55,225 nt of DNA. Source: a virus. The translations under genes were made by a program, and so were the position numbers. The notes under the pieces were generated by a model that was not told the DNA's origin, ran no database searches, and worked only from the letters and a program-made list of their open reading frames with translations. Shown here in pieces: positions 1 to 55,225 of the stretch. How positions within the stretch are numbered: position 1 is the stretch's first letter; the number at the start of each line of letters is the position of its first letter. The stretch covers positions 1 through 55,225 of IMG/VR virus record IMGVR_UViG_3300028553_000034. One strand, given 5' to 3'.

Positions 1-188
1 CACATAAATTTATGGATTCTTTCGGTAATTGGAAGAAGTCTCATGATCTTGAAGCAGGCGATCTAATAAAAGGAATCTCTGGAAATCAAATGATAACTTC
101 TATTAAAGCAATCGGTTTTGGTGAAGTTATGATTATAGAAATTGGAGATGCTCATACATACGTATCAAATGGATTAATTTCACATAAT
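1..188 (+). other. C-terminal half of a Hint (intein/BIL-like) domain
   Basis: Seen: a His-containing block B (HKFMDSFGNW, then LEAGDLI), a strand with MIIEIGDAHTYV and the terminal SNGLISHN, whose Asn codon is at 186-188. These match the order of the late Hint motifs. The residue after the Asn is Lys, not Cys/Ser/Thr, as in bacterial intein-like domains that cleave rather than splice. Block A with the N-terminal nucleophile lies outside the window, so activity cannot be judged. Confidence 0.7.
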
Positions 189-1283
189 AAAACTAAACAA
201 GGAAATGAAGGTGCTGCTATCGGTGGTGGTTTAGGGAGTGCAATTAAAGCTGTTTCGTGGATCACACAAAAACCTCCAGGTTCTCCTCCAGGAGCATTTA
301 CGGATAAGACAAATAATAACGGTGGATCTGGTAATGATCCTTATGCTAATAAAAACGTTGTTTATGGTCCTCTTGATGTTATTAAGACAATGATGATGAG
401 AGATAAAGGACTTCTTTTTGAACAAGAATTTACTCTTAAATTTGAATATGAACTTCGATCTATAGACGGAATAAATCCAAAAGTAGCTATGATCGATTTA
501 CTTTCCAACGTCTTTGTTATGACGGCTAATAGAGGTGAATTTTGGGGTGGAGATATACGTCACTTCGGTGGAGGTGGTGGAGCAGGGGAATCCTCTAAAA
601 CTGTTGGACCTTTGGGTGATCCAGCTAAATTAATGGCTGGTGATTATATGGGTTATTTCAAATCTCTAACAGATAATATAGGAACCCGAATTAAAGAATT
701 CACGGGAGGTGAAGGTCTTACTCTAGAAGGAATTGCTAATGCTGCTAAAGGTATAGGCGGAAACATGATGTCTAATATCATGGGTGGTGCTATGGATGGT
801 GCTCAAGGAGGTGGAGGAGCTGCAGGTGCTCAGGCAGTAAATTCATTACTTACAGGTGAAGAAACCGGTGAATGGCACGTTATGGTTGGTAATCCTGCAA
901 ATCCTATAGTTTCTATTGGAAACTTGATTCTAGAAAAATCTGAATATCATTTACATGGTGCTTTAGGTGCTGACGATTTCCCCACGAAATTAACGGTTAC
1001 TTGTACTTTAAAACCGGCTAGACCTAGAGATCGTTCAGATATGATGTCAATGTTCCATAGAGGAGGAAGAACTTACACGACATTGAGTCCAGCTGAAAAA
1101 TATCCAGGAAATAAAAAAAATAAAGGAACTAAATCAAAATTCAAAAGTAGTTCTGCTCAAGCTAAACATAAACAAGTGGATCCTAAAGATGCAGAAGAAG
1201 CAGTAAACATGTTATTAGAAAGATTTCCGAATCACAAAAACGTTCATGAATTGTTAGCTCAATCAGCTCAAGGAATTTTTTAA
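1..1283 (+). CDS. Virion structural protein with C-terminal part of a Hint domain (5'-partial)
   Basis: The reading frame is open to the left edge, so the ATG at 12 is internal and the true start is upstream. The first ~62 visible residues are the end of a Hint fold: an HKF...W block-B-like segment, then GDLI, then a terminal YVSNGLISHN. The rest (~360 aa) is Gly-rich and ends in a domain with GEWHVMVGNPANPI and DDFPTKLTVTCTLKPARPRD, followed by a basic, low-complexity tail. The reading as a tail or baseplate structural protein rests on its place directly upstream of the baseplate genes and on its composition; I do not recognise the exact T4 counterpart. Lys follows the HN, so standard protein splicing is unlikely and cleavage is more plausible. 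Confidence 0.7.
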   Translation, partial: HKFMDSFGNWKKSHDLEAGDLIKGISGNQMITSIKAIGFGEVMIIEIGDAHTYVSNGLISHNKTKQGNEGAAIGGGLGSAIKAVSWITQKPPGSPPGAFTDKTNNNGGSGNDPYANKNVVYGPLDVIKTMMMRDKGLLFEQEFTLKFEYELRSIDGINPKVAMIDLLSNVFVMTANRGEFWGGDIRHFGGGGGAGESSKTVGPLGDPAKLMAGDYMGYFKSLTDNIGTRIKEFTGGEGLTLEGIANAAKGIGGNMMSNIMGGAMDGAQGGGGAAGAQAVNSLLTGEETGEWHVMVGNPANPIVSIGNLILEKSEYHLHGALGADDFPTKLTVTCTLKPARPRDRSDMMSMFHRGGRTYTTLSPAEKYPGNKKNKGTKSKFKSSSAQAKHKQVDPKDAEEAVNMLLERFPNHKNVHELLAQSAQGIF

Positions 1284-1296
1284 TAAAATTGAAGAT

Positions 1297-1857
1297 ATGT
1301 ACTTAAAACTTATAGACTTAAAGGATGAAATGATTAGAGATGGTGTAACTATGATAGACTTTCTCGAACTTAATCTTGAAGTGAATTACATCTCGAGCGA
1401 TTTTATCATTAAGAGTGTTATCCTCTTAGAAGAAAAACACCTATGTAGACCGGATCTAATTGTATGGGAAAATTATAGAAATTTAGATTATCTAGACGCA
1501 TTTCTAAAATTCAATCAAATATCTAATCCCTTCTCGATGCAACTTTATGATGTAATAATTATTCCTAAAGAATCTACTCTACAAAAATCATATAAAAAAA
1601 TAAATAGGAATTCGAAATTAATAAGGGACACTAAAGCTCTGTTTCTAGATCCAACTAGAGCTAGTAAAAAAGATATAGAAAGAATGAAACAACTTTCTAA
1701 GCTTTCTGCTAAGAGAAAAAATGGATCAGTCGAACCAAAACCGACTAATCTTTTAAGGCCAGGAGAAGTTCCGTTTAGTACAGACGGTAACAGATTGATA
1801 TTTGCTCCTTCTGTTTCGAGTCCGAGATTTCCTACTTCTAACGATACTACACAATGA
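1297..1857 (+). CDS. Baseplate wedge protein, gp53/LysM-like
   Basis: A 186-aa protein. The middle reads HLCRPDLIVWENYRN, later FNQISNPFSMQLYDVIIIP. This is the pattern of gp53-type baseplate proteins and LysM modules (RPDLI..Y, then N-ISNPFS--D-L-IP). The C-terminal ~80 residues are basic and disordered-looking. Its position between two tail proteins supports a baseplate role. The gene overlaps the next one by ATGA at 1854. The family call is from motif memory, not alignment. Confidence 0.55.
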   Translation: MYLKLIDLKDEMIRDGVTMIDFLELNLEVNYISSDFIIKSVILLEEKHLCRPDLIVWENYRNLDYLDAFLKFNQISNPFSMQLYDVIIIPKESTLQKSYKKINRNSKLIRDTKALFLDPTRASKKDIERMKQLSKLSAKRKNGSVEPKPTNLLRPGEVPFSTDGNRLIFAPSVSSPRFPTSNDTTQ

Positions 1858-3479
1858 GTACATATGAAAGATCTATAGTCTCTATAATTGAACCGAGCTT
1901 TAAATTAGGAGCAACTTCTCAAGGCAAGATAGTTTTAGACGAAATTTTTATAACAGATACAGAGTCTAAAGAAGCCAAAGACACATATCAAGGTAATATC
2001 CGTCCTTTAGATACAAAAACTTCTTCTAGAGCAGGTTCTGCTATGCCTATTATTGCGATAAATTCCTTAATCTTAGCAGAAAACGAGATCGAAGATTTCG
2101 AAATAGATTTGAGCGATTCCATTCCTAAATTATTAATGAATTTTGTCGACAAAGCTAATCACTTCTCTATTGGTGCTCCTATAGACGGAGATGTTATTTC
2201 TATTTACATTAGACCCGGAGATGCAGACAATCAAAAACCTATAAGAATAGATTTTAACATAGTAAGGATTCTAGGAGATCCTGTTAATAAGTCTTATTTT
2301 ATAGTAGGATCTATGAAAATACATAGATTCTTCTCGGAAACTTTTAAGTCATATCCAGAGAATACATCATTTGAACACCTAATGGATGTTTGTGAAGATA
2401 TCGGTCTAGGATTTGCTTCTAATGAAACATCAACTGATGATAAAATGAAAAGAATTATTCCAGCGGAAACTTATGAAACTTTTGTTAATGAAACGACTTC
2501 TTCTACATATAAAGACGAAGATTCTTTTTTTGATTGGTATTTAGATCCTTATTACTATCTTTGTTTAGTTAATGTTAATAAACAATTTTCTCTAGAAGAT
2601 AAAACTGAAGATGTTAATATATCTGATGCATTTCCTACTTCTGGTGCTCTTGCAGTAGGAGGAGACGAGAGAAATGATAAAGATGGTATTAAAGGTAGTT
2701 TAGTTCTTACTAATTTGAATAATATGGCAGGTAAAAATGTATTCATTGAGGCATATAATTTTGAAAATAATTCAGGTTCTGTTTGGTTAAATAATGGTTA
2801 TCTTCGATATGCTCAATGGTTAAATATAGAAGAAGAAGATATTGAATATCAAAAAGCATTCGTAGATCCTTTTACTACGAAAGGATCAGAAGAAAACTTT
2901 AGACTTCTAAAGGGTCGAAAGGCTGATGGTCCGCCTAATTTTCCAAAACCGCTTTACTTAAAAGAATCCAGGTATAAATGGATGGGTAAACAAGGAGGAA
3001 ACTCTTATGGCGGTAATGTTCATGATAATTATTGCTACGCTCAAGTTCTTAATCATCAAAATCTAGAAGAACTTAAGAAAACTAGATTAATTGTAGATTT
3101 AGCTGGAATGAATCATTATTTGTATAAATATCAAAGGATTCCTGTGATAATTTATGAATCTTCAGTTAATCAAAATGCTGCAAATATGCAAACTAGAGAT
3201 AAAGCTTTAGGTGAATCTGAAGGAACAAAAGATCCAAACACACAAACAGGGATGTTCGCAGGAGCTGGTAATGTATCTTCTAATGAAAAAAGTAAACCGG
3301 ATCCTACTAATGGACCTCAACCTGAAGTTCAAGATCAAATAAAAAATGAATTTTTAAGTGGTTATTATGTTATTGCTGATATGAAATTTACATACGTAAC
3401 TGGTTCTGGTGTAAAACAGAGATTAACTTTAATAAGAAGAGAATGGCCTATACCAGCTAAACATTCACAACAAGGATAA
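1854..3479 (+). CDS. Putative baseplate hub protein (gp27-like role)
   Basis: A 541-aa soluble protein without signal peptide or membrane segment. The N-terminal third alternates beta-strand-like stretches (for example IPKLLMNFVDK, GDVISIYIRPGD). The C-terminus carries a Gly/Asn/Gln-rich linker and then a beta-rich end (YYVIADMKFTYVTGSGVKQ, LTLIRREWPIP). That ending, where a hub or late-control-D type protein finishes with a strand that positions the tail axis, and the place two genes before the spike, suggest the hub. The assignment is mainly by synteny. Translation is coupled to the upstream gene through ATGA. Confidence 0.4.
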   Translation: MSTYERSIVSIIEPSFKLGATSQGKIVLDEIFITDTESKEAKDTYQGNIRPLDTKTSSRAGSAMPIIAINSLILAENEIEDFEIDLSDSIPKLLMNFVDKANHFSIGAPIDGDVISIYIRPGDADNQKPIRIDFNIVRILGDPVNKSYFIVGSMKIHRFFSETFKSYPENTSFEHLMDVCEDIGLGFASNETSTDDKMKRIIPAETYETFVNETTSSTYKDEDSFFDWYLDPYYYLCLVNVNKQFSLEDKTEDVNISDAFPTSGALAVGGDERNDKDGIKGSLVLTNLNNMAGKNVFIEAYNFENNSGSVWLNNGYLRYAQWLNIEEEDIEYQKAFVDPFTTKGSEENFRLLKGRKADGPPNFPKPLYLKESRYKWMGKQGGNSYGGNVHDNYCYAQVLNHQNLEELKKTRLIVDLAGMNHYLYKYQRIPVIIYESSVNQNAANMQTRDKALGESEGTKDPNTQTGMFAGAGNVSSNEKSKPDPTNGPQPEVQDQIKNEFLSGYYVIADMKFTYVTGSGVKQRLTLIRREWPIPAKHSQQG

Positions 3480-3494
3480 AAATAAAGACTAAAT

Positions 3495-4988
3495 ATGCCA
3501 GCTTTTACAAGATATGCCGATCCGGCAATGAATACTTTTAAGAAGACTAATATGTATTATGAAACTGATCCTTTTTTACGATATCAAGATCCAACATATT
3601 TAGGATTCAAATTTTTCTTCTTATTTGATCAACCTGGATGTGGACTTCTATCGGAATTAGATCTGCCTAATACTGCTCTACGATATCTGATCAACAGAGG
3701 TTATAATTCAAAAGCTGAATATCTTATTAAATTCATACAGCTTTTTAAGAAAATAAATCAAAAAACACCTTGGTTTTTTCAATCAATCGAGGGATTAGAT
3801 GAAGCATGGAAACACCTTTATCAAGATCCAGCTTTCAAACCTATTCTTTCGGCTGATAGAAAAATAATCATAAATTGCTTAGATGAATCCGTTGATATGA
3901 GAATGACTGCTCTTATGGACTTATATCGAAAAGCCTGCTTTGATTGGCCAAATAGACGGGAAATTGTTCCTCTTAATCTTAGAATGTTTAAAGCTTCAGT
4001 TTATGTTTATGAAGGTAGATCATTTAATAAATGGGGGTTCCCTTTCTCTATGTCTCAATATGGTGCAGCTGCAGAAGCAATGATTCCAAATATCTTGAAG
4101 CAAGGTAAGAATGAAATGGATAAGTACTTCGGTCCAGACCCTGTGGATAATAGTGTTATAGGTAATATCATATCTGGTGCAAAAGAAGAAGGATTCAAAG
4201 GTGCATTAGGTGGATTAATGGACAAAAAATCGGATGTTATAAATGATAGTATTTCTAGAATACTTTTCAATTTTGAGTATTGTGAATTTTTACCGGATGA
4301 ATCAAACGGAACAGTAGCAAGTGTATCAAATAAAGACTTTGTACTTAAAGCTCAAAAAATAGCATTTAGTTATAGAAATGTCGGTGAAGATAACATATAC
4401 AGATTTCATCATGATAAAAAGGTTACTGACTTTATTGTTAGTTCTTTAGATGGTCTCGCTTTAGATAAGCCTAGTCTACTTCAAAATGTTCCGGATGCTG
4501 CTGGACCTTATATAAATGGTGCAATAGCTCAAGGAATGTCACAACTCCAACAAGTTCTTTCTAGCACATTAAACAATTTATTTTTAGGTAATGTATATGG
4601 ATTCAATCCTGCAGGTGCAGTATCATCATTAGTAAATGGAGGAGTTAGTGGAGCTATATCTTTAGTAAATGAAATAGGTAAAAATTCTTCAAAGGATAAT
4701 AACACTAAAGATCAAGAAAATGGATTTGCAGATAATCCTCTTACAACTTTCGAATCTTCTTCTGGTGATGGAGTAGGAAGAAATTCATCCTTACTAAACA
4801 AAAAAAATTCATCTAAAGCAACGACTCAAGGATCTTCTCCCGAAAATCCTTCATTAAGTAATAATAGTAATGAATTTGGGAAAGCTAAATTCTTTGATGA
4901 TTTCGTTCCTTCTTTGAGTAATGAAAATGATGTTGATCCTACTACAGGAAATTATGGAGAAGGTTCCGCTTCATTGAATAATGATTAA
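3495..4988 (+). CDS. Baseplate/tail structural protein, family unknown
   Basis: A 497-aa protein. The N-terminal ~200 residues look well folded, with LGFKFFFLFDQPG, PWFFQSIEGLDEAWKHLY, LDESVDMRMTALMDLYRKA and a strand with MFKASVYVYEGRSF. That strand pattern is like tail-tube-fold proteins that cap or initiate the tube. After residue ~380 the sequence is Ser/Asn-rich low complexity. It lies directly before the central spike gene, so a hub-proximal or tube-initiator role is likely, but I cannot name the T4 counterpart. Confidence 0.45.
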   Translation: MPAFTRYADPAMNTFKKTNMYYETDPFLRYQDPTYLGFKFFFLFDQPGCGLLSELDLPNTALRYLINRGYNSKAEYLIKFIQLFKKINQKTPWFFQSIEGLDEAWKHLYQDPAFKPILSADRKIIINCLDESVDMRMTALMDLYRKACFDWPNRREIVPLNLRMFKASVYVYEGRSFNKWGFPFSMSQYGAAAEAMIPNILKQGKNEMDKYFGPDPVDNSVIGNIISGAKEEGFKGALGGLMDKKSDVINDSISRILFNFEYCEFLPDESNGTVASVSNKDFVLKAQKIAFSYRNVGEDNIYRFHHDKKVTDFIVSSLDGLALDKPSLLQNVPDAAGPYINGAIAQGMSQLQQVLSSTLNNLFLGNVYGFNPAGAVSSLVNGGVSGAISLVNEIGKNSSKDNNTKDQENGFADNPLTTFESSSGDGVGRNSSLLNKKNSSKATTQGSSPENPSLSNNSNEFGKAKFFDDFVPSLSNENDVDPTTGNYGEGSASLNND

Positions 4989-5010
4989 GTAAATTACATA
5001 TAAATAGAGT

Positions 5011-5778
5011 ATGCCTTTAAAGAACTATTGGAAAGACGATTTAGATTCAACTGCCTGGTTAGGTGAAGTTGTTGATGTTGCGGACCCTCTTAAAATAGGT
5101 AGAGCTAAAGTAAAAGTCTTTGGTAAATTCGATGAAATTCCAAATGATGATATTCCGTGGGCTTATCCAGGTACAAGTAACACTGGAGGATCTGATTCAG
5201 GAGGTGGTTTCTTTTCGGTTCCTAAAGTAGGATCTATTGTTTCTATTCGATTTGATAACGGAAACATATATCATCCTGAATACTTCTTTAATCAAAAAAT
5301 ATCTGTTGAAGTTAAGGAAGAAATAGGAAACTCTTACGAAAACGCGCATATAATAGTTTATGATACCGTGACTGCCGGTGCCGTAAAAATCTTCTTTACT
5401 GAAGCTAAAGGACTTATGTTCGATTATCAACAGACACAAATCAATATAAAAAATGATAAATCTGTTCTAATTCAAACTGCTTCTGGTGATAGTAAAGTAG
5501 AGATTTTGGACGACGGAACCATGAATATCACACAAAAGAATGATATTAATATAACTACTGATAAAGCTGTAAACGTGAAAGCTAAAGATGTTATCATCGA
5601 TCATGCGAGTACTATCGAATTAGGAAAGGGAGCAACCGAGAAAGTTATTCTCGGAAATAAATTTATGACCCTATTCAATTCTCATACACATGTCGGAAAT
5701 TTAGGTGCTCCTACAAGTCCTCCAATTTCACCAATGACATCTGCAGAATTAAGTCAAATGAAAGTAGTAACTAAATAA
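5011..5778 (+). CDS. Baseplate central spike protein (gp5/gpV-type, no lysozyme domain)
   Basis: A 255-aa protein. The N-terminal ~100 residues form an OB-fold typical of gp5/gpV spikes: AWLGEVVDVADPLKIGRAKV, then DDIPWAYPGT, GGGFFSVPKVGSIVSIRFDNG and a PEYFF end. Residues ~110-220 are short repeated strands (NITQKNDINITTDKAVNVKA, DVIIDHASTIELG) expected of a trimeric beta-helix needle. The end has NSHTHVGNLGAPTSPP, the H-x-H and Pro-rich tip seen in spike proteins. The muramidase domain that T4 gp5 carries between OB-fold and helix is absent. TATAAATA occurs just before the start at 4999-5006. Confidence 0.8.
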   Translation: MPLKNYWKDDLDSTAWLGEVVDVADPLKIGRAKVKVFGKFDEIPNDDIPWAYPGTSNTGGSDSGGGFFSVPKVGSIVSIRFDNGNIYHPEYFFNQKISVEVKEEIGNSYENAHIIVYDTVTAGAVKIFFTEAKGLMFDYQQTQINIKNDKSVLIQTASGDSKVEILDDGTMNITQKNDINITTDKAVNVKAKDVIIDHASTIELGKGATEKVILGNKFMTLFNSHTHVGNLGAPTSPPISPMTSAELSQMKVVTK

Positions 5779-5780
5779 AT

Positions 5781-6278
5781 ATGGCACTAATTAAATCCAC
5801 ATTAAAAACAGCATTAGAAAATACTCTAAAAACTGAATTAAAAAAAGATTCCGTAAAGACTTCCCTTCGTAAAAATCTAGACGGCGGAGCTTTATTAGGC
5901 GTTAAAACATCAGCTGTAAGTATAACAAAAGCACTTGGAAATATATCGAATGCTTCTATGGTAGTAGGTGCAGGAACCTCAGATAATGTTGCTTCTCAGG
6001 TAGTTGCTAAAGCTTTAGTTAAAAAAATAACAGCGAATGAATGGTCAAATGCTATATCAGATTCCATATGCGAATGGATGTCTTCGGATATTGCACCTAT
6101 TCTCGCAAAAGTTATTTCAGATGAAGTAGATGCTTATCTTAAAAAAGCAATTGTAAAAGTTACAATACCACCTGGACTTGTTGCTCAAGGTGCTGGTCCG
6201 GCCGCTATACCAAATGCACTACCTCTCCCTATAACAGGAGACCCGCTTAATCCTATCCTCAATGGAGGACTCTCTTAA
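5781..6278 (+). CDS. Hypothetical tail-module protein
   Basis: A 165-aa protein. The N-terminus is Lys/Leu/Thr-rich and helical (KTALENTLKTELKKD). The centre is Ala/Val-rich helix (NVASQVVAKALVKKITANEW) and the end is Pro/Gly-rich (PPGLVAQGAGPAAIPNALPL). There is no clear signal peptide. The gene starts 3 bases after the spike gene stops, behind an AAATAAATATG start context, so the two are probably co-translated. A small spike- or hub-associated protein is the natural guess; I recognise no family. Confidence 0.5.
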   Translation: MALIKSTLKTALENTLKTELKKDSVKTSLRKNLDGGALLGVKTSAVSITKALGNISNASMVVGAGTSDNVASQVVAKALVKKITANEWSNAISDSICEWMSSDIAPILAKVISDEVDAYLKKAIVKVTIPPGLVAQGAGPAAIPNALPLPITGDPLNPILNGGLS

Positions 6279-6308
6279 TAATTTAATAACCCCTTAAAAT
6301 AAAAATAA

Positions 6309-7484
6309 ATGTCAAGATTACAAAAAGAATTACGAACTGAAGGTATTCCCGGATTTGATTGGATTTCCTATGAGGCTGATTCACCAAAATTAAAACAAAA
6401 CAAATCAATCAAAAAACATTCTGGTGATAAAAGTAAAGTTTACTGTCATTTGCCATATGCACAAGATCTTTATGAGCAGTATTATGGTAAAACACTAGAT
6501 CTAAAAGAACCATTAGAAGGTTCAGTTGTTAATGGTAAAGTTCTATCGGTCGGTGAAGAATTTGCTATTATCGATGTTAATTGGAGAGAAGATGCTATGT
6601 TAGATCTTTCTAAAGAGGATCCATCTTACTTAAAATATATTCAAGAAGGATTCCCTATTGAGGTTCTTATCGAAAGAGTTTCGAAAGTTCCAACTAGACA
6701 TTCATTATCTATTCAAGCTTCATATTCTAAAAATATCCTATCTAAGAAGAAAGATGAAATTATGGCATCTGTCGGCGATCCAGTCGCTTATGCTGCTACA
6801 GTTAAAGAACTTATTCATGGAGGTTATTTCGTTGATATCGACGGAATTAGTTGCTTTATGCCAGGTTCGCTTGGTGGTATGAATAAGTTGGTTAACTTCG
6901 ATTCATTAATAGGTAAAAATATCTACGTAGTTCCAATTAATTACTCGAAAGAGAAAGATTATATTGTTGTTTCTCATAGAGATTATCTTAAAACTCTCAT
7001 CCCACAAAGCATTAAATCTTTACAGTTTGCAACTGAATACACAGGTTTTGTAACGGGAGTTAGTAAACACGGCGTCTTTGTAGAATTCAACGAATGTTTG
7101 ACTGGTCTAATTGCTAAGAAAGATATTTCTAGTGATTCAATGGATGATTTCGAAAATCGTAGAATTAAAGCTGGAGATTCGATTAAATTCTATGTTTCGG
7201 AAATCATTGATAATGATAAAATTGTTTTGAGTCAATCATTACCTGAACCACAAATCAATGCATGGGACGATATAGAAAATCGTTTTAAGATTCCATCTAT
7301 TGTAACAGGTAAAGTTAAAAGAGTTGTTCGATACGGAATCTTCGTTGAAATCGAACCAAAAATCGTAGGTCTCTTACACAAATCACATCTAGACGAAAAT
7401 GATGAATTTGAGGTAGGTCAAGAAATAGAGGTAAAAATAGTAAAAATAGACAAAGAATCTAAGAAAGTCGACTTTACTATGTAA
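6309..7484 (+). CDS. Ribosomal protein S1-like protein with four S1 RNA-binding repeats
   Basis: A 391-aa protein. After a ~70-residue lead there are four S1/OB repeats at about residues 72-136, 158-226, 243-309 and 330-391. The last two are textbook: TGFVTGVSKHGVFVEF with LTGLIAKKDIS, and GKVKRVVRYGIFVEIEP with IVGLLHKSHL and VGQEIEVKIVKID. The tandem array is the architecture of ribosomal protein bS1; RNase E and PNPase have only one S1 domain and catalytic parts absent here. It is an RNA-binding protein, and the inferred role is biasing host ribosomes or protecting phage mRNA. It lies inside the baseplate cluster without being structural in appearance. A 30-bp AT-rich gap precedes its ATG. 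Confidence 0.85.
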   Translation: MSRLQKELRTEGIPGFDWISYEADSPKLKQNKSIKKHSGDKSKVYCHLPYAQDLYEQYYGKTLDLKEPLEGSVVNGKVLSVGEEFAIIDVNWREDAMLDLSKEDPSYLKYIQEGFPIEVLIERVSKVPTRHSLSIQASYSKNILSKKKDEIMASVGDPVAYAATVKELIHGGYFVDIDGISCFMPGSLGGMNKLVNFDSLIGKNIYVVPINYSKEKDYIVVSHRDYLKTLIPQSIKSLQFATEYTGFVTGVSKHGVFVEFNECLTGLIAKKDISSDSMDDFENRRIKAGDSIKFYVSEIIDNDKIVLSQSLPEPQINAWDDIENRFKIPSIVTGKVKRVVRYGIFVEIEPKIVGLLHKSHLDENDEFEVGQEIEVKIVKIDKESKKVDFTM

Positions 7485-7517
7485 TTAACTTGAATATATA
7501 GAAAAAAGAAGGTTACA

Positions 7518-8885
7518 TTGAAATTCGATAGTCTATCATATTCCCCATTATTTGAAAACACTTTAGTGAGAATCATATCGGAATTTAATTCTGATATGAC
7601 TCCTTCTAATGTATTAAAGGGGTTATCCAAAGCATTGAAACGAAAAGTTTCAACCGATGTACCTGGATCTTATAATGCTAACATAAGTCGAGGAGATGAT
7701 GGAGTTTATCGTTTGGAAACTACATTCCTCACGTACAGAGATTCTAGACTTATTTGTCTTAATCTTTTTTCGTGGATTGAAAGAAATGGATTCACAGAAA
7801 AAAATAATAACTTCTTTGTTGATATTAAATTTATCGATAAAGAAGCAGGACCATTCAAAGGAACTCTATTTTTCAAGGGAATCTCTGTTGAAAAAATTGA
7901 TAAACTAAAATTCATTCTAGAATTTAATGAAGATGCTGTTTATAAAGCATTTCCATCTAGAAAATATGGATTCAATACTAAGAGTATTCAGAAATTTGAT
8001 ATTAATCAAAGATTTGTTCCTAAAGAAGAATCTGTAGTAGATCCTAAATTTTATTCGGTTCCAGATACAAAAGAATGTGGAGTAAATTTCGAACTTTTAA
8101 CAGAAGGATTCCTTAGACTTCAATATATAGGAGGTAAGGAATATGAAAAGAAACCTACTGAAATACTCGACATAATTAGTGAATTTTGTGTTGTTTCGTG
8201 GAATTCTACATTTAGATCTCAATACACAAAAGAAAATATCCTAAATTTTGAAAAACTTATTTTGAAACAAAATAAAATAAGAGAATCCTATTTAGATTAC
8301 GCTGTATTCAAACAAAAATTTCCAAAAGTTAATTTCACAGTAGATTTATTAGAAAATCCAAAAACTCTAGATTATTATTATTCTGTTCTTAGGGATAGGA
8401 TCTATGATTTCTTAATTTCAGCAAAATTCAAGGATAATGAATTAGAAATGAATTATGATACGACGCTTTCAGCTTTACAAATAAGAGATGGTGAGATTAA
8501 ATCTACAGGAACTATCAAAGATATTGAATTTGTAAATTGTAAGATTCAATATGGTAATTTTCAAAATTGTGTTTTTTATGATTGTGAAATTACTGATTGT
8601 CGATTAATAGAATGTAACATTTATTTAGATTCTGTGGTTAATAGATGTTTACTAATCAATTCCATGGCAAATAGAACAATTGTGTTAAATAATACAGATG
8701 TTGATGGTATGAATTCTGTATTGAATGCTAAAATGAACGGTGGAGTTTTTTATAAAGGTAAACTAGGAATCTTTGCTGAAATAAGTAAAAATACTACAGT
8801 TATTCAATATGAAAGATTAAAACCTGGGTATTTTGTTGCTGGTGATACTGTAATAATTCCTACGAAAAAATATATTAAGCCATGA
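7518..8885 (+). CDS. Structural protein with a pentapeptide-like Cys-rich repeat (TTG start)
   Basis: A 455-aa protein. No in-frame ATG precedes residue ~27, and the frame closes at 7491-7493, so the TTG at 7518 is the likely start. AGAAGG lies 7-11 bases upstream, one of the few Shine-Dalgarno-like sites in the window. Residues ~335-390 hold a run with a five-residue period (IEFVNCKIQYGNFQNCVFYD, CEITDCRLIECNIY) that should form a right-handed quadrilateral beta-helix. The protein ends in LKPGYFVAGDTVIIPTKKY. Its neighbours suggest a tail or baseplate accessory protein. It overlaps the next gene by ATGA. Confidence 0.5.
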   Translation: MKFDSLSYSPLFENTLVRIISEFNSDMTPSNVLKGLSKALKRKVSTDVPGSYNANISRGDDGVYRLETTFLTYRDSRLICLNLFSWIERNGFTEKNNNFFVDIKFIDKEAGPFKGTLFFKGISVEKIDKLKFILEFNEDAVYKAFPSRKYGFNTKSIQKFDINQRFVPKEESVVDPKFYSVPDTKECGVNFELLTEGFLRLQYIGGKEYEKKPTEILDIISEFCVVSWNSTFRSQYTKENILNFEKLILKQNKIRESYLDYAVFKQKFPKVNFTVDLLENPKTLDYYYSVLRDRIYDFLISAKFKDNELEMNYDTTLSALQIRDGEIKSTGTIKDIEFVNCKIQYGNFQNCVFYDCEITDCRLIECNIYLDSVVNRCLLINSMANRTIVLNNTDVDGMNSVLNAKMNGGVFYKGKLGIFAEISKNTTVIQYERLKPGYFVAGDTVIIPTKKYIKP

Positions 8886-9667
8886 GTTTTGAATATGATA
8901 AATGTGAAAATGGTCAACCCTATACAACTGACGAATTTATCGCTTTAGTACAACAGGAAATATCTGTTGCTTGTGCATTGCCATTTACTGTTCCTGTTAA
9001 AGAGATTGAGAGAATTATTAAATTTTCTTCTGAATGGTTCTATAAAAAATACGAAGATGCCGTGGAAGAGAGATTTGTTATTATTCCAAAAACAATGTTT
9101 CAATCCGATGAATTTAAGAAGAGTCGAACAGTTACTGTTCCGGAATGTGTATTTTCTATTTTTGCTGTTAAAAAAATGAGAGAAGATTTCGGTAGAACTT
9201 ACTCTTTCGATGGTACAGGTGACTTTGGTGTTGAACGTTTATTTCTATCTGATTCAGTTTCTATCGGACAGGGAACAGAAAACATGATGTATTATGTACT
9301 TAATTTATCTTGGTTAGATTTAGCGAATCACATAATCAATCACACTGTAAGTTATAATTATAATCGTAATTCTCATAAGTTATTCTTTTCAGGAGAAACT
9401 CCTGATAGAGATTGTGTTTGTCAAGCATATATAAAACTTCCATTTGAATTTCTTTTTGCTGATGAGATATTCTATCGATATGTTGTTGCTAAATGTAAGG
9501 TGCAACTTTCAAGAATTCTAGGTACATTTGCTTTTAATTTACCTGGAAATATAACAATTAATTATGATTTGATTCGAACTGAAGGAACTGATGAGATAAC
9601 AAAAATAGAAGAAGAAATTAAAGCTGACGAAGGAATGGATTTCTTCTTTACATCAGGGGGATCATAG
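8882..9667 (+). CDS. Hypothetical structural protein
   Basis: A 261-aa soluble protein. The N-terminal helix region (VPVKEIERIIKFSSEWFYKK) is followed by ERFVIIP and a beta-rich centre. A C-terminal helix (ADEIFYRYVVAKCKVQLSRI) and an acidic end complete it. The alternation resembles adaptor or neck-type proteins that pack around the tail, but no specific family is recognised. It is translationally coupled to the preceding gene and followed by a 68-bp AT-rich gap in which I see no gene. Confidence 0.45.
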   Translation: MSFEYDKCENGQPYTTDEFIALVQQEISVACALPFTVPVKEIERIIKFSSEWFYKKYEDAVEERFVIIPKTMFQSDEFKKSRTVTVPECVFSIFAVKKMREDFGRTYSFDGTGDFGVERLFLSDSVSIGQGTENMMYYVLNLSWLDLANHIINHTVSYNYNRNSHKLFFSGETPDRDCVCQAYIKLPFEFLFADEIFYRYVVAKCKVQLSRILGTFAFNLPGNITINYDLIRTEGTDEITKIEEEIKADEGMDFFFTSGGS

Positions 9668-9735
9668 ATTTGATCAAGAGTAACATTAAGATGACCTCTA
9701 GTGAACTAAAATAATAAAATAATAATATACTATAT

Positions 9736-10134
9736 ATGGCTTTGGATATCTATTTGAGACTGCCACAAGACCCAAATTACAATGCTAATTTTCTAGAAGT
9801 AGAAGATGACATTAGTAATTTTGTTCAAATGATAGAAATGTGTTTGACTACAATCCCTGGAGAAGTTCTAGGCGAGCCTGAATTAGGATGTAATCTTGAA
9901 GGATATCTATGGAATCCATATATAACAGTAGGAACAATAAAAAACGACATAATGTCACAGGTTAGAAGATTTTGCACTAATAGTCAACTTGCTATTCCTT
10001 TCAATGTAAATGTCAATTTCATCAGGGGGGATATCTCTGATTCGATTTTAGTTGACATAGAAGTTGATGGGAGGTCAGTTTTAGGAATTGCCGCATCCCC
10101 TAATCCTGATTCACAAATATCACTTAATGTATAA
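9736..10134 (+). CDS. 25: Baseplate wedge protein gp25-like
   Basis: A 132-aa protein, the length of T4 gp25. The family signature is present at about residues 38-57: TIPGEVLGEPELGCNLEGYL, matching the PGE-----P-GC-L pattern of gp25/gpW baseplate proteins. It sits directly before the baseplate J gene, the order seen in T4-type and P2-type tails (gp25/gpW next to gp6/gpJ). It is part of the wedge core that attaches the sheath. The spacing to the next start is two bases. Confidence 0.85.
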   Translation: MALDIYLRLPQDPNYNANFLEVEDDISNFVQMIEMCLTTIPGEVLGEPELGCNLEGYLWNPYITVGTIKNDIMSQVRRFCTNSQLAIPFNVNVNFIRGDISDSILVDIEVDGRSVLGIAASPNPDSQISLNV

Positions 10135-10136
10135 AG

Positions 10137-11903
10137 ATGAGCAATAACATTCTAAGACCCAATAAACTTAAATTCGGAGAGATATTTCTACAAATAAAAA
10201 ATTATCTTGTAGAAACCTATAATCAAACTGGGGATATATTCTCAGCAGCTTCTCCATATGGACAAATTTTAGTAGTAATGCAAAATTTCGTTCAGTTAAT
10301 TTTCCTCTATTTAGAAGATTCATTAGTCGAATTAAATATCTACACTGCAACAAAAAGGCGATCTATATATGGATTTGCTAGACTTGCAGGACATAACCCA
10401 ACTAGATCTATTTCTGCTGAAGGAACTATAAATGTAAAATGGAAACCTTCAATATCCGAAGTTAATTTCTCTTATGCTACCATACCTGACAAAACTGTAA
10501 TAATTTGTGATTATAATGGCCTTCCTTATATTATTAGGATTTCTAATGATATGGATAATATAAAGATAAAAAAATCAGAAAGGTCTTTCATTCCTCTAAA
10601 AATTATTCAGGGATCTTTGGAACAACAAACAAAGACAGGAACAGGATTAGAACTTCAATCTTTCAGTATTTTAGCAAAGAAAGAAATTGATAATGAAAAT
10701 ATAAAAATAACTGTAAACGGCGACCCATATGAAATAGTCGATTCACTTTATGATATGACTAAAGGCAGTAAACAATGTATGGTTAAAACTGGACTGACTG
10801 ATGGTATCGATATTTATTTTGGAAATCGAGATTTTGGAACTATTCCTAATAGAGGTGCTAATATAACAGTGGAATACATAACAACGGACGGATTTGGTGG
10901 TAACGTATTCGGTAAAACTGATGATATTACATGGAAATGGGCAGATCCTTTATACACAAATACAGGTGAAGAATTAGATCCAAATGAATACATTAACATT
11001 ACTATAAACAAAACAATAGTTCTTGGAGCAGATGCTGAATCCCCTGAATTAACTAAGCTAATAGCTCCTAAAACAAGTAGATCTTTTGTTTTAGCTAATC
11101 CAGAAAATTATGTAAATTTCTTTTCGAGATTCAATTACTCGTATGTTGATGCTTATACAACCTATGATGATGAATATATCGATGATGATAACGTTATCTA
11201 TCTTTTTTTAATTCCAAACATCGAAAAAAGACTCCAAAAAAATTCAGATTATTTTACAACAAATCTTATTAATTTCTATCTAGATGAAGATGAAAAAGCT
11301 GCACTTTATAGATATATTAATTCTTCAGGCCAACAAATCATATCTTCTGAGCTATCAATAATAAATCCCATTCTTACTAAATATGTTATGAATGTTTTTC
11401 TTAGAATTTATGATACTTCCAATCCTGTTTCCGTATCAAACGAAGTTACAACTCAAATAACAGATTATCTTCTAAGAGTAAAAAGAAGAGATAAAATTCC
11501 AAAATCGGATTTGATAGCAATTTTAGAAAACATAAAAGGAATCGATTCTGTTAATCTTTCTTTTATCTCAGAAGTTAATGAGAAGGCTATAATCGATGGA
11601 TATTACTTCAAAAAAATAGAAAGTTTCGATGGAGTAAGAGGAATAAAAACTGTACAGGAAGTAAAAGTTTTAGTTCCTACCAATACCGATCCTAATATCG
11701 GATTAGATGATTTTGGCGATATTGTTATAGGTAAAAATGAAATGCCAGTTATGAGAGGGGGTTGGTATGATCGATTCGGTAATTATTTTGAAGATGGATT
11801 AAGCGATTCAACTTATTCATCAGTGAATATAATTGTTAAAGAAGTCATAAAAGAGACAATAGCTATTAAACAAATGAATGCAAATAAAACAGCACTTAAA
11901 TAA
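10137..11903 (+). CDS. 6: Baseplate wedge protein gp6-like (baseplate J)
   Basis: A 588-aa protein, close to T4 gp6 (660 aa). The N-terminus has the conserved J pattern: AASPYGQILVVM, then LEDSLVELNIYTA and SIYGFARLAGHNPTRSISAE. The middle has a beta domain (FGNRDFGTIPNRGANITVEY, FGGNVFG). The C-terminal region has the domain that dimerises J proteins (MNVFLRIYD, then TTQITDYLLRVKRRDKIPKS). gp6 forms the inner wedge ring with gp7 and gp53-type partners. The gene stop overlaps the next start as TAATG. Confidence 0.85.
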   Translation: MSNNILRPNKLKFGEIFLQIKNYLVETYNQTGDIFSAASPYGQILVVMQNFVQLIFLYLEDSLVELNIYTATKRRSIYGFARLAGHNPTRSISAEGTINVKWKPSISEVNFSYATIPDKTVIICDYNGLPYIIRISNDMDNIKIKKSERSFIPLKIIQGSLEQQTKTGTGLELQSFSILAKKEIDNENIKITVNGDPYEIVDSLYDMTKGSKQCMVKTGLTDGIDIYFGNRDFGTIPNRGANITVEYITTDGFGGNVFGKTDDITWKWADPLYTNTGEELDPNEYINITINKTIVLGADAESPELTKLIAPKTSRSFVLANPENYVNFFSRFNYSYVDAYTTYDDEYIDDDNVIYLFLIPNIEKRLQKNSDYFTTNLINFYLDEDEKAALYRYINSSGQQIISSELSIINPILTKYVMNVFLRIYDTSNPVSVSNEVTTQITDYLLRVKRRDKIPKSDLIAILENIKGIDSVNLSFISEVNEKAIIDGYYFKKIESFDGVRGIKTVQEVKVLVPTNTDPNIGLDDFGDIVIGKNEMPVMRGGWYDRFGNYFEDGLSDSTYSSVNIIVKEVIKETIAIKQMNANKTALK

Positions 11904-12151
11904 TGTATAAAGATTCAGTATACACAAAAATATATCAATCTAACGATAAGATAAAAGATACGGGTTATGATTATAGATCTGAAGGGATGATTAATAAATT
12001 CTTTTCAAATCGAATGTTTGGTAATCCTGGAATGGATGGATTTCTTAATAGAATCGAGCCTTATTTTATTGAAATGACAGATTCAGTTAAAGCTATTCAA
12101 TTTTATAACAATTACACACTAGATAAAAACGACGGAAGCATAAATCTATAA
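11903..12151 (+). CDS. Small hypothetical baseplate-region protein
   Basis: An 82-aa protein between gp6 and the gp7-like gene. It is charged and soluble, with GYDYRSEGMINKFFSNRMFG and NRIEPYFIEMTDSVKAIQF as its most structured parts. It is coupled to gp6 by TAATG and followed two bases later by the next start. It is probably a wedge subunit or assembly factor; no family is recognised. Confidence 0.55.
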   Translation: MYKDSVYTKIYQSNDKIKDTGYDYRSEGMINKFFSNRMFGNPGMDGFLNRIEPYFIEMTDSVKAIQFYNNYTLDKNDGSINL

Positions 12152-12152
12152 A

Positions 12153-15100
12153 ATGTACAAATATCTAAACTTTTTCAATAAAAAAGGTGAATACTGCAAT
12201 TTCGAATACCTTGAAGCAAGTGATAAATGGGTTGGTCGTATAGATTTCAATACCGTATCAGAAGGTCTTATTGAAGATTTCCAATTGTATATCATGGAAG
12301 AGGTGTATAATTCTTCTTCGCAATCTTATGAGTATGTATATCCTATAGGATCTACTTCACTCCCTAGCAACGGAGCTACTGCTTATTTTACATCTACAAA
12401 TCCTATAACAGAAATGTTCCTTTATGATTTTGATTTAGGTGCAACTGCAAATACTTTGACTAAGTCGTATTCTATGGAATATAATTTCGATTCTGTTGCG
12501 TATTCGATAGGAACTACAGGAGTTAAAGATGGAATAAAAGAGGTAACAACTATTAATTCAGTTCCAATTCAAGTAAATCTTGGATTTTCTCCAATGACTG
12601 AAAGGGGTTATAGTTCAGTTGTTTTTATCAAAGACGCAGATGATAATATATTTGCTGAAATTCTTTTATATGGCGAAGGTGAAGAAGAAGATCAACGTTT
12701 AAGAGATTGGTTAGCTGCTTTAGGAGGAGATCTTTTACCACAAGATGAATCGATTTTTGATGAATCGGATGTTAATGAAATAAAAACGAATTGGTCTTTA
12801 TTCAATAAGAAGAGAAAGGAAATGTTACTTGAGTATTCTAACATATATCCTTACTTAGGATCTTATAAAGCTCTCATAAATATCATTAAATTCTTCGGTT
12901 ATCAAAATCTAAGAATGAAAGAATACTGGTTAAATGTTGATTCTGAAAGTGTTTATTTCGGTAAATTCAAACAAATGAACATATCCGATGTTTTTACTAA
13001 AGATGCAAATTTCAATAATACGTCTCTCATTCCGAGTAAAATTTATAAGAAAACTAATAAATTCGGTCTTTATTATGACATAACAATAGAATCAGGAGAT
13101 TATGATGATGATGGAATTCCTATAGTCGAAGAAGTTTTTTCATACACACCTCAAGAAATTTTGATTAAAATCTTCGCATTAAAGAAAAAACTTCAAAATT
13201 ATTTCTTGCCTGTAAATGCTAAAATTGTTGATATTATAGGTGAAGCAGTTTACTTTGCTAAATACGATACAAATGTATGGAACGATCAATATAGAATTGA
13301 TAAAATCGAATTGGGACTTAAGCCTTCATTCGAAGTTCTTCCTTCACCTTCCGGATTCTTACAAGATCTAAGATACTTAAATTTCTTCGGATGTCCAGTA
13401 GGTCCAGACCTAACAATAGGAGGCCAAACAAACATTCTTTCCTGGTATGTAACACTTAATCCTAATGGGATTAATGTAGGTGGAATGCCTACACCTTTAG
13501 ATACAGTTCAAACTTTTAGATTTGTTTTTTATATTCCTACAGGAACAACTGCAACAGTAGATACGGTAATTGAAAGAGATCCAAATACAGGGAAATACAT
13601 ATATACTGATTCAGAAGTAGCAGATTTGATTATTAAATCTCTTAGGGATGATTCATATGTTGGATCTAATTTTACGATATATCAAGAAGGAGGTGATTCA
13701 GGAACTATTAGAATTGTACAAAAAGAAGCAATAGGTGATGGATCAATTTATGTTACTTGGATGAGTAATACTTCAGGATCTTTCCCACAGGCAACTATAC
13801 AATATACAGTTCCGACAATATCAGGTGGTGGAGGAACCGCAGCCTCTATAAACGTTTCGACTGGACCTTCAGGCTCTTTTGGAGCCTCAGGTGCACCTAT
13901 AAGTTATTTTGCTGATTGTTTCTTAGGTTATTTTGATAAAGCAAATATACCAATAAGACAATTAAACGACGACGAAGATATTCCAATTGGATATCCAATC
14001 ACACTTAACAATAAAACTTTCGATATTAATTGGGATGATGCTAATGTAACCTTCAATCAAATCGATCTAGTTGGACCCACTAGTGGAACTCTATATGGAT
14101 CTTTTAATTTATCTCAAACTATCTCAGGTTGGACGTCATCTCCAGGATCAACGAGTAATCCTATATACGTCGGAGCAACAGGCTTTCCTACTTTGTTTCC
14201 CTCCCAATTCAATTACAGTTGGCAAAGCCTTGGTTATTATGGATATTACGAAATGCAATGGATTATAACTAAGGTTGCTGATGATACTCCTGCTTTCTCT
14301 TTTGATAGTGGAAAAATTGGAATAGAAGATGGAGATAATTATCCTGTGATCCTCCCTTATGTAGGATTCTATAAAGTAGAACTTTACATGTGGGATAGTT
14401 ATAATACGAAATCTTTCTTAATTAATGAAGATATGATTGAAGTTAAAATGAAAGAATCTGACTTTATCGGATGGTATCAATTCAGAGAACTCGATTATAA
14501 ATTAAACACAAGAAAATACGATGTACAGTTAGATTTTATTCCGCCCCCTCCATTGAATGGAATAACACCTCTTAAACCTCTATTAACTTGGGACGAATAT
14601 GCATCTACTTGGGATCTTCCTTTACACCCAAATGAATCAATTGATATGGCAGATATGAGTTATAATTCTCTAGACTCATCTGAATTTTACAAAACAATCA
14701 CGGATCCTTCAAACAATCCTCTAGTTGATAGATTCCCTTACACATATAATTTGATGAGTCTTCTTCCAAAATGGGATGATCTTTATCATCTTTGGTGGGA
14801 TGGAATAGGAACTAAAATAACTCAATGGGAAATTAAGAATGTAACAGGTCCTACTGCTCATATATTTATGACTAAAGGAAATACAATTCTAGATGTTAAT
14901 TCTATCGATGTTCATTATGAACAAGGACCCACTGGTTATACAGGAGCTACAGGAGCTACAGGATCTACTGGATCTACTGGGGATATTATTGTTTCTAATG
15001 CAAATAGAAGAACATATCAATATGACGGAACAAATTGGGTCTACATAATCGATGTTGTTGATTCTTATGAGATAACAGGACTTATAGGATCTACTGCGGA

Positions 15101-15968
15101 TAATATGTTATCAATAGTAAAGGAACTTAATCAAATAATGCCTTTTGATGGAATAAATCATCCTTTCTTAAATGATTTCATCTATTATTACAATGAAGAT
15201 TATGATAGCAACTATCAATTAATTCCTTATATTCGATCAGTTTCTAAAGACTTCGATCGAGGAGGAAGACACAAAATTAAATTGGATGGTGCAACAGGAG
15301 ATAATAAATCGTATGAGACTGTTTATTTTGGATATGTCGGTGATATCCCTACACATTTTGAAATTTATAAGATTGAGTCTCTAGGACCGACAGGTAGCAT
15401 ATTAATAAATGGAATGAGTTCTCCTTATTTAATTGGATCAACTTCTTTAATGGATTTAGCTGATGAACTTAACGGACCTACTGCTCAAGGAGTAGATGGA
15501 ATAAATAATTTTCAATACAACCTTGTTCTAGGATATTCAGGAGCTACAGGACCTACAACTTCCTCTATAACTCCTAGCGAGATAAAAATTCAAGCTATCT
15601 CAAAAGCATTTACTAGTCCAAGTGAAACAACAGTTGAATTTGTAGATATTATTGGAACTTCGTATGGTAGATCAATAATTAAAAATCCAACATGGGATGA
15701 AGTAAGAATTCTTAAATATGCACAAAATTTACCTCTATGTACAGTGGTTAATTTCACATATGATAACTCTGTAATAAACGGAAAGAAGAATCCTAAATGG
15801 AAACTTACAAAAGAAGGAGATTCGAACTTCACGGATATATACTACAATAATAAGTATTTCTCCTATATGTTCAACGAAAAGGGTAGTTACACCGTTTCAC
15901 TTGAGCTAGAAGATACAAACGGTAATAAGAAATCAGTAACAAAAAAAGAAATAATAAAAATAATTTAA
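12153..15968 (+). CDS. Giant baseplate wedge protein, gp7-like, with collagen-like insert
   Basis: A 1271-aa protein, longer than T4 gp7 (1032 aa). Residues ~205-275 carry the most recognisable part: NWSLFNKKRKEMLLEYSNIY, PYLGSYKALINIIKFFGYQN and LRMKEYWLNV, a pattern of gp7-type wedge proteins in large myoviruses. Beta-rich immunoglobulin-like domains follow. Around residues 925-944 there is a Gly-X-Thr/Thr-Gly-Ala collagen-like run. The C-terminus (NEKGSYTVSLELEDTNGNKK) looks like a PKD/Ig domain. The place after gp6 and the small gene fits gp7. Confidence 0.6.
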   Translation: MYKYLNFFNKKGEYCNFEYLEASDKWVGRIDFNTVSEGLIEDFQLYIMEEVYNSSSQSYEYVYPIGSTSLPSNGATAYFTSTNPITEMFLYDFDLGATANTLTKSYSMEYNFDSVAYSIGTTGVKDGIKEVTTINSVPIQVNLGFSPMTERGYSSVVFIKDADDNIFAEILLYGEGEEEDQRLRDWLAALGGDLLPQDESIFDESDVNEIKTNWSLFNKKRKEMLLEYSNIYPYLGSYKALINIIKFFGYQNLRMKEYWLNVDSESVYFGKFKQMNISDVFTKDANFNNTSLIPSKIYKKTNKFGLYYDITIESGDYDDDGIPIVEEVFSYTPQEILIKIFALKKKLQNYFLPVNAKIVDIIGEAVYFAKYDTNVWNDQYRIDKIELGLKPSFEVLPSPSGFLQDLRYLNFFGCPVGPDLTIGGQTNILSWYVTLNPNGINVGGMPTPLDTVQTFRFVFYIPTGTTATVDTVIERDPNTGKYIYTDSEVADLIIKSLRDDSYVGSNFTIYQEGGDSGTIRIVQKEAIGDGSIYVTWMSNTSGSFPQATIQYTVPTISGGGGTAASINVSTGPSGSFGASGAPISYFADCFLGYFDKANIPIRQLNDDEDIPIGYPITLNNKTFDINWDDANVTFNQIDLVGPTSGTLYGSFNLSQTISGWTSSPGSTSNPIYVGATGFPTLFPSQFNYSWQSLGYYGYYEMQWIITKVADDTPAFSFDSGKIGIEDGDNYPVILPYVGFYKVELYMWDSYNTKSFLINEDMIEVKMKESDFIGWYQFRELDYKLNTRKYDVQLDFIPPPPLNGITPLKPLLTWDEYASTWDLPLHPNESIDMADMSYNSLDSSEFYKTITDPSNNPLVDRFPYTYNLMSLLPKWDDLYHLWWDGIGTKITQWEIKNVTGPTAHIFMTKGNTILDVNSIDVHYEQGPTGYTGATGATGSTGSTGDIIVSNANRRTYQYDGTNWVYIIDVVDSYEITGLIGSTADNMLSIVKELNQIMPFDGINHPFLNDFIYYYNEDYDSNYQLIPYIRSVSKDFDRGGRHKIKLDGATGDNKSYETVYFGYVGDIPTHFEIYKIESLGPTGSILINGMSSPYLIGSTSLMDLADELNGPTAQGVDGINNFQYNLVLGYSGATGPTTSSITPSEIKIQAISKAFTSPSETTVEFVDIIGTSYGRSIIKNPTWDEVRILKYAQNLPLCTVVNFTYDNSVINGKKNPKWKLTKEGDSNFTDIYYNNKYFSYMFNEKGSYTVSLELEDTNGNKKSVTKKEIIKII
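14925..14984 (+). repeat. Collagen-like 9-bp tandem repeat within the gp7-like gene
   Basis: Codons for GPTGYTGATGATGSTGSTGD. The DNA is built from near-identical 9-base units (ACAGGAGCT twice, ACAGGATCT, ACTGGATCT). Such Gly-x-y runs usually trimerise and can change length by slippage or recombination. It is internal to a baseplate protein rather than to a fibre, which is less usual. Confidence 0.85.
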
Positions 15969-15969
15969 C

Positions 15970-16539
15970 ATGGCAATCACAACAACAACATTGAACGGAA
16001 CAGATTCAGTATCGGCTTCAAGGATTACCCTTAATGACAACTTTAATACAATTAAGGAGGCATTAAACGATGTATTGAGCATTATTGACATTGCAACAGG
16101 AAAAATAAATAACTACGGATACGGGAGTAATAATGATATGGAAACTGAAGATCTTATTGTTAGAGGATCTGTTAGTGGTGGTATTAATGTTATATCTGGG
16201 AATGTAGCTGTAGGTGCAGGAAATGTCGTTATAGGTGCAAACAATTATCTACAAATTGGTGCAGGGACTAATTCTATTTATTTTGAAAAATTAACTAAAA
16301 CCTATGCAGTTTCTGGATCTATTCCAACTATCAACTTTTCCGGTAGTGGAGTTACAGGACCAACTGCTTCAGGACCTGTTGGTTATATGACATTACCTAG
16401 AATGACTACTGCGGATATTAATTCTATCGTAAGTCCTCTTGAAGGATCTATCGTATACGATTTAACATTAAATGCTTTTGTAGGATGTACTGGATCTAGT
16501 GCAACTGCTGGTGGTAGTAACTGGGCAATTTTATCATAA
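15970..16539 (+). CDS. Short fibre/baseplate-pin-like structural protein
   Basis: A 189-aa protein. The N-terminus has ASRITLNDNFNTIKEALNDV, a pattern of trimeric fibre N-termini. Short hydrophobic repeats follow (GNVAVGAGNVVIGANNYLQI), typical of a beta-helix shaft. The end reads MTTADINSIVSPLEGSIVYD with LNAFVGC and NWAIL, a common fibre-tip ending in Bacteroidota phages. It is probably a short fibre or trimerisation unit docked on the wedge. Confidence 0.55.
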   Translation: MAITTTTLNGTDSVSASRITLNDNFNTIKEALNDVLSIIDIATGKINNYGYGSNNDMETEDLIVRGSVSGGINVISGNVAVGAGNVVIGANNYLQIGAGTNSIYFEKLTKTYAVSGSIPTINFSGSGVTGPTASGPVGYMTLPRMTTADINSIVSPLEGSIVYDLTLNAFVGCTGSSATAGGSNWAILS

Positions 16540-16555
16540 AAATAAAAATAATTGA

Positions 16556-18625
16556 ATGGCAACTCCGCTAATTAATGCGTTAAGAGTCCAAGGTGGAACG
16601 TTTTACACATTTACTTCGGCATCAAATGATATTTCAAAAACATTTACTGATGACGATGCTAGATTTGTATTCTCTAAATTCGCCTTATTAGATATCCCTG
16701 ACGTTGCAACTCCTACGTCAAATCAAAATTACATCGTATGGGAAGCTTTAGGTGTATTAAATAGTCCCGGTCCTACATCGTATCCAAATTCATCAGTTCC
16801 TTCAGCTGATATTAATTCTGATAATAACATAAATCTAGCACAATCTTTTCAAAATTACGTTTTGAATTTAGAACAGCTAATTTTAGACGGAAGTAATAAT
16901 CTAGCTCAGGCTTATGATATGAGTCAAAAATGGTCAACTTCAGAAAGATTATTTTGGAAGTGGATGGCTAACATAAATGCTATGCGATTCAGAACTGCTA
17001 CTGCTGCTGAATCAACAGTTACAAATAGATTCACCGAAGAAGATCAATCTACTTTCTATAAGCGAGTTGTTAAATATATAGGGGATGTTGATATTGTCAA
17101 TTCCGTTTCAAGGGATGGTCATTCATATAGCGAAGTTTATCTTAATGTTCCTGTAACACACGGTAATACACCTCTTGTACTATTCAAAACATACCAAGAT
17201 TCTAATTATGCTCCAGGTAGACAATGGAGCAACGGTAACGTTTATCTCGAAGGAAGAAATGCCGGATCCGTTCACCCTACTGGACTTTCGATGATAGCTT
17301 ATTATGATAATGATGTTATAGATGCATATCTTTCAGAAGGAACTTTTGGAAATCCTACAAATACTTCTCTTTATGCAGCAGCAACTGCATTATCTCTAAA
17401 ACCTGTTCTACTTTCTGGAATGGACGGAATTATTCTTGATACTGATGCTGATTCATATAAACCGATTGTAGATGATCCAAATATCTCTTTAATATCAGAA
17501 TTCAATGCTTCTGATGCTTCTGGGGATTTCGCATTCAATGCCGCACTCGTTTATTATGACGTTTATAGTTCATCAAATCCTATGGATCGAGCAAGAAACC
17601 TATATGGAATTCTTGTTTTAGACGATTATGTTAATCAAGTATCAGCACCATCTTACCTTAAAAGATTCGATAAATATAAACCTAATAAAATTACGAAACT
17701 TAACGGTAACGGATACGGTTTGAAATTGAATGTTAAATTCGATACTTCTGCTGATAATGTAGGTGTTGAAACTATCATTAATGATTATAACACATTCTCA
17801 ATGGATCTATTCATTGATGCTTCAACGAGAATGCAAGAAGCTGCTGAAATGTTCTTATCTCAAAATCTACAGATTATTGAAATTAAGCAACAAATATCGG
17901 CTTTACAACAATACTATTTCTCACAGGGTGATATCACGGGACTTTCTCAAAGATTATCCGCTTTAGAATCTTCTTTGAATAATGCTCAATTAGCTTTTCA
18001 ATCAAGTACAACTTTACTCGATTTGATTAATATGAATGCAGATAATATCAATTTGATCGTCTCTGGAAATTTATCAACTAATTTAACTTACAACACAGAT
18101 GTTCTTAAAGGAGGGGATGGTATTCTACTTGATAAATCAGTTCCTAATCAAGTAAAAATAATTAATCGTACTCAGGCTTATAACAACTTTATGTTATGTG
18201 GTAATTCATCTAATAATATCGAAACTACTACGAGTAACGGACAAAATTATGCAACTACAAATCTTGTTGATAATAACATTCTTGTATTAGGAACATTTAC
18301 AAATTCATTTAGACAAACTAATCAAAACCCAGATCCTGTAACAGGAATTGAAACTTTCGCTGATACTGTGTATATAAATATAGACGATAAAAATGTTAGA
18401 TGGAAGAATGGACAAATGCTTAAATTTGTTTTTAATGAGAAAATAAATAATGGCGGTTTCAATATCATATTCAGAACAGATTCACAAAATGCTTTAGGTA
18501 ATGGAACTTATGGAAAAATAATGACTATTATTTCTCCTGCAATGTTACTTTCTGATAGACCTATATTTGAAATTTACTGCACAGACGAAAATCAATATCT
18601 ATTTAACGTAGACGTAATAAGATAA
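16556..18625 (+). CDS. Large baseplate structural protein
   Basis: A 689-aa protein. The N-terminal half has WSTSERLFWKWMANINAMRF and a beta-rich centre. The region around residues 415-485 is coiled-coil-like (MQEAAEMFLSQNLQIIEIKQ, then QRLSALESSLNNAQLAF). The C-terminal ~150 residues are beta-rich (FADTVYINIDDKNVRWKNGQ), like a fibre-type head. It lies among baseplate genes in the position where T4 carries gp8-gp10, but I see no convincing similarity to a particular one. Confidence 0.5.
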   Translation: MATPLINALRVQGGTFYTFTSASNDISKTFTDDDARFVFSKFALLDIPDVATPTSNQNYIVWEALGVLNSPGPTSYPNSSVPSADINSDNNINLAQSFQNYVLNLEQLILDGSNNLAQAYDMSQKWSTSERLFWKWMANINAMRFRTATAAESTVTNRFTEEDQSTFYKRVVKYIGDVDIVNSVSRDGHSYSEVYLNVPVTHGNTPLVLFKTYQDSNYAPGRQWSNGNVYLEGRNAGSVHPTGLSMIAYYDNDVIDAYLSEGTFGNPTNTSLYAAATALSLKPVLLSGMDGIILDTDADSYKPIVDDPNISLISEFNASDASGDFAFNAALVYYDVYSSSNPMDRARNLYGILVLDDYVNQVSAPSYLKRFDKYKPNKITKLNGNGYGLKLNVKFDTSADNVGVETIINDYNTFSMDLFIDASTRMQEAAEMFLSQNLQIIEIKQQISALQQYYFSQGDITGLSQRLSALESSLNNAQLAFQSSTTLLDLINMNADNINLIVSGNLSTNLTYNTDVLKGGDGILLDKSVPNQVKIINRTQAYNNFMLCGNSSNNIETTTSNGQNYATTNLVDNNILVLGTFTNSFRQTNQNPDPVTGIETFADTVYINIDDKNVRWKNGQMLKFVFNEKINNGGFNIIFRTDSQNALGNGTYGKIMTIISPAMLLSDRPIFEIYCTDENQYLFNVDVIR

Positions 18626-18626
18626 C

Positions 18627-21600
18627 ATGGATACTAAATACTCACTAACAACACTATTAAACGACCTCTTAAGGTTACAGAACAATTCATATCAGATTAT
18701 CTCTAAGGTATCTGATTTGGTATCTTCTAAATCAGACACTATTGAAATGCCTGTATTGGATGCTAATGGCGTAATTCAATCTGTTCAGGTTCCTTCTTTC
18801 GGAGCTATTAAAGATCAACTTACTCGTCTGGAATCAGATGTTAAATCCATTGCAGGAATAGGTGAAACCGAATCTTCAGTTAGACTTTCGGATGGATCTT
18901 TTAGAAAAATCCTAGTTAGTAATTTTCAAAGAGAAGCTGCAGATATTAAATCTATGCCAGTTCCTATTTCTTTTAACACAAAAGAAAATTGGTTTTTTGA
19001 ATCTTTTTTGAATCCTCTTCTTTATGTTTCTTTTAATTTAGGCGATCAAGTTAAATACAACACCGAAAACGTCGAAGTTTCTCGTTATATTCTAAATATA
19101 AATAGTGATGCACAAAAACAATCATTTAACAATAACTTCTTAAGTAAAGCAGACATTCAATATGAAAATTTCGCTAAGGTTCTTATTGCTAATGGAATAA
19201 CCTACTTCTTAGATCAAGACGTAGTTCCTTTACCTCCTAGATCATTAAGATATTTTGGTAACTTTGCAGTAACAAAAATTACTGACGATACAGTTACTGA
19301 ACAAATTGATAATGTTAATTATTCAAAAAGAGTTATTAGAGTTCAACTTGATTCTTTAACTTATAACGATTCACAATCTGAATTTTTAGGAACACAATCT
19401 CTTAAAATTGGAGATTCCCTTATCGTTAATTCGGGAAGACAAAATACTCGATATGAGATTACACAAATCGAATCTTCTACGAGAACTGTAGGTGTTAGAT
19501 TAATTGAAGGTGCAGATCCTATTACAATCGGAACCAATATATTCTCAATTTATTCAGCTGATGAATCTCCTGTTAATGTAAATGTTAATATAGGATTCGA
19601 TGAATATACCGTTGTCTTCATTAAACCTATTGATCCGGATTCTAAAATTTCAGCTGTAAATTGGTCTCCTGGTGTTGGATTCTATACATCAGACCTAAAA
19701 ACTAAAAATGATGTTGGTGAAGATATTGCACTTAGCACATATTATCAAAATGAGGTTGTTGATTTTGGATCTTATCTTTATTCAATAGCTAAAGATGGAG
19801 TAATTCCTACTTCTTTAGGTATCGAACCAGATTCTCCGGATTTGAATGTAGAGAATTTCAAAGTTGTTCAGGTTAATCAACACCTAACAGACAATTCTGT
19901 TCTTTCGGATTTGAAAAAACTCCAATCGGATAAACAAAGAATTCAATCGGATCTAAGATCAACGGATAAATCTATTAAAGAACTTAGATCGAAGATTCAA
20001 ACTACGCAATACGCATCTCAGCAATTAAAAGAAACTGATCAAAATCAATTAAGTACTTTGATCAATCAAAGAGATTCCCTTTCGTCTCTCTTTTCTTCTA
20101 CTATTGATGATATTAATACTATTGGAGTTTCTAATTCGGTTGATCAACTTACGCCTAAATATAGAATTAGAGGATTCTTCCCTATGCCTATTGCAAAATC
20201 CTCGGATAGAACATCCCCTCAAGAAGTTGTACAATTTATTGTACAATATAGATATTTAAGTAAAGAAGGTGGAGCTAATCAACCTGAACAAATCAATTTC
20301 TTGGATCAGGACGGACAAACTCGTAGAGGAACTTTTTCTACTTGGGTAGAAGTTCGATCTGAAGTAAGACAAAGAAAAACCGACCCTACAACAGGTCAAG
20401 TAACTTGGGCTATTGAAGATCTAGAAAATGCTGATTCAGTTAATATAAATTCGGTAGATATTCCAATCTCATTTGGTGAATCTGTAGAATTTAGAATTAA
20501 ATCTCTTTCTGAATCCGGATGGCCAGTATCCCCTAAGGAATCTGAATTTTCAGAAATTATGAAAATAGAATTTCCTCCAGAATTCGAATCTTCTCCAGAT
20601 GCCGGATCTATTCTTTCCGAAGCAAATGATGAGAAAGTAAGAGTTGAGCTACAACAAGATCTTGATGCATTAGGTATAAAGAAACACGTTGCAAATCAAT
20701 TCGAACAAAATGGAAAATTCTTTGCTCATCCATCAACCGAAATTTCTTCTGGATTCTTATCTCCTGAACAAAATGTTATTGCTCTTTTTGATAAGCTAAT
20801 AGCAATGGATTCAGAAATCGCTAGATTGACTGCATTATTAGAAGCTTCGAGAGGTGTTCTTGTTGTTAGAGTAATCGACGAAGCTGGAACAGAATATCAA
20901 GTTCAATCTAATACAACGTTGAAACTTTTTGCTGGAAATTATAAGGATGAGGTTGCACAAAGAACAGTTAAAAAAGGTGCAATTATTTCTAAGAATTATT
21001 TTGTTAAAATGTTTAATGATTCCGCAAGTTCTCTTGAAATGTATGCTAGATATTGGGGAAATCGAATTTATAAAGCTAATGAATCTTGGTCAGGTGGAAC
21101 AGCTTACAATTCAAACGACACAGATTATAATTTAACGAGAAGATATGATCGAGTTCCTTTAGGACTTTCTAATCCTTCATTAGATGATGTATCTTCTTAT
21201 GGATTTGTTAGGGAACTTCCACAACAATCTTCTCAAGTTCTTGGTGAATTTATTTCTTCTAGATATGTTTCTATTGATGGCAAATCTAATCTTTATGGTG
21301 CTGTTAGTGGAGCTACAAATGGTGTTATTGATGCATTTTCTCAAACTTCTAATTCTTCGCCTTATTTTGCTTCTAATATCGATGATTTAGAATGGATAAA
21401 TGATCTTACTATACAAGATGCTATATCATCTACTGCTGGTATTGGATCTTCTGCATCTGATTTTATTTGGAAAGGATCTTTAACTGGACCTACAACAATT
21501 TCGAACGTGATTCCTTTATTAGATGGATCCGTAATTAACGATTATGATGATACAATTCTTATTCATATCGATCATCCTGCTATAGATGATTGGAATCTTG

Positions 21601-22250
21601 AATCAGATCCTAATTCAGCTGCTAATTTAGATGTAAGAAATTCTATTTTAGGAAATGTTATTTCTGGTTCTACTGGATCTCTATATCAAACTCCTTTATT
21701 TTTTGAAGGTGTAGGTGGAACAGGAGATCGATACGCTAAAATAGCTTTTGATGTAAATGATCAATATCTTTTAGGACCTAAATCTGTTGGTTGTTATTTG
21801 TTTATGAATCCTACTTCACATTCAGATATAGTTGTTGATGGATCAGATTCCCTATCAGTTAGAAGAATTACTTTTGGTGAAGAACAAGCAATAACTATTC
21901 CTATTACTTTCCAATATAGAATGACAGATTATTTTGGAGTTGGAAATGTAGGTATTGGTAACATTTCTGGAGTTAGAAACTTTTCTAAAAATGCTAATTT
22001 AGTTTACACAAAGAAAATAGGTTTCGATATATACAGCAATCCAATCAATAAAGAAAGGTTTTCTTTTGATATAGAGGTAACAGCTAGATATTATTCTAGA
22101 ACTATCGTTGGAAAAGATCTTCCTTCTAGAACATTCGATACTGCATTGGATGATTTGAATAAAACAATCAAGTCAATAACACCTAGAACTACTAGGAACG
22201 AAACTCCTGTACAGCTTAGAGGTACCAAAGGTGGAGATTCGAATAGATAG
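18627..22250 (+). CDS. Very large baseplate/tail structural protein with coiled coil
   Basis: A 1207-aa protein. An N-terminal helix (LNDLLRLQNNSYQIISKV) precedes beta domains. Residues ~430-490 form a clear coiled coil (LKKLQSDKQRIQSDLRSTDK, then INQRDSLSSLF). A segment with VQFIVQYRYLSKEG, FSTWVEVRS and ESVEFRIKSLSESGWPVSP looks like a fibronectin-III-type module. The C-terminal third is beta-rich and Gly/Ser-rich. It starts two bases after the preceding stop. It is a virion protein by size, context and domain style; its exact place in the baseplate is unknown. Confidence 0.5.
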   Translation: MDTKYSLTTLLNDLLRLQNNSYQIISKVSDLVSSKSDTIEMPVLDANGVIQSVQVPSFGAIKDQLTRLESDVKSIAGIGETESSVRLSDGSFRKILVSNFQREAADIKSMPVPISFNTKENWFFESFLNPLLYVSFNLGDQVKYNTENVEVSRYILNINSDAQKQSFNNNFLSKADIQYENFAKVLIANGITYFLDQDVVPLPPRSLRYFGNFAVTKITDDTVTEQIDNVNYSKRVIRVQLDSLTYNDSQSEFLGTQSLKIGDSLIVNSGRQNTRYEITQIESSTRTVGVRLIEGADPITIGTNIFSIYSADESPVNVNVNIGFDEYTVVFIKPIDPDSKISAVNWSPGVGFYTSDLKTKNDVGEDIALSTYYQNEVVDFGSYLYSIAKDGVIPTSLGIEPDSPDLNVENFKVVQVNQHLTDNSVLSDLKKLQSDKQRIQSDLRSTDKSIKELRSKIQTTQYASQQLKETDQNQLSTLINQRDSLSSLFSSTIDDINTIGVSNSVDQLTPKYRIRGFFPMPIAKSSDRTSPQEVVQFIVQYRYLSKEGGANQPEQINFLDQDGQTRRGTFSTWVEVRSEVRQRKTDPTTGQVTWAIEDLENADSVNINSVDIPISFGESVEFRIKSLSESGWPVSPKESEFSEIMKIEFPPEFESSPDAGSILSEANDEKVRVELQQDLDALGIKKHVANQFEQNGKFFAHPSTEISSGFLSPEQNVIALFDKLIAMDSEIARLTALLEASRGVLVVRVIDEAGTEYQVQSNTTLKLFAGNYKDEVAQRTVKKGAIISKNYFVKMFNDSASSLEMYARYWGNRIYKANESWSGGTAYNSNDTDYNLTRRYDRVPLGLSNPSLDDVSSYGFVRELPQQSSQVLGEFISSRYVSIDGKSNLYGAVSGATNGVIDAFSQTSNSSPYFASNIDDLEWINDLTIQDAISSTAGIGSSASDFIWKGSLTGPTTISNVIPLLDGSVINDYDDTILIHIDHPAIDDWNLESDPNSAANLDVRNSILGNVISGSTGSLYQTPLFFEGVGGTGDRYAKIAFDVNDQYLLGPKSVGCYLFMNPTSHSDIVVDGSDSLSVRRITFGEEQAITIPITFQYRMTDYFGVGNVGIGNISGVRNFSKNANLVYTKKIGFDIYSNPINKERFSFDIEVTARYYSRTIVGKDLPSRTFDTALDDLNKTIKSITPRTTRNETPVQLRGTKGGDSNR

Positions 22251-22269
22251 AATAAATAATTGAAATGAG

Positions 22270-25200
22270 ATGCCTAATCAAATACTTAAAAGAAGTTCCT
22301 TCGGATTACTTAGAACAAATCCTAAGCTAACTACTAATATAAAAATAATTGCCGATTCAAAGAATAGAATCTATTTAGAGACTATTGACGCAAATCCACT
22401 TTTAAGTAAATCAATATACAAAGGTTTTGAAGTTAGTGGTAACGGATCATATTCTTTCGATTTAAGAAGATTTTTTTCTCAAGGTAGTAGAACTCTACCA
22501 GAAGATATCGCATACAGTATTTTTGAAGAAGATCCCTCAACATCCGTAAAAGATAGATTCAATAAGCAATACGATTTCACTTATGGATATGGTATGTACC
22601 CTAAAAACAGTCGTTTATATTCCGAAGAATACTCTCTCTTTGCACCAATTTGGGTCGAGAAAGATTCTATTCCTGATTATTTCTTAATTTTCAAGATGGA
22701 CGATCCTGTTACTTTTAATTCTTTACCATATTCTACAACAAATCTAGATACAAATCCTCTACTTAATACATTAGTAGAAGATCCTTCTAATTTCTTTGAT
22801 AATGTATTAAAGAAAGCAAGAATAATCAAGAAATTTGATTTGACTGATAAGACTGAAATTGGTAAATATATTAGAAATCACGTAAATGATCCTAGTTTTC
22901 CGGAATCACCTTTTTATTCTTCATTGAATAAAGGGGAAAATTCTTATTGGAATGGAATATCATATAGAAAAGGTGGATTTGGATCTATTGGTTCTGATAT
23001 CTATTTAGATTATACACTAATTGATAAGACTTTTATAGAATCAGAAGATTTTATAACTGACGGATTCAAAAGAAATAGTGTTATTTGTGCTAATCTTCTT
23101 AATATGGAATTTCTATTTGATGATGAAGAACAAATAGAATATACATTTGGTAGATATTTTGGTCTTTACGTTAGTGAAGTCGAATTAGGTAAATTTGAAA
23201 TTAGTAAAGATCGACTTTTTGATGACAGATTCAATGAACAAACACAAACTCCACAATCGAATGAAAAGGTTATTGGTGTTTCTACTTCTGTTAAAGATGA
23301 TATTCAATATAACGTAAATGGAATAAAAATATATCCACAAATTGGAGCTTCTGGACCTTATTCAGGACGTTTGATGACTTGGTCAGAACTTCAAAATGTT
23401 AGATTTGGTTATGTTAAAGATCGAAATAGTAATTTCTATTCGATCGATAATGTTACTAATTGGTCAACATTAAATCCACTTACTAATACATCCGATACAG
23501 ATTATTTGAGAATTAAGAATAAAACGGTAAATTGGAAAAATTTTAGTGGATTTGAATCGCCTTTTACCTATATTCCTTCCATAAAAACTGACGTAAAGGG
23601 TAGACCGGCTATTGCATTTAAGTTAATTTCTGCACCAAACGACGGTGATGAAATTAGAGTACAATATACGGATTGGACGAATCCAAAAGAATCTCCTTAT
23701 ATAGATAATCACACAGTAAAAGGAAATTCTACTCTTCCTTCAGGAACTATAAGTGGATTAACTTTTAGTACTAATGGAACTTTGAAAGATATTTCTATTG
23801 CTATAGTTGCATCAATAAATCAGATACAAAATTATTCTAACGAGATTCAAGCATTTCAATCTTTTTATATCAATGGAGAGATTTTAATCTTTGCTAGAAT
23901 TAATTCCGAGAATTGGAACAAATTAAAAATATCTTTATTTAGTGATGCTTCTATATTCCCTTTCTTACTTTCAAATGAATTTATTGATGAACAATCGACA
24001 TTAACATATCAATCTTCACCTATAGCATTAAGTCCTATTTCAGCAGGAAAATTATTAATATCTAATTTCGAAGGAGGTAATAATCAATCGGAATCAAGAG
24101 CAATAATAGAGAGAAAATATATTCAAGAATTCATAGATCCTATTGATGATATTTTTATTAAGACTACTTCTGGATATAATACAACAGATGATTATGGTCT
24201 TTATCTAGACGAACCAATCTATAACGATAATGGAGAAATTATAGGGTTCAAAAACTATGATAAATACTATGTAATTAATCTCATTGACAATAAACAGAAG
24301 ATTGAATTTGGATCTTCTAGCAAATTATCACTTTATAAGAAAGCGTTGAATTCTAATGGATATCTTTCTATTTTCCCTATAAAAGATTTTGATTTTGATT
24401 TCAATAATACGGATTATAAAAAAGATGCTGATTCTTCACCTTCTGGACTTTATGATTGGTATATCAGTGGTACAGGAGGAACTGGAAATATACCTACTTT
24501 CAATTATCCGACTTTAGGACCCACTTCACAATCATTCATATATCAACTAATAGGACCTACTTCCCCCTTTGTTCAAAATGGAGGATTTCAATCTCTTATT
24601 GGATATCAAGATGATCTAAATGATACTGTAGATCCTGTTGTTAATGAATATGATCGTCTCAAAGAAAATTATGTTACTCAATTAGCTCTTTCTTCTAGAG
24701 TAGTTCCATTCATAAACAAATGGGTATATGATAATGAATCAACCGACGTTAGAGAAAATGGATATCGACTAAACGTGGATCAAGCAATGGGATATAATAA
24801 CTTTTCTCCGGATTTTGATCAAGTAGAAAAGACGACTAAATTCTTTACTCATGAGTGGTATTACTTACAGAAATATCCGCCTTATATGGATTTTAATCAG
24901 AAGCTAGAATCATTTTCGTATTTTGATAACGATCTTTATTTCCCAGATCTTCCTATTATTGGATCGCCTGGATCTACTTCCACATATTTAGGTCTTACTG
25001 GAGCTAGTGGAGCTTCAGCTAATTTACTTTCGATCGAAGAAGATTATTTCTTATCATATTTCACTAGAGAAACCGTAGATGGATTAGCGATACCTAGGGA
25101 TTTTAAGTATTCACTATTTAGTGGATCCTCTAATTCAAAGGCCGCAGAAACTCTTTTTAGAGGAATTAAAGTTGAGGTTTTAGATCGATCGGAATTTAGT

Positions 25201-27078
25201 TCAATTAATTATAATCGAGATTCTCTTAAATACGTCTATAACGAAAAATATAACAATTACAAATTTTCTGCTGTTCTTACTTATGGTAATGCAGGATCTC
25301 AGATTACTGTTATAAAAAATGATAAATGGAAATCAATAACTCTGATTATTCAATGTGATTTCTCAGATCTTCTATTTCAATATGAAGATACGAATACTTC
25401 AGAGATACACCAATTTATAGATAGATCATTACTTTATACTGTTGATGATAAATTTCAGCTTAATGCTGGAGATTTAGAATATAAAGACAATCCAATTTCT
25501 GGAAAAATAGTCGATTGGATAGATAATGGATCTTATTTTGAAGTGATAATGGGTATTGATAATGTTGGAAATTTACCTAATCTTACTTCAGAAATTACAC
25601 AAAATGAAAACGGTAGTTATAATACAATTTCAGTTTCAGCTAATTCACTCACATATATCTTCAATGATATTTACGACATAACAGCAAATACATTTAAGTG
25701 TACTTCAATAAGTGGATTACCTCTATTACCAAATCCTGCTACACCGAACGGAACATATAATTTATCAACTTTACTTTCTATTACTTGGCAACCGTTTACT
25801 GCTTTAAGAAATTCACCTTTAGAAACAAATCCTATTTATGATGCAGGCGGTTATAATGCTTATAGATCTTTAATTGATTCAATATCTTTCTCGACTATTC
25901 AATCTTCAATAAATCTTGGAGATAATGAGATTCGATATATTTCGGTTTCAAAAACAGGATTAATCGAGGAAAATACTTTTGTTATTTCTTTAGTAAGACC
26001 GGATTATCCAATTAAATCATCTTACCTAAAAAGAGAAGCTCTTAGGAAAACGTCTTTGGATTCCCAACAAAATCAATCTATTCTAGGATATACGATCGGA
26101 TCTTTAGATCGAATTTCTTTTAATCCGATAGTAAGATATAGAGGAAATTATACGCCTAGATGGAAAAATATCTTTCAATTCGTTGATATGAATGATCTTA
26201 AGTTAGAAGGATTAGATTATTTCAATATACAAATACTTACTGAATTAGCTTGGATCAAAGACAATAATTTAGGTAAGATTAAGAATTTATATTTCAATAA
26301 AGTAAACACAGAAAATCCTAACATTATTTTATCTAATAATCTTAATACGAATTCAGAGAGATTCATATATCCTTTAATAGGTGACGTATCAATTGATTTC
26401 TCAGATTTTTATGTATTCCGATCTAATTGGGATCCTTTTTACTACAAAAAATACATCAAAAATAACATTTTTGAAAATGTAATAGGAACTAGAGAACCTA
26501 AAGAAGAAAAATCATTCTTTGCATCTAAAGCAATTTCTATTCCGACTGAAATACGATTAGAAACATTTCCTTTAGGAATATCTACATCACAAGATGTTAT
26601 AGATGCTGGGTCATTACAAAATATAAATTCTGGAATAATAGAAAAAAGAATAATTACTTCATCAAAAACAGAATTAGATCTTAGTATATTAGTTACGAAA
26701 TCTTTATCTGATTGGTTAATAACTGACGGATTTGGTGTGGAATTCTATAAATTTATCGATCCAAATTATTCATTCGGTGATCTTATATTAGATGATGACA
26801 TAAAAACTTATATACAAGAAAATATATTTCAAAGATATGCAATTAAAGAAGTTATCCTTTGGGAGAAGACTTGGCTTCCTTCTAAAGGCGTAAATGATCT
26901 TCCACAAATAGCTATAAATTTAACAGATATCCAAAAAATTCAAAACGGATATCTAAAAAGCAAGAATTTCAAAGTTATCATTGATGAAAGTGGTGGACTT
27001 AATTTTAAGGTGATATATACAGTACCTAAAGATAAAAGAACCTCAATATCGATAACAGTTGTACTTGAGAAAAAATAA
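22270..27078 (+). CDS. Giant baseplate-associated structural protein (1602 aa)
   Basis: This is the longest gene in the window. The N-terminus reads KRSSFGLLRTNPKLTTNIKI and DSKNRIYLETIDANPLLS. The remainder is a long series of beta-sandwich-like segments, with one short Gly-Ser/Ala patch (TGASGASANLLS). There is no signal peptide or membrane helix. It stands between another giant protein and the tail fibre gene, so it may be the platform connecting wedge and fibre. I do not recognise a family. A start at 22261 or earlier is not supported; the ATG at 22270 follows an AT-rich leader. Confidence 0.5.
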   Translation: MPNQILKRSSFGLLRTNPKLTTNIKIIADSKNRIYLETIDANPLLSKSIYKGFEVSGNGSYSFDLRRFFSQGSRTLPEDIAYSIFEEDPSTSVKDRFNKQYDFTYGYGMYPKNSRLYSEEYSLFAPIWVEKDSIPDYFLIFKMDDPVTFNSLPYSTTNLDTNPLLNTLVEDPSNFFDNVLKKARIIKKFDLTDKTEIGKYIRNHVNDPSFPESPFYSSLNKGENSYWNGISYRKGGFGSIGSDIYLDYTLIDKTFIESEDFITDGFKRNSVICANLLNMEFLFDDEEQIEYTFGRYFGLYVSEVELGKFEISKDRLFDDRFNEQTQTPQSNEKVIGVSTSVKDDIQYNVNGIKIYPQIGASGPYSGRLMTWSELQNVRFGYVKDRNSNFYSIDNVTNWSTLNPLTNTSDTDYLRIKNKTVNWKNFSGFESPFTYIPSIKTDVKGRPAIAFKLISAPNDGDEIRVQYTDWTNPKESPYIDNHTVKGNSTLPSGTISGLTFSTNGTLKDISIAIVASINQIQNYSNEIQAFQSFYINGEILIFARINSENWNKLKISLFSDASIFPFLLSNEFIDEQSTLTYQSSPIALSPISAGKLLISNFEGGNNQSESRAIIERKYIQEFIDPIDDIFIKTTSGYNTTDDYGLYLDEPIYNDNGEIIGFKNYDKYYVINLIDNKQKIEFGSSSKLSLYKKALNSNGYLSIFPIKDFDFDFNNTDYKKDADSSPSGLYDWYISGTGGTGNIPTFNYPTLGPTSQSFIYQLIGPTSPFVQNGGFQSLIGYQDDLNDTVDPVVNEYDRLKENYVTQLALSSRVVPFINKWVYDNESTDVRENGYRLNVDQAMGYNNFSPDFDQVEKTTKFFTHEWYYLQKYPPYMDFNQKLESFSYFDNDLYFPDLPIIGSPGSTSTYLGLTGASGASANLLSIEEDYFLSYFTRETVDGLAIPRDFKYSLFSGSSNSKAAETLFRGIKVEVLDRSEFSSINYNRDSLKYVYNEKYNNYKFSAVLTYGNAGSQITVIKNDKWKSITLIIQCDFSDLLFQYEDTNTSEIHQFIDRSLLYTVDDKFQLNAGDLEYKDNPISGKIVDWIDNGSYFEVIMGIDNVGNLPNLTSEITQNENGSYNTISVSANSLTYIFNDIYDITANTFKCTSISGLPLLPNPATPNGTYNLSTLLSITWQPFTALRNSPLETNPIYDAGGYNAYRSLIDSISFSTIQSSINLGDNEIRYISVSKTGLIEENTFVISLVRPDYPIKSSYLKREALRKTSLDSQQNQSILGYTIGSLDRISFNPIVRYRGNYTPRWKNIFQFVDMNDLKLEGLDYFNIQILTELAWIKDNNLGKIKNLYFNKVNTENPNIILSNNLNTNSERFIYPLIGDVSIDFSDFYVFRSNWDPFYYKKYIKNNIFENVIGTREPKEEKSFFASKAISIPTEIRLETFPLGISTSQDVIDAGSLQNINSGIIEKRIITSSKTELDLSILVTKSLSDWLITDGFGVEFYKFIDPNYSFGDLILDDDIKTYIQENIFQRYAIKEVILWEKTWLPSKGVNDLPQIAINLTDIQKIQNGYLKSKNFKVIIDESGGLNFKVIYTVPKDKRTSISITVVLEKK

Positions 27079-27089
27079 ATACGTAAATA

Positions 27090-30000
27090 ATGCCAATAGT
27101 AATTAAGGAATTATTTCCTTCGGATCCTTTATCGGAAGCACTAGAGAAAATAAATTTTAACTTCGATCAACTTATTTTAGCTGGAGGAGGTCCTCAAGGA
27201 CCTCTAGGTCCTATAGGAGTTCCTGGAATACCTGGACCTCAAGGAGAAAGAGGAGATCATTGGCAAGTAGGAACAACTGCTCCTACTGCTGATCATGGAC
27301 CTAATTATGGAGCTCTTAAGGATTTTGATTTTTGGATTAGTGCAACAGGTCAAGTTTATTATTGGAGTATTGGTTCTACATCTTGGGTTAATTCAGGAAC
27401 AAATTTAACAGGACCTCAAGGTGCAAGTGGTGCAACTGGAGGATCTTTCGAAATAGGAATGTATCAAGGATCTACAGGAAATGCTAATACACCTCTTTCG
27501 ATTCCTCCAGTAGGACCTACAAATTATACTCCCGGTTCTGGTGGTGCTACCACTGTTGCTTCAGGTGGAGTAGATTTTATTATTCCAGTTAACATCAATA
27601 AGAATTCATTTTTCCTAGGAGATGGTGGTTGGGCATATTCAAAATTAAATAACTTCGGTGTTTATGATGTTACTATTCCAGGTAACATTCAAAGACTTAT
27701 ACCGAAACAAGTTATAATACAAACTGCAATAGATTCAACTGGTCTAGGAGGTTTAACTATAGGTGCATATGGAGCTACGAGTGCAATTGGTGCTACTCAA
27801 TCTAATTATGAAGGAGTTTCTACTGAAGTAACCGATGCTCTTAACTTCTTTACTGCAGGATTTGCTTATACTAATACAGCTGGTCAATACTCGCATCAAT
27901 TCCGAATGAGAACAGGAACTATAAACCTAGAGATTCAAGCAGGAGATAATAACTTTGCTGCTCTAGCTGCAGGGAAAACACCGGATCTTATTCTTAGATC
28001 GAATAGAACTTTAATTAAAGATTTTACTTCTAATCAAATTACAATAGGTGCTACCTCTACTATGTTTAGAGAAAAGGCTGCAATTGGATATTCATCAATT
28101 CCTACATTTGATAGTAATTCAACTTTAGATAATTCAGGAATAATGCGTTCTAGAGGAGATATTTATGTAGGAGCTTTGAATGGCCTTGCAAATACTATAC
28201 ATATAGGATATGCAAGAACTTCGGATGGATCTGCTTCTTTAAATCTTTATACTAACGGTTCTACACCGACAACTTCTACTTTTTCGATAGGAAGAGTTAA
28301 TGGAGTTAATGGAGTAGCGACTATAGATCAAACAGGAACAGGCGCTCTACAAATAAATTCAACAACTTCAGGCAGTTACATAAATTTAGTAGCTAATCAT
28401 CTAAGTGGACATATTCGTTTTAGTAATTCTTCAGGTTCAGAAATAGCTAGAATTGATACAGTAAATTCAAGAGTAGGAATAGGAACTTCTTCCCCTTCGA
28501 ATACATTAGATGTAGTAGGTTCCTCTATGGGATTAAGAGCAGGAATTTATGGTACATCAAATTCCATAGAATTTATAAATTCTATAGGATCTCCAATAAG
28601 TTCAAGGATAGCTTTTGGTTCTGATGGATCAAGTTGGAATTTAGCATTTGCTAAGAATGTAGCCGGAACTTATACTGATTTGATGACATTACAAACAAAT
28701 GGTAATTTTGGAATAGGAACAACAACACCTAATGATCGTTTAGAAGTTAAAGATGGAGGAATTATAGTAAATACAACTACGATTCTTAATTATTCTAATG
28801 GATATGGAATTCAATTTAACAATAATACTTCATTTTATTCAGGAATAAAATCTTATACTAGTACTCCTGCAAATAACATGGGTCTTTCTTTCTTTAGTTC
28901 TAATGCTGGATCTTCAGTTGAATCGATGAGAATACAACCGAATGGATTCATAAGTATAGGTCCATCAGCACACCAAAACGTTCCTGAATATAGAATTCAT
29001 ATACAAGGAGACGAAGAAAATTCTATTTTAATTAGATCAAGAAATACAACAATCGGAACACAAAATAATATCCTATTACAAAGATCAAATCTTTCAGCTG
29101 CTACACCTAATGCATATGCTTTAGGTGGATTAAGCTTTGGTGGTTATAATGGAACTACTTGGACTTCTGGATACAACGGTGGATCGCAAATTCTTTCTTA
29201 TTCTTCAGGTACATGGACAGCAACTTCTAATCCATCAGATCTAAGATTCTCGACTACTCCTATTAATACAATTGCTACAGTTGAAAGAATGAGAATTTCG
29301 AATTCAGGAAATATATCAGTTGGTTCTCAAGGAAATGCAACTTTTAATTTAGAATTTCAAGGAAATGCAAATAAAATTATAGGTGTAAGTGGTGCTAATA
29401 CAGGGGATGGATTTGATTTGGATGTAAGAGGTGGTCAATCAGGAGTAACGGTCGATGCAAATGGCGGAATCCTTAATTTGTATATGGGACAATCTAGAGG
29501 ATCCGGTAATTCGAGTATTGGGTTTTGGGGATTAGGAATAGGTGGAATTGCGTCTTCTAATTTAAGAACATACGAACAAAAAGCCATAATGAATGAAAAT
29601 GGAAATTGGGCTTTTGGTAGTATAACCCCTTCGTCTTCTAAAATAGATCTTCTAGGATCTTTAAGAATAAGAAGCTCTTCGTCTAATAATAACGTTCTCG
29701 CAAACGGTCTGAGATTTAATTCAGATGACGACACTTATGAATCCGAAATAAGAGCATATCAAGGATCCAGTAATTCTCGATTAGGACTTTCTTTTAGAAC
29801 TACTGATAATTCTTCTACGACATCAGAACGTATGCGACTAAATCCAGATGGAGGAATTCAAATGATGAATGATACACTTGTAACTGAAGGATCATTTACA
29901 ATCTCCGTTCTCACTCCTACTACAATTATTGACGCTTCATATCAAAATGTTATTAATATAGCCTCGGATGATAAAGATAGAATAATTTATTTTAGTAGAG

Positions 30001-30254
30001 ATGATGATTCTGGTGGAGGAATAATACAAGGATCTATGGTAATGGAAGTTCTTATTGGAGTAAATACAATATATCACGCTGTACTTGCTTATGATTTTTT
30101 AAGTCCTGCACAGGGAAGAAAAACAGCAGCTAATGCTTCTTATAGTTTTGTTTTACCTAGTGGATTATCTTCTATTGTCAGATATAAAAGAATAGCATTT
30201 CAAACTACGGGAACTCTATCTTATAGTGCAAAATCATTAAGATTTGGAAAATAA
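27090..30254 (+). CDS. Long tail fibre protein with collagen-like segment
   Basis: A 1054-aa protein. The N-terminus (IKELFPSDPLSEALEKINFN) is a docking-type helix. A collagen-like Gly-Pro-x run lies at residues ~32-56, with a second short one near residue 115. The shaft contains repeated modules typical of Bacteroidota and marine phage fibres: NSRVGIGTSSPSNTLDVVGS, GNFGIGTTTPNDRLEVKDGG, and several copies of E-MRI followed by NG-I-IG. The C-terminus (ANASYSFVLPSGLSSIVRY) is a compact beta head, with no S74 peptidase/chaperone motif seen. It probably mediates host recognition. Confidence 0.75.
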   Translation: MPIVIKELFPSDPLSEALEKINFNFDQLILAGGGPQGPLGPIGVPGIPGPQGERGDHWQVGTTAPTADHGPNYGALKDFDFWISATGQVYYWSIGSTSWVNSGTNLTGPQGASGATGGSFEIGMYQGSTGNANTPLSIPPVGPTNYTPGSGGATTVASGGVDFIIPVNINKNSFFLGDGGWAYSKLNNFGVYDVTIPGNIQRLIPKQVIIQTAIDSTGLGGLTIGAYGATSAIGATQSNYEGVSTEVTDALNFFTAGFAYTNTAGQYSHQFRMRTGTINLEIQAGDNNFAALAAGKTPDLILRSNRTLIKDFTSNQITIGATSTMFREKAAIGYSSIPTFDSNSTLDNSGIMRSRGDIYVGALNGLANTIHIGYARTSDGSASLNLYTNGSTPTTSTFSIGRVNGVNGVATIDQTGTGALQINSTTSGSYINLVANHLSGHIRFSNSSGSEIARIDTVNSRVGIGTSSPSNTLDVVGSSMGLRAGIYGTSNSIEFINSIGSPISSRIAFGSDGSSWNLAFAKNVAGTYTDLMTLQTNGNFGIGTTTPNDRLEVKDGGIIVNTTTILNYSNGYGIQFNNNTSFYSGIKSYTSTPANNMGLSFFSSNAGSSVESMRIQPNGFISIGPSAHQNVPEYRIHIQGDEENSILIRSRNTTIGTQNNILLQRSNLSAATPNAYALGGLSFGGYNGTTWTSGYNGGSQILSYSSGTWTATSNPSDLRFSTTPINTIATVERMRISNSGNISVGSQGNATFNLEFQGNANKIIGVSGANTGDGFDLDVRGGQSGVTVDANGGILNLYMGQSRGSGNSSIGFWGLGIGGIASSNLRTYEQKAIMNENGNWAFGSITPSSSKIDLLGSLRIRSSSSNNNVLANGLRFNSDDDTYESEIRAYQGSSNSRLGLSFRTTDNSSTTSERMRLNPDGGIQMMNDTLVTEGSFTISVLTPTTIIDASYQNVINIASDDKDRIIYFSRDDDSGGGIIQGSMVMEVLIGVNTIYHAVLAYDFLSPAQGRKTAANASYSFVLPSGLSSIVRYKRIAFQTTGTLSYSAKSLRFGK
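27183..27257 (+). repeat. Collagen-like segment in the tail fibre gene
   Basis: About eight Gly-x-y triplets (GGGPQGPLGPIGVPGIPGPQ, then GERGD). The region is Pro- and Gly-codon-rich and differs from the surrounding AT-rich DNA. It is expected to form a flexible triple helix near the fibre base. Confidence 0.8.
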
Positions 30255-30261
30255 TATAAAT

Positions 30262-31077
30262 ATGACAAAATTTTTAATTCAATTCAAAGAATGGATCAAA
30301 GATCCAAAACATCAAAGAAATTTGACTATAGTTATTGCAATTATAGTTATTCTTCTTATGCGTAGATGTTCTCCTTCGGATGGAGATGTAAACACTTTAC
30401 GTCAAAACGTTTTTGCTCTTAATGATTCAATAAGAGCATATAAGACGAAAACAGGAACTCTTGTTTATGAAAAGGGAGCTTTGATCTCAGAAAATGGAAA
30501 TCTTAAAAACCTAAATAAAGGTCTTTCAGATGAAGTTAAATACCTAAAAGACAATCCAATCGTTATCATAAAAACAAAAATAGTTGTTAAACATGATACG
30601 ATAGAGATTCCTGTTTATATTAGTACACCAATCTATCATCAAGATGGATCAGTTTCTAGAGAACTTAAATGGAGCTACGACAAAGATTTCGGTAAAGGAA
30701 ATAGTAGAAAACTTTCAGGGAAACTTGATATTACGGTCGATACTTCTATGAATCTAACTTCTACTCCTGTGCATATAACAGACGATGAATTCAGTATGGC
30801 AATTACTACTGGACTAACAGAAAATAAAGATGGACTTCTTGAAATTTTTGTTAAATCTGATTATCCTGGATTTAGTGTTAGTTCAATGGATGGAGCTCTA
30901 ATAGATCCTAAAAAATCAGAAGTTCTGAAAAAATACTTCCCACCCAAAAGATGGGCTTTGGGTATTTATGGAGGATTTGGTCCTTACGTAGATCCCTTTA
31001 ACGCAAAAATCGGTATGGGAGTTCAACTAGGAATTGGTCTTCAATACAACATAATTCAATGGAACTTTAAAAAATAA
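30262..31077 (+). CDS. Membrane-anchored periplasmic coiled-coil protein, candidate spanin
   Basis: A 271-aa protein. The ATG at 30262 is preferred over a TTG at 30244 that would overlap the fibre gene. Residues ~20-36 are a single membrane segment (TIVIAIIVILLMRRC) with a basic N-terminal side, so the rest should be periplasmic. A helix or coiled coil follows (RQNVFALNDSIRAYKTKTGT and NGNLKNLNKGLSDEVKYLKD). The C-terminus is beta-rich and ends FGPYVDPFNAKIGMGVQLGI then GLQYNIIQWNF, like a strand pair of an outer-membrane barrel. An inner-membrane anchor, a coiled coil and an outer-membrane-like end fit a spanin; this is inference, and no lysin gene is adjacent. Confidence 0.5.
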   Translation: MTKFLIQFKEWIKDPKHQRNLTIVIAIIVILLMRRCSPSDGDVNTLRQNVFALNDSIRAYKTKTGTLVYEKGALISENGNLKNLNKGLSDEVKYLKDNPIVIIKTKIVVKHDTIEIPVYISTPIYHQDGSVSRELKWSYDKDFGKGNSRKLSGKLDITVDTSMNLTSTPVHITDDEFSMAITTGLTENKDGLLEIFVKSDYPGFSVSSMDGALIDPKKSEVLKKYFPPKRWALGIYGGFGPYVDPFNAKIGMGVQLGIGLQYNIIQWNFKK

Positions 31078-33320
31078 TGGCAACATCATCTAAATACATA
31101 CAGGTTTCTTCATCGGTTTTGATGGAGTACATATACTCAGATCAGGATGTAATTAACGATCCTGGTAATGAATTTAGAATATCTACTTCAACAGCTCCTA
31201 TTTGGAAAATGAGTAATGGACATTCTAATGAAGATCAAATTTTGAATGCAGATTCTTCTGAGATTATTCAAGATGGTCTTCCTATAGGAACTGCTAATGT
31301 TAGAAATCGAGCTTTCGCTGCAATTCTACCTTATAAAGGTGCATCATTAGATATAAATAAGCTTGTATTCTATAATGATTACGATCCGCTTCTTACATCT
31401 ACACCCAGTTTACCTATAACATTTACAAATCCACAAGCTCCTGTATATGATACAATCAGATTACATCTTGTTCAAGGATTCAATTTTGAAGATAATTTCG
31501 GTCTAGTTCTTTCAATCAAATGTAAAAAGAAAGATGATACTAATTTAGTTCTAGCAAATTATTCATATAATAAGGAAGATTCTTCTTTTGAGATTATAAA
31601 TCCAAATCCTTTCTTCTTTAGTGGTAAAGTTTATAGTTCTTATGTTGAGCTAAGAGTTCTTTCTCTTTACAATCTTATTTATGATTATTGGTTAGGTGTT
31701 CTTTCTGGAGATACTGTAGTTGAAAGAATCACTAATTTCAATGGAATAATGCGTAGTCAACTTATCTCTGTTTATTTCGGATGGGTTAGTGATCGTGAAA
31801 TTAATGACGGACAAGAATACTTAAATATATATGACACAAAAGCCATAGATCTACCCGTCAGGGATCAATTCTCTTCGATTTCTGCATTTATTGAAGAATC
31901 GTCAGATGGCGATTATATAGAATTTTATGCAACTTATAATGGATCCATTATAGAGAATTACATTCTAGATTTGAATAATAGTGGATATGATTTCATTCTT
32001 CTTCACGATTTGGTAATATCAGAATATGTTTATGATAATACATCTTCGACTTATTCTTGGATTAAAACAGATGATCTTCAAATTTCTCAGATTGATGAAT
32101 ATGACAAACCTAATTTTTATCGACCAATTATAAAAAATAATTCGGCTATAGCGTATAAAATAGATTATGTTGTTCGTTTATACAACAGACAAGATAATTC
32201 ACAAGTTTGGAAAACTTCCTCGATGATTTCACAATCAGCAGCTAAATATGGTAGAAAACTTAAGTCTATTGCTTTAGGAACAAATCCAATACAAACTAAA
32301 ATATACAACCAGAATGTTATTAAGGATATTCAAATCAATAGAATAACTGAACCGGTTTTGAATAGTACAAAATATGTTACATCATTCTCTACGAATTCTG
32401 AAATTTCTATAACAACTGAAACGGTAAATCCATCTTCTTCAGGTGATACTACTTTACAAAATACAGGAACATCAAATCAACAAATTTATAGCAATGGATT
32501 AGGCAGAGTTCTTATACCAGAATCTGTAGCTTTCTTGAAATTTACTTTATTTCAAAAAGAAAATGGACAAAATACGAGAATGAATCTCGCAGGTCTTGGA
32601 GATTTGTATATTGTTTTTGATTCGTCTCAAGGTGAAAATTTAGAATTTATAGAATTCCCTAATCAATATACATCTAAGGGAGGTGGAGAAGTAATTTTCC
32701 GTCTTTCCGAGAATGATACTCGTAGAGTTTTAGCTTTAGCAAATAGATCATTTAGAATCTTTATAGAAAATGATCAAAAAGATAGAACATTCCTTTATGC
32801 AGGAGATTTCTTCTCAACATCAGAATTTCAAGATATTCAAAAGAATAGTAAGATTGCAGATTTAGAAACTCAAGTAGTAACTTTAACATCTCAATTACAA
32901 GGAGTAAATTCAGTCGTAGATCAACAAAAAACAACTATCGATTCTTTGAATTCGACAAATCAACAGTTACAATCAGCAGCTAATCAACCTGTATTAACTC
33001 CTGTAACTGCAACAACAACGGTTGAAGATGTAATTTCACAAACTAATTCTATGATAGAACAGAAAGATCAACAGATCAATTCAATGAATTCTACTATAGA
33101 ACAATTAAACGGACAAATATCTTCACTTACTTCAACTATGAATGCTACATTACAAGCAATTTCACAGATTAATGGATTACAAAATGTAGCTAATGATGTT
33201 ACATCAACTCCGACAGCAACTGAATCTAATACATCTGTCGGAAATAAGCTAATCCGAAAAGCTTTAGCTAACATAAAGAGTACACCGGCTTCGAGTCAAA
33301 AACCTAACGAGACACAATGA
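31077..33320 (+). CDS. Structural protein with C-terminal coiled coil
   Basis: A 747-aa protein. The first ~590 residues are beta-rich (LRLHLV-type strands, WLGVLSGDTVVERITNFNGI, FRLSENDTRRVLALANRSFR). Residues ~600-720 contain heptad-like Gln/Ser-rich helices (IADLETQVVTLTSQLQGVNS, QINSMNSTIEQLNGQISSLT) and then a Thr/Ser-rich, basic tail. It is likely a virion protein, for example a tail fibre or baseplate attachment. It overlaps the upstream gene as TAATG and the downstream gene as ATGA. Confidence 0.5.
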   Translation: MATSSKYIQVSSSVLMEYIYSDQDVINDPGNEFRISTSTAPIWKMSNGHSNEDQILNADSSEIIQDGLPIGTANVRNRAFAAILPYKGASLDINKLVFYNDYDPLLTSTPSLPITFTNPQAPVYDTIRLHLVQGFNFEDNFGLVLSIKCKKKDDTNLVLANYSYNKEDSSFEIINPNPFFFSGKVYSSYVELRVLSLYNLIYDYWLGVLSGDTVVERITNFNGIMRSQLISVYFGWVSDREINDGQEYLNIYDTKAIDLPVRDQFSSISAFIEESSDGDYIEFYATYNGSIIENYILDLNNSGYDFILLHDLVISEYVYDNTSSTYSWIKTDDLQISQIDEYDKPNFYRPIIKNNSAIAYKIDYVVRLYNRQDNSQVWKTSSMISQSAAKYGRKLKSIALGTNPIQTKIYNQNVIKDIQINRITEPVLNSTKYVTSFSTNSEISITTETVNPSSSGDTTLQNTGTSNQQIYSNGLGRVLIPESVAFLKFTLFQKENGQNTRMNLAGLGDLYIVFDSSQGENLEFIEFPNQYTSKGGGEVIFRLSENDTRRVLALANRSFRIFIENDQKDRTFLYAGDFFSTSEFQDIQKNSKIADLETQVVTLTSQLQGVNSVVDQQKTTIDSLNSTNQQLQSAANQPVLTPVTATTTVEDVISQTNSMIEQKDQQINSMNSTIEQLNGQISSLTSTMNATLQAISQINGLQNVANDVTSTPTATESNTSVGNKLIRKALANIKSTPASSQKPNETQ

Positions 33321-33883
33321 TCTTACAAAGTAGAAACGACTTATTCAAAATAGAACTTCCTAGAGTTTTTATTCCAAAGGAAGTAAAAGACCGTTATACG
33401 CCTTATTTGTTTAGAATGCCTACTCCTGTTACCGATGTTTCAGATGTAATAAATTGGTCTATACAATCGATTTCGATTCCTAATTTTAATTACGAACCGA
33501 TAGAACAAGTTAAACCTGGAAATGCACCTCAAGCAAAAGGAACTACTAGAAAATGGAGACAAGCACTTTCACATGAGATGCTTATCGATCGAACTTTTAC
33601 TATAACTTTTCAATTACTAGACGGAAATGTTAATTATTGGATAATGCTAGAAACATTCTTCTATTGGTATGATTTCCAAACAACGAAACCTTATACAATG
33701 GATATTCCACTTCATATATTTGATACTGAAGGTGTAAGAATGTATTCAGTACAATTTCACGATTGTCTATTTACAGGATTAAATCAATTTACTCTTTCTT
33801 ACTCAGATATGTCACCAGAATTTAGAACTTTTGAAGCTACTTTTGCTTTCAATGAAATGAAAATGGATTTCCCTGTTGTATAA
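33317..33883 (+). CDS. Tail-tube-fold protein (tube or tube-initiator)
   Basis: A 188-aa protein. The C-terminal half has the signature look of gp19/gp54-type tube folds: TITFQLLDGNVNYWIMLETF, FYWYDFQ, MYSVQFHDCLFTGLNQFTLS and YSDMSPEFRTFEATFAFNEM. The length is near T4 gp19 (163 aa). The place at the end of the structural run could mean tube, tail terminator or initiator. The family is likely but the exact role is unsettled, since the main tube gene may lie outside the window. Confidence 0.55.
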   Translation: MILQSRNDLFKIELPRVFIPKEVKDRYTPYLFRMPTPVTDVSDVINWSIQSISIPNFNYEPIEQVKPGNAPQAKGTTRKWRQALSHEMLIDRTFTITFQLLDGNVNYWIMLETFFYWYDFQTTKPYTMDIPLHIFDTEGVRMYSVQFHDCLFTGLNQFTLSYSDMSPEFRTFEATFAFNEMKMDFPVV

Positions 33884-33895
33884 GATACATATACT

Positions 33896-34261
33896 ATGAA
33901 AACATTTAAAGAATACTTAATCGAATCAGGAACATTCTCAGACATTGAGATATGGATGATGAATGAAAATCTGAAGTCTGAGCTGACCGAAGATGAAGAA
34001 AAAAAAGTAGATGAAGCAGTAAAAAAATTCTGTGAAGAATACTTAGAAAAAAGTAAAGGACTTAAAGAATTTAATGAAGAACTAACAAACGAAGGTTTCT
34101 TAGGTTCCGTTATTGGAGGACTTACTGGATTTGCTCTCGGATCTTCTGTTGGTAAAATTATTGCAAATGTTCTAGGAATAGAAAGAGGAGTTGTTTTTGA
34201 CTTATTAACTAGTCGACTTGTTGGTGCTGCTTTAGGTGCTGCAATCGGCAAAAGATTCTAA
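33896..34261 (+). CDS. Putative internal head protein with capsid-targeting peptide and glycine zipper
   Basis: A 121-aa protein starting MKTFKEYLIES, nearly the T4 internal-protein leader (MKTYQEFIAE), with LIE at the expected gp21 protease site. The middle is acidic and helical (LTEDEEKKVDEAVKKFCEEY). Residues ~88-119 are a glycine-zipper membrane segment (GSVIGGLTGFALGSSVGKII, then VGAALGAAIGKRF). The natural reading is a processed protein packaged in the capsid, possibly membrane-active on delivery. Targeting and function are inferred from the motif, not shown. Confidence 0.6.
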   Translation: MKTFKEYLIESGTFSDIEIWMMNENLKSELTEDEEKKVDEAVKKFCEEYLEKSKGLKEFNEELTNEGFLGSVIGGLTGFALGSSVGKIIANVLGIERGVVFDLLTSRLVGAALGAAIGKRF

Positions 34262-34262
34262 T

Positions 34263-34877
34263 ATGATTATTGGTATAGATTTTTCAATAAATTCAACAGC
34301 GGTAGCGATTAAGACGACGAAAGATAAATTTCTACTTTTTTCATTCGTTCCGAATTACAATCCAAAGCTAAAAGGATTTCAATTACATAAGATTCTTCAC
34401 GAATCAAAAACTGTTACAATTACTTCATATAATAAAGATAATCTTATTAAAGATGCTATAGAAGATCAGGCGATCAAATTGAGGAACGCTGATGCACTAT
34501 CTAATGAGATTATAGAGATATTCAATTACACAGGAATCGTTCCTACAGAGATCAGAATTGAAGGATTTTCGTTTGGATCTAAGGGAAATTCTTTCATTGA
34601 TATGATTACATTTAACACATTCTTAAAGGTCAAGCTCATTCAGAAGTTTGGACATATAATCCGAGTTATCTCCCCTAAGTCAATAAAGAAAGCTTACACA
34701 GGAAACGGTAATGCTTCTAAATGTGATATGCTCAGATCCTTTATGGAAAAATCCGATAGTAAGCTTAGAAATGAAATAGAAAAATTAAATATCGTAATAG
34801 AAGGGGAATTCAATATACCTAAGCCTTTAGATGACTTAGTGGATGCCATAGCACTAACTCTTATTGAGGTGGAATAA
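34263..34877 (+). CDS. RuvC-like Holliday junction resolvase (RNase H fold)
   Basis: A 204-aa protein. The ATG at 34263, one base after the preceding stop, puts the catalytic strand at the very N-terminus: MIIGIDFSINSTAVAI, Asp6. Further acidic residues fit the RuvC order: IRIEGFSFG (Glu100) and KPLDDLVDAIALTL (Asp190/191 and Asp194). The basic middle segment ISPKSIKKAYTGNGNASKCD is the usual K/G-rich region before the last catalytic helix. It should cleave branched DNA during recombination-dependent replication and packaging. T4 itself uses the unrelated endonuclease VII for this. Confidence 0.75.
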   Translation: MIIGIDFSINSTAVAIKTTKDKFLLFSFVPNYNPKLKGFQLHKILHESKTVTITSYNKDNLIKDAIEDQAIKLRNADALSNEIIEIFNYTGIVPTEIRIEGFSFGSKGNSFIDMITFNTFLKVKLIQKFGHIIRVISPKSIKKAYTGNGNASKCDMLRSFMEKSDSKLRNEIEKLNIVIEGEFNIPKPLDDLVDAIALTLIEVE

Positions 34878-34881
34878 CTAA

Positions 34882-34995
34882 CTGAAGTGGATCCTTGTCG
34901 TAACTGTTATCCTTTTACTTAAACAACCATTAATGGTTATATGTATTCTAGATGGAGTGAGTTTCAAAATTCAACTTGAGATAAATAAAATATAA
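34882..34995 (+). CDS. Possible small membrane protein without a standard start (or remnant)
   Basis: The gap between two genes contains a 37-codon frame. It reads LKWILVVTVILLLKQPLM then VICILDGVSFKIQLEINKI, ending TAA at 34993. The pattern (one hydrophobic helix, then a polar tail) looks like a real small phage membrane protein, but the first codon is CTG and no ATG, GTG or TTG stands near the front. It may start at CTG, be a decayed gene, or be chance. Confidence 0.25.
   Translation: MKWILVVTVILLLKQPLMVICILDGVSFKIQLEINKI
34925..34938. promoter_or_regulatory. Perfect 14-bp palindrome AACCATTAATGGTT
   Basis: AACCATTAATGGTT equals its own reverse complement. It lies in the 130-bp gap upstream of the internal-protein cluster. 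No T-run follows it, so it does not look like a terminator. A dimeric regulator site or a small RNA hairpin are both possible. Confidence 0.35.
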
Positions 34996-35007
34996 AAAAA
35001 ATTGACT

Positions 35008-35346
35008 ATGAAAAACATAATGGATTTTGACGAATTTATCAACGAAGGGGATAAAGGACAAGGACATAAGAGAGCTCCAGGTGATCCTAAAGAAGATGGA
35101 CTTTATACAGGAGGAGGTAAGTATGCTCTAAAAGGAACTGGATATGCAAATGCTGCAAAAGCCGAATCTACTTGTAAACAGTTAGATGGACTAGAGAAAA
35201 AAGGAGAACATATGTGGGCAATGTCAGTTGCTACAACCATGTTGAATAGAGCTGAAAAACATCAACATCAAACACCAGAAATGCGAGATGCTATTAAGGT
35301 ATTTAAAGCCTGGATTGAAAAGAATAGAACAACTGGAAAAAAATAA
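35008..35346 (+). CDS. Putative internal head protein with capsid-targeting peptide
   Basis: A 112-aa protein. The ATG at 35008 is preferred over a TTG at 35002. The N-terminus MKNIMDFDEFINEGDKG contains the targeting-type core FDEFINE followed by Gly, with INE fitting the gp21 cleavage rule. The mature part is mostly polar, with GLYTGGGKYALKGTGYANAA, then a helix rich in Ala, Lys and His (MSVATTMLNRAEKHQHQTPE). I recognise no domain. It stands first in a run of small genes with the same leader type. Confidence 0.6.
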   Translation: MKNIMDFDEFINEGDKGQGHKRAPGDPKEDGLYTGGGKYALKGTGYANAAKAESTCKQLDGLEKKGEHMWAMSVATTMLNRAEKHQHQTPEMRDAIKVFKAWIEKNRTTGKK

Positions 35347-35352
35347 GAAATT

Positions 35353-35502
35353 ATGCCTACACCTGAATGGTTATATCAACAAAATGCTAAAAAACGACGT
35401 CAGAGGGAAGAAGAAGCTAGATTACAAATGATTCAACTTCTCCTACTTAATGATGATATTACTACAGTTACTGGCATAGGAGGAACAGGAGCAACTGCTT
35501 AA
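35353..35502 (+). CDS. Small hypothetical protein (49 aa)
   Basis: A 49-codon frame fills the space between two genes with one base to spare on the downstream side. It has a Lys/Arg/Glu-rich amphipathic helix (NAKKRRQREEEARLQMIQLL) and a Gly/Thr tail (TVTGIGGTGATA). The tight packing (start 6 bases after one stop, end 1 base before the next start) is the main evidence that it is a gene. No function is recognised. Confidence 0.5.
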   Translation: MPTPEWLYQQNAKKRRQREEEARLQMIQLLLLNDDITTVTGIGGTGATA

Positions 35503-35503
35503 T

Positions 35504-35854
35504 ATGCTAAATCCGAATCTAATCAATTTTGAAAGTTATAGAGATAACTACGATGATCTACTTGAAACCAAGGAAGATTATTTTATCTTCGTTAGAGCAC
35601 TAACTGAGAAGAATTATGATATATTTAAGTCACAAATCAATCCAAAAAATTTGAAAAGATCTTGGAAAGCTAATCATTTAGATCATATCTATTCGATATC
35701 TCAAGCATTCAAAGATCAAATAAATCCCTTTTTTATAGCACATCCTTGCAATCTTCAAATGTTAAAGGCCAAGGAAAATAAGAAGAAAAATGCTAAATGT
35801 GGACATACCACAGACGAGCTATTTGAAAAAATAAATCAATTCGGATACGTATGA
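35504..35854 (+). CDS. HNH-type endonuclease-like protein
   Basis: A 116-aa protein. The core reads NHLDHIYSISQAF, then NPFFIAHPCNLQMLKAKENK and KKNAKC. This is the DHI--I....P.NL--L---N--K pattern of small phage HNH nucleases, giving metal-binding His/Asn. It is free-standing, not inside an intron as far as can be seen. It may be a homing-type nuclease, or a nuclease recruited for recombination. Its stop overlaps the next start (ATGA at 35851). Confidence 0.65.
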   Translation: MLNPNLINFESYRDNYDDLLETKEDYFIFVRALTEKNYDIFKSQINPKNLKRSWKANHLDHIYSISQAFKDQINPFFIAHPCNLQMLKAKENKKKNAKCGHTTDELFEKINQFGYV

Positions 35855-36408
35855 ATCAATTCTTAAAATATGACGAATTCTTATTAGAATTCAAAATGCC
35901 ATCTATGAAATGGGTAGATTTCGATTTGAATAAAGTAGACGATGAGGGAATGGAATTAATATGGAAGATGTATTCTGATACCTATTCTCAAGCAGGCATG
36001 GATTTTTCTGCATCTGATTATCGTGAAATTCGTTCTAAATATAAAGCCACTTTTCTAAAAGATGTTGATCGAGATAAATTACCAGATGCATTTATCATTT
36101 ACAAAGAAACTCCTTACGGTAACAAAATTGCTTTGCTAGGTACCAATGGAATAAAAGAAGCTAAAAGGGATATGGTAAAGAAGATTCTAGAATTGGTTAA
36201 TACTCGAGGTTGGTACATTGAGGCTTCATTAAGAATGGAAGAACTTTTATCATCCTCAAAAGCTCCAGTAGTAACCGATGAAAAGGCCATTAAAGATATA
36301 GTTGGAGCTGATAAAAAACCAGAAATGCAGAAAGATGGGTATTACACGAGATTACTATCCAAGGCCAATAAAAGAATAACCAAGAGAATTTACGGCATAC
36401 TTCGATGA
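35851..36408 (+). CDS. Putative internal head protein, 185 aa, capsid-targeting peptide
   Basis: The start MNQFLKYDEFLLEFKMP contains YDEFLLE, the targeting-type core with a possible cleavage after LLE. The mature part is a folded alpha/beta domain: MELIWKMYSDTYSQAGMDFS, then LPDAFIIYKETPYGNKIALL and VKKILELVNTRGWYIEASLR. The helix followed by beta hairpins is vaguely like an acetyltransferase-type fold, but motifs are not clear enough to name it. It is coupled by ATGA overlaps on both sides. Confidence 0.5.
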   Translation: MNQFLKYDEFLLEFKMPSMKWVDFDLNKVDDEGMELIWKMYSDTYSQAGMDFSASDYREIRSKYKATFLKDVDRDKLPDAFIIYKETPYGNKIALLGTNGIKEAKRDMVKKILELVNTRGWYIEASLRMEELLSSSKAPVVTDEKAIKDIVGADKKPEMQKDGYYTRLLSKANKRITKRIYGILR

Positions 36409-36743
36409 AAAATCTACCTACATACGATGAGTATCTAATTACCGAAAAAAAATGGGAGAAAGAAGTTAAATCTTCACATTTGGTTTCTATGGAATATGAT
36501 TCCGATACTGAAGTTTTAGAAATAGAATTTCACGACGGATCAAAATATAAATATAGTGAAGTTCCTAAATCCGTTTGGAGAGAACTTTCTTTAGAAAAGA
36601 ACCTCCTTCAAAAAATTGGAGGTGGTATAGCGAAAGGAGCTAGAAAACTTTTTGGAAAGGATGCCGTAGAGGAAGGAACTTTTGGAACGAGATTTTGGTC
36701 TCTAATACGTAAAGGTGATTATAAATATGAAAAAATAAGTTAG
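36405..36743 (+). CDS. KTSC-domain protein with capsid-targeting peptide
   Basis: A 112-aa protein starting MKNLPTYDEYLITEKKWEKE, so the core YDEYLITE ends in ITE before Lys. The rest matches the KTSC domain: SSHLVSMEYDSDTEVLEIEF, HDGSKYKYSEVPKSVWREL and a final FWSLIRKGDYKYEKI. Between them is an extra basic, Gly-rich stretch (KIGGGIAKGARKLFGKDAVE). KTSC proteins occur next to or fused with nucleic-acid-related enzymes, but their role is unclear. Its leader DNA shares 18 bases with that of the gene at 44457. Confidence 0.65.
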   Translation: MKNLPTYDEYLITEKKWEKEVKSSHLVSMEYDSDTEVLEIEFHDGSKYKYSEVPKSVWRELSLEKNLLQKIGGGIAKGARKLFGKDAVEEGTFGTRFWSLIRKGDYKYEKIS

Positions 36744-36800
36744 AGGAGAAGAAACTCTAATCAATATAGATACATATAATATCTAATTAGTAAATAAAAA

Positions 36801-36891
36801 GTAAGTAAGGTACCCAAAGTAAGTGATAATCCTACAACGAACATTAATCCGGAGTAGTAAGTAATTGTAAGTGAATCTCTTAACTGTAAGT
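36801..36891 (+). repeat. Five GTAAGT repeats in the gp32 leader region
   Basis: GTAAGT occurs at 36801, 36819, 36857, 36867 and 36886, within 91 bases, in the 186-bp gap (36744-36929) before gp32. Spacing is irregular (18, 38, 10, 19). The gap otherwise holds a short inverted repeat around the preceding stop (TTAGAG...CTCTAA) and no convincing + strand gene. A regulator or RNA-binding site array is possible. On the other strand the repeats fall in a 44-codon hydrophobic frame. Confidence 0.45.
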
Positions 36892-36894
36892 TCA

Positions 36895-36902
36895 TATAAA
36901 TA
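36895..36902 (+). promoter_or_regulatory. TATAAATA, T4-type late promoter candidate upstream of gp32
   Basis: TATAAATA is the T4 late (gp55-dependent) promoter consensus. It ends 27 bases before the gp32 ATG, a spacing that leaves a short leader of about 20 bases. The leader is A-rich and unstructured (GTAAATAAAAAAGTAAAGCA), as expected for a site on which gp32 can regulate its own translation. The same octamer also occurs much closer to other starts, so it may partly reflect AT-rich start contexts. Confidence 0.4.
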
Positions 36903-36929
36903 ATAACGTAAATAAAAAAGTAAAGCAAA

Positions 36930-37880
36930 ATGGAAAATTTAGACATTTTTAATTTGAGCCTCGACAATTTCAAATCCGAGGAAAAACAAACAAGTGGAAC
37001 TGACATCTATAAAACAGATCCAAAAAATTCAAAAGACTCTATTTATAGAGCAGTTATTAGATTCATTCCGAATCTTAATAATCCTAAAAAATCTATCGTA
37101 AGAAAATACTCCTATTGGTTAGAAAATGCCGAAGGTAGTGGATTCTACGCAGATTGTCCTTCATCTGTTCCAGGTGAAAAATCAGTTATCCAAGATACTT
37201 TCTGGAAACTTTACAAATCTGAATCAGCATTCGAAAAGAAACAAGCTGAAAAAATTAAACGTAAAGAGTATTACTACTCATATGTTTTGATTGTAAAGGA
37301 TCCACAACGTCCTGAATTGGAAAACACAGTTCAATTATTCCGTTTCCCTAGAGCCGTTAAGAAACTTATCGATGCTCAAATTCAACCATCTGCTGAAGAT
37401 ATCGAAATGGGAATCGAACCAACAAACATCTTCGACTTCTTTCAAGGAAAAGACTTCCAATTAAAAGTAACCATGAAAGGTGGATATTGGAATTATGATG
37501 AATGTAAATTCGGAAATACTCCAGCAGCTGTTAAACTTAATGGTGCTCAAATGGAAAACAACGAAGAATGTCGTAAAATGATCATGGGAATTTATACAGG
37601 TGCTTCTGCTTTAGAAGATCAAGAATTTAAACCATGGACTAATGAACTTCGTGAAAAGGTATTCAATTACATCGCAGAACTTACAGGATCTAATCCAGGT
37701 GCTGCTTATCAAGCTGTTTCTTCTCCAACTCCTGTTAAATCGGTTACTCCTCCTATGGCAGGAACTACTGAAACTCAGATTGTTAAAGAAACACCATCTA
37801 TTAATTCCGCCTCGAAAGATGCCGGTAATTCAAATGACTCAGATATTGAATCTTGGTTACAAGAATTCGATATTAAATAA
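36930..37880 (+). CDS. 32: Single-stranded DNA-binding protein gp32-like
   Basis: A 316-aa protein, T4 gp32 size (301). The OB core includes YRAVIRFIPNLNNPKKSIVR, KYSYWLENAEGSGFYADCPS, YYYSYVLIVKDPQRPELENT and NIFDFFQGKDFQLKVTMKGG followed by NYDECKFGN, matching the T4 order (SYWANILVVKDP, then NYDESKF). The C-terminus is acidic (NSNDSDIESWLQEFDIK), the usual protein-interaction tail, after a Pro/Ser/Thr linker. Only one Cys remains where T4 has the zinc site. It coats ssDNA in replication and recombination. A terminator follows. Confidence 0.9.
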   Translation: MENLDIFNLSLDNFKSEEKQTSGTDIYKTDPKNSKDSIYRAVIRFIPNLNNPKKSIVRKYSYWLENAEGSGFYADCPSSVPGEKSVIQDTFWKLYKSESAFEKKQAEKIKRKEYYYSYVLIVKDPQRPELENTVQLFRFPRAVKKLIDAQIQPSAEDIEMGIEPTNIFDFFQGKDFQLKVTMKGGYWNYDECKFGNTPAAVKLNGAQMENNEECRKMIMGIYTGASALEDQEFKPWTNELREKVFNYIAELTGSNPGAAYQAVSSPTPVKSVTPPMAGTTETQIVKETPSINSASKDAGNSNDSDIESWLQEFDIK

Positions 37881-37893
37881 ATCAAATTTAATC

Positions 37894-37927
37894 AAAAGGA
37901 CATCTCTATCGAGGTGTCCTTTTTTTA
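37894..37927 (+). terminator. Rho-independent terminator after gp32
   Basis: A stem AAAAGGACATCTC / GAGGTGTCCTTTT with one T-G wobble and a TATC loop, followed directly by a T-run (37918-37926). It lies 13 bases after the gp32 stop. It should limit read-through of the abundant gp32 message into rmlA. Confidence 0.85.
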
Positions 37928-37937
37928 TTCAAAAACT

Positions 37938-38858
37938 ATGAAAGGAATCGTATTAGCCGGTGGTAAAGGAACTAGATTACTCCCTATCACTATAACTCAA
38001 GTAAAACAGCTTTTGCCTGTTTATGACAAACCAATGATATATTACCCTATCTCTATTTTGATGCTTGCCGGAATCAAAGAGATTATGATTATTACAAATC
38101 CAGAAGACGTTCATTCAATGAAAAAACTTCTAGGAGATGGATCTGAATTAGGATGTAAATTTGAATATGAAGTACAAACCGAAGCAAGAGGAATAGCTGA
38201 TGCTTTTATTATCGCTGAAGATTTTATAGGATCTGATCCTGTTTGTTTAATTCTAGGAGATAATATCTTCTACTCTTCAGGATTAGCAGGTCTTCTTAAA
38301 ACTAAAACAAAGGAATGGGATGGATTTCGTGGAGTTTCACGAGCTAAAGGGGCTTGTGTTTTCGCTTATCACGTTAGTGATCCGGAACGTTATGGTGTAG
38401 TAGAATTCGATACTATGAATAGAGTTGTTTCTATCGAAGAAAAACCTAAAAAACCAAAATCTAGCTTTGCTATTCCAGGACTCTATTTTTACGATAATAA
38501 AGTTGTTGAAATGGCGAAAAATCTAAAACCTTCACGAAGAGGTGAATTAGAAATAACTGATATTAATCAGTTATATTTAGATGAAGGAAATCTACATGTT
38601 GCTCAATTACAAAGAGGGACTGCCTGGTTAGATACGGGAACTTTCGAATCACTAATGGAAGCAGGGCAATTTATTCATATGATTGAAAAAAGACAAGGAC
38701 AAAAAGTTGGATGTATCGAAGAGATTGCATATAAAATGGGTTGGATTAATGAAAATCAACTAAAGTCTATAGCTAAGAAATATGAAAAAAGTGGATATGG
38801 TGAATATCTAACTTCTATTGCTGAAAATAAACCCTTACACATACACGGTACATATTAA
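37938..38858 (+). CDS. rmlA: Glucose-1-phosphate thymidylyltransferase-like nucleotidyltransferase
   Basis: A 306-aa protein, full family length. Starting at the ATG 37938 (a GTG at 37914 falls in the terminator) gives MKGIVLAGGKGTRLLPITIT, the nucleotide-binding loop. KQLLPVYDKPMIYYPISILM, LGDNIFYSSGL (metal Asp108), SIEEKPKKPKS and GLYFYDNKVVE with GTAWLDTGTFESL are all RmlA motifs. It makes dTDP-glucose from glucose-1-phosphate and dTTP, the entry to dTDP-rhamnose. No rmlB/C/D is in the window, so it probably works with host sugar pathways. It is out of place between gp32 and primase and is likely acquired. Confidence 0.85.
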   Translation: MKGIVLAGGKGTRLLPITITQVKQLLPVYDKPMIYYPISILMLAGIKEIMIITNPEDVHSMKKLLGDGSELGCKFEYEVQTEARGIADAFIIAEDFIGSDPVCLILGDNIFYSSGLAGLLKTKTKEWDGFRGVSRAKGACVFAYHVSDPERYGVVEFDTMNRVVSIEEKPKKPKSSFAIPGLYFYDNKVVEMAKNLKPSRRGELEITDINQLYLDEGNLHVAQLQRGTAWLDTGTFESLMEAGQFIHMIEKRQGQKVGCIEEIAYKMGWINENQLKSIAKKYEKSGYGEYLTSIAENKPLHIHGTY

Positions 38859-38863
38859 AAATA

Positions 38864-39928
38864 ATGGAAATAACTGAACAGAAAAAATTACAGATTAATG
38901 CTAAGGTCGAAAATATCATAAAATCAGAATTCTCAGGAGTAAAGGGAGAAGTAAGATTTTTTAGAGATAGACTTAACTTTGCATGTCCTTATTGTGGGGA
39001 TTCTACGAATGAACACAAAAAACGTGCTAATATCTATTGGGCAAATCTAATGTATCATTGCTTCAATGATGGTTGTAAAAAGCACACTAATCTTGTAAAT
39101 TTCTATAAAGATTTTAACAGTCCTGTTCAAAATACTGATGAATTAACGTTCTTTTTAGATTATATACGTGAACATCGTGTATCAACGGTAACTAAGGAAT
39201 ATCTTGAACTCAACACATTTCAAAATCTTGTTGAATTCGGTATTCCTTACGAAACCGTCAAATCAAAACTAAGACTCTTACATCCTTCTGAAGATATGAC
39301 TATTGAAAAATATCTTAAAGCTCGATTCATGCATTTCAAAATGGATCACTTCCTTTACGATAAAAAGAAAGATCAGCTATATGTTCTCAATCTAACTCCA
39401 GATAAAACTAAAATTCTAGGATGGCAGATTAGAAACTTTCAAGAAAACAGAGCTAAATACGTCAGTTTCAATATAGAAAAAATAAACTATCTACTTTTCG
39501 GTCGAGGCATCGAAGATCGATCAGAAGACGAAATAATTAAGTTAAATACTATGAGTCTTTACTTCGGTATTCTATCTGCTGATTTCTCTAAGAATGTTAC
39601 TATATTTGAAGGTGTTATTGATTCCTTTTTACAACCAAATTCAATAGCTATAACAGGTGCAGACAAACCTACTGAAATGTTTGACGATATAACAACAATA
39701 CGATATCTTTTCGATAACGATAATGCAGGAAGAAGAGTTATGGAAGCAAAACTTAAAAAAAGAAAAAATGTCTTCATGTGGAATAAGCTCGTTAGAGATT
39801 TCAAAGTAAGAGAACAAGTTAAAGATCTAAATGATCTATTCATCTACTGTTGGAAAAACAAAAACGAAGCAATTAAAAATCTCGATAAATACTTTACACA
39901 TGAACCACTGGACATCCGAAGCGTATAG
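38864..39928 (+). CDS. 61: DNA primase gp61-like
   Basis: A 354-aa protein, T4 gp61 size (342). The N-terminus has a zinc finger: ACPYCGDSTNEH (Cys41, Cys44) then MYHCFNDGCKKHTN (Cys66, Cys71). A TOPRIM core follows: VTIFEGVIDSFLQPNSIAIT (Glu249) and RYLFDNDNAGRRVMEAK (Asp284, Asp286). It makes RNA primers for lagging-strand synthesis with the gp41 helicase, whose gene begins near the right edge. It starts five bases after rmlA. Confidence 0.88.
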   Translation: MEITEQKKLQINAKVENIIKSEFSGVKGEVRFFRDRLNFACPYCGDSTNEHKKRANIYWANLMYHCFNDGCKKHTNLVNFYKDFNSPVQNTDELTFFLDYIREHRVSTVTKEYLELNTFQNLVEFGIPYETVKSKLRLLHPSEDMTIEKYLKARFMHFKMDHFLYDKKKDQLYVLNLTPDKTKILGWQIRNFQENRAKYVSFNIEKINYLLFGRGIEDRSEDEIIKLNTMSLYFGILSADFSKNVTIFEGVIDSFLQPNSIAITGADKPTEMFDDITTIRYLFDNDNAGRRVMEAKLKKRKNVFMWNKLVRDFKVREQVKDLNDLFIYCWKNKNEAIKNLDKYFTHEPLDIRSV

Positions 39929-39932
39929 TGCT

Positions 39933-40136
39933 ATGGAAAATGAACTCGAAAAATTCTTCGAATCTTCTAAGAAAGGAAACATTAAGCTTATTGTCGATTT
40001 TGATATAGACGATAAGAAAGTTGAAGCAAATCCTTTCGAAATAGAAAGCATAAAATATAAAACTAAAAAGGTAAAAAAGGGATCTATCTTAGATCTAAAA
40101 AGCCGAAATAAAAAAGAAGATAATTCCCTATTCTAA
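39933..40136 (+). CDS. Small hypothetical protein between primase and uvsY
   Basis: A 67-aa protein from the ATG at 39933, just after the primase stop; an upstream ATG at 39900 would add 11 residues and overlap primase. The sequence is charged: ENELEKFFESSKKGNIKLIV, then acidic VDFDIDDKKVEANPFEIES and a very basic end (KTKKVKKGSILDLKSRNKKE). No domain is recognised. The stop overlaps the uvsY start by one base. It probably belongs to replication or recombination by context only. Confidence 0.5.
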   Translation: MENELEKFFESSKKGNIKLIVDFDIDDKKVEANPFEIESIKYKTKKVKKGSILDLKSRNKKEDNSLF

Positions 40137-40582
40137 TGACCGAAGAAGAAAGAAAAGTAAACGATATAGACGAAGCCCTCGAAAAGGAACGTGTAGAATA
40201 TGGTCATAAGCTTTCTGAACTTATTTCAAAAATAAATAAGATAGATCAAATACCAGAAGCTCAAGTATTTATGCTTTCTTATCGACATATGTTTGTTGAA
40301 AAGGCAGCTAAATATCGATCAGCCGTTTATAAAAAGAAAACAAACGATCAGAATTTTAGAAAACTAAGATTCGAATACTATAAAACTCAACATGATGTCC
40401 GATTGGATTATCGTGAAATAAACCAATTCATCGATTCGGATATGTCTATGAGAACTCGACAAACAGAGCTTCTAGATAATCAGATTTTATTTTTTAATCA
40501 ATGTATCGAAACGGTGGATAAAATGGGATTTGCTATTAGAAATAGAATTTCTATAGAAGAATTCCATCACAAAAACTTTTAG
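40136..40582 (+). CDS. uvsY: Recombination mediator UvsY
   Basis: A 148-aa protein, near T4 UvsY (137 aa). It is almost entirely helical and basic/acidic mixed. The C-terminal LLDNQILFFNQCIETVDKMG then FAIRNRISIEEFH corresponds to the T4 ending (LDFCSGALDAIKSRGFAIKH). UvsY loads UvsX onto gp32-covered ssDNA. The position just before uvsW, with gp32 and uvsX in the same module, supports this. Confidence 0.75.
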   Translation: MTEEERKVNDIDEALEKERVEYGHKLSELISKINKIDQIPEAQVFMLSYRHMFVEKAAKYRSAVYKKKTNDQNFRKLRFEYYKTQHDVRLDYREINQFIDSDMSMRTRQTELLDNQILFFNQCIETVDKMGFAIRNRISIEEFHHKNF

Positions 40583-40584
40583 AA

Positions 40585-42117
40585 ATGAAATGGACACTAA
40601 CACACAATGATAGAATCCTAACATTAACTGAAGCAACTGGATTAGAAATTGATCAACTCAATTTATCATTTAGAAGACAAACAGCTAATGCAAAATGGGA
40701 TCCGAGAGTAAAAAAAGGTTGGTGGGACGGTTATATCTCATACTTCAAATCTGACAGATATCTACCATCAGGTCTTTGGTCAGAAGTTGTAGATATTTGT
40801 AAGCTATATAATTTTGAACTTCATATAGAAGGAATTGAAAATAAATTTGATAGAGATATCGATCAAGAAGAATTTCAATCCTGGGTTGATGAAAAATGGT
40901 CAGATGTAGAAGAAAGAAAACCTAGAGATTATCAAGTTAATACAGTTTTTAATATCATTAAATATCAAAATTGCTTAGCTGAACTCGCAACTTCTGCAGG
41001 AAAGACTTTGATTACCTATATGACAATTGCTTATCTTCTAGAAACTAAAAAAGCTAGAAAGGTTTTAATGATTGTTCCGACAGTAGACCTTGTAGTGCAA
41101 GGAACTGAGGATTTTTATCAATATAACGAAGAATCGTGTAAATTGAAAATTGACATTCAACAAATTTTTGCTGGATCTGTAATTAGAGAAAAATCAAATA
41201 TAGTTATAGGAACATATCAATCACTTGTAAAGAAAGATAAAACTTATTTTGATCAATTTGATACGGTAATAGTCGATGAAACTCACAAAGCTAAATCAGC
41301 AAGTATTAAAACGATTTTAGAAAAATGTGAAAATGCAGGAAGAAAATTTGGTCTATCAGGAACAATTCCAAAACCAGGAACTTTAGATAGATTAACTCTT
41401 ATGGCATATACAGGTCCTGTGATTACTTCAATTAGAGCAGATTATTTAATGGAACAAGGACATATTACACCTTGTGAAGTTTATGTTATCGAAATGGATT
41501 ATGCTCGTCCTGAAGTAAAAGATGGATTCAAAATGTTATTTCAAAGATCCGAAGAAGATCGAAAGAAACTTCTTAATCTAGAACAACAATATGCTATTCA
41601 ATCAGAGGTAAGATTAGAATTCATTACAGATATGATTCTAAAGAACAATAAGAATTCATTGGTTCTTTTCTATCGAATTGAATACGGTAACAAAATATAT
41701 GATAAGCTTAGAGAAAAAACTGATAGAAAAATCTTTTACATCGATGGCTCTGTTAATAAAGATCTTAGAGAATATCAGAAAGATATGTTAGAAGAAGGTG
41801 AAGGAAAAATTATGATTGCATCATTTGGAACCTTCTCTACTGGAATCAACGTTAAAAACATACACACTATTTACTTAACTGAATCATTCAAATCTGAAGT
41901 AATTATTAGACAATCTATTGGTAGAGGACTTAGAAAACATGCAGATAAGAAGAAGCTGGTAATTATCGACTTTGTAGATGATTATTGTACTGGTAAATTT
42001 AAGAACTATCTTTATAAACATTCAGAAGTTAGACAAGCTATATACGATGATCAGAATTTCCCTTACAGTATAAGACGTATGGACTTGAAGAAGATATATA
42101 GTAAAAATAGTGAATAA
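40585..42117 (+). CDS. uvsW: UvsW-type DNA/RNA helicase
   Basis: A 510-aa protein, T4 UvsW is 503. A small N-terminal DNA-binding domain (RVKKGWWDGYISYFKSDRYL) precedes the superfamily-2 motor: Q-like RDYQVNTV, Walker A LATSAGKTLITY (Lys140), DETH box at 231-234, SGTIPKPGTLDRLTLM, and motif VI QSIGRGLRKHADKK. UvsW unwinds R-loops and branched intermediates, shifting T4 replication from origin to recombination mode. It begins two bases after uvsY. Confidence 0.9.
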   Translation: MKWTLTHNDRILTLTEATGLEIDQLNLSFRRQTANAKWDPRVKKGWWDGYISYFKSDRYLPSGLWSEVVDICKLYNFELHIEGIENKFDRDIDQEEFQSWVDEKWSDVEERKPRDYQVNTVFNIIKYQNCLAELATSAGKTLITYMTIAYLLETKKARKVLMIVPTVDLVVQGTEDFYQYNEESCKLKIDIQQIFAGSVIREKSNIVIGTYQSLVKKDKTYFDQFDTVIVDETHKAKSASIKTILEKCENAGRKFGLSGTIPKPGTLDRLTLMAYTGPVITSIRADYLMEQGHITPCEVYVIEMDYARPEVKDGFKMLFQRSEEDRKKLLNLEQQYAIQSEVRLEFITDMILKNNKNSLVLFYRIEYGNKIYDKLREKTDRKIFYIDGSVNKDLREYQKDMLEEGEGKIMIASFGTFSTGINVKNIHTIYLTESFKSEVIIRQSIGRGLRKHADKKKLVIIDFVDDYCTGKFKNYLYKHSEVRQAIYDDQNFPYSIRRMDLKKIYSKNSE

Positions 42118-42118
42118 A

Positions 42119-42331
42119 ATGGCTTTGCTTAAATACAGAACATTTGCAAAATTAAGAACAGAGGCTAAGGAAAATAAGCTTCGTGAAACCGCTGCACAAA
42201 ATTTCAAAAAGATATTCAACGAAAATCTTTCTAAATATGGTGCTAAAGATCCCTCCGAACTTGACGAAGAACAACTTACTGAATTCTTGGAAACAATGAA
42301 AAGTTATAAAAACGCTCAAAACGGAAAGTAA
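42119..42331 (+). CDS. Small hypothetical protein after uvsW
   Basis: A 70-aa protein from the ATG at 42119, which follows the uvsW stop; a GTG at 42110 would overlap. It is helical and charged: KYRTFAKLRTEAKENKLRET, then PSELDEEQLTEFLETMKSYK. It holds the place of T4 uvsW.1, but I see no real similarity to it. The stop overlaps the next start (TAATG). The function is unknown. Confidence 0.55.
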   Translation: MALLKYRTFAKLRTEAKENKLRETAAQNFKKIFNENLSKYGAKDPSELDEEQLTEFLETMKSYKNAQNGK

Positions 42332-43557
42332 TGGCAGAAATTTTATCCCTAAGACAGGTATATCTAAAAGAAGGAATGCCCTTCGTTAATAAACTACTAG
42401 ATGGATTTGTTGTTGTTAGTGAAAAGCTTAATGCTACTAGATTTTGCTTCGAATATAACGGACCTAAGGGAATTAAATTCTTCAAAAAAGATGGACCTAT
42501 AACATCTATCGATAGAACGATGTCTTCACTTTATGAAGCACCTATTCGTTTTATTGAATCTCTTCCTAAAGAAGATATGATGAAACTTCCTATCGGATTC
42601 AAATTTGGTCTTCGTTATTTTCATAATACAAAACCTGCTAATATAGTTTATGATAAAATTCCTCTAAACGGTCTCGTCTTAACTGATATTAAAAATCCTA
42701 CAGGTAAAATCATAGATGATGTATCAATTCTTAATGGAATATCGGATCTTCTAAGAGTAGAAAAACCTCCTGTTATTTGGTATGGTAAGTTAGATAAATC
42801 ACAAAAAACTAGAATCTTAGAATATCTTAGAACTCAAGAAGATGAGCTAATAAAAAGATTTTCTACAGATTCATTCACTAAATATATCATATCAATTCTT
42901 AATCCCGAGATTGAAGCTACAGCTCTTAAAAACGATATAGAAAAACCTATCGATTCTATCATCTTCAAATTTATTTCAGATGATACTAGTGAAGTTTTCC
43001 ATTCAAAAGTAATAGATCCTGTAATTACACAAATCAATCGATCTAATGATGAAGAAAGAGAACCTCAAGATCTTTATGGAATTATTCTTTCTGATCTTGT
43101 TGAATATATCAAAGTAACAGGACTTCAAAAATATGGTCTTAAAGAAGAAGGAGAAGATGCTAGATATTTAGAACTTGTTTGTCAAATCTTTTCACAATAC
43201 ATGAAAAAATATGGCTATAAATATAACGGAATTGAAATAGATCCTCTTTCTTTTGCATCGGTTCCTGAATTCGATCTTAATACAGGATTCATTAAAGATC
43301 AAAAAGTTAGAGATCTAATTAAAGAATCTACAATCAACAAGCACATCTTCAAAATTCTTATGAGTTCTTTCTCTAAACCGAAGAAAAAACCTAGCGGAAC
43401 TGTTACTCAAATGCTTATTGATGATACTATAGATCTAGCTAAGAAAATTAAAGATAAAGTTTTAGAAACCAAAAAAGTAGGTGAATCTAATTCTTTTCCT
43501 ACATATGAAGAATTCTTCACTAAAAAGACGGATGATTCTCGAGGAATCAAACTTTGA
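42331..43557 (+). CDS. Divergent RNA/DNA ligase-like nucleotidyltransferase
   Basis: A 408-aa protein. The N-terminus has a ligase motif I look-alike, VVVSEKLNATRFCFEY, with Lys32 as the likely adenylated residue and KLNA in place of KxDG. A Lys-rich strand (GIKFFKKDGPITSI), KLPIGFKFGLRYFHN and LNGLVLTDIKNPTGKI follow, as in RNA ligases. A possible motif IV is KPIDSIIFKF. The acidic residue usual in motif III is not obvious (FGLRYF). The C-terminus has a basic patch and a peptide FPTYEEFFTKK like the capsid-targeting leaders. Strand-joining activity is plausible but unproven. Confidence 0.55.
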   Translation: MAEILSLRQVYLKEGMPFVNKLLDGFVVVSEKLNATRFCFEYNGPKGIKFFKKDGPITSIDRTMSSLYEAPIRFIESLPKEDMMKLPIGFKFGLRYFHNTKPANIVYDKIPLNGLVLTDIKNPTGKIIDDVSILNGISDLLRVEKPPVIWYGKLDKSQKTRILEYLRTQEDELIKRFSTDSFTKYIISILNPEIEATALKNDIEKPIDSIIFKFISDDTSEVFHSKVIDPVITQINRSNDEEREPQDLYGIILSDLVEYIKVTGLQKYGLKEEGEDARYLELVCQIFSQYMKKYGYKYNGIEIDPLSFASVPEFDLNTGFIKDQKVRDLIKESTINKHIFKILMSSFSKPKKKPSGTVTQMLIDDTIDLAKKIKDKVLETKKVGESNSFPTYEEFFTKKTDDSRGIKL

Positions 43558-43588
43558 TATATAGAAAAACAAATAAAAACACATTAAA

Positions 43589-44455
43589 ATGGAAAAAAAT
43601 CTTAACGAAGGTAGAACCCAAATCAAAAGACAGTACGGCCAGTACGCAAAAATTAAGGTAAATGAAAAAGCACCAATAAGAAACAAAGTTATTGGTTTCG
43701 TAGGAAAACGTTTTGTTACTGAGGAAGAAATGAAAAATTTCTTATCTAAAATGAATGAGGATTCTGGAAAAACTTTTGATGATAAAAAATGGTTCGGTAG
43801 AAATCAAAGATATTTTGAGTCTTTTGAAAATAGAGGACAAAAGGTTATCACTCTTTCTAAATACGGAAAACGTGTTCTAGAAATGATTGGTAAGACTACA
43901 CAAAAACAATCGATCAATGAATGTGTAGGTCTTTTCAAAAATATCAGATTAAATGAGGCGTTTGTTAATCCTTCTCCTTGTGAATTACTACAAGATACAT
44001 TAAAAGGTTTTTCTGAATCAGATGATGATAGTATTGACATTACAGTTTTAACTAAAGGATATGAAACTATCGCTAAATTGTTAAAAGGAAATATGAAAAC
44101 TGTTGTTTCTGAAATGGAAGAGGGTGAATATGAACTTTGCAAAGCTTTGGCTGTAGGCCTTGATAAAAGAGCTACAGGTGGAATCACTGATACTGGAAAA
44201 CGTAAAAATGAATCCCCTGAAGGATCTAACGTTTCCATCGTTAACAGAGGACAAATTAACTCAGCTTTTACGAGTAATTCTCTTCCACGTGAAGTAATTG
44301 TTTATCATATTGGAGATATAAAAGTAGACGTTGCAACTTGGGTAGATGGAGATGAATATGCAGAATTCGATCACGTAGCATTTCTTAAAAAAGACGAAAA
44401 GAAACTTATTTCTTGGGTAAATAAAAACATGTCAGAAGACGACATGGAATACTAA
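43589..44455 (+). CDS. Hypothetical protein, possibly internal
   Basis: A 288-aa protein. It starts MEKNLNEGRTQIKRQYGQYA, with LNE before Gly near the N-terminus and a second LNE (IRLNEAF) near residue 121, both matching an (L/I)-x-E rule. The first ~80 residues are basic. The rest holds DTLKGFSESDDDSIDITVLT, a loop of Gly/Ser/Asn, and ends DVATWVDGDEYAEFDHVAFL. No family is recognised. The next gene starts one base after its stop and carries a targeting leader, so it may be part of the same internal-protein set. Confidence 0.45.
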   Translation: MEKNLNEGRTQIKRQYGQYAKIKVNEKAPIRNKVIGFVGKRFVTEEEMKNFLSKMNEDSGKTFDDKKWFGRNQRYFESFENRGQKVITLSKYGKRVLEMIGKTTQKQSINECVGLFKNIRLNEAFVNPSPCELLQDTLKGFSESDDDSIDITVLTKGYETIAKLLKGNMKTVVSEMEEGEYELCKALAVGLDKRATGGITDTGKRKNESPEGSNVSIVNRGQINSAFTSNSLPREVIVYHIGDIKVDVATWVDGDEYAEFDHVAFLKKDEKKLISWVNKNMSEDDMEY

Positions 44456-44456
44456 A

Positions 44457-44723
44457 ATGTTAAATCTACCTACATACGAACAATACTTAATAACCGAAGC
44501 TTTAGATGATTCTAAGGTTTCGGATGTTAAGAAGTTAGTTTCTGAAAAACTAAGAACTGTTGTTGAATATACAAAATCTTCTGAAGTTTTCAAATGTGTA
44601 GGTCTTGCTCTTAAATATCCTGAAGTTCTTGAAGATATTCTTAAGGCAGAAGGTTTTGAAGCAAAAAATATAAAACTCATTGGAGCTCAATTCTCTGGTG
44701 ATACAGAATTTCAAATTAAATAA
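44457..44723 (+). CDS. Putative internal head protein, 88 aa, capsid-targeting peptide
   Basis: It starts MLNLPTYEQYLITEALDDSK, nearly the same leader as the KTSC gene at 36405 (NLPTY-EYLITE against NLPTY-QYLITE), with ITE followed by Ala as the likely cleavage point. The mature part (~74 aa) is helical (VKKLVSEKLRTVVEYTKSSE, LKYPEVLEDILKAEGF) and then beta (IKLIGAQFSGDTEF). No domain is recognised. Confidence 0.6.
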   Translation: MLNLPTYEQYLITEALDDSKVSDVKKLVSEKLRTVVEYTKSSEVFKCVGLALKYPEVLEDILKAEGFEAKNIKLIGAQFSGDTEFQIK

Positions 44724-44731
44724 AACGAGAT

Positions 44732-45061
44732 ATGAAAATTAAATCATTCAAAGAATTCTTAAATGAATCACTTAACGAAGCAGGCGATGTAGCTTATTGG
44801 AAACAATATGAAAAAGGAACTCCAGTTGGCGAAGAAGATTATGGTAAAAAAGTAGCTAAAAACGAAAAAGAGCTAGATGCACTTTATGACGAAGTAGTAA
44901 TGTGGTGGGATACTGAATCTGAACATCCGAATACACGTTCTCCGTTCGGTCAATCTAAACAATGCGAAGAACTTAGAGGTGTAGCAAAACAATATCTTAA
45001 AAAATACAAATCCATTAACGGAAGAGTTATCGACGCAATGGTATCTCAGAATTACATCTAA
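44732..45061 (+). CDS. Putative internal head protein, 109 aa, capsid-targeting peptide
   Basis: It starts MKIKSFKEFLNESLNEAGDV. FKEFLNE is the targeting core; a second LNE follows five residues later, so there are two tandem candidate cleavage sites. The mature part is polar and helical with several Trp (AYWKQYEKG, DEVVMWWDTESEHPNTR). No domain is recognised. It lies between two genes with the same type of leader. Confidence 0.6.
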   Translation: MKIKSFKEFLNESLNEAGDVAYWKQYEKGTPVGEEDYGKKVAKNEKELDALYDEVVMWWDTESEHPNTRSPFGQSKQCEELRGVAKQYLKKYKSINGRVIDAMVSQNYI

Positions 45062-45065
45062 TAAG

Positions 45066-45338
45066 ATGCCAAAAAGAAAACATACACCCATGTCTACATA
45101 CGAAGATTTTCTAAAAGAAAATTCTGCAGCAGCAACTGTTAGTTCAGTTGGTGGAATGGGTTCCCCTTCAATGCCAGGAAATCCAGGAACTCAGAATGAC
45201 TATGTCACTCAAGAAACAGGATCTGGTGATATTCCTTATACGTTGTCTAAAGGACAACCAAAGAAAATGAAGAAATCCTCCTTCGTAAGATTCAAAGATT
45301 TTATCAAAGGTAGTGAAGAACTAAGATCGGCCGTATAA
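45066..45338 (+). CDS. Putative internal head protein, 90 aa, capsid-targeting peptide
   Basis: The reading frame starts at 45066 (MPKRKHTP) or at an internal ATG, 45090, that gives MSTYEDFLKENSAAA directly. YEDFLKE is the targeting core, with LKE before Asn. After it comes a flexible Gly/Pro/Met/Ser-rich segment (SVGGMGSPSMPGNPGTQ) and a basic end (KGQPKKMKKSSFVRFKDFIK). A small, basic, mostly disordered protein fits DNA-associated internal proteins. The start choice is uncertain; the first ATG is kept because it sits 4 bases after the previous stop. Confidence 0.55.
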   Translation: MPKRKHTPMSTYEDFLKENSAAATVSSVGGMGSPSMPGNPGTQNDYVTQETGSGDIPYTLSKGQPKKMKKSSFVRFKDFIKGSEELRSAV

Positions 45339-45352
45339 GGTTTGCCGGCCGA
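45327..45352 (+). terminator. GC-rich hairpin at the end of the internal-protein group
   Basis: TCGGCCG (45327-45333) pairs with CGGCCGA (45346-45352) around a 12-base loop. It overlaps the stop codon of the preceding gene. No T-run follows, so it may protect the 3' end or weaken read-through rather than terminate fully. It is one of the most GC-rich stretches in the window. Confidence 0.45.
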
Positions 45353-45373
45353 ATAAATTTATAACAATGGACA

Positions 45374-45586
45374 GTGACCCTGAGAAACAGAAACAATCAA
45401 GGAAAAAAACTAAGAACTCTTGTTCTTGTTTTAGCAACATTCTTCAACCCTCTTGGGTTCGATGCCCTATTCCATCTGGTGATGACGTGGACGGGATCAT
45501 ATTGGATTACGGATGCAATTTTTTATGGCGTATCGGGATTGCTCTTTGGGCTGTATTTTTTGTTGTCGAAACGTGCAAAATCATAA
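45374..45586 (+). CDS. Small membrane protein, start uncertain (GTG)
   Basis: A 70-aa frame beginning with GTG. It has a basic N-terminus (TLRNRNNQGKKLR) and two hydrophobic helices: TLVLVLATFFNPLGFDALFH and YWITDAIFYGVSGLLFGLYF, ending LLSKRAKS. This hydrophobic pattern is far more protein-like than the overlapping ATG-started frame at 45367. Codon choice (CTG, GTG, ACG, TTG, GGG) differs from neighbours. No in-frame ATG exists upstream; either GTG is used or a 1-base change separates ATG 45367 from this frame. The function is unknown; it is an inner-membrane protein. Confidence 0.5.
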   Translation: MTLRNRNNQGKKLRTLVLVLATFFNPLGFDALFHLVMTWTGSYWITDAIFYGVSGLLFGLYFLLSKRAKS

Positions 45587-45611
45587 TAAAATAACTCTTA
45601 ACATATTTTGC

Positions 45612-45640
45612 AAAGGTCCATCAAAAATGGACTTTTGTTG
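45612..45640 (+). terminator. Terminator-like hairpin before dut
   Basis: AAAGGTCCAT pairs with ATGGACTTTT around CAAAA (ten pairs with one G-T), followed by a T-rich GTTGTCT. It lies 25 bases after the membrane-protein stop, in the 104-base gap before dut. It likely closes the upstream transcription unit. Confidence 0.65.
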
Positions 45641-45690
45641 TCTAGTATTGATCCTATTCAACTCGGATGTTCATAATAAAATAAAAAAAC

Positions 45691-46182
45691 ATGAAGTATA
45701 TCAAAATTCGAGATGTTAAATCTCCTACAAGAGGTACACCACATTCAGCAGGAATTGATTTCTATATTCCTAACGAATGGAACAATGGTGAATCTTATCA
45801 TCTAAGACCCGGCGGAAGTCTTCTTATTCCTTCAGGCGTTAAGTTAAAAGTTCCTAACGGACATGCTCTTATTGCATTCAATAAATCCGGAGTTGCAACA
45901 AAAAAAGGTGTTATTGTTGGTGCTTGTGTAGTCGATGAAGATTATCAAGGTGAACTACATTTACATATAATAAATATAAATCAACCTATCGAATCATTTG
46001 GTGAAACCGCTTATTCGTCTGATCCAGGATTTGTAGACATTATTCCAGGAGAAAAGTTAATGCAATTCATTATTGTGCCTGTAAATTACGTTGATCCTAT
46101 TGAAGTACAAACACTTGAAGAATTATTTCCTGAAGAATCTCAAAGAGGTGAAGGTGGATTCGGTTCAACGGGAATTAAATAA
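45691..46182 (+). CDS. dut: dUTPase (trimeric)
   Basis: A 163-aa protein with all five motifs in order: SAGIDFY (1), FNKSGVATKKG (2), GACVVDEDYQGEL (3), PGEKLMQFIIVP (4) and RGEGGFGSTG (5). Motif 1 is SAGID instead of DAGYD. It hydrolyses dUTP to dUMP and PPi, keeping uracil out of DNA and feeding dTTP synthesis. It opens the nucleotide/replication stretch that continues with polymerase and NrdBA. Confidence 0.93.
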   Translation: MKYIKIRDVKSPTRGTPHSAGIDFYIPNEWNNGESYHLRPGGSLLIPSGVKLKVPNGHALIAFNKSGVATKKGVIVGACVVDEDYQGELHLHIININQPIESFGETAYSSDPGFVDIIPGEKLMQFIIVPVNYVDPIEVQTLEELFPEESQRGEGGFGSTGIK

Positions 46183-46194
46183 ACTATAAATAAA

Positions 46195-46404
46195 ATGGAC
46201 TTACAAACAAAAGGATTAAATCCTAAAGATACAACAGCTGTTCAATGTGAACTATGTAAAGAAGAAAAATTCGAGGAAGTTACTTTTATTCGTAAAGCTT
46301 CTCGACTTCTAACAGGTGCTGCAAATGATACATATATCCCAGTACCGACATTCCAATGTAAATCATGCGGTCATATAAATAAAGAATTCATACCTAAATT
46401 TTAA
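46195..46404 (+). CDS. Small zinc-ribbon protein
   Basis: A 69-aa protein with two CxxC knuckles, VQCELCKEEKFEEVTF and FQCKSCGHINKEFIP, about 36 residues apart. RKASRLLTGAANDTYIPVPT lies between. The compact zinc-ribbon fold suggests nucleic acid or protein binding. TATAAATA at 46185-46192 precedes the start. It lies between dut and the polymerase N-terminal gene, and similar small ribbons occur beside replication genes in large myoviruses. Confidence 0.6.
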   Translation: MDLQTKGLNPKDTTAVQCELCKEEKFEEVTFIRKASRLLTGAANDTYIPVPTFQCKSCGHINKEFIPKF

Positions 46405-46407
46405 TAA

Positions 46408-47787
46408 ATGATCCTAGAAGTTGAAAACAACGAAAATCAAGTAATCATTTCTTATTTCGATAAGGAAGGAAGAATAAAAATTAAAGATTATCGATTAGAT
46501 AATTGTCCAAATTGGAAAGTTTGCTCAGATTCAGATCCTCGTAGAGATCCAGAATTCAAAAATTGGAATGGTAGATCTGTAAAGAAACAAAATTCTCCAC
46601 GATTCAATAAATTCTCTATATATGAATTTATCGATACTCTCCCAGAAGATGAAAAGGCAGAAATAACAGCTCTTAACTTTCCCAAAATTCAATCAATAGA
46701 TATTGAAACTGAAGTCATTGATTCATTCCCTGTTCCTGAAATTGCTCGGGAAAGAATCACAACTATTGCTATTGCAACTGAAGCTAATGCAACTATTGTT
46801 TTAGGATGGAAACCTATTTCTAAAGAACAAGAAAAGATGATCTTCGACAAACATCGAGAATATCTAAAAGAATATGGCGAATGGAATTTCAAATATATTT
46901 GTTTCGAAGACGAATATAACATGATGTATACTTTCATAAATAAATTCATACCAAATTTCAGTTTAATGATAGGTTGGAACTTTATTGGATTCGATTGGAA
47001 ATACATATATAATAGATGCAAGAAAATAGGTATCGACGTTTCTAGATGTTCGCCATCTAAGAAAATCTATGGCAAAGATAATATCCCAACTCACGTAGGA
47101 ATTATCGATTATTTAGATGTTTATCGTCGATGGGACCGAACAGTTGCAATCAAAGAAAATAACACTTTAGATTTCGTAGGAAATGCTGTTCTTGGAGTAA
47201 CTAAATTAAAATATGAAGGAACTCTGCAAGAACTATACGAAAATGATTATGACAAATATGTACTTTACAATGCTATTGATGCTGCGATAGTTTGTTTAAT
47301 ACATAAAAAACTTAAAACAATTAATGCGATTCTTACAATGTCTTGTCTTTGTAATTTGTCCATATATCGAGCATCTTCAGCTGTTAATCTTACTGAAGCT
47401 CTTCTTTGGAAAGGATATTATGATAGAAAATTGGTTATAGCAGACGAAAGAGGAGATTCAGTTAGAGGAGTTTATGAAGGTGCTTACGTAAAAGAACCAG
47501 AGGTAGGGATATTCAGAGCTGCAACATGTTATGATTATGCTTCTCTATATCCATCTGTAATGAGACAATATAACGTATCACCTGAATCATTCATAACGAA
47601 AACTCAAGATCCTGCAACATTAGAAAAATATAGAAACGACGAAAATTATATCGTTTCTGTAACAGGTGCTATTTATGATAACAAAGATACTTCCGTATTA
47701 AAAGAAATTCTTACGGATCTATATACAAAACGTAAAAAGTTCAAGAATCGTCATTTAGATATCGAACGATTATTAGTAAAAAAATAA
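46408..47787 (+). CDS. 43A: DNA polymerase gp43, N-terminal part (exonuclease, palm start, fingers half)
   Basis: A 459-aa protein. It has family-B exonuclease motifs ExoI (SIDIETE, Asp98/Glu100), ExoII (GWNFIGFDWKY, Asn191/Asp196) and ExoIII (YNAIDAAIV, Tyr287/Asp291), then polymerase motif A YDYASLYPSVMR (Asp376). It stops inside the first fingers helix (LYTKRKKFKNRHLDIERLL) before motif B. The missing motifs B and C are in the gene at 51664. The two parts total 854 aa, close to T4 gp43 (898). It probably associates with the C-terminal part to form one enzyme. An A7 run spans the last Lys codons. Confidence 0.92.
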   Translation: MILEVENNENQVIISYFDKEGRIKIKDYRLDNCPNWKVCSDSDPRRDPEFKNWNGRSVKKQNSPRFNKFSIYEFIDTLPEDEKAEITALNFPKIQSIDIETEVIDSFPVPEIARERITTIAIATEANATIVLGWKPISKEQEKMIFDKHREYLKEYGEWNFKYICFEDEYNMMYTFINKFIPNFSLMIGWNFIGFDWKYIYNRCKKIGIDVSRCSPSKKIYGKDNIPTHVGIIDYLDVYRRWDRTVAIKENNTLDFVGNAVLGVTKLKYEGTLQELYENDYDKYVLYNAIDAAIVCLIHKKLKTINAILTMSCLCNLSIYRASSAVNLTEALLWKGYYDRKLVIADERGDSVRGVYEGAYVKEPEVGIFRAATCYDYASLYPSVMRQYNVSPESFITKTQDPATLEKYRNDENYIVSVTGAIYDNKDTSVLKEILTDLYTKRKKFKNRHLDIERLLVKK

Positions 47788-47795
47788 AAAAATAC

Positions 47796-48794
47796 ATGGG
47801 ACTTTTTGATGAAAGAATAGAATATAAACCTTTTGAATATCCAGAATACTACACAGAAGGATGGTTAAAACAAGCGCAAGCTTTTTGGTTACATACAGAA
47901 ATATCCATGCAAGGTGATGTAAAAGATTGGAAAGAAAATTTATCAGCATCTGAGAAAAATCTAGTAGGAAACATCTTACTTGGATTTGCACAAACAGAAT
48001 GTGCTGTTTCTGATTATTGGACAGGGATGGTAACTAAATGGTTTCCAAAACATGAGATTAAGCAAATGGCTATGTTATTTGGATCTCAAGAAACTATACA
48101 TGCAACTGCATATTCATACCTAAATGAAACTCTAGGTCTAGAAGATTTCAAAGGATTTATGCATGAACCTACGATCGCAAACAAATTTGAATTTCTACTT
48201 TCAACTGAAGCAGATTGGACCCCTGAAGATTTAAGAACCTCCTTAAAAGCAAGAAGAGATGTTGCAAAATCTTTAGCTATCTTTTCTGCTTTTGCTGAAG
48301 GAGTTTCCCTTTATTCTTCTTTTGCTGTTTTATATAGCTTTCAAATGAGAAATCTACTTAAAGGAATCGGTCAACAAATGAAATGGTCAGTAAGAGACGA
48401 ATCTCTACATTCACGTATGGGATGTCAACTATTCAATCATGTATGTGAAGAATATCCAGAATTAAGAGAAAGTGTTCAGAAAGAAGTAATTTATGCTTCT
48501 AAATTAATGGTTGAAATGGAACATCGTTTCATCGATAAAATTTTCGAAGATGGTGATTTAGAAAATCTAAAATCCGAAGATGTTAAAAACTTCATCAGTA
48601 GAAGAGCAAATGAAAAACTTGCGGAATTAGAATATTCGCCTATTTTCGAATATGATATCGAATCCGCTAATCAACTTGAATGGTTCTATCATCTAACAGG
48701 AGGAGTAACACATACTGACTTCTTTGCAATCAGACCTACAGATTATGCCAAAGCAGGTGAAGATGAAAATTGGTCAGACGAAGAATTATGGTAA
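47796..48794 (+). CDS. nrdB: Ribonucleotide reductase small subunit (class I)
   Basis: A 332-aa protein. Metal and radical residues fit class I: SQETIHATAY gives Glu99, His102 and Tyr106 (equivalents of E. coli E115, H118, Y122); FAEGVSLYSS (Glu168); SVRDESLHSRMG (Glu202, His205). The C-terminus (GEDENWSDEELW) is the acidic tail that docks to NrdA. It generates the tyrosyl radical for dNTP synthesis. It is placed between the two polymerase parts, directly before nrdA. Confidence 0.93.
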   Translation: MGLFDERIEYKPFEYPEYYTEGWLKQAQAFWLHTEISMQGDVKDWKENLSASEKNLVGNILLGFAQTECAVSDYWTGMVTKWFPKHEIKQMAMLFGSQETIHATAYSYLNETLGLEDFKGFMHEPTIANKFEFLLSTEADWTPEDLRTSLKARRDVAKSLAIFSAFAEGVSLYSSFAVLYSFQMRNLLKGIGQQMKWSVRDESLHSRMGCQLFNHVCEEYPELRESVQKEVIYASKLMVEMEHRFIDKIFEDGDLENLKSEDVKNFISRRANEKLAELEYSPIFEYDIESANQLEWFYHLTGGVTHTDFFAIRPTDYAKAGEDENWSDEELW

Positions 48795-48815
48795 ATTAAT
48801 AAAAAAATAAAAAAT

Positions 48816-50615
48816 ATGATAGGTAACGCAGATTCAATAGCTGAATCATTAGGTTGGGAAGTTGGAGTAGATTATCCAATTTGGGGCCACACAGAAACTT
48901 ACTTAAAAACTATAAGCAAAGGCTATTTATTAGCAGGTGAAAAACCAAAAGATGCTTATTGGCGAGTTTGTACAACAGTAGCTAAAAGACTAGGAAAACC
49001 AGAAATGGCTTCTAAGTTTTTTGATTATGTTTTTAAAGGATGGTTAAATCTTGCCACTCCTGTTTTATCAAACACAGGAACCGAAAGAGGATTACCTATT
49101 TCGTGTTTTGGTATCGATGTTGCAGATTCTATTTTCGATATAGGAACAAAGAATTTAGAACTTATGTTACTAGCTAAACATGGAGGTGGTGTAGGAATTG
49201 GAATTAATCAAATAAGACCTGCAGGAACAGTTATAAAAAACAATGGAACTTCAGATGGTGTTGTTCCTTTTTGTAAGATATATGATTCAACTATATTAGC
49301 AACAAGTCAAGGTTCAGTTAGAAGAGGTGCTGCTTCAGTAAATATGGATATTGAACATAATGATTTTTGGGAATGGTTAGAAATTAGAGAACCTAAAGGT
49401 GATGTTAATCGTCAATCTCTTAATCTTCATCAATGTGTTGTGATATCGGATTCTTTTATGCAAAAGGTAGAATTAGGCGATAAAGAATCTAGATCTAAAT
49501 GGTCAGCAGTTCTTCGTAAACGTAGATCTACAGGAGAACCTTATATTATGTACAAAGGAAATGTTAATCGATCAAATCCCGAAGCATATTCAAAAAATGG
49601 ATTAAAAGTCTATATGACTAATATATGTTCGGAAATTACTCTACATACGGACGAATCTCATTCTTTTGTTTGTTGTTTAAGTTCTATTAATCTTGCAAAA
49701 TATAGCGAATGGAAAGATACAGATCTAATTTATACTTCTACGTGGTTTTTAGATGGTGTCCTTGAAGAATTTATTCAGAAAGCAAAATATATGTCAGGGT
49801 TTTCTAATTCAGTTCGTTCTGCAGAAAAAGGTCGAGCTTTAGGTCTTGGAGTTCTTGGTTGGCATACATATCTTCAAGAGAAAGGACTTCCATTTGAAGG
49901 TCTTCTTGCTCAATACGAAACAAGAAAAATCTTCTCACAACTTAAACTTGAATCTGAACGAGCAAGTAGAGATATGGCAAGAGAATATGGAGAACCACTT
50001 TGGTGTATCGGAACAGGAATGAGAAATTCACATTTAAGAGCTATTGCTCCAACAGTTTCTAATTCCAAACTAAGTGGAAATGTTTCTCCTGGAATCGAAC
50101 CATGGGCAGCTAATGTATTCACTGAACAAACTGCAAAAGGAACTTTCATTCGTAAAAATCCTACATTAGAAAGAGCCCTTAAGAAAATAAAGAAAAACAA
50201 CAAAGAAATTTGGGATCAAATACTTTCAGATGGAGGGTCTGTTCAAGGTCTAGATTTTCTTGACGGATGGTTCTTTAATGATAGCAATTTAGTTAACTCA
50301 GAAAAAATTATTGATATGACAGATTCTGAAAGGGCTGATCTAATTCCATTCAAAGACGTATTCAAAACTTTCAAAGAAATTAATCAATTAGAACTAGTTA
50401 AACAAGCAGGTTTGAGACAACAATATATAGATCAATCTGTTTCTTTGAATCTTGCTTTCCCAACTGAAGCTACACCTAAATTCATTAATCAAGTTCATAT
50501 GGAAGCTTATAAACAAGGAATAAAAACTCTTTACTATATGCGAACTGAATCAGTTCTTCGAGGAGATATAGCTATTAAAGCTCTTGATGAAAGCTGTTTA
50601 TCGTGTGATGGATAA
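48816..50615 (+). CDS. nrdA: Ribonucleotide reductase large subunit (class I), no ATP cone
   Basis: A 599-aa protein, shorter than E. coli NrdA (761), because the N-terminal ATP-cone is absent. Active-site elements: SNTGTERGLPISCFGID (Cys97), MTNICSEITL (Asn269, Cys271, Glu273), SFVCCLSSINL (Cys286/287) and LYYMRTES (radical Tyr pair). The C-terminus ESCLSCDG carries the CxxC shuttle. Without the cone, overall dATP inhibition is not expected. It makes dNDPs for phage DNA. Confidence 0.93.
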   Translation: MIGNADSIAESLGWEVGVDYPIWGHTETYLKTISKGYLLAGEKPKDAYWRVCTTVAKRLGKPEMASKFFDYVFKGWLNLATPVLSNTGTERGLPISCFGIDVADSIFDIGTKNLELMLLAKHGGGVGIGINQIRPAGTVIKNNGTSDGVVPFCKIYDSTILATSQGSVRRGAASVNMDIEHNDFWEWLEIREPKGDVNRQSLNLHQCVVISDSFMQKVELGDKESRSKWSAVLRKRRSTGEPYIMYKGNVNRSNPEAYSKNGLKVYMTNICSEITLHTDESHSFVCCLSSINLAKYSEWKDTDLIYTSTWFLDGVLEEFIQKAKYMSGFSNSVRSAEKGRALGLGVLGWHTYLQEKGLPFEGLLAQYETRKIFSQLKLESERASRDMAREYGEPLWCIGTGMRNSHLRAIAPTVSNSKLSGNVSPGIEPWAANVFTEQTAKGTFIRKNPTLERALKKIKKNNKEIWDQILSDGGSVQGLDFLDGWFFNDSNLVNSEKIIDMTDSERADLIPFKDVFKTFKEINQLELVKQAGLRQQYIDQSVSLNLAFPTEATPKFINQVHMEAYKQGIKTLYYMRTESVLRGDIAIKALDESCLSCDG

Positions 50616-50633
50616 AAAACTAATTAACAAATG

Positions 50634-50664
50634 AAGGGAGATGCAAATCTCCCTTTTGTTTTTT
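50634..50664 (+). terminator. Rho-independent terminator after nrdA
   Basis: AAGGGAGAT (50634-50642) and ATCTCCCTT (50647-50655) form a perfect 9-bp stem with a GCAA loop, followed by TTGTTTTTT. It lies 19 bases after the nrdA stop and separates nrdBA from the clamp and polymerase C-terminal genes. Confidence 0.88.
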
Positions 50665-50677
50665 ACATAAAATAAAT

Positions 50678-50896
50678 ATGGAAAATCCTGTATACGTATT
50701 AACTAAACCAAAAGCTAGACAAACAATAGAAGTCTTCGTAGATAAATCTATGGATGCCGATGGATGGTTTTTTGAAATCCGATACATCGAAAAGAAAACA
50801 AACAAAACAGCCCATTCACATTGTGTAATAAAAAAAGACCTAGAATCTTGGTTAAGATCACTTCAAAGTGAAGGATGGATTATGGAAACAAAATAA
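50678..50896 (+). CDS. Small hypothetical protein between nrdA and clamp
   Basis: A 72-aa protein. It has a beta-rich core (VEIRYIEKK region: DGWFFEIRYIEKKTNKTAH) and a C-terminal helix (KKDLESWLRSLQSEGWIMET). It starts just after the terminator in an AAATAAATATG context. No family is recognised. By position it may be part of the replication set. Confidence 0.5.
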   Translation: MENPVYVLTKPKARQTIEVFVDKSMDADGWFFEIRYIEKKTNKTAHSHCVIKKDLESWLRSLQSEGWIMETK

Positions 50897-50912
50897 ACAT
50901 ATAAAAATAAAA

Positions 50913-51662
50913 ATGAAAGTAAAAGTAACAAAAGTATCAGTTGCCCATCTTAATGGACTGATTCGAAAAATGTTGTTAATGGATACGTCGTTATACATTA
51001 ATATCAACAAAGATCAAGTATGGTCATCTGTCTATACACCAACTAAAGATGTTGTTAAATCGTTTTCTATGCCGACTTCAGATGTTTTTACATTTGAAAG
51101 CCCAATAGAAGAAACAATTAAGCTATCATTCTTTTCAGGATCTAGATTAGCAAATTGTATAGGACACTTCGATCCACATCATTTACAAATGGAAATATCA
51201 ATCTTCAAAGACGAAGACGAAGGGGTTTTCTATGCTGATAAAATGATTCTTCGTGATCAAAAACTAAAGATTGAAATTCATTGTCAAGATATTTCATTAG
51301 GTTTCACTTCAATGACAGAAGATCAAGTTACTCGAGCATTCGATAAATCTTCAGAGCTATTTCAATTCCAGTATTCAAAAGAAGACTTTACAAAAGTATC
51401 ATCTCTAATTTCTTTAGATAAATCAGAACTTCTAAAAATTACAGGTGAATCCGATGGAATTCATATTAAAACAGATGCATTCGATATCATTATAGATGAT
51501 AATCAAAAAATCAGCGATGGAATTCAAAAATCAACTTTCAAATCATTCTTTGAACGAGTAGATAAAGAAACATATCACGTTTCTGTTTGTGAAAACAAGC
51601 TAATTTTAACTTCTCAAGAAACAAATACTACAATCGCATTAAATCTTGCAATAACGGAATAA
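50913..51662 (+). CDS. 45: Sliding clamp gp45-like
   Basis: A 249-aa protein from the ATG at 50913 (an earlier frame start overlaps the preceding gene). T4 gp45 is 228 aa. It is entirely alternating strand/helix: FTFESPIEETIKLSFFSGSR, KEDFTKVSSLISLDKSELLK, GESDGIHIKTDAFDIIIDD and VSVCENKLILTSQETNTTIA, the last being like the final clamp strands. The place directly before the polymerase C-terminal gene (stop and start one base apart) supports it. Similarity is weak by eye. Confidence 0.65.
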   Translation: MKVKVTKVSVAHLNGLIRKMLLMDTSLYININKDQVWSSVYTPTKDVVKSFSMPTSDVFTFESPIEETIKLSFFSGSRLANCIGHFDPHHLQMEISIFKDEDEGVFYADKMILRDQKLKIEIHCQDISLGFTSMTEDQVTRAFDKSSELFQFQYSKEDFTKVSSLISLDKSELLKITGESDGIHIKTDAFDIIIDDNQKISDGIQKSTFKSFFERVDKETYHVSVCENKLILTSQETNTTIALNLAITE

Positions 51663-51663
51663 T

Positions 51664-52851
51664 ATGAATATAGAAAACTTAACGGATGAAGATATTCGAG
51701 GTTTAATCAAAGCAGATCTATCAGAAGAAGATATAGAACTTCTAAAAAAAGAATCCCTTAATTGTTATTCATTCGAACAAAGTATCAAACTTGCGATTAA
51801 CAGTATCTATGGTGCCTTTGCTAATGAATACTTTCATTTTTATAACATAGCAATCGCAGAAACAGTTACTCTTCAAGGTCAAGATGCAATCAAATACACT
51901 GAAAGATTAATTGAAAAATACTTCTCAGAATTTTTTCATCGAGATAAACCTTTACTAGCAGCTCTAGGTGTTAAAGAAGATCAAGTGGTTCCTCCTATTA
52001 AAGGAAAGGTATGGAAATATACAGATACCGATTCAGGTTACTTAATTTTCGAAGAATGTATCGAAGCTGTTAATTGGCAAGGGTCTGTAAAAGATTTTGT
52101 TTTAACACTTAACAATTTCCGATTAGCTGCTTATGTTAAGAAAGTTCTTGATGATTACGCAAAAGTAAATAACACAGAAAACTACTTAGATTTCGAATTA
52201 GAAACTATTGCAGAAAATGCTATATGGGTAGCAAAGAAAAAATACGTTCAAAATATCATTTGGAAAGATGGTAAGGAATATGAACCTTTAAGTTATATCA
52301 AAACTACAGGATTAGAAATTATTCAATCGAGTACACCTCCTTTCTGTCGAGAAAAACTTATTGAAATTGTAAAATTCATCTTCTCGAAGAAAAAATTAAC
52401 AGTAAAAGATAACGCTGAACTCGTAGGTCTAATCAAAGAAATAAAGAAAGAATTCAAGCTTTCTAATATCGAAAAGATTTCCATGTCTCGTGGAATATCC
52501 GATTATCGTAAATTTATTCTAAATGATACCGATACATTCGAAATGAATTCTGGATGTCCTATTCATATTCGAGCAGGTGGTTATCATAATTACCTACTAC
52601 ATCAAAGTGGAATGAAAGGTAAATATGAACTTATTGGTGCCGGTGGTAAAGTAAAATGGTATCATGCAGCCGATGATTTTTGTAATGTTTTCGCTTACAA
52701 ACCAGGTCAATTCCCTATGGAATTCGCTCCTAAAATGGATATAGAAGGACAATTTAGATCGACCATTATTGATCCTCTAAATCGAATTATCGTTCCAGCA
52801 GGATTACCTCCACTCAATCCTTCATTAGCTTATACGGTAAGTTTATTCTAA
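51664..52851 (+). CDS. 43B: DNA polymerase gp43, C-terminal part (fingers half, palm, thumb)
   Basis: A 395-aa protein. It begins with ~30 acidic residues (IENLTDEDIRGLIKADLSEE), then motif B SIKLAINSIYGAFANEYF (Lys42, Asn46, Tyr49), motif C WKYTDTDSGYLIF (Asp121/Asp123) and the KKxY-type WVAKKKYVQNI. The thumb follows. The C-terminus LAYTVSLF resembles the clamp-binding end of T4-type polymerases (SLFDMFDF) but is shorter. It lacks exonuclease and motif A, so it is inactive alone and must join the 46408 product. Confidence 0.92.
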   Translation: MNIENLTDEDIRGLIKADLSEEDIELLKKESLNCYSFEQSIKLAINSIYGAFANEYFHFYNIAIAETVTLQGQDAIKYTERLIEKYFSEFFHRDKPLLAALGVKEDQVVPPIKGKVWKYTDTDSGYLIFEECIEAVNWQGSVKDFVLTLNNFRLAAYVKKVLDDYAKVNNTENYLDFELETIAENAIWVAKKKYVQNIIWKDGKEYEPLSYIKTTGLEIIQSSTPPFCREKLIEIVKFIFSKKKLTVKDNAELVGLIKEIKKEFKLSNIEKISMSRGISDYRKFILNDTDTFEMNSGCPIHIRAGGYHNYLLHQSGMKGKYELIGAGGKVKWYHAADDFCNVFAYKPGQFPMEFAPKMDIEGQFRSTIIDPLNRIIVPAGLPPLNPSLAYTVSLF

Positions 52852-52907
52852 CTTATTAAAAATCAAGCATCTAATTAATCATATAATATAAAAAATTAAA
52901 AGTAAAT

Positions 52908-54092
52908 ATGGCAAAAGAATTTTCAATTGGTGAGCTTCAAAAGGAGCTACGAAAAATAAATCCATTTGGGGACGTTATCAGTAAGTCTGATTTCTCTAAA
53001 ATTACTGAATGGATTCCGTCAGGTAATTATCACTTAAATGCAGTCTTCAGTGGAGATTTATTTGGTGGTATTCCAAACAATAGAACAATCTGTTTAGCGG
53101 GTGATTCAGGAACAGGAAAAACATTCCTTCTTCTTAACATGGTTGCACAGGCTCAGAAAATGGGTTATTATGTAATTTATTACGATACTGAAGGTGCTGT
53201 AGATGTTGATAACATTCAAGCATTCGGTGTGGATCCTGAAAGATTCGATCATCAACCAGTTTCTGATTTAGCAAAATTCAGAACCTCAATTACTACATTG
53301 ACTAAAAAGTTAATGGAAGCTAAAGAGAAAGGATTTACGACTCCTAAGATCTTTATTGCACTTGATTCTTTAGGAATGCTTGCAACTACAAAAGAAATAG
53401 ATGATGCAATCAGCGGTAATACAGCAGCCGATATGACTCGTGCAAAATCCATTAGATCTTTATTCCGTATCATTACTTCAGATTTAACAGGATTACAAAT
53501 TCCTTTTGTCTTTACTAATCACACATATGCTTCAACAGGTATGTTCCCTACAATTAACCTTTCAGGTGGTGGAGGATTAGTTTATTCGGCTTCGGTTATT
53601 CTTGCTCTTTCGAAAGCACAAATTAAAGATGGTGCTATACAAACAGGAATTATCGTTTCTGTTAAGACTTTAAAGAATCGTTTTGGTAAACCAATTCCTA
53701 TTAAATTCCATATTCGTTGGGATCGAGGAATGAATCCTTATATTGGAATGGAAGAATATATGTCATGGGATAATTGCGGTATTCAAAAAGGAAACATCCA
53801 TCCACAAAAAGATTATGATAAATGGACTGAGGCTGAAAAGGAAAAATCAAGACCATTTCAAATCGACGGAGATACAGTTTACTTTATGCCAAGAGATACT
53901 GCAAGAAATTATATCGTTAAACACTTAGGAAGAGGAGTTTCTGCACAAGAGCTATTTACCGATATGGTTTGGACTCAAGAAGTACTCGAATTAATCAATG
54001 AAAAATGCATCAAAGCTAAATTCTCTTATGGAATCGATTCTGATGAAACCCCTGAAATCGAAAATTTCCTTTCTGATTTAGACGAAGATTAA
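52908..54092 (+). CDS. uvsX: UvsX recombinase (RecA-like)
   Basis: A 394-aa protein, T4 UvsX is 391. Walker A AGDSGTGKTFLLLN (Lys71), YYDTEGAVDVDNIQAFGVDP, Walker B KIFIALDSLGMLAT, the L1/L2 region (TNHTYASTGMFP, LSGGGGLVYSASVILAL) and an acidic tail (ENFLSDLDED) are visible. It catalyses strand exchange in recombination-dependent replication with gp32 and UvsY. It starts 57 bases after the polymerase C-terminal gene. Confidence 0.93.
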   Translation: MAKEFSIGELQKELRKINPFGDVISKSDFSKITEWIPSGNYHLNAVFSGDLFGGIPNNRTICLAGDSGTGKTFLLLNMVAQAQKMGYYVIYYDTEGAVDVDNIQAFGVDPERFDHQPVSDLAKFRTSITTLTKKLMEAKEKGFTTPKIFIALDSLGMLATTKEIDDAISGNTAADMTRAKSIRSLFRIITSDLTGLQIPFVFTNHTYASTGMFPTINLSGGGGLVYSASVILALSKAQIKDGAIQTGIIVSVKTLKNRFGKPIPIKFHIRWDRGMNPYIGMEEYMSWDNCGIQKGNIHPQKDYDKWTEAEKEKSRPFQIDGDTVYFMPRDTARNYIVKHLGRGVSAQELFTDMVWTQEVLELINEKCIKAKFSYGIDSDETPEIENFLSDLDED

Positions 54093-54095
54093 GCC

Positions 54096-54407
54096 ATGTT
54101 TGATAAAGAAAAAATCAAAATAAAATACATCATCGGAACCTATAAGGATGAATTAAATTATCCGACAATAGAAGATTTCGAATATCTAATAAAAAATTGG
54201 TATTGGAATGAAGGTGGTCACCATTTTATTCATTCATATCGAGCTATAACAGAAACAGGTAATCTTGTTTTTACTGATGTAGTTCTAAAAGAAAAACTTG
54301 ATGGAGATGAGGAGTCAGCAATTAGACTCCTCAAATCTCTTGAGGAATCCGGAAGAATCAAACTAAACAAAGCTACTAAGTTTACCAACTACTATGAGCT
54401 TATGTAA
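54096..54407 (+). CDS. Hypothetical protein between uvsX and gp41
   Basis: A 103-aa protein. It has strand-helix elements (KIKYIIGTYKDELNYPTIED), a Trp/His-rich loop (NWYWNEGGHHFIHSYRAITE) and a C-terminal helix (ESAIRLLKSLEESGRIKLNK). It starts three bases after uvsX, so it is likely co-translated. T4 has small genes between uvsX and 41, but I see no named match. Confidence 0.5.
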   Translation: MFDKEKIKIKYIIGTYKDELNYPTIEDFEYLIKNWYWNEGGHHFIHSYRAITETGNLVFTDVVLKEKLDGDEESAIRLLKSLEESGRIKLNKATKFTNYYELM

Positions 54408-54451
54408 ACCTTAACTCAGGAATTCATATAATTTTTATAAACAATTTAATT

Positions 54452-55225
54452 ATGATCGGATCTTCAGACTTCGAAAAAATCTTCTATCTATACGTTAGAA
54501 ACAATCCAAATTACCTCAGATCTGTTTCTCAAGATTTCTTCGAAAGCGATGAAATAGGAACTTTATTTACTATCGATAAAACATTCAATGATCGATTTAG
54601 TACTGTTCCTACAAAGGAACAATTAAAAGCAATAGCTAAACAAGAAAAATTCTCGAGTCAACTTTCAGAAAAAATTATCGATATCATATTCGATGAACCT
54701 ATTGATTCATATGATGAAAAATGGGTAAAGGAAACTTCTGAATCTTGGATCCTTTGGAAAAATCTAGATAAATCTCTTATCGATACATTAGAATTCGTTA
54801 AGACTGTTAAGGTAACGCCTAATAACGTAATGGAAATCGTTAATAAGGTTAAAAATCTAATTAACGAAAGAAATAATCTTACATTCAATGAATCTTTAGG
54901 TCGTGATTTCTTCGACGTGGAATCACATATACCAGAAGCAAATTCTAAAATCACAACAGGTCATAATTGGATTGATCATTTTACAGGTGGTTATAGAACA
55001 AAATCTCTTATTGTTTATGCAGGTGAACAAAACATCGGTAAATCAATTTGGTTAGCAAATGATGCTGTAAATTACGTAAAAGCAGGATATGATGTCGCTG
55101 TCATTACTGCAGAAATGGCAGAAATAGATTTCACTTATCGTATAGGATCTAATCTTCTTAATATACCAATCTCAGATTATGAAAAATATGCTAAAAATCC
55201 AGATCAAATTAAATCTAAATTAGCT
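54452..55225 (+). CDS. 41: Replicative helicase gp41-like (3'-partial)
   Basis: The first 258 residues of a DnaB-family helicase, open at the right edge. A helical N-terminal domain (FEKIFYLYVRNNPNYLRSVS) precedes the RecA-like motor: TTGHNWIDHFTGGYRTKSLI, Walker A YAGEQNIGKSIWLANDAV (Lys197) and VAVITAEMAEIDFTYRIGSN. It should unwind the fork and work with the gp61-like primase at 38864. The position after uvsX matches T4 (uvsX-40-41). Confidence 0.9.
   Translation, partial: MIGSSDFEKIFYLYVRNNPNYLRSVSQDFFESDEIGTLFTIDKTFNDRFSTVPTKEQLKAIAKQEKFSSQLSEKIIDIIFDEPIDSYDEKWVKETSESWILWKNLDKSLIDTLEFVKTVKVTPNNVMEIVNKVKNLINERNNLTFNESLGRDFFDVESHIPEANSKITTGHNWIDHFTGGYRTKSLIVYAGEQNIGKSIWLANDAVNYVKAGYDVAVITAEMAEIDFTYRIGSNLLNIPISDYEKYAKNPDQIKSKLA

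Follow-up and report, generated by a model that had tools for sequence, protein, structure and literature searches.

A phage DNA polymerase of the T4 gp43 type, probably encoded as two chains that part at the fingers tip

Introduction

When two genes in a viral genome, lying several kilobases apart, each resemble a different part of a family-B DNA polymerase, do they encode two proteins with separate tasks or the two chains of a single enzyme, and if the latter, how did these come to be separated? The question is raised by a 55,225-bp virus sequence, a whole IMG/VR record that we refer to as the window, in which the two genes, here named polN and polC, are separated by genes for a ribonucleotide reductase (RNR) and a sliding clamp. 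The enzymes used for comparison, gp43 of phages RB69 and T4, agree with the window proteins in the order of their domains and share every exonuclease and polymerase motif with them, but consist of one chain of 898-903 aa. In RB69 gp43, R482/K486 and K560/N564/Y567 are ligands of the dNTP, while D411 and D621/D623 are catalytic.

Family-B polymerases in two genes are known from cellular archaea, namely Methanothermobacter PolB1/PolB2 and the Nanoarchaeum PolB, of which the latter is joined by a split intein. Split gp43 is likewise known from phages: in Aeromonas phage 44RR (Straboviridae, Biquartavirus), gp43A and gp43B comprise ~498 and 391 aa and have no intein, and in Aeromonas phage 25, 43A and 43B co-purify and polymerase activity is present (PMC2988022). 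Different arrangements are found in Pseudomonas jumbo phage MIJ3, where an intein bearing a homing endonuclease divides the PolB (PMC6892783), whereas the break in the window has no intein, and in jumbo group 2.2 phages, which have another split enzyme, a minimal PolIII alpha (PMC7824862). The halves of the clade described here are already present in databases under separate names; in the open-access literature, we found no paper on a clade-wide split at the fingers tip.

Results

Two genes share one polymerase profile

All features located in the following lie on the plus strand. Exactly two regions of the window match family-B polymerases. The first, polN (46408..47787, 459 aa), matches the exonuclease family PF03104 (E 9e-13) and positions 16-137 of PF00136 (E 1e-15), and encodes the N-terminal domain, the 3'-5' exonuclease, the start of the palm, which includes motif A, and the first of the two fingers helices. 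The second, polC (51664..52851, 395 aa), matches positions 134-356 of PF00136 (E 1e-13), and appears to encode the second fingers helix, on which motif B lies, together with the thumb and the palm portion that contains motif C. The PF00136 profile is divided between the two genes with almost no overlap. Each also covers nearly the full length of a PHROG family, phrog_2062 for polN (E 5e-86, profile positions 4-489 of 502) and phrog_1918 for polC (E 5e-63, positions 12-363 of 382); with one family per half, PHROG has already clustered both as 'DNA polymerase' families. Purifying selection on polN and polC is strong (median dN/dS 0.060 and 0.071).

The closest PDB structures are RB69/T4 gp43 for both halves, with E-values of 6e-33 for polN and 1e-12 for polC. 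An AlphaFold2 model of polN (pLDDT 88) resembles RB69 gp43 in Foldseek (E 2e-25, TMq 0.74), which argues for an RB69-like fold in this half; for polC, it is the sequence match that points to the same fold. The last helix of the polN model comprises 29 residues (430-458), ends nearly at the C-terminus and is predicted to be the first fingers helix. The sole stretch with a pLDDT <50 is 350-361, which precedes motif A, and we interpret it as reflecting that this motif would normally pack on palm strands, which here are encoded by polC.

Active-site residues lie on both chains

Between them, the two genes provide all the signatures by which a T4 gp43-like family-B polymerase is recognized, i.e. 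Exo I-III, motifs A, B and C, and KKxY. In polN, the exonuclease residues D98/E100, D196 and Y287/D291 are invariant across divergent relatives. Invariance in 33 relatives extends to D376 and L380-P382 of motif A (D-Y-A-S-L-Y, 47533..47550), where D376 corresponds to RB69 D411, and to R442 and K446 (47731..47745), which align with RB69 R482 and K486, the ligands of the dNTP phosphates on the fingers helix. In polC, motif B (K42xxxN46S-Y49-G50, 51787..51813; RB69 K560/N564/Y567) is invariant in 26 relatives, as are Y119 and D121-S124 of motif C (YTDTDS, 52018..52035; RB69 D621/D623), while K191/K192/Y194 of the KKxY motif are invariant among the relatives.

The equivalents of RB69 R482/K486 and D411 are thus found on polN, and those of K560/N564/Y567 and D621/D623 on polC. 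Because the ligands of one active site are distributed over both chains and all of them are invariant, assembly in trans, without a covalent bond, is strongly implied. On this reading, neither chain would be able to polymerize alone, and only a heterodimer would account for this economically.

The break aligns to RB69 residues ~501-532, inside the fingers-tip loop, in all 26 clade members included in our phylogeny. An earlier note, made from the DNA letters of the window, had assigned Exo I-III and motif A to the upstream gene and motifs B and C to the downstream one, with the break at the tip of the fingers; the profile matches, invariant residues and RB69 alignment bear out all three assignments.

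Relatives with the same break

Relatives were collected in two scans, one with polC and one with an alignment of the N half, which yielded at least ~100 loci. Among the matches listed, the recurrent order is polN - RNR - (72-aa ORF) - clamp - polC - uvsX - DnaB-like helicase, and the gene order of the window is repeated in dozens of contigs besides it, with identities of 37-100%. The isolates PAU, MA9V-1 and PTm1 have polN and polC with the clamp and other genes between them. The halves are much more distant in Lak-A2 and in four records of huge phages, where 100-280 kb separate them and they occupy opposite strands. PAU gp105/gp110, MA9V-1 ORF135/138, PTm1 ORF236 + 239/241 and the polymerases of the Prevotella Lak phages belong to the same clade and share its break, but are divergent from the window proteins (about 25-38% identity). 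In PTm1, LR756500 and Lak, an additional split with a split intein is found at motif C, which is absent in the window phage; PTm1 ORF-239 carries the database label 'intein-containing split DNA polymerase precursor'. In the MA9V-1 paper, the halves are listed as two different polymerases, without mention of a split (PMC10537231). The hosts of named members are Bacteroidota, namely Chryseobacterium (MA9V-1), Tenacibaculum (PTm1) and Prevotella (Lak); a reference given in PMC10537231 reassigns the PAU host to Sphingobacterium.

Other polymerases in related genomes

Being a single record of 55,225 bp, the window could not by itself exclude a further polymerase, but its relatives can. We scanned 20 related records of up to 735 kb, including the isolates PAU, MA9V-1 and PTm1 and the circular Lak-A2. 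PolA and PolIII-alpha had no match in any of the 20, the latter being tested with PF07733, which a divergent minimal form could escape. Matches to PF00136 above the Pfam cut-off were confined to the polymerase halves or their fragments in the records checked; other matches were sub-threshold pieces, one of which, in LR756502 (523510-523623), falls in a 49-aa frame that is part of neither half's surroundings. No intact PolB was detected in the split-type records checked. Judging from the sequences, polN and polC would form a heterodimer with polymerase activity that acts as the replicase.

The region between the halves

The 3.9 kb between polN and polC hold five features. The genes for the small and the large subunit of a class I RNR, nrdB (47796..48794; PF00268, E 1e-58) and nrdA (48816..50615; PF02867, E 8e-90), are followed, 17 nt past the nrdA stop, by a hairpin with a 10-bp stem and a T tract (GAAGGGAGATGCAAATCTCCCTTT then TGTTTTTT, 50633..50656), which resembles an intrinsic terminator, a pattern of which ~3 matches are expected by chance in the region. 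Lying between the halves, it may uncouple the transcription of polN and polC, a point against the reading that we prefer. The fourth feature is an open reading frame of 72 aa (50678..50896), without a match in Pfam and PHROG and conserved in close relatives ahead of the clamp gene, and the fifth is the clamp (50913..51662, 249 aa). The earlier note had given the same series; its gene order stands. The most likely start of the clamp, in agreement with the homologs, is ATG 50913 rather than GTG 50868. Downstream of polC follows a conserved neighbor, a uvsX/RecA-like recombinase gene (52908..54092), assigned by phrog_97 (E 8e-63) and gene order.

Pfam returned no usable match for the clamp, and a comparison with a shallow profile of T4 gp45 in hhalign was not significant (probability 1.8%). 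Its AlphaFold2 model (pLDDT 90.3), by contrast, matches a PCNA-type clamp in Foldseek (E 7.5e-10, prob 1.0), and the ~250-aa reading frame between the halves is accordingly predicted to be a clamp with the PCNA fold. Homologs sit between the polymerase halves in PAU, MA9V-1, PTm1 and LR756500, and the clamp is the gene common to the inter-half region in every checked lineage with halves within ~15 kb; in one relative (L145), it is the only large gene separating them. The T4 order has gene 45 upstream of gene 43.

While nrdB and nrdA lie between the halves in most relatives, nrdA is replaced in others by a distant class I pair or by a class II RNR (L018/L019/L137), and the slot is empty in L145, PAU and PTm1. 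Pairwise distances of nrdA and nrdB correlate with those of the polymerase at about 0, despite their location between its halves. These varied RNR types and uncorrelated distances indicate that the nrdBA genes are an exchangeable cassette, apparently unrelated to the split, and not its cause.

Evolution of the split

In an IQ-TREE phylogeny of 36 polymerases, the 26 split ones form one group, with the intact polymerase of Flavobacterium phage MaF61 as the nearest relative, on a long branch. A single origin of the split, relative to intact MaF61, is weakly supported (43/84 for the split polymerases without MaF61), and repeated splitting, or re-fusion in MaF61, may have occurred instead. Our scan found no close relatives of the MaF61 polymerase, so that the root of the split clade is still weakly supported. 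The 44RR polymerase, by contrast, groups with intact T4 and RB69, and a single clade of all split polymerases including 44RR is rejected (AU p 6e-72). The 44RR split, aligned to RB69 ~513 and likewise in the fingers-tip loop, is therefore independent, and at least two separate events have broken the fingers tip. The comparison of break points and gene order proposed in the earlier note hence yields the same tip, but a separate event: in 44RR, the halves are adjacent, 49 nt apart, whereas those of the window are separated by the clamp and RNR genes, and the 44RR-type split is known from a narrow group of Aeromonas phages, while the window-type split spans a wide clade, without common descent between the two.

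Both halves have been inherited together, with a correlation of 0.98 between their pairwise distances. Since the distances of the clamp and uvsX correlate about equally with both halves, this mostly reflects shared vertical inheritance. The lengths of the polN tail and the polC lead do not covary (r 0.04) and so give no signal of length compensation. Taken over the clade, the sequences indicate that the split is ancient and clade-wide rather than peculiar to the window phage.

Discussion

We consider it very likely that polN and polC are two chains of one replicative family-B polymerase of the T4 gp43 type, broken at the fingers tip. Among the alternatives, an origin of the break by insertion into a continuous gene 43 at the present site, be it of the nrdB-nrdA block, an nrd-clamp block or a homing endonuclease, would fit the frequent presence of nrdBA between the halves, the splitting of genes by homing endonucleases in other phages (PMC2988022) and a restriction-endonuclease-like reading frame that follows polN in LR756500. 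It is nevertheless unlikely: the slot contains two types of class I RNR, a class II RNR or none at all, the distances of the RNR genes do not follow those of the polymerase, the gene shared across lineages is the clamp, and no homing-endonuclease Pfam family is common among the inserts, which gave only the one restriction-endonuclease-like match. Rejoining of the halves by trans-splicing at the fingers junction, through a split intein or a split group I or II intron, has precedents in the split inteins at motif C (DTDS) of the same polymerase in PTm1, LR756500 and Lak-A2 and in the intein-split PolB of MIJ3 (PMC6892783). However, 13-30 residues follow K446 in polN and 25-54 precede motif B in polC, and these short tails leave no room for intein halves; their lengths vary freely, unlike those at a splice junction, and the window gave no Pfam match to an intein at the break and no Rfam intron at gathering thresholds. 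We regard trans-splicing as highly improbable, in line with the earlier claim that the junction is free of inteins. Inteins do appear to invade the polymerase of this clade, as in one relative with a contiguous intein at the DTDS motif of the C half (L022), yet none was seen at the fingers break.

It is similarly hard to credit that the two proteins have separate roles, with polN as a stand-alone exonuclease, polC as a remnant and a host polymerase copying the phage DNA. The exonuclease domain of polN is indeed complete, but motif A, the R482/K486 equivalents, motifs B and C and KKxY are invariant although useless alone, and both halves are under strong purifying selection. Least of all do we expect an artefact of assembly or binning, or a pair of pseudogenes beside an intact polymerase elsewhere, even though the window represents only 55 kb of a larger genome. 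The same order is shared by dozens of contigs of independent origin and by isolates that have been sequenced, PolA and PolIII are absent from the 20 records and an intact PolB from the split-type records checked, and the selection on both genes is purifying; neither of the refuting findings named in the earlier note, a second intact polymerase or an erroneous joining of two loci, was thus borne out. Chance does not plausibly account for the arrangement either.

In the two-chain polymerase that we favor, polN would contribute everything up to the first fingers helix, including the N-terminal domain, motif A and the exonuclease for proofreading, and polC the other fingers helix, which carries motif B, along with the thumb and the motif C-bearing palm. 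The two fingers helices would pair in antiparallel fashion and the palm strands would close the active site, creating a composite site for dNTP and metal. The break itself would be ancient and inherited, interrupting the hairpin loop that joins the fingers helices, and would be tolerated because the tip is solvent-exposed and variable in length; it would have arisen once or very early in the clade, independently of 44RR. As a speculative route, a block of clamp and polymerase genes may have been duplicated in tandem and each copy then have lost a different part (45-43-45-43 to 43N-45-43C); the position of the clamp, between the halves in all checked lineages where these are within ~15 kb, would follow from this. 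A bolder version, which we think unlikely, holds that one ancient event, possibly this duplication, made the replicase of a whole class of Bacteroidota jumbo and huge phages obligately two-chained, with three coding pieces in those whose motif C is additionally cut by a split intein, and that this state is used, for example in gating replisome assembly via separately expressed chains, rather than merely tolerated.

If polN and polC do form one replicase, a replicative polymerase has been stably kept as two chains over deep phage divergence, even though the break lies in the mobile part of the enzyme, the fingers, which close on each dNTP. That the same place was broken independently in the window clade and in 44RR shows the fingers tip to be permissive, which would be useful in the design of split polymerases. 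For annotation, the clade is relevant in that its halves are usually recorded as two polymerases or as unknown. Since intact, two-chain and intein-interrupted forms coexist among the relatives, it also allows the assembly of a composite active site and the origin of split genes to be tested directly.

Gene exchange and the clamp region

The slot for ribonucleotide reductase (RNR) genes between polN, the N-terminal half of the polymerase, and the clamp (window 47796-50615; equivalents in the related loci L018, L019, L137, L007 and L024) is a hot spot of exchange. The same slot is occupied by class I nrdBA of two unrelated types, or by a class II (B12) RNR. For the window clamp (50913-51662), which is predicted to have a PCNA fold, the top structural matches are archaeal and eukaryotic PCNA, and no recognisable sequence similarity to gp45, the T4 clamp, was found. 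Upstream of it lies a conserved gene of 72-89 aa (window 50678-50896), for which we found no family match.

Inteins and fractured genes

Inteins interrupt the DTDS motif (motif C) of the C-terminal polymerase half in four relatives, being contiguous in L022 (9821-11677) and split in L061 (12522-15328), L062 (29721-33121) and L070 (4872-7023). In the latter three, which cover PTm1, LR756500 and Lak-A2, the cut C-terminal half and polN thus make a three-gene polymerase. At motif B (SLYG), the intact polymerase of L025 (7307-11074; 1255 aa) carries an intein and what looks like a homing domain.

In LR756500 (L062 19416-27144), a DUF7487/REase-like ORF directly follows polN, and nrdA comprises two pieces separated by another ORF, which suggests one more fractured gene. 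In L026, a DnaB-like helicase gene (408-1766; 452 aa) stands 5' of nrdB at the expected place of polN; the alternatives are a relocated polN in this phage and a rearranged contig.
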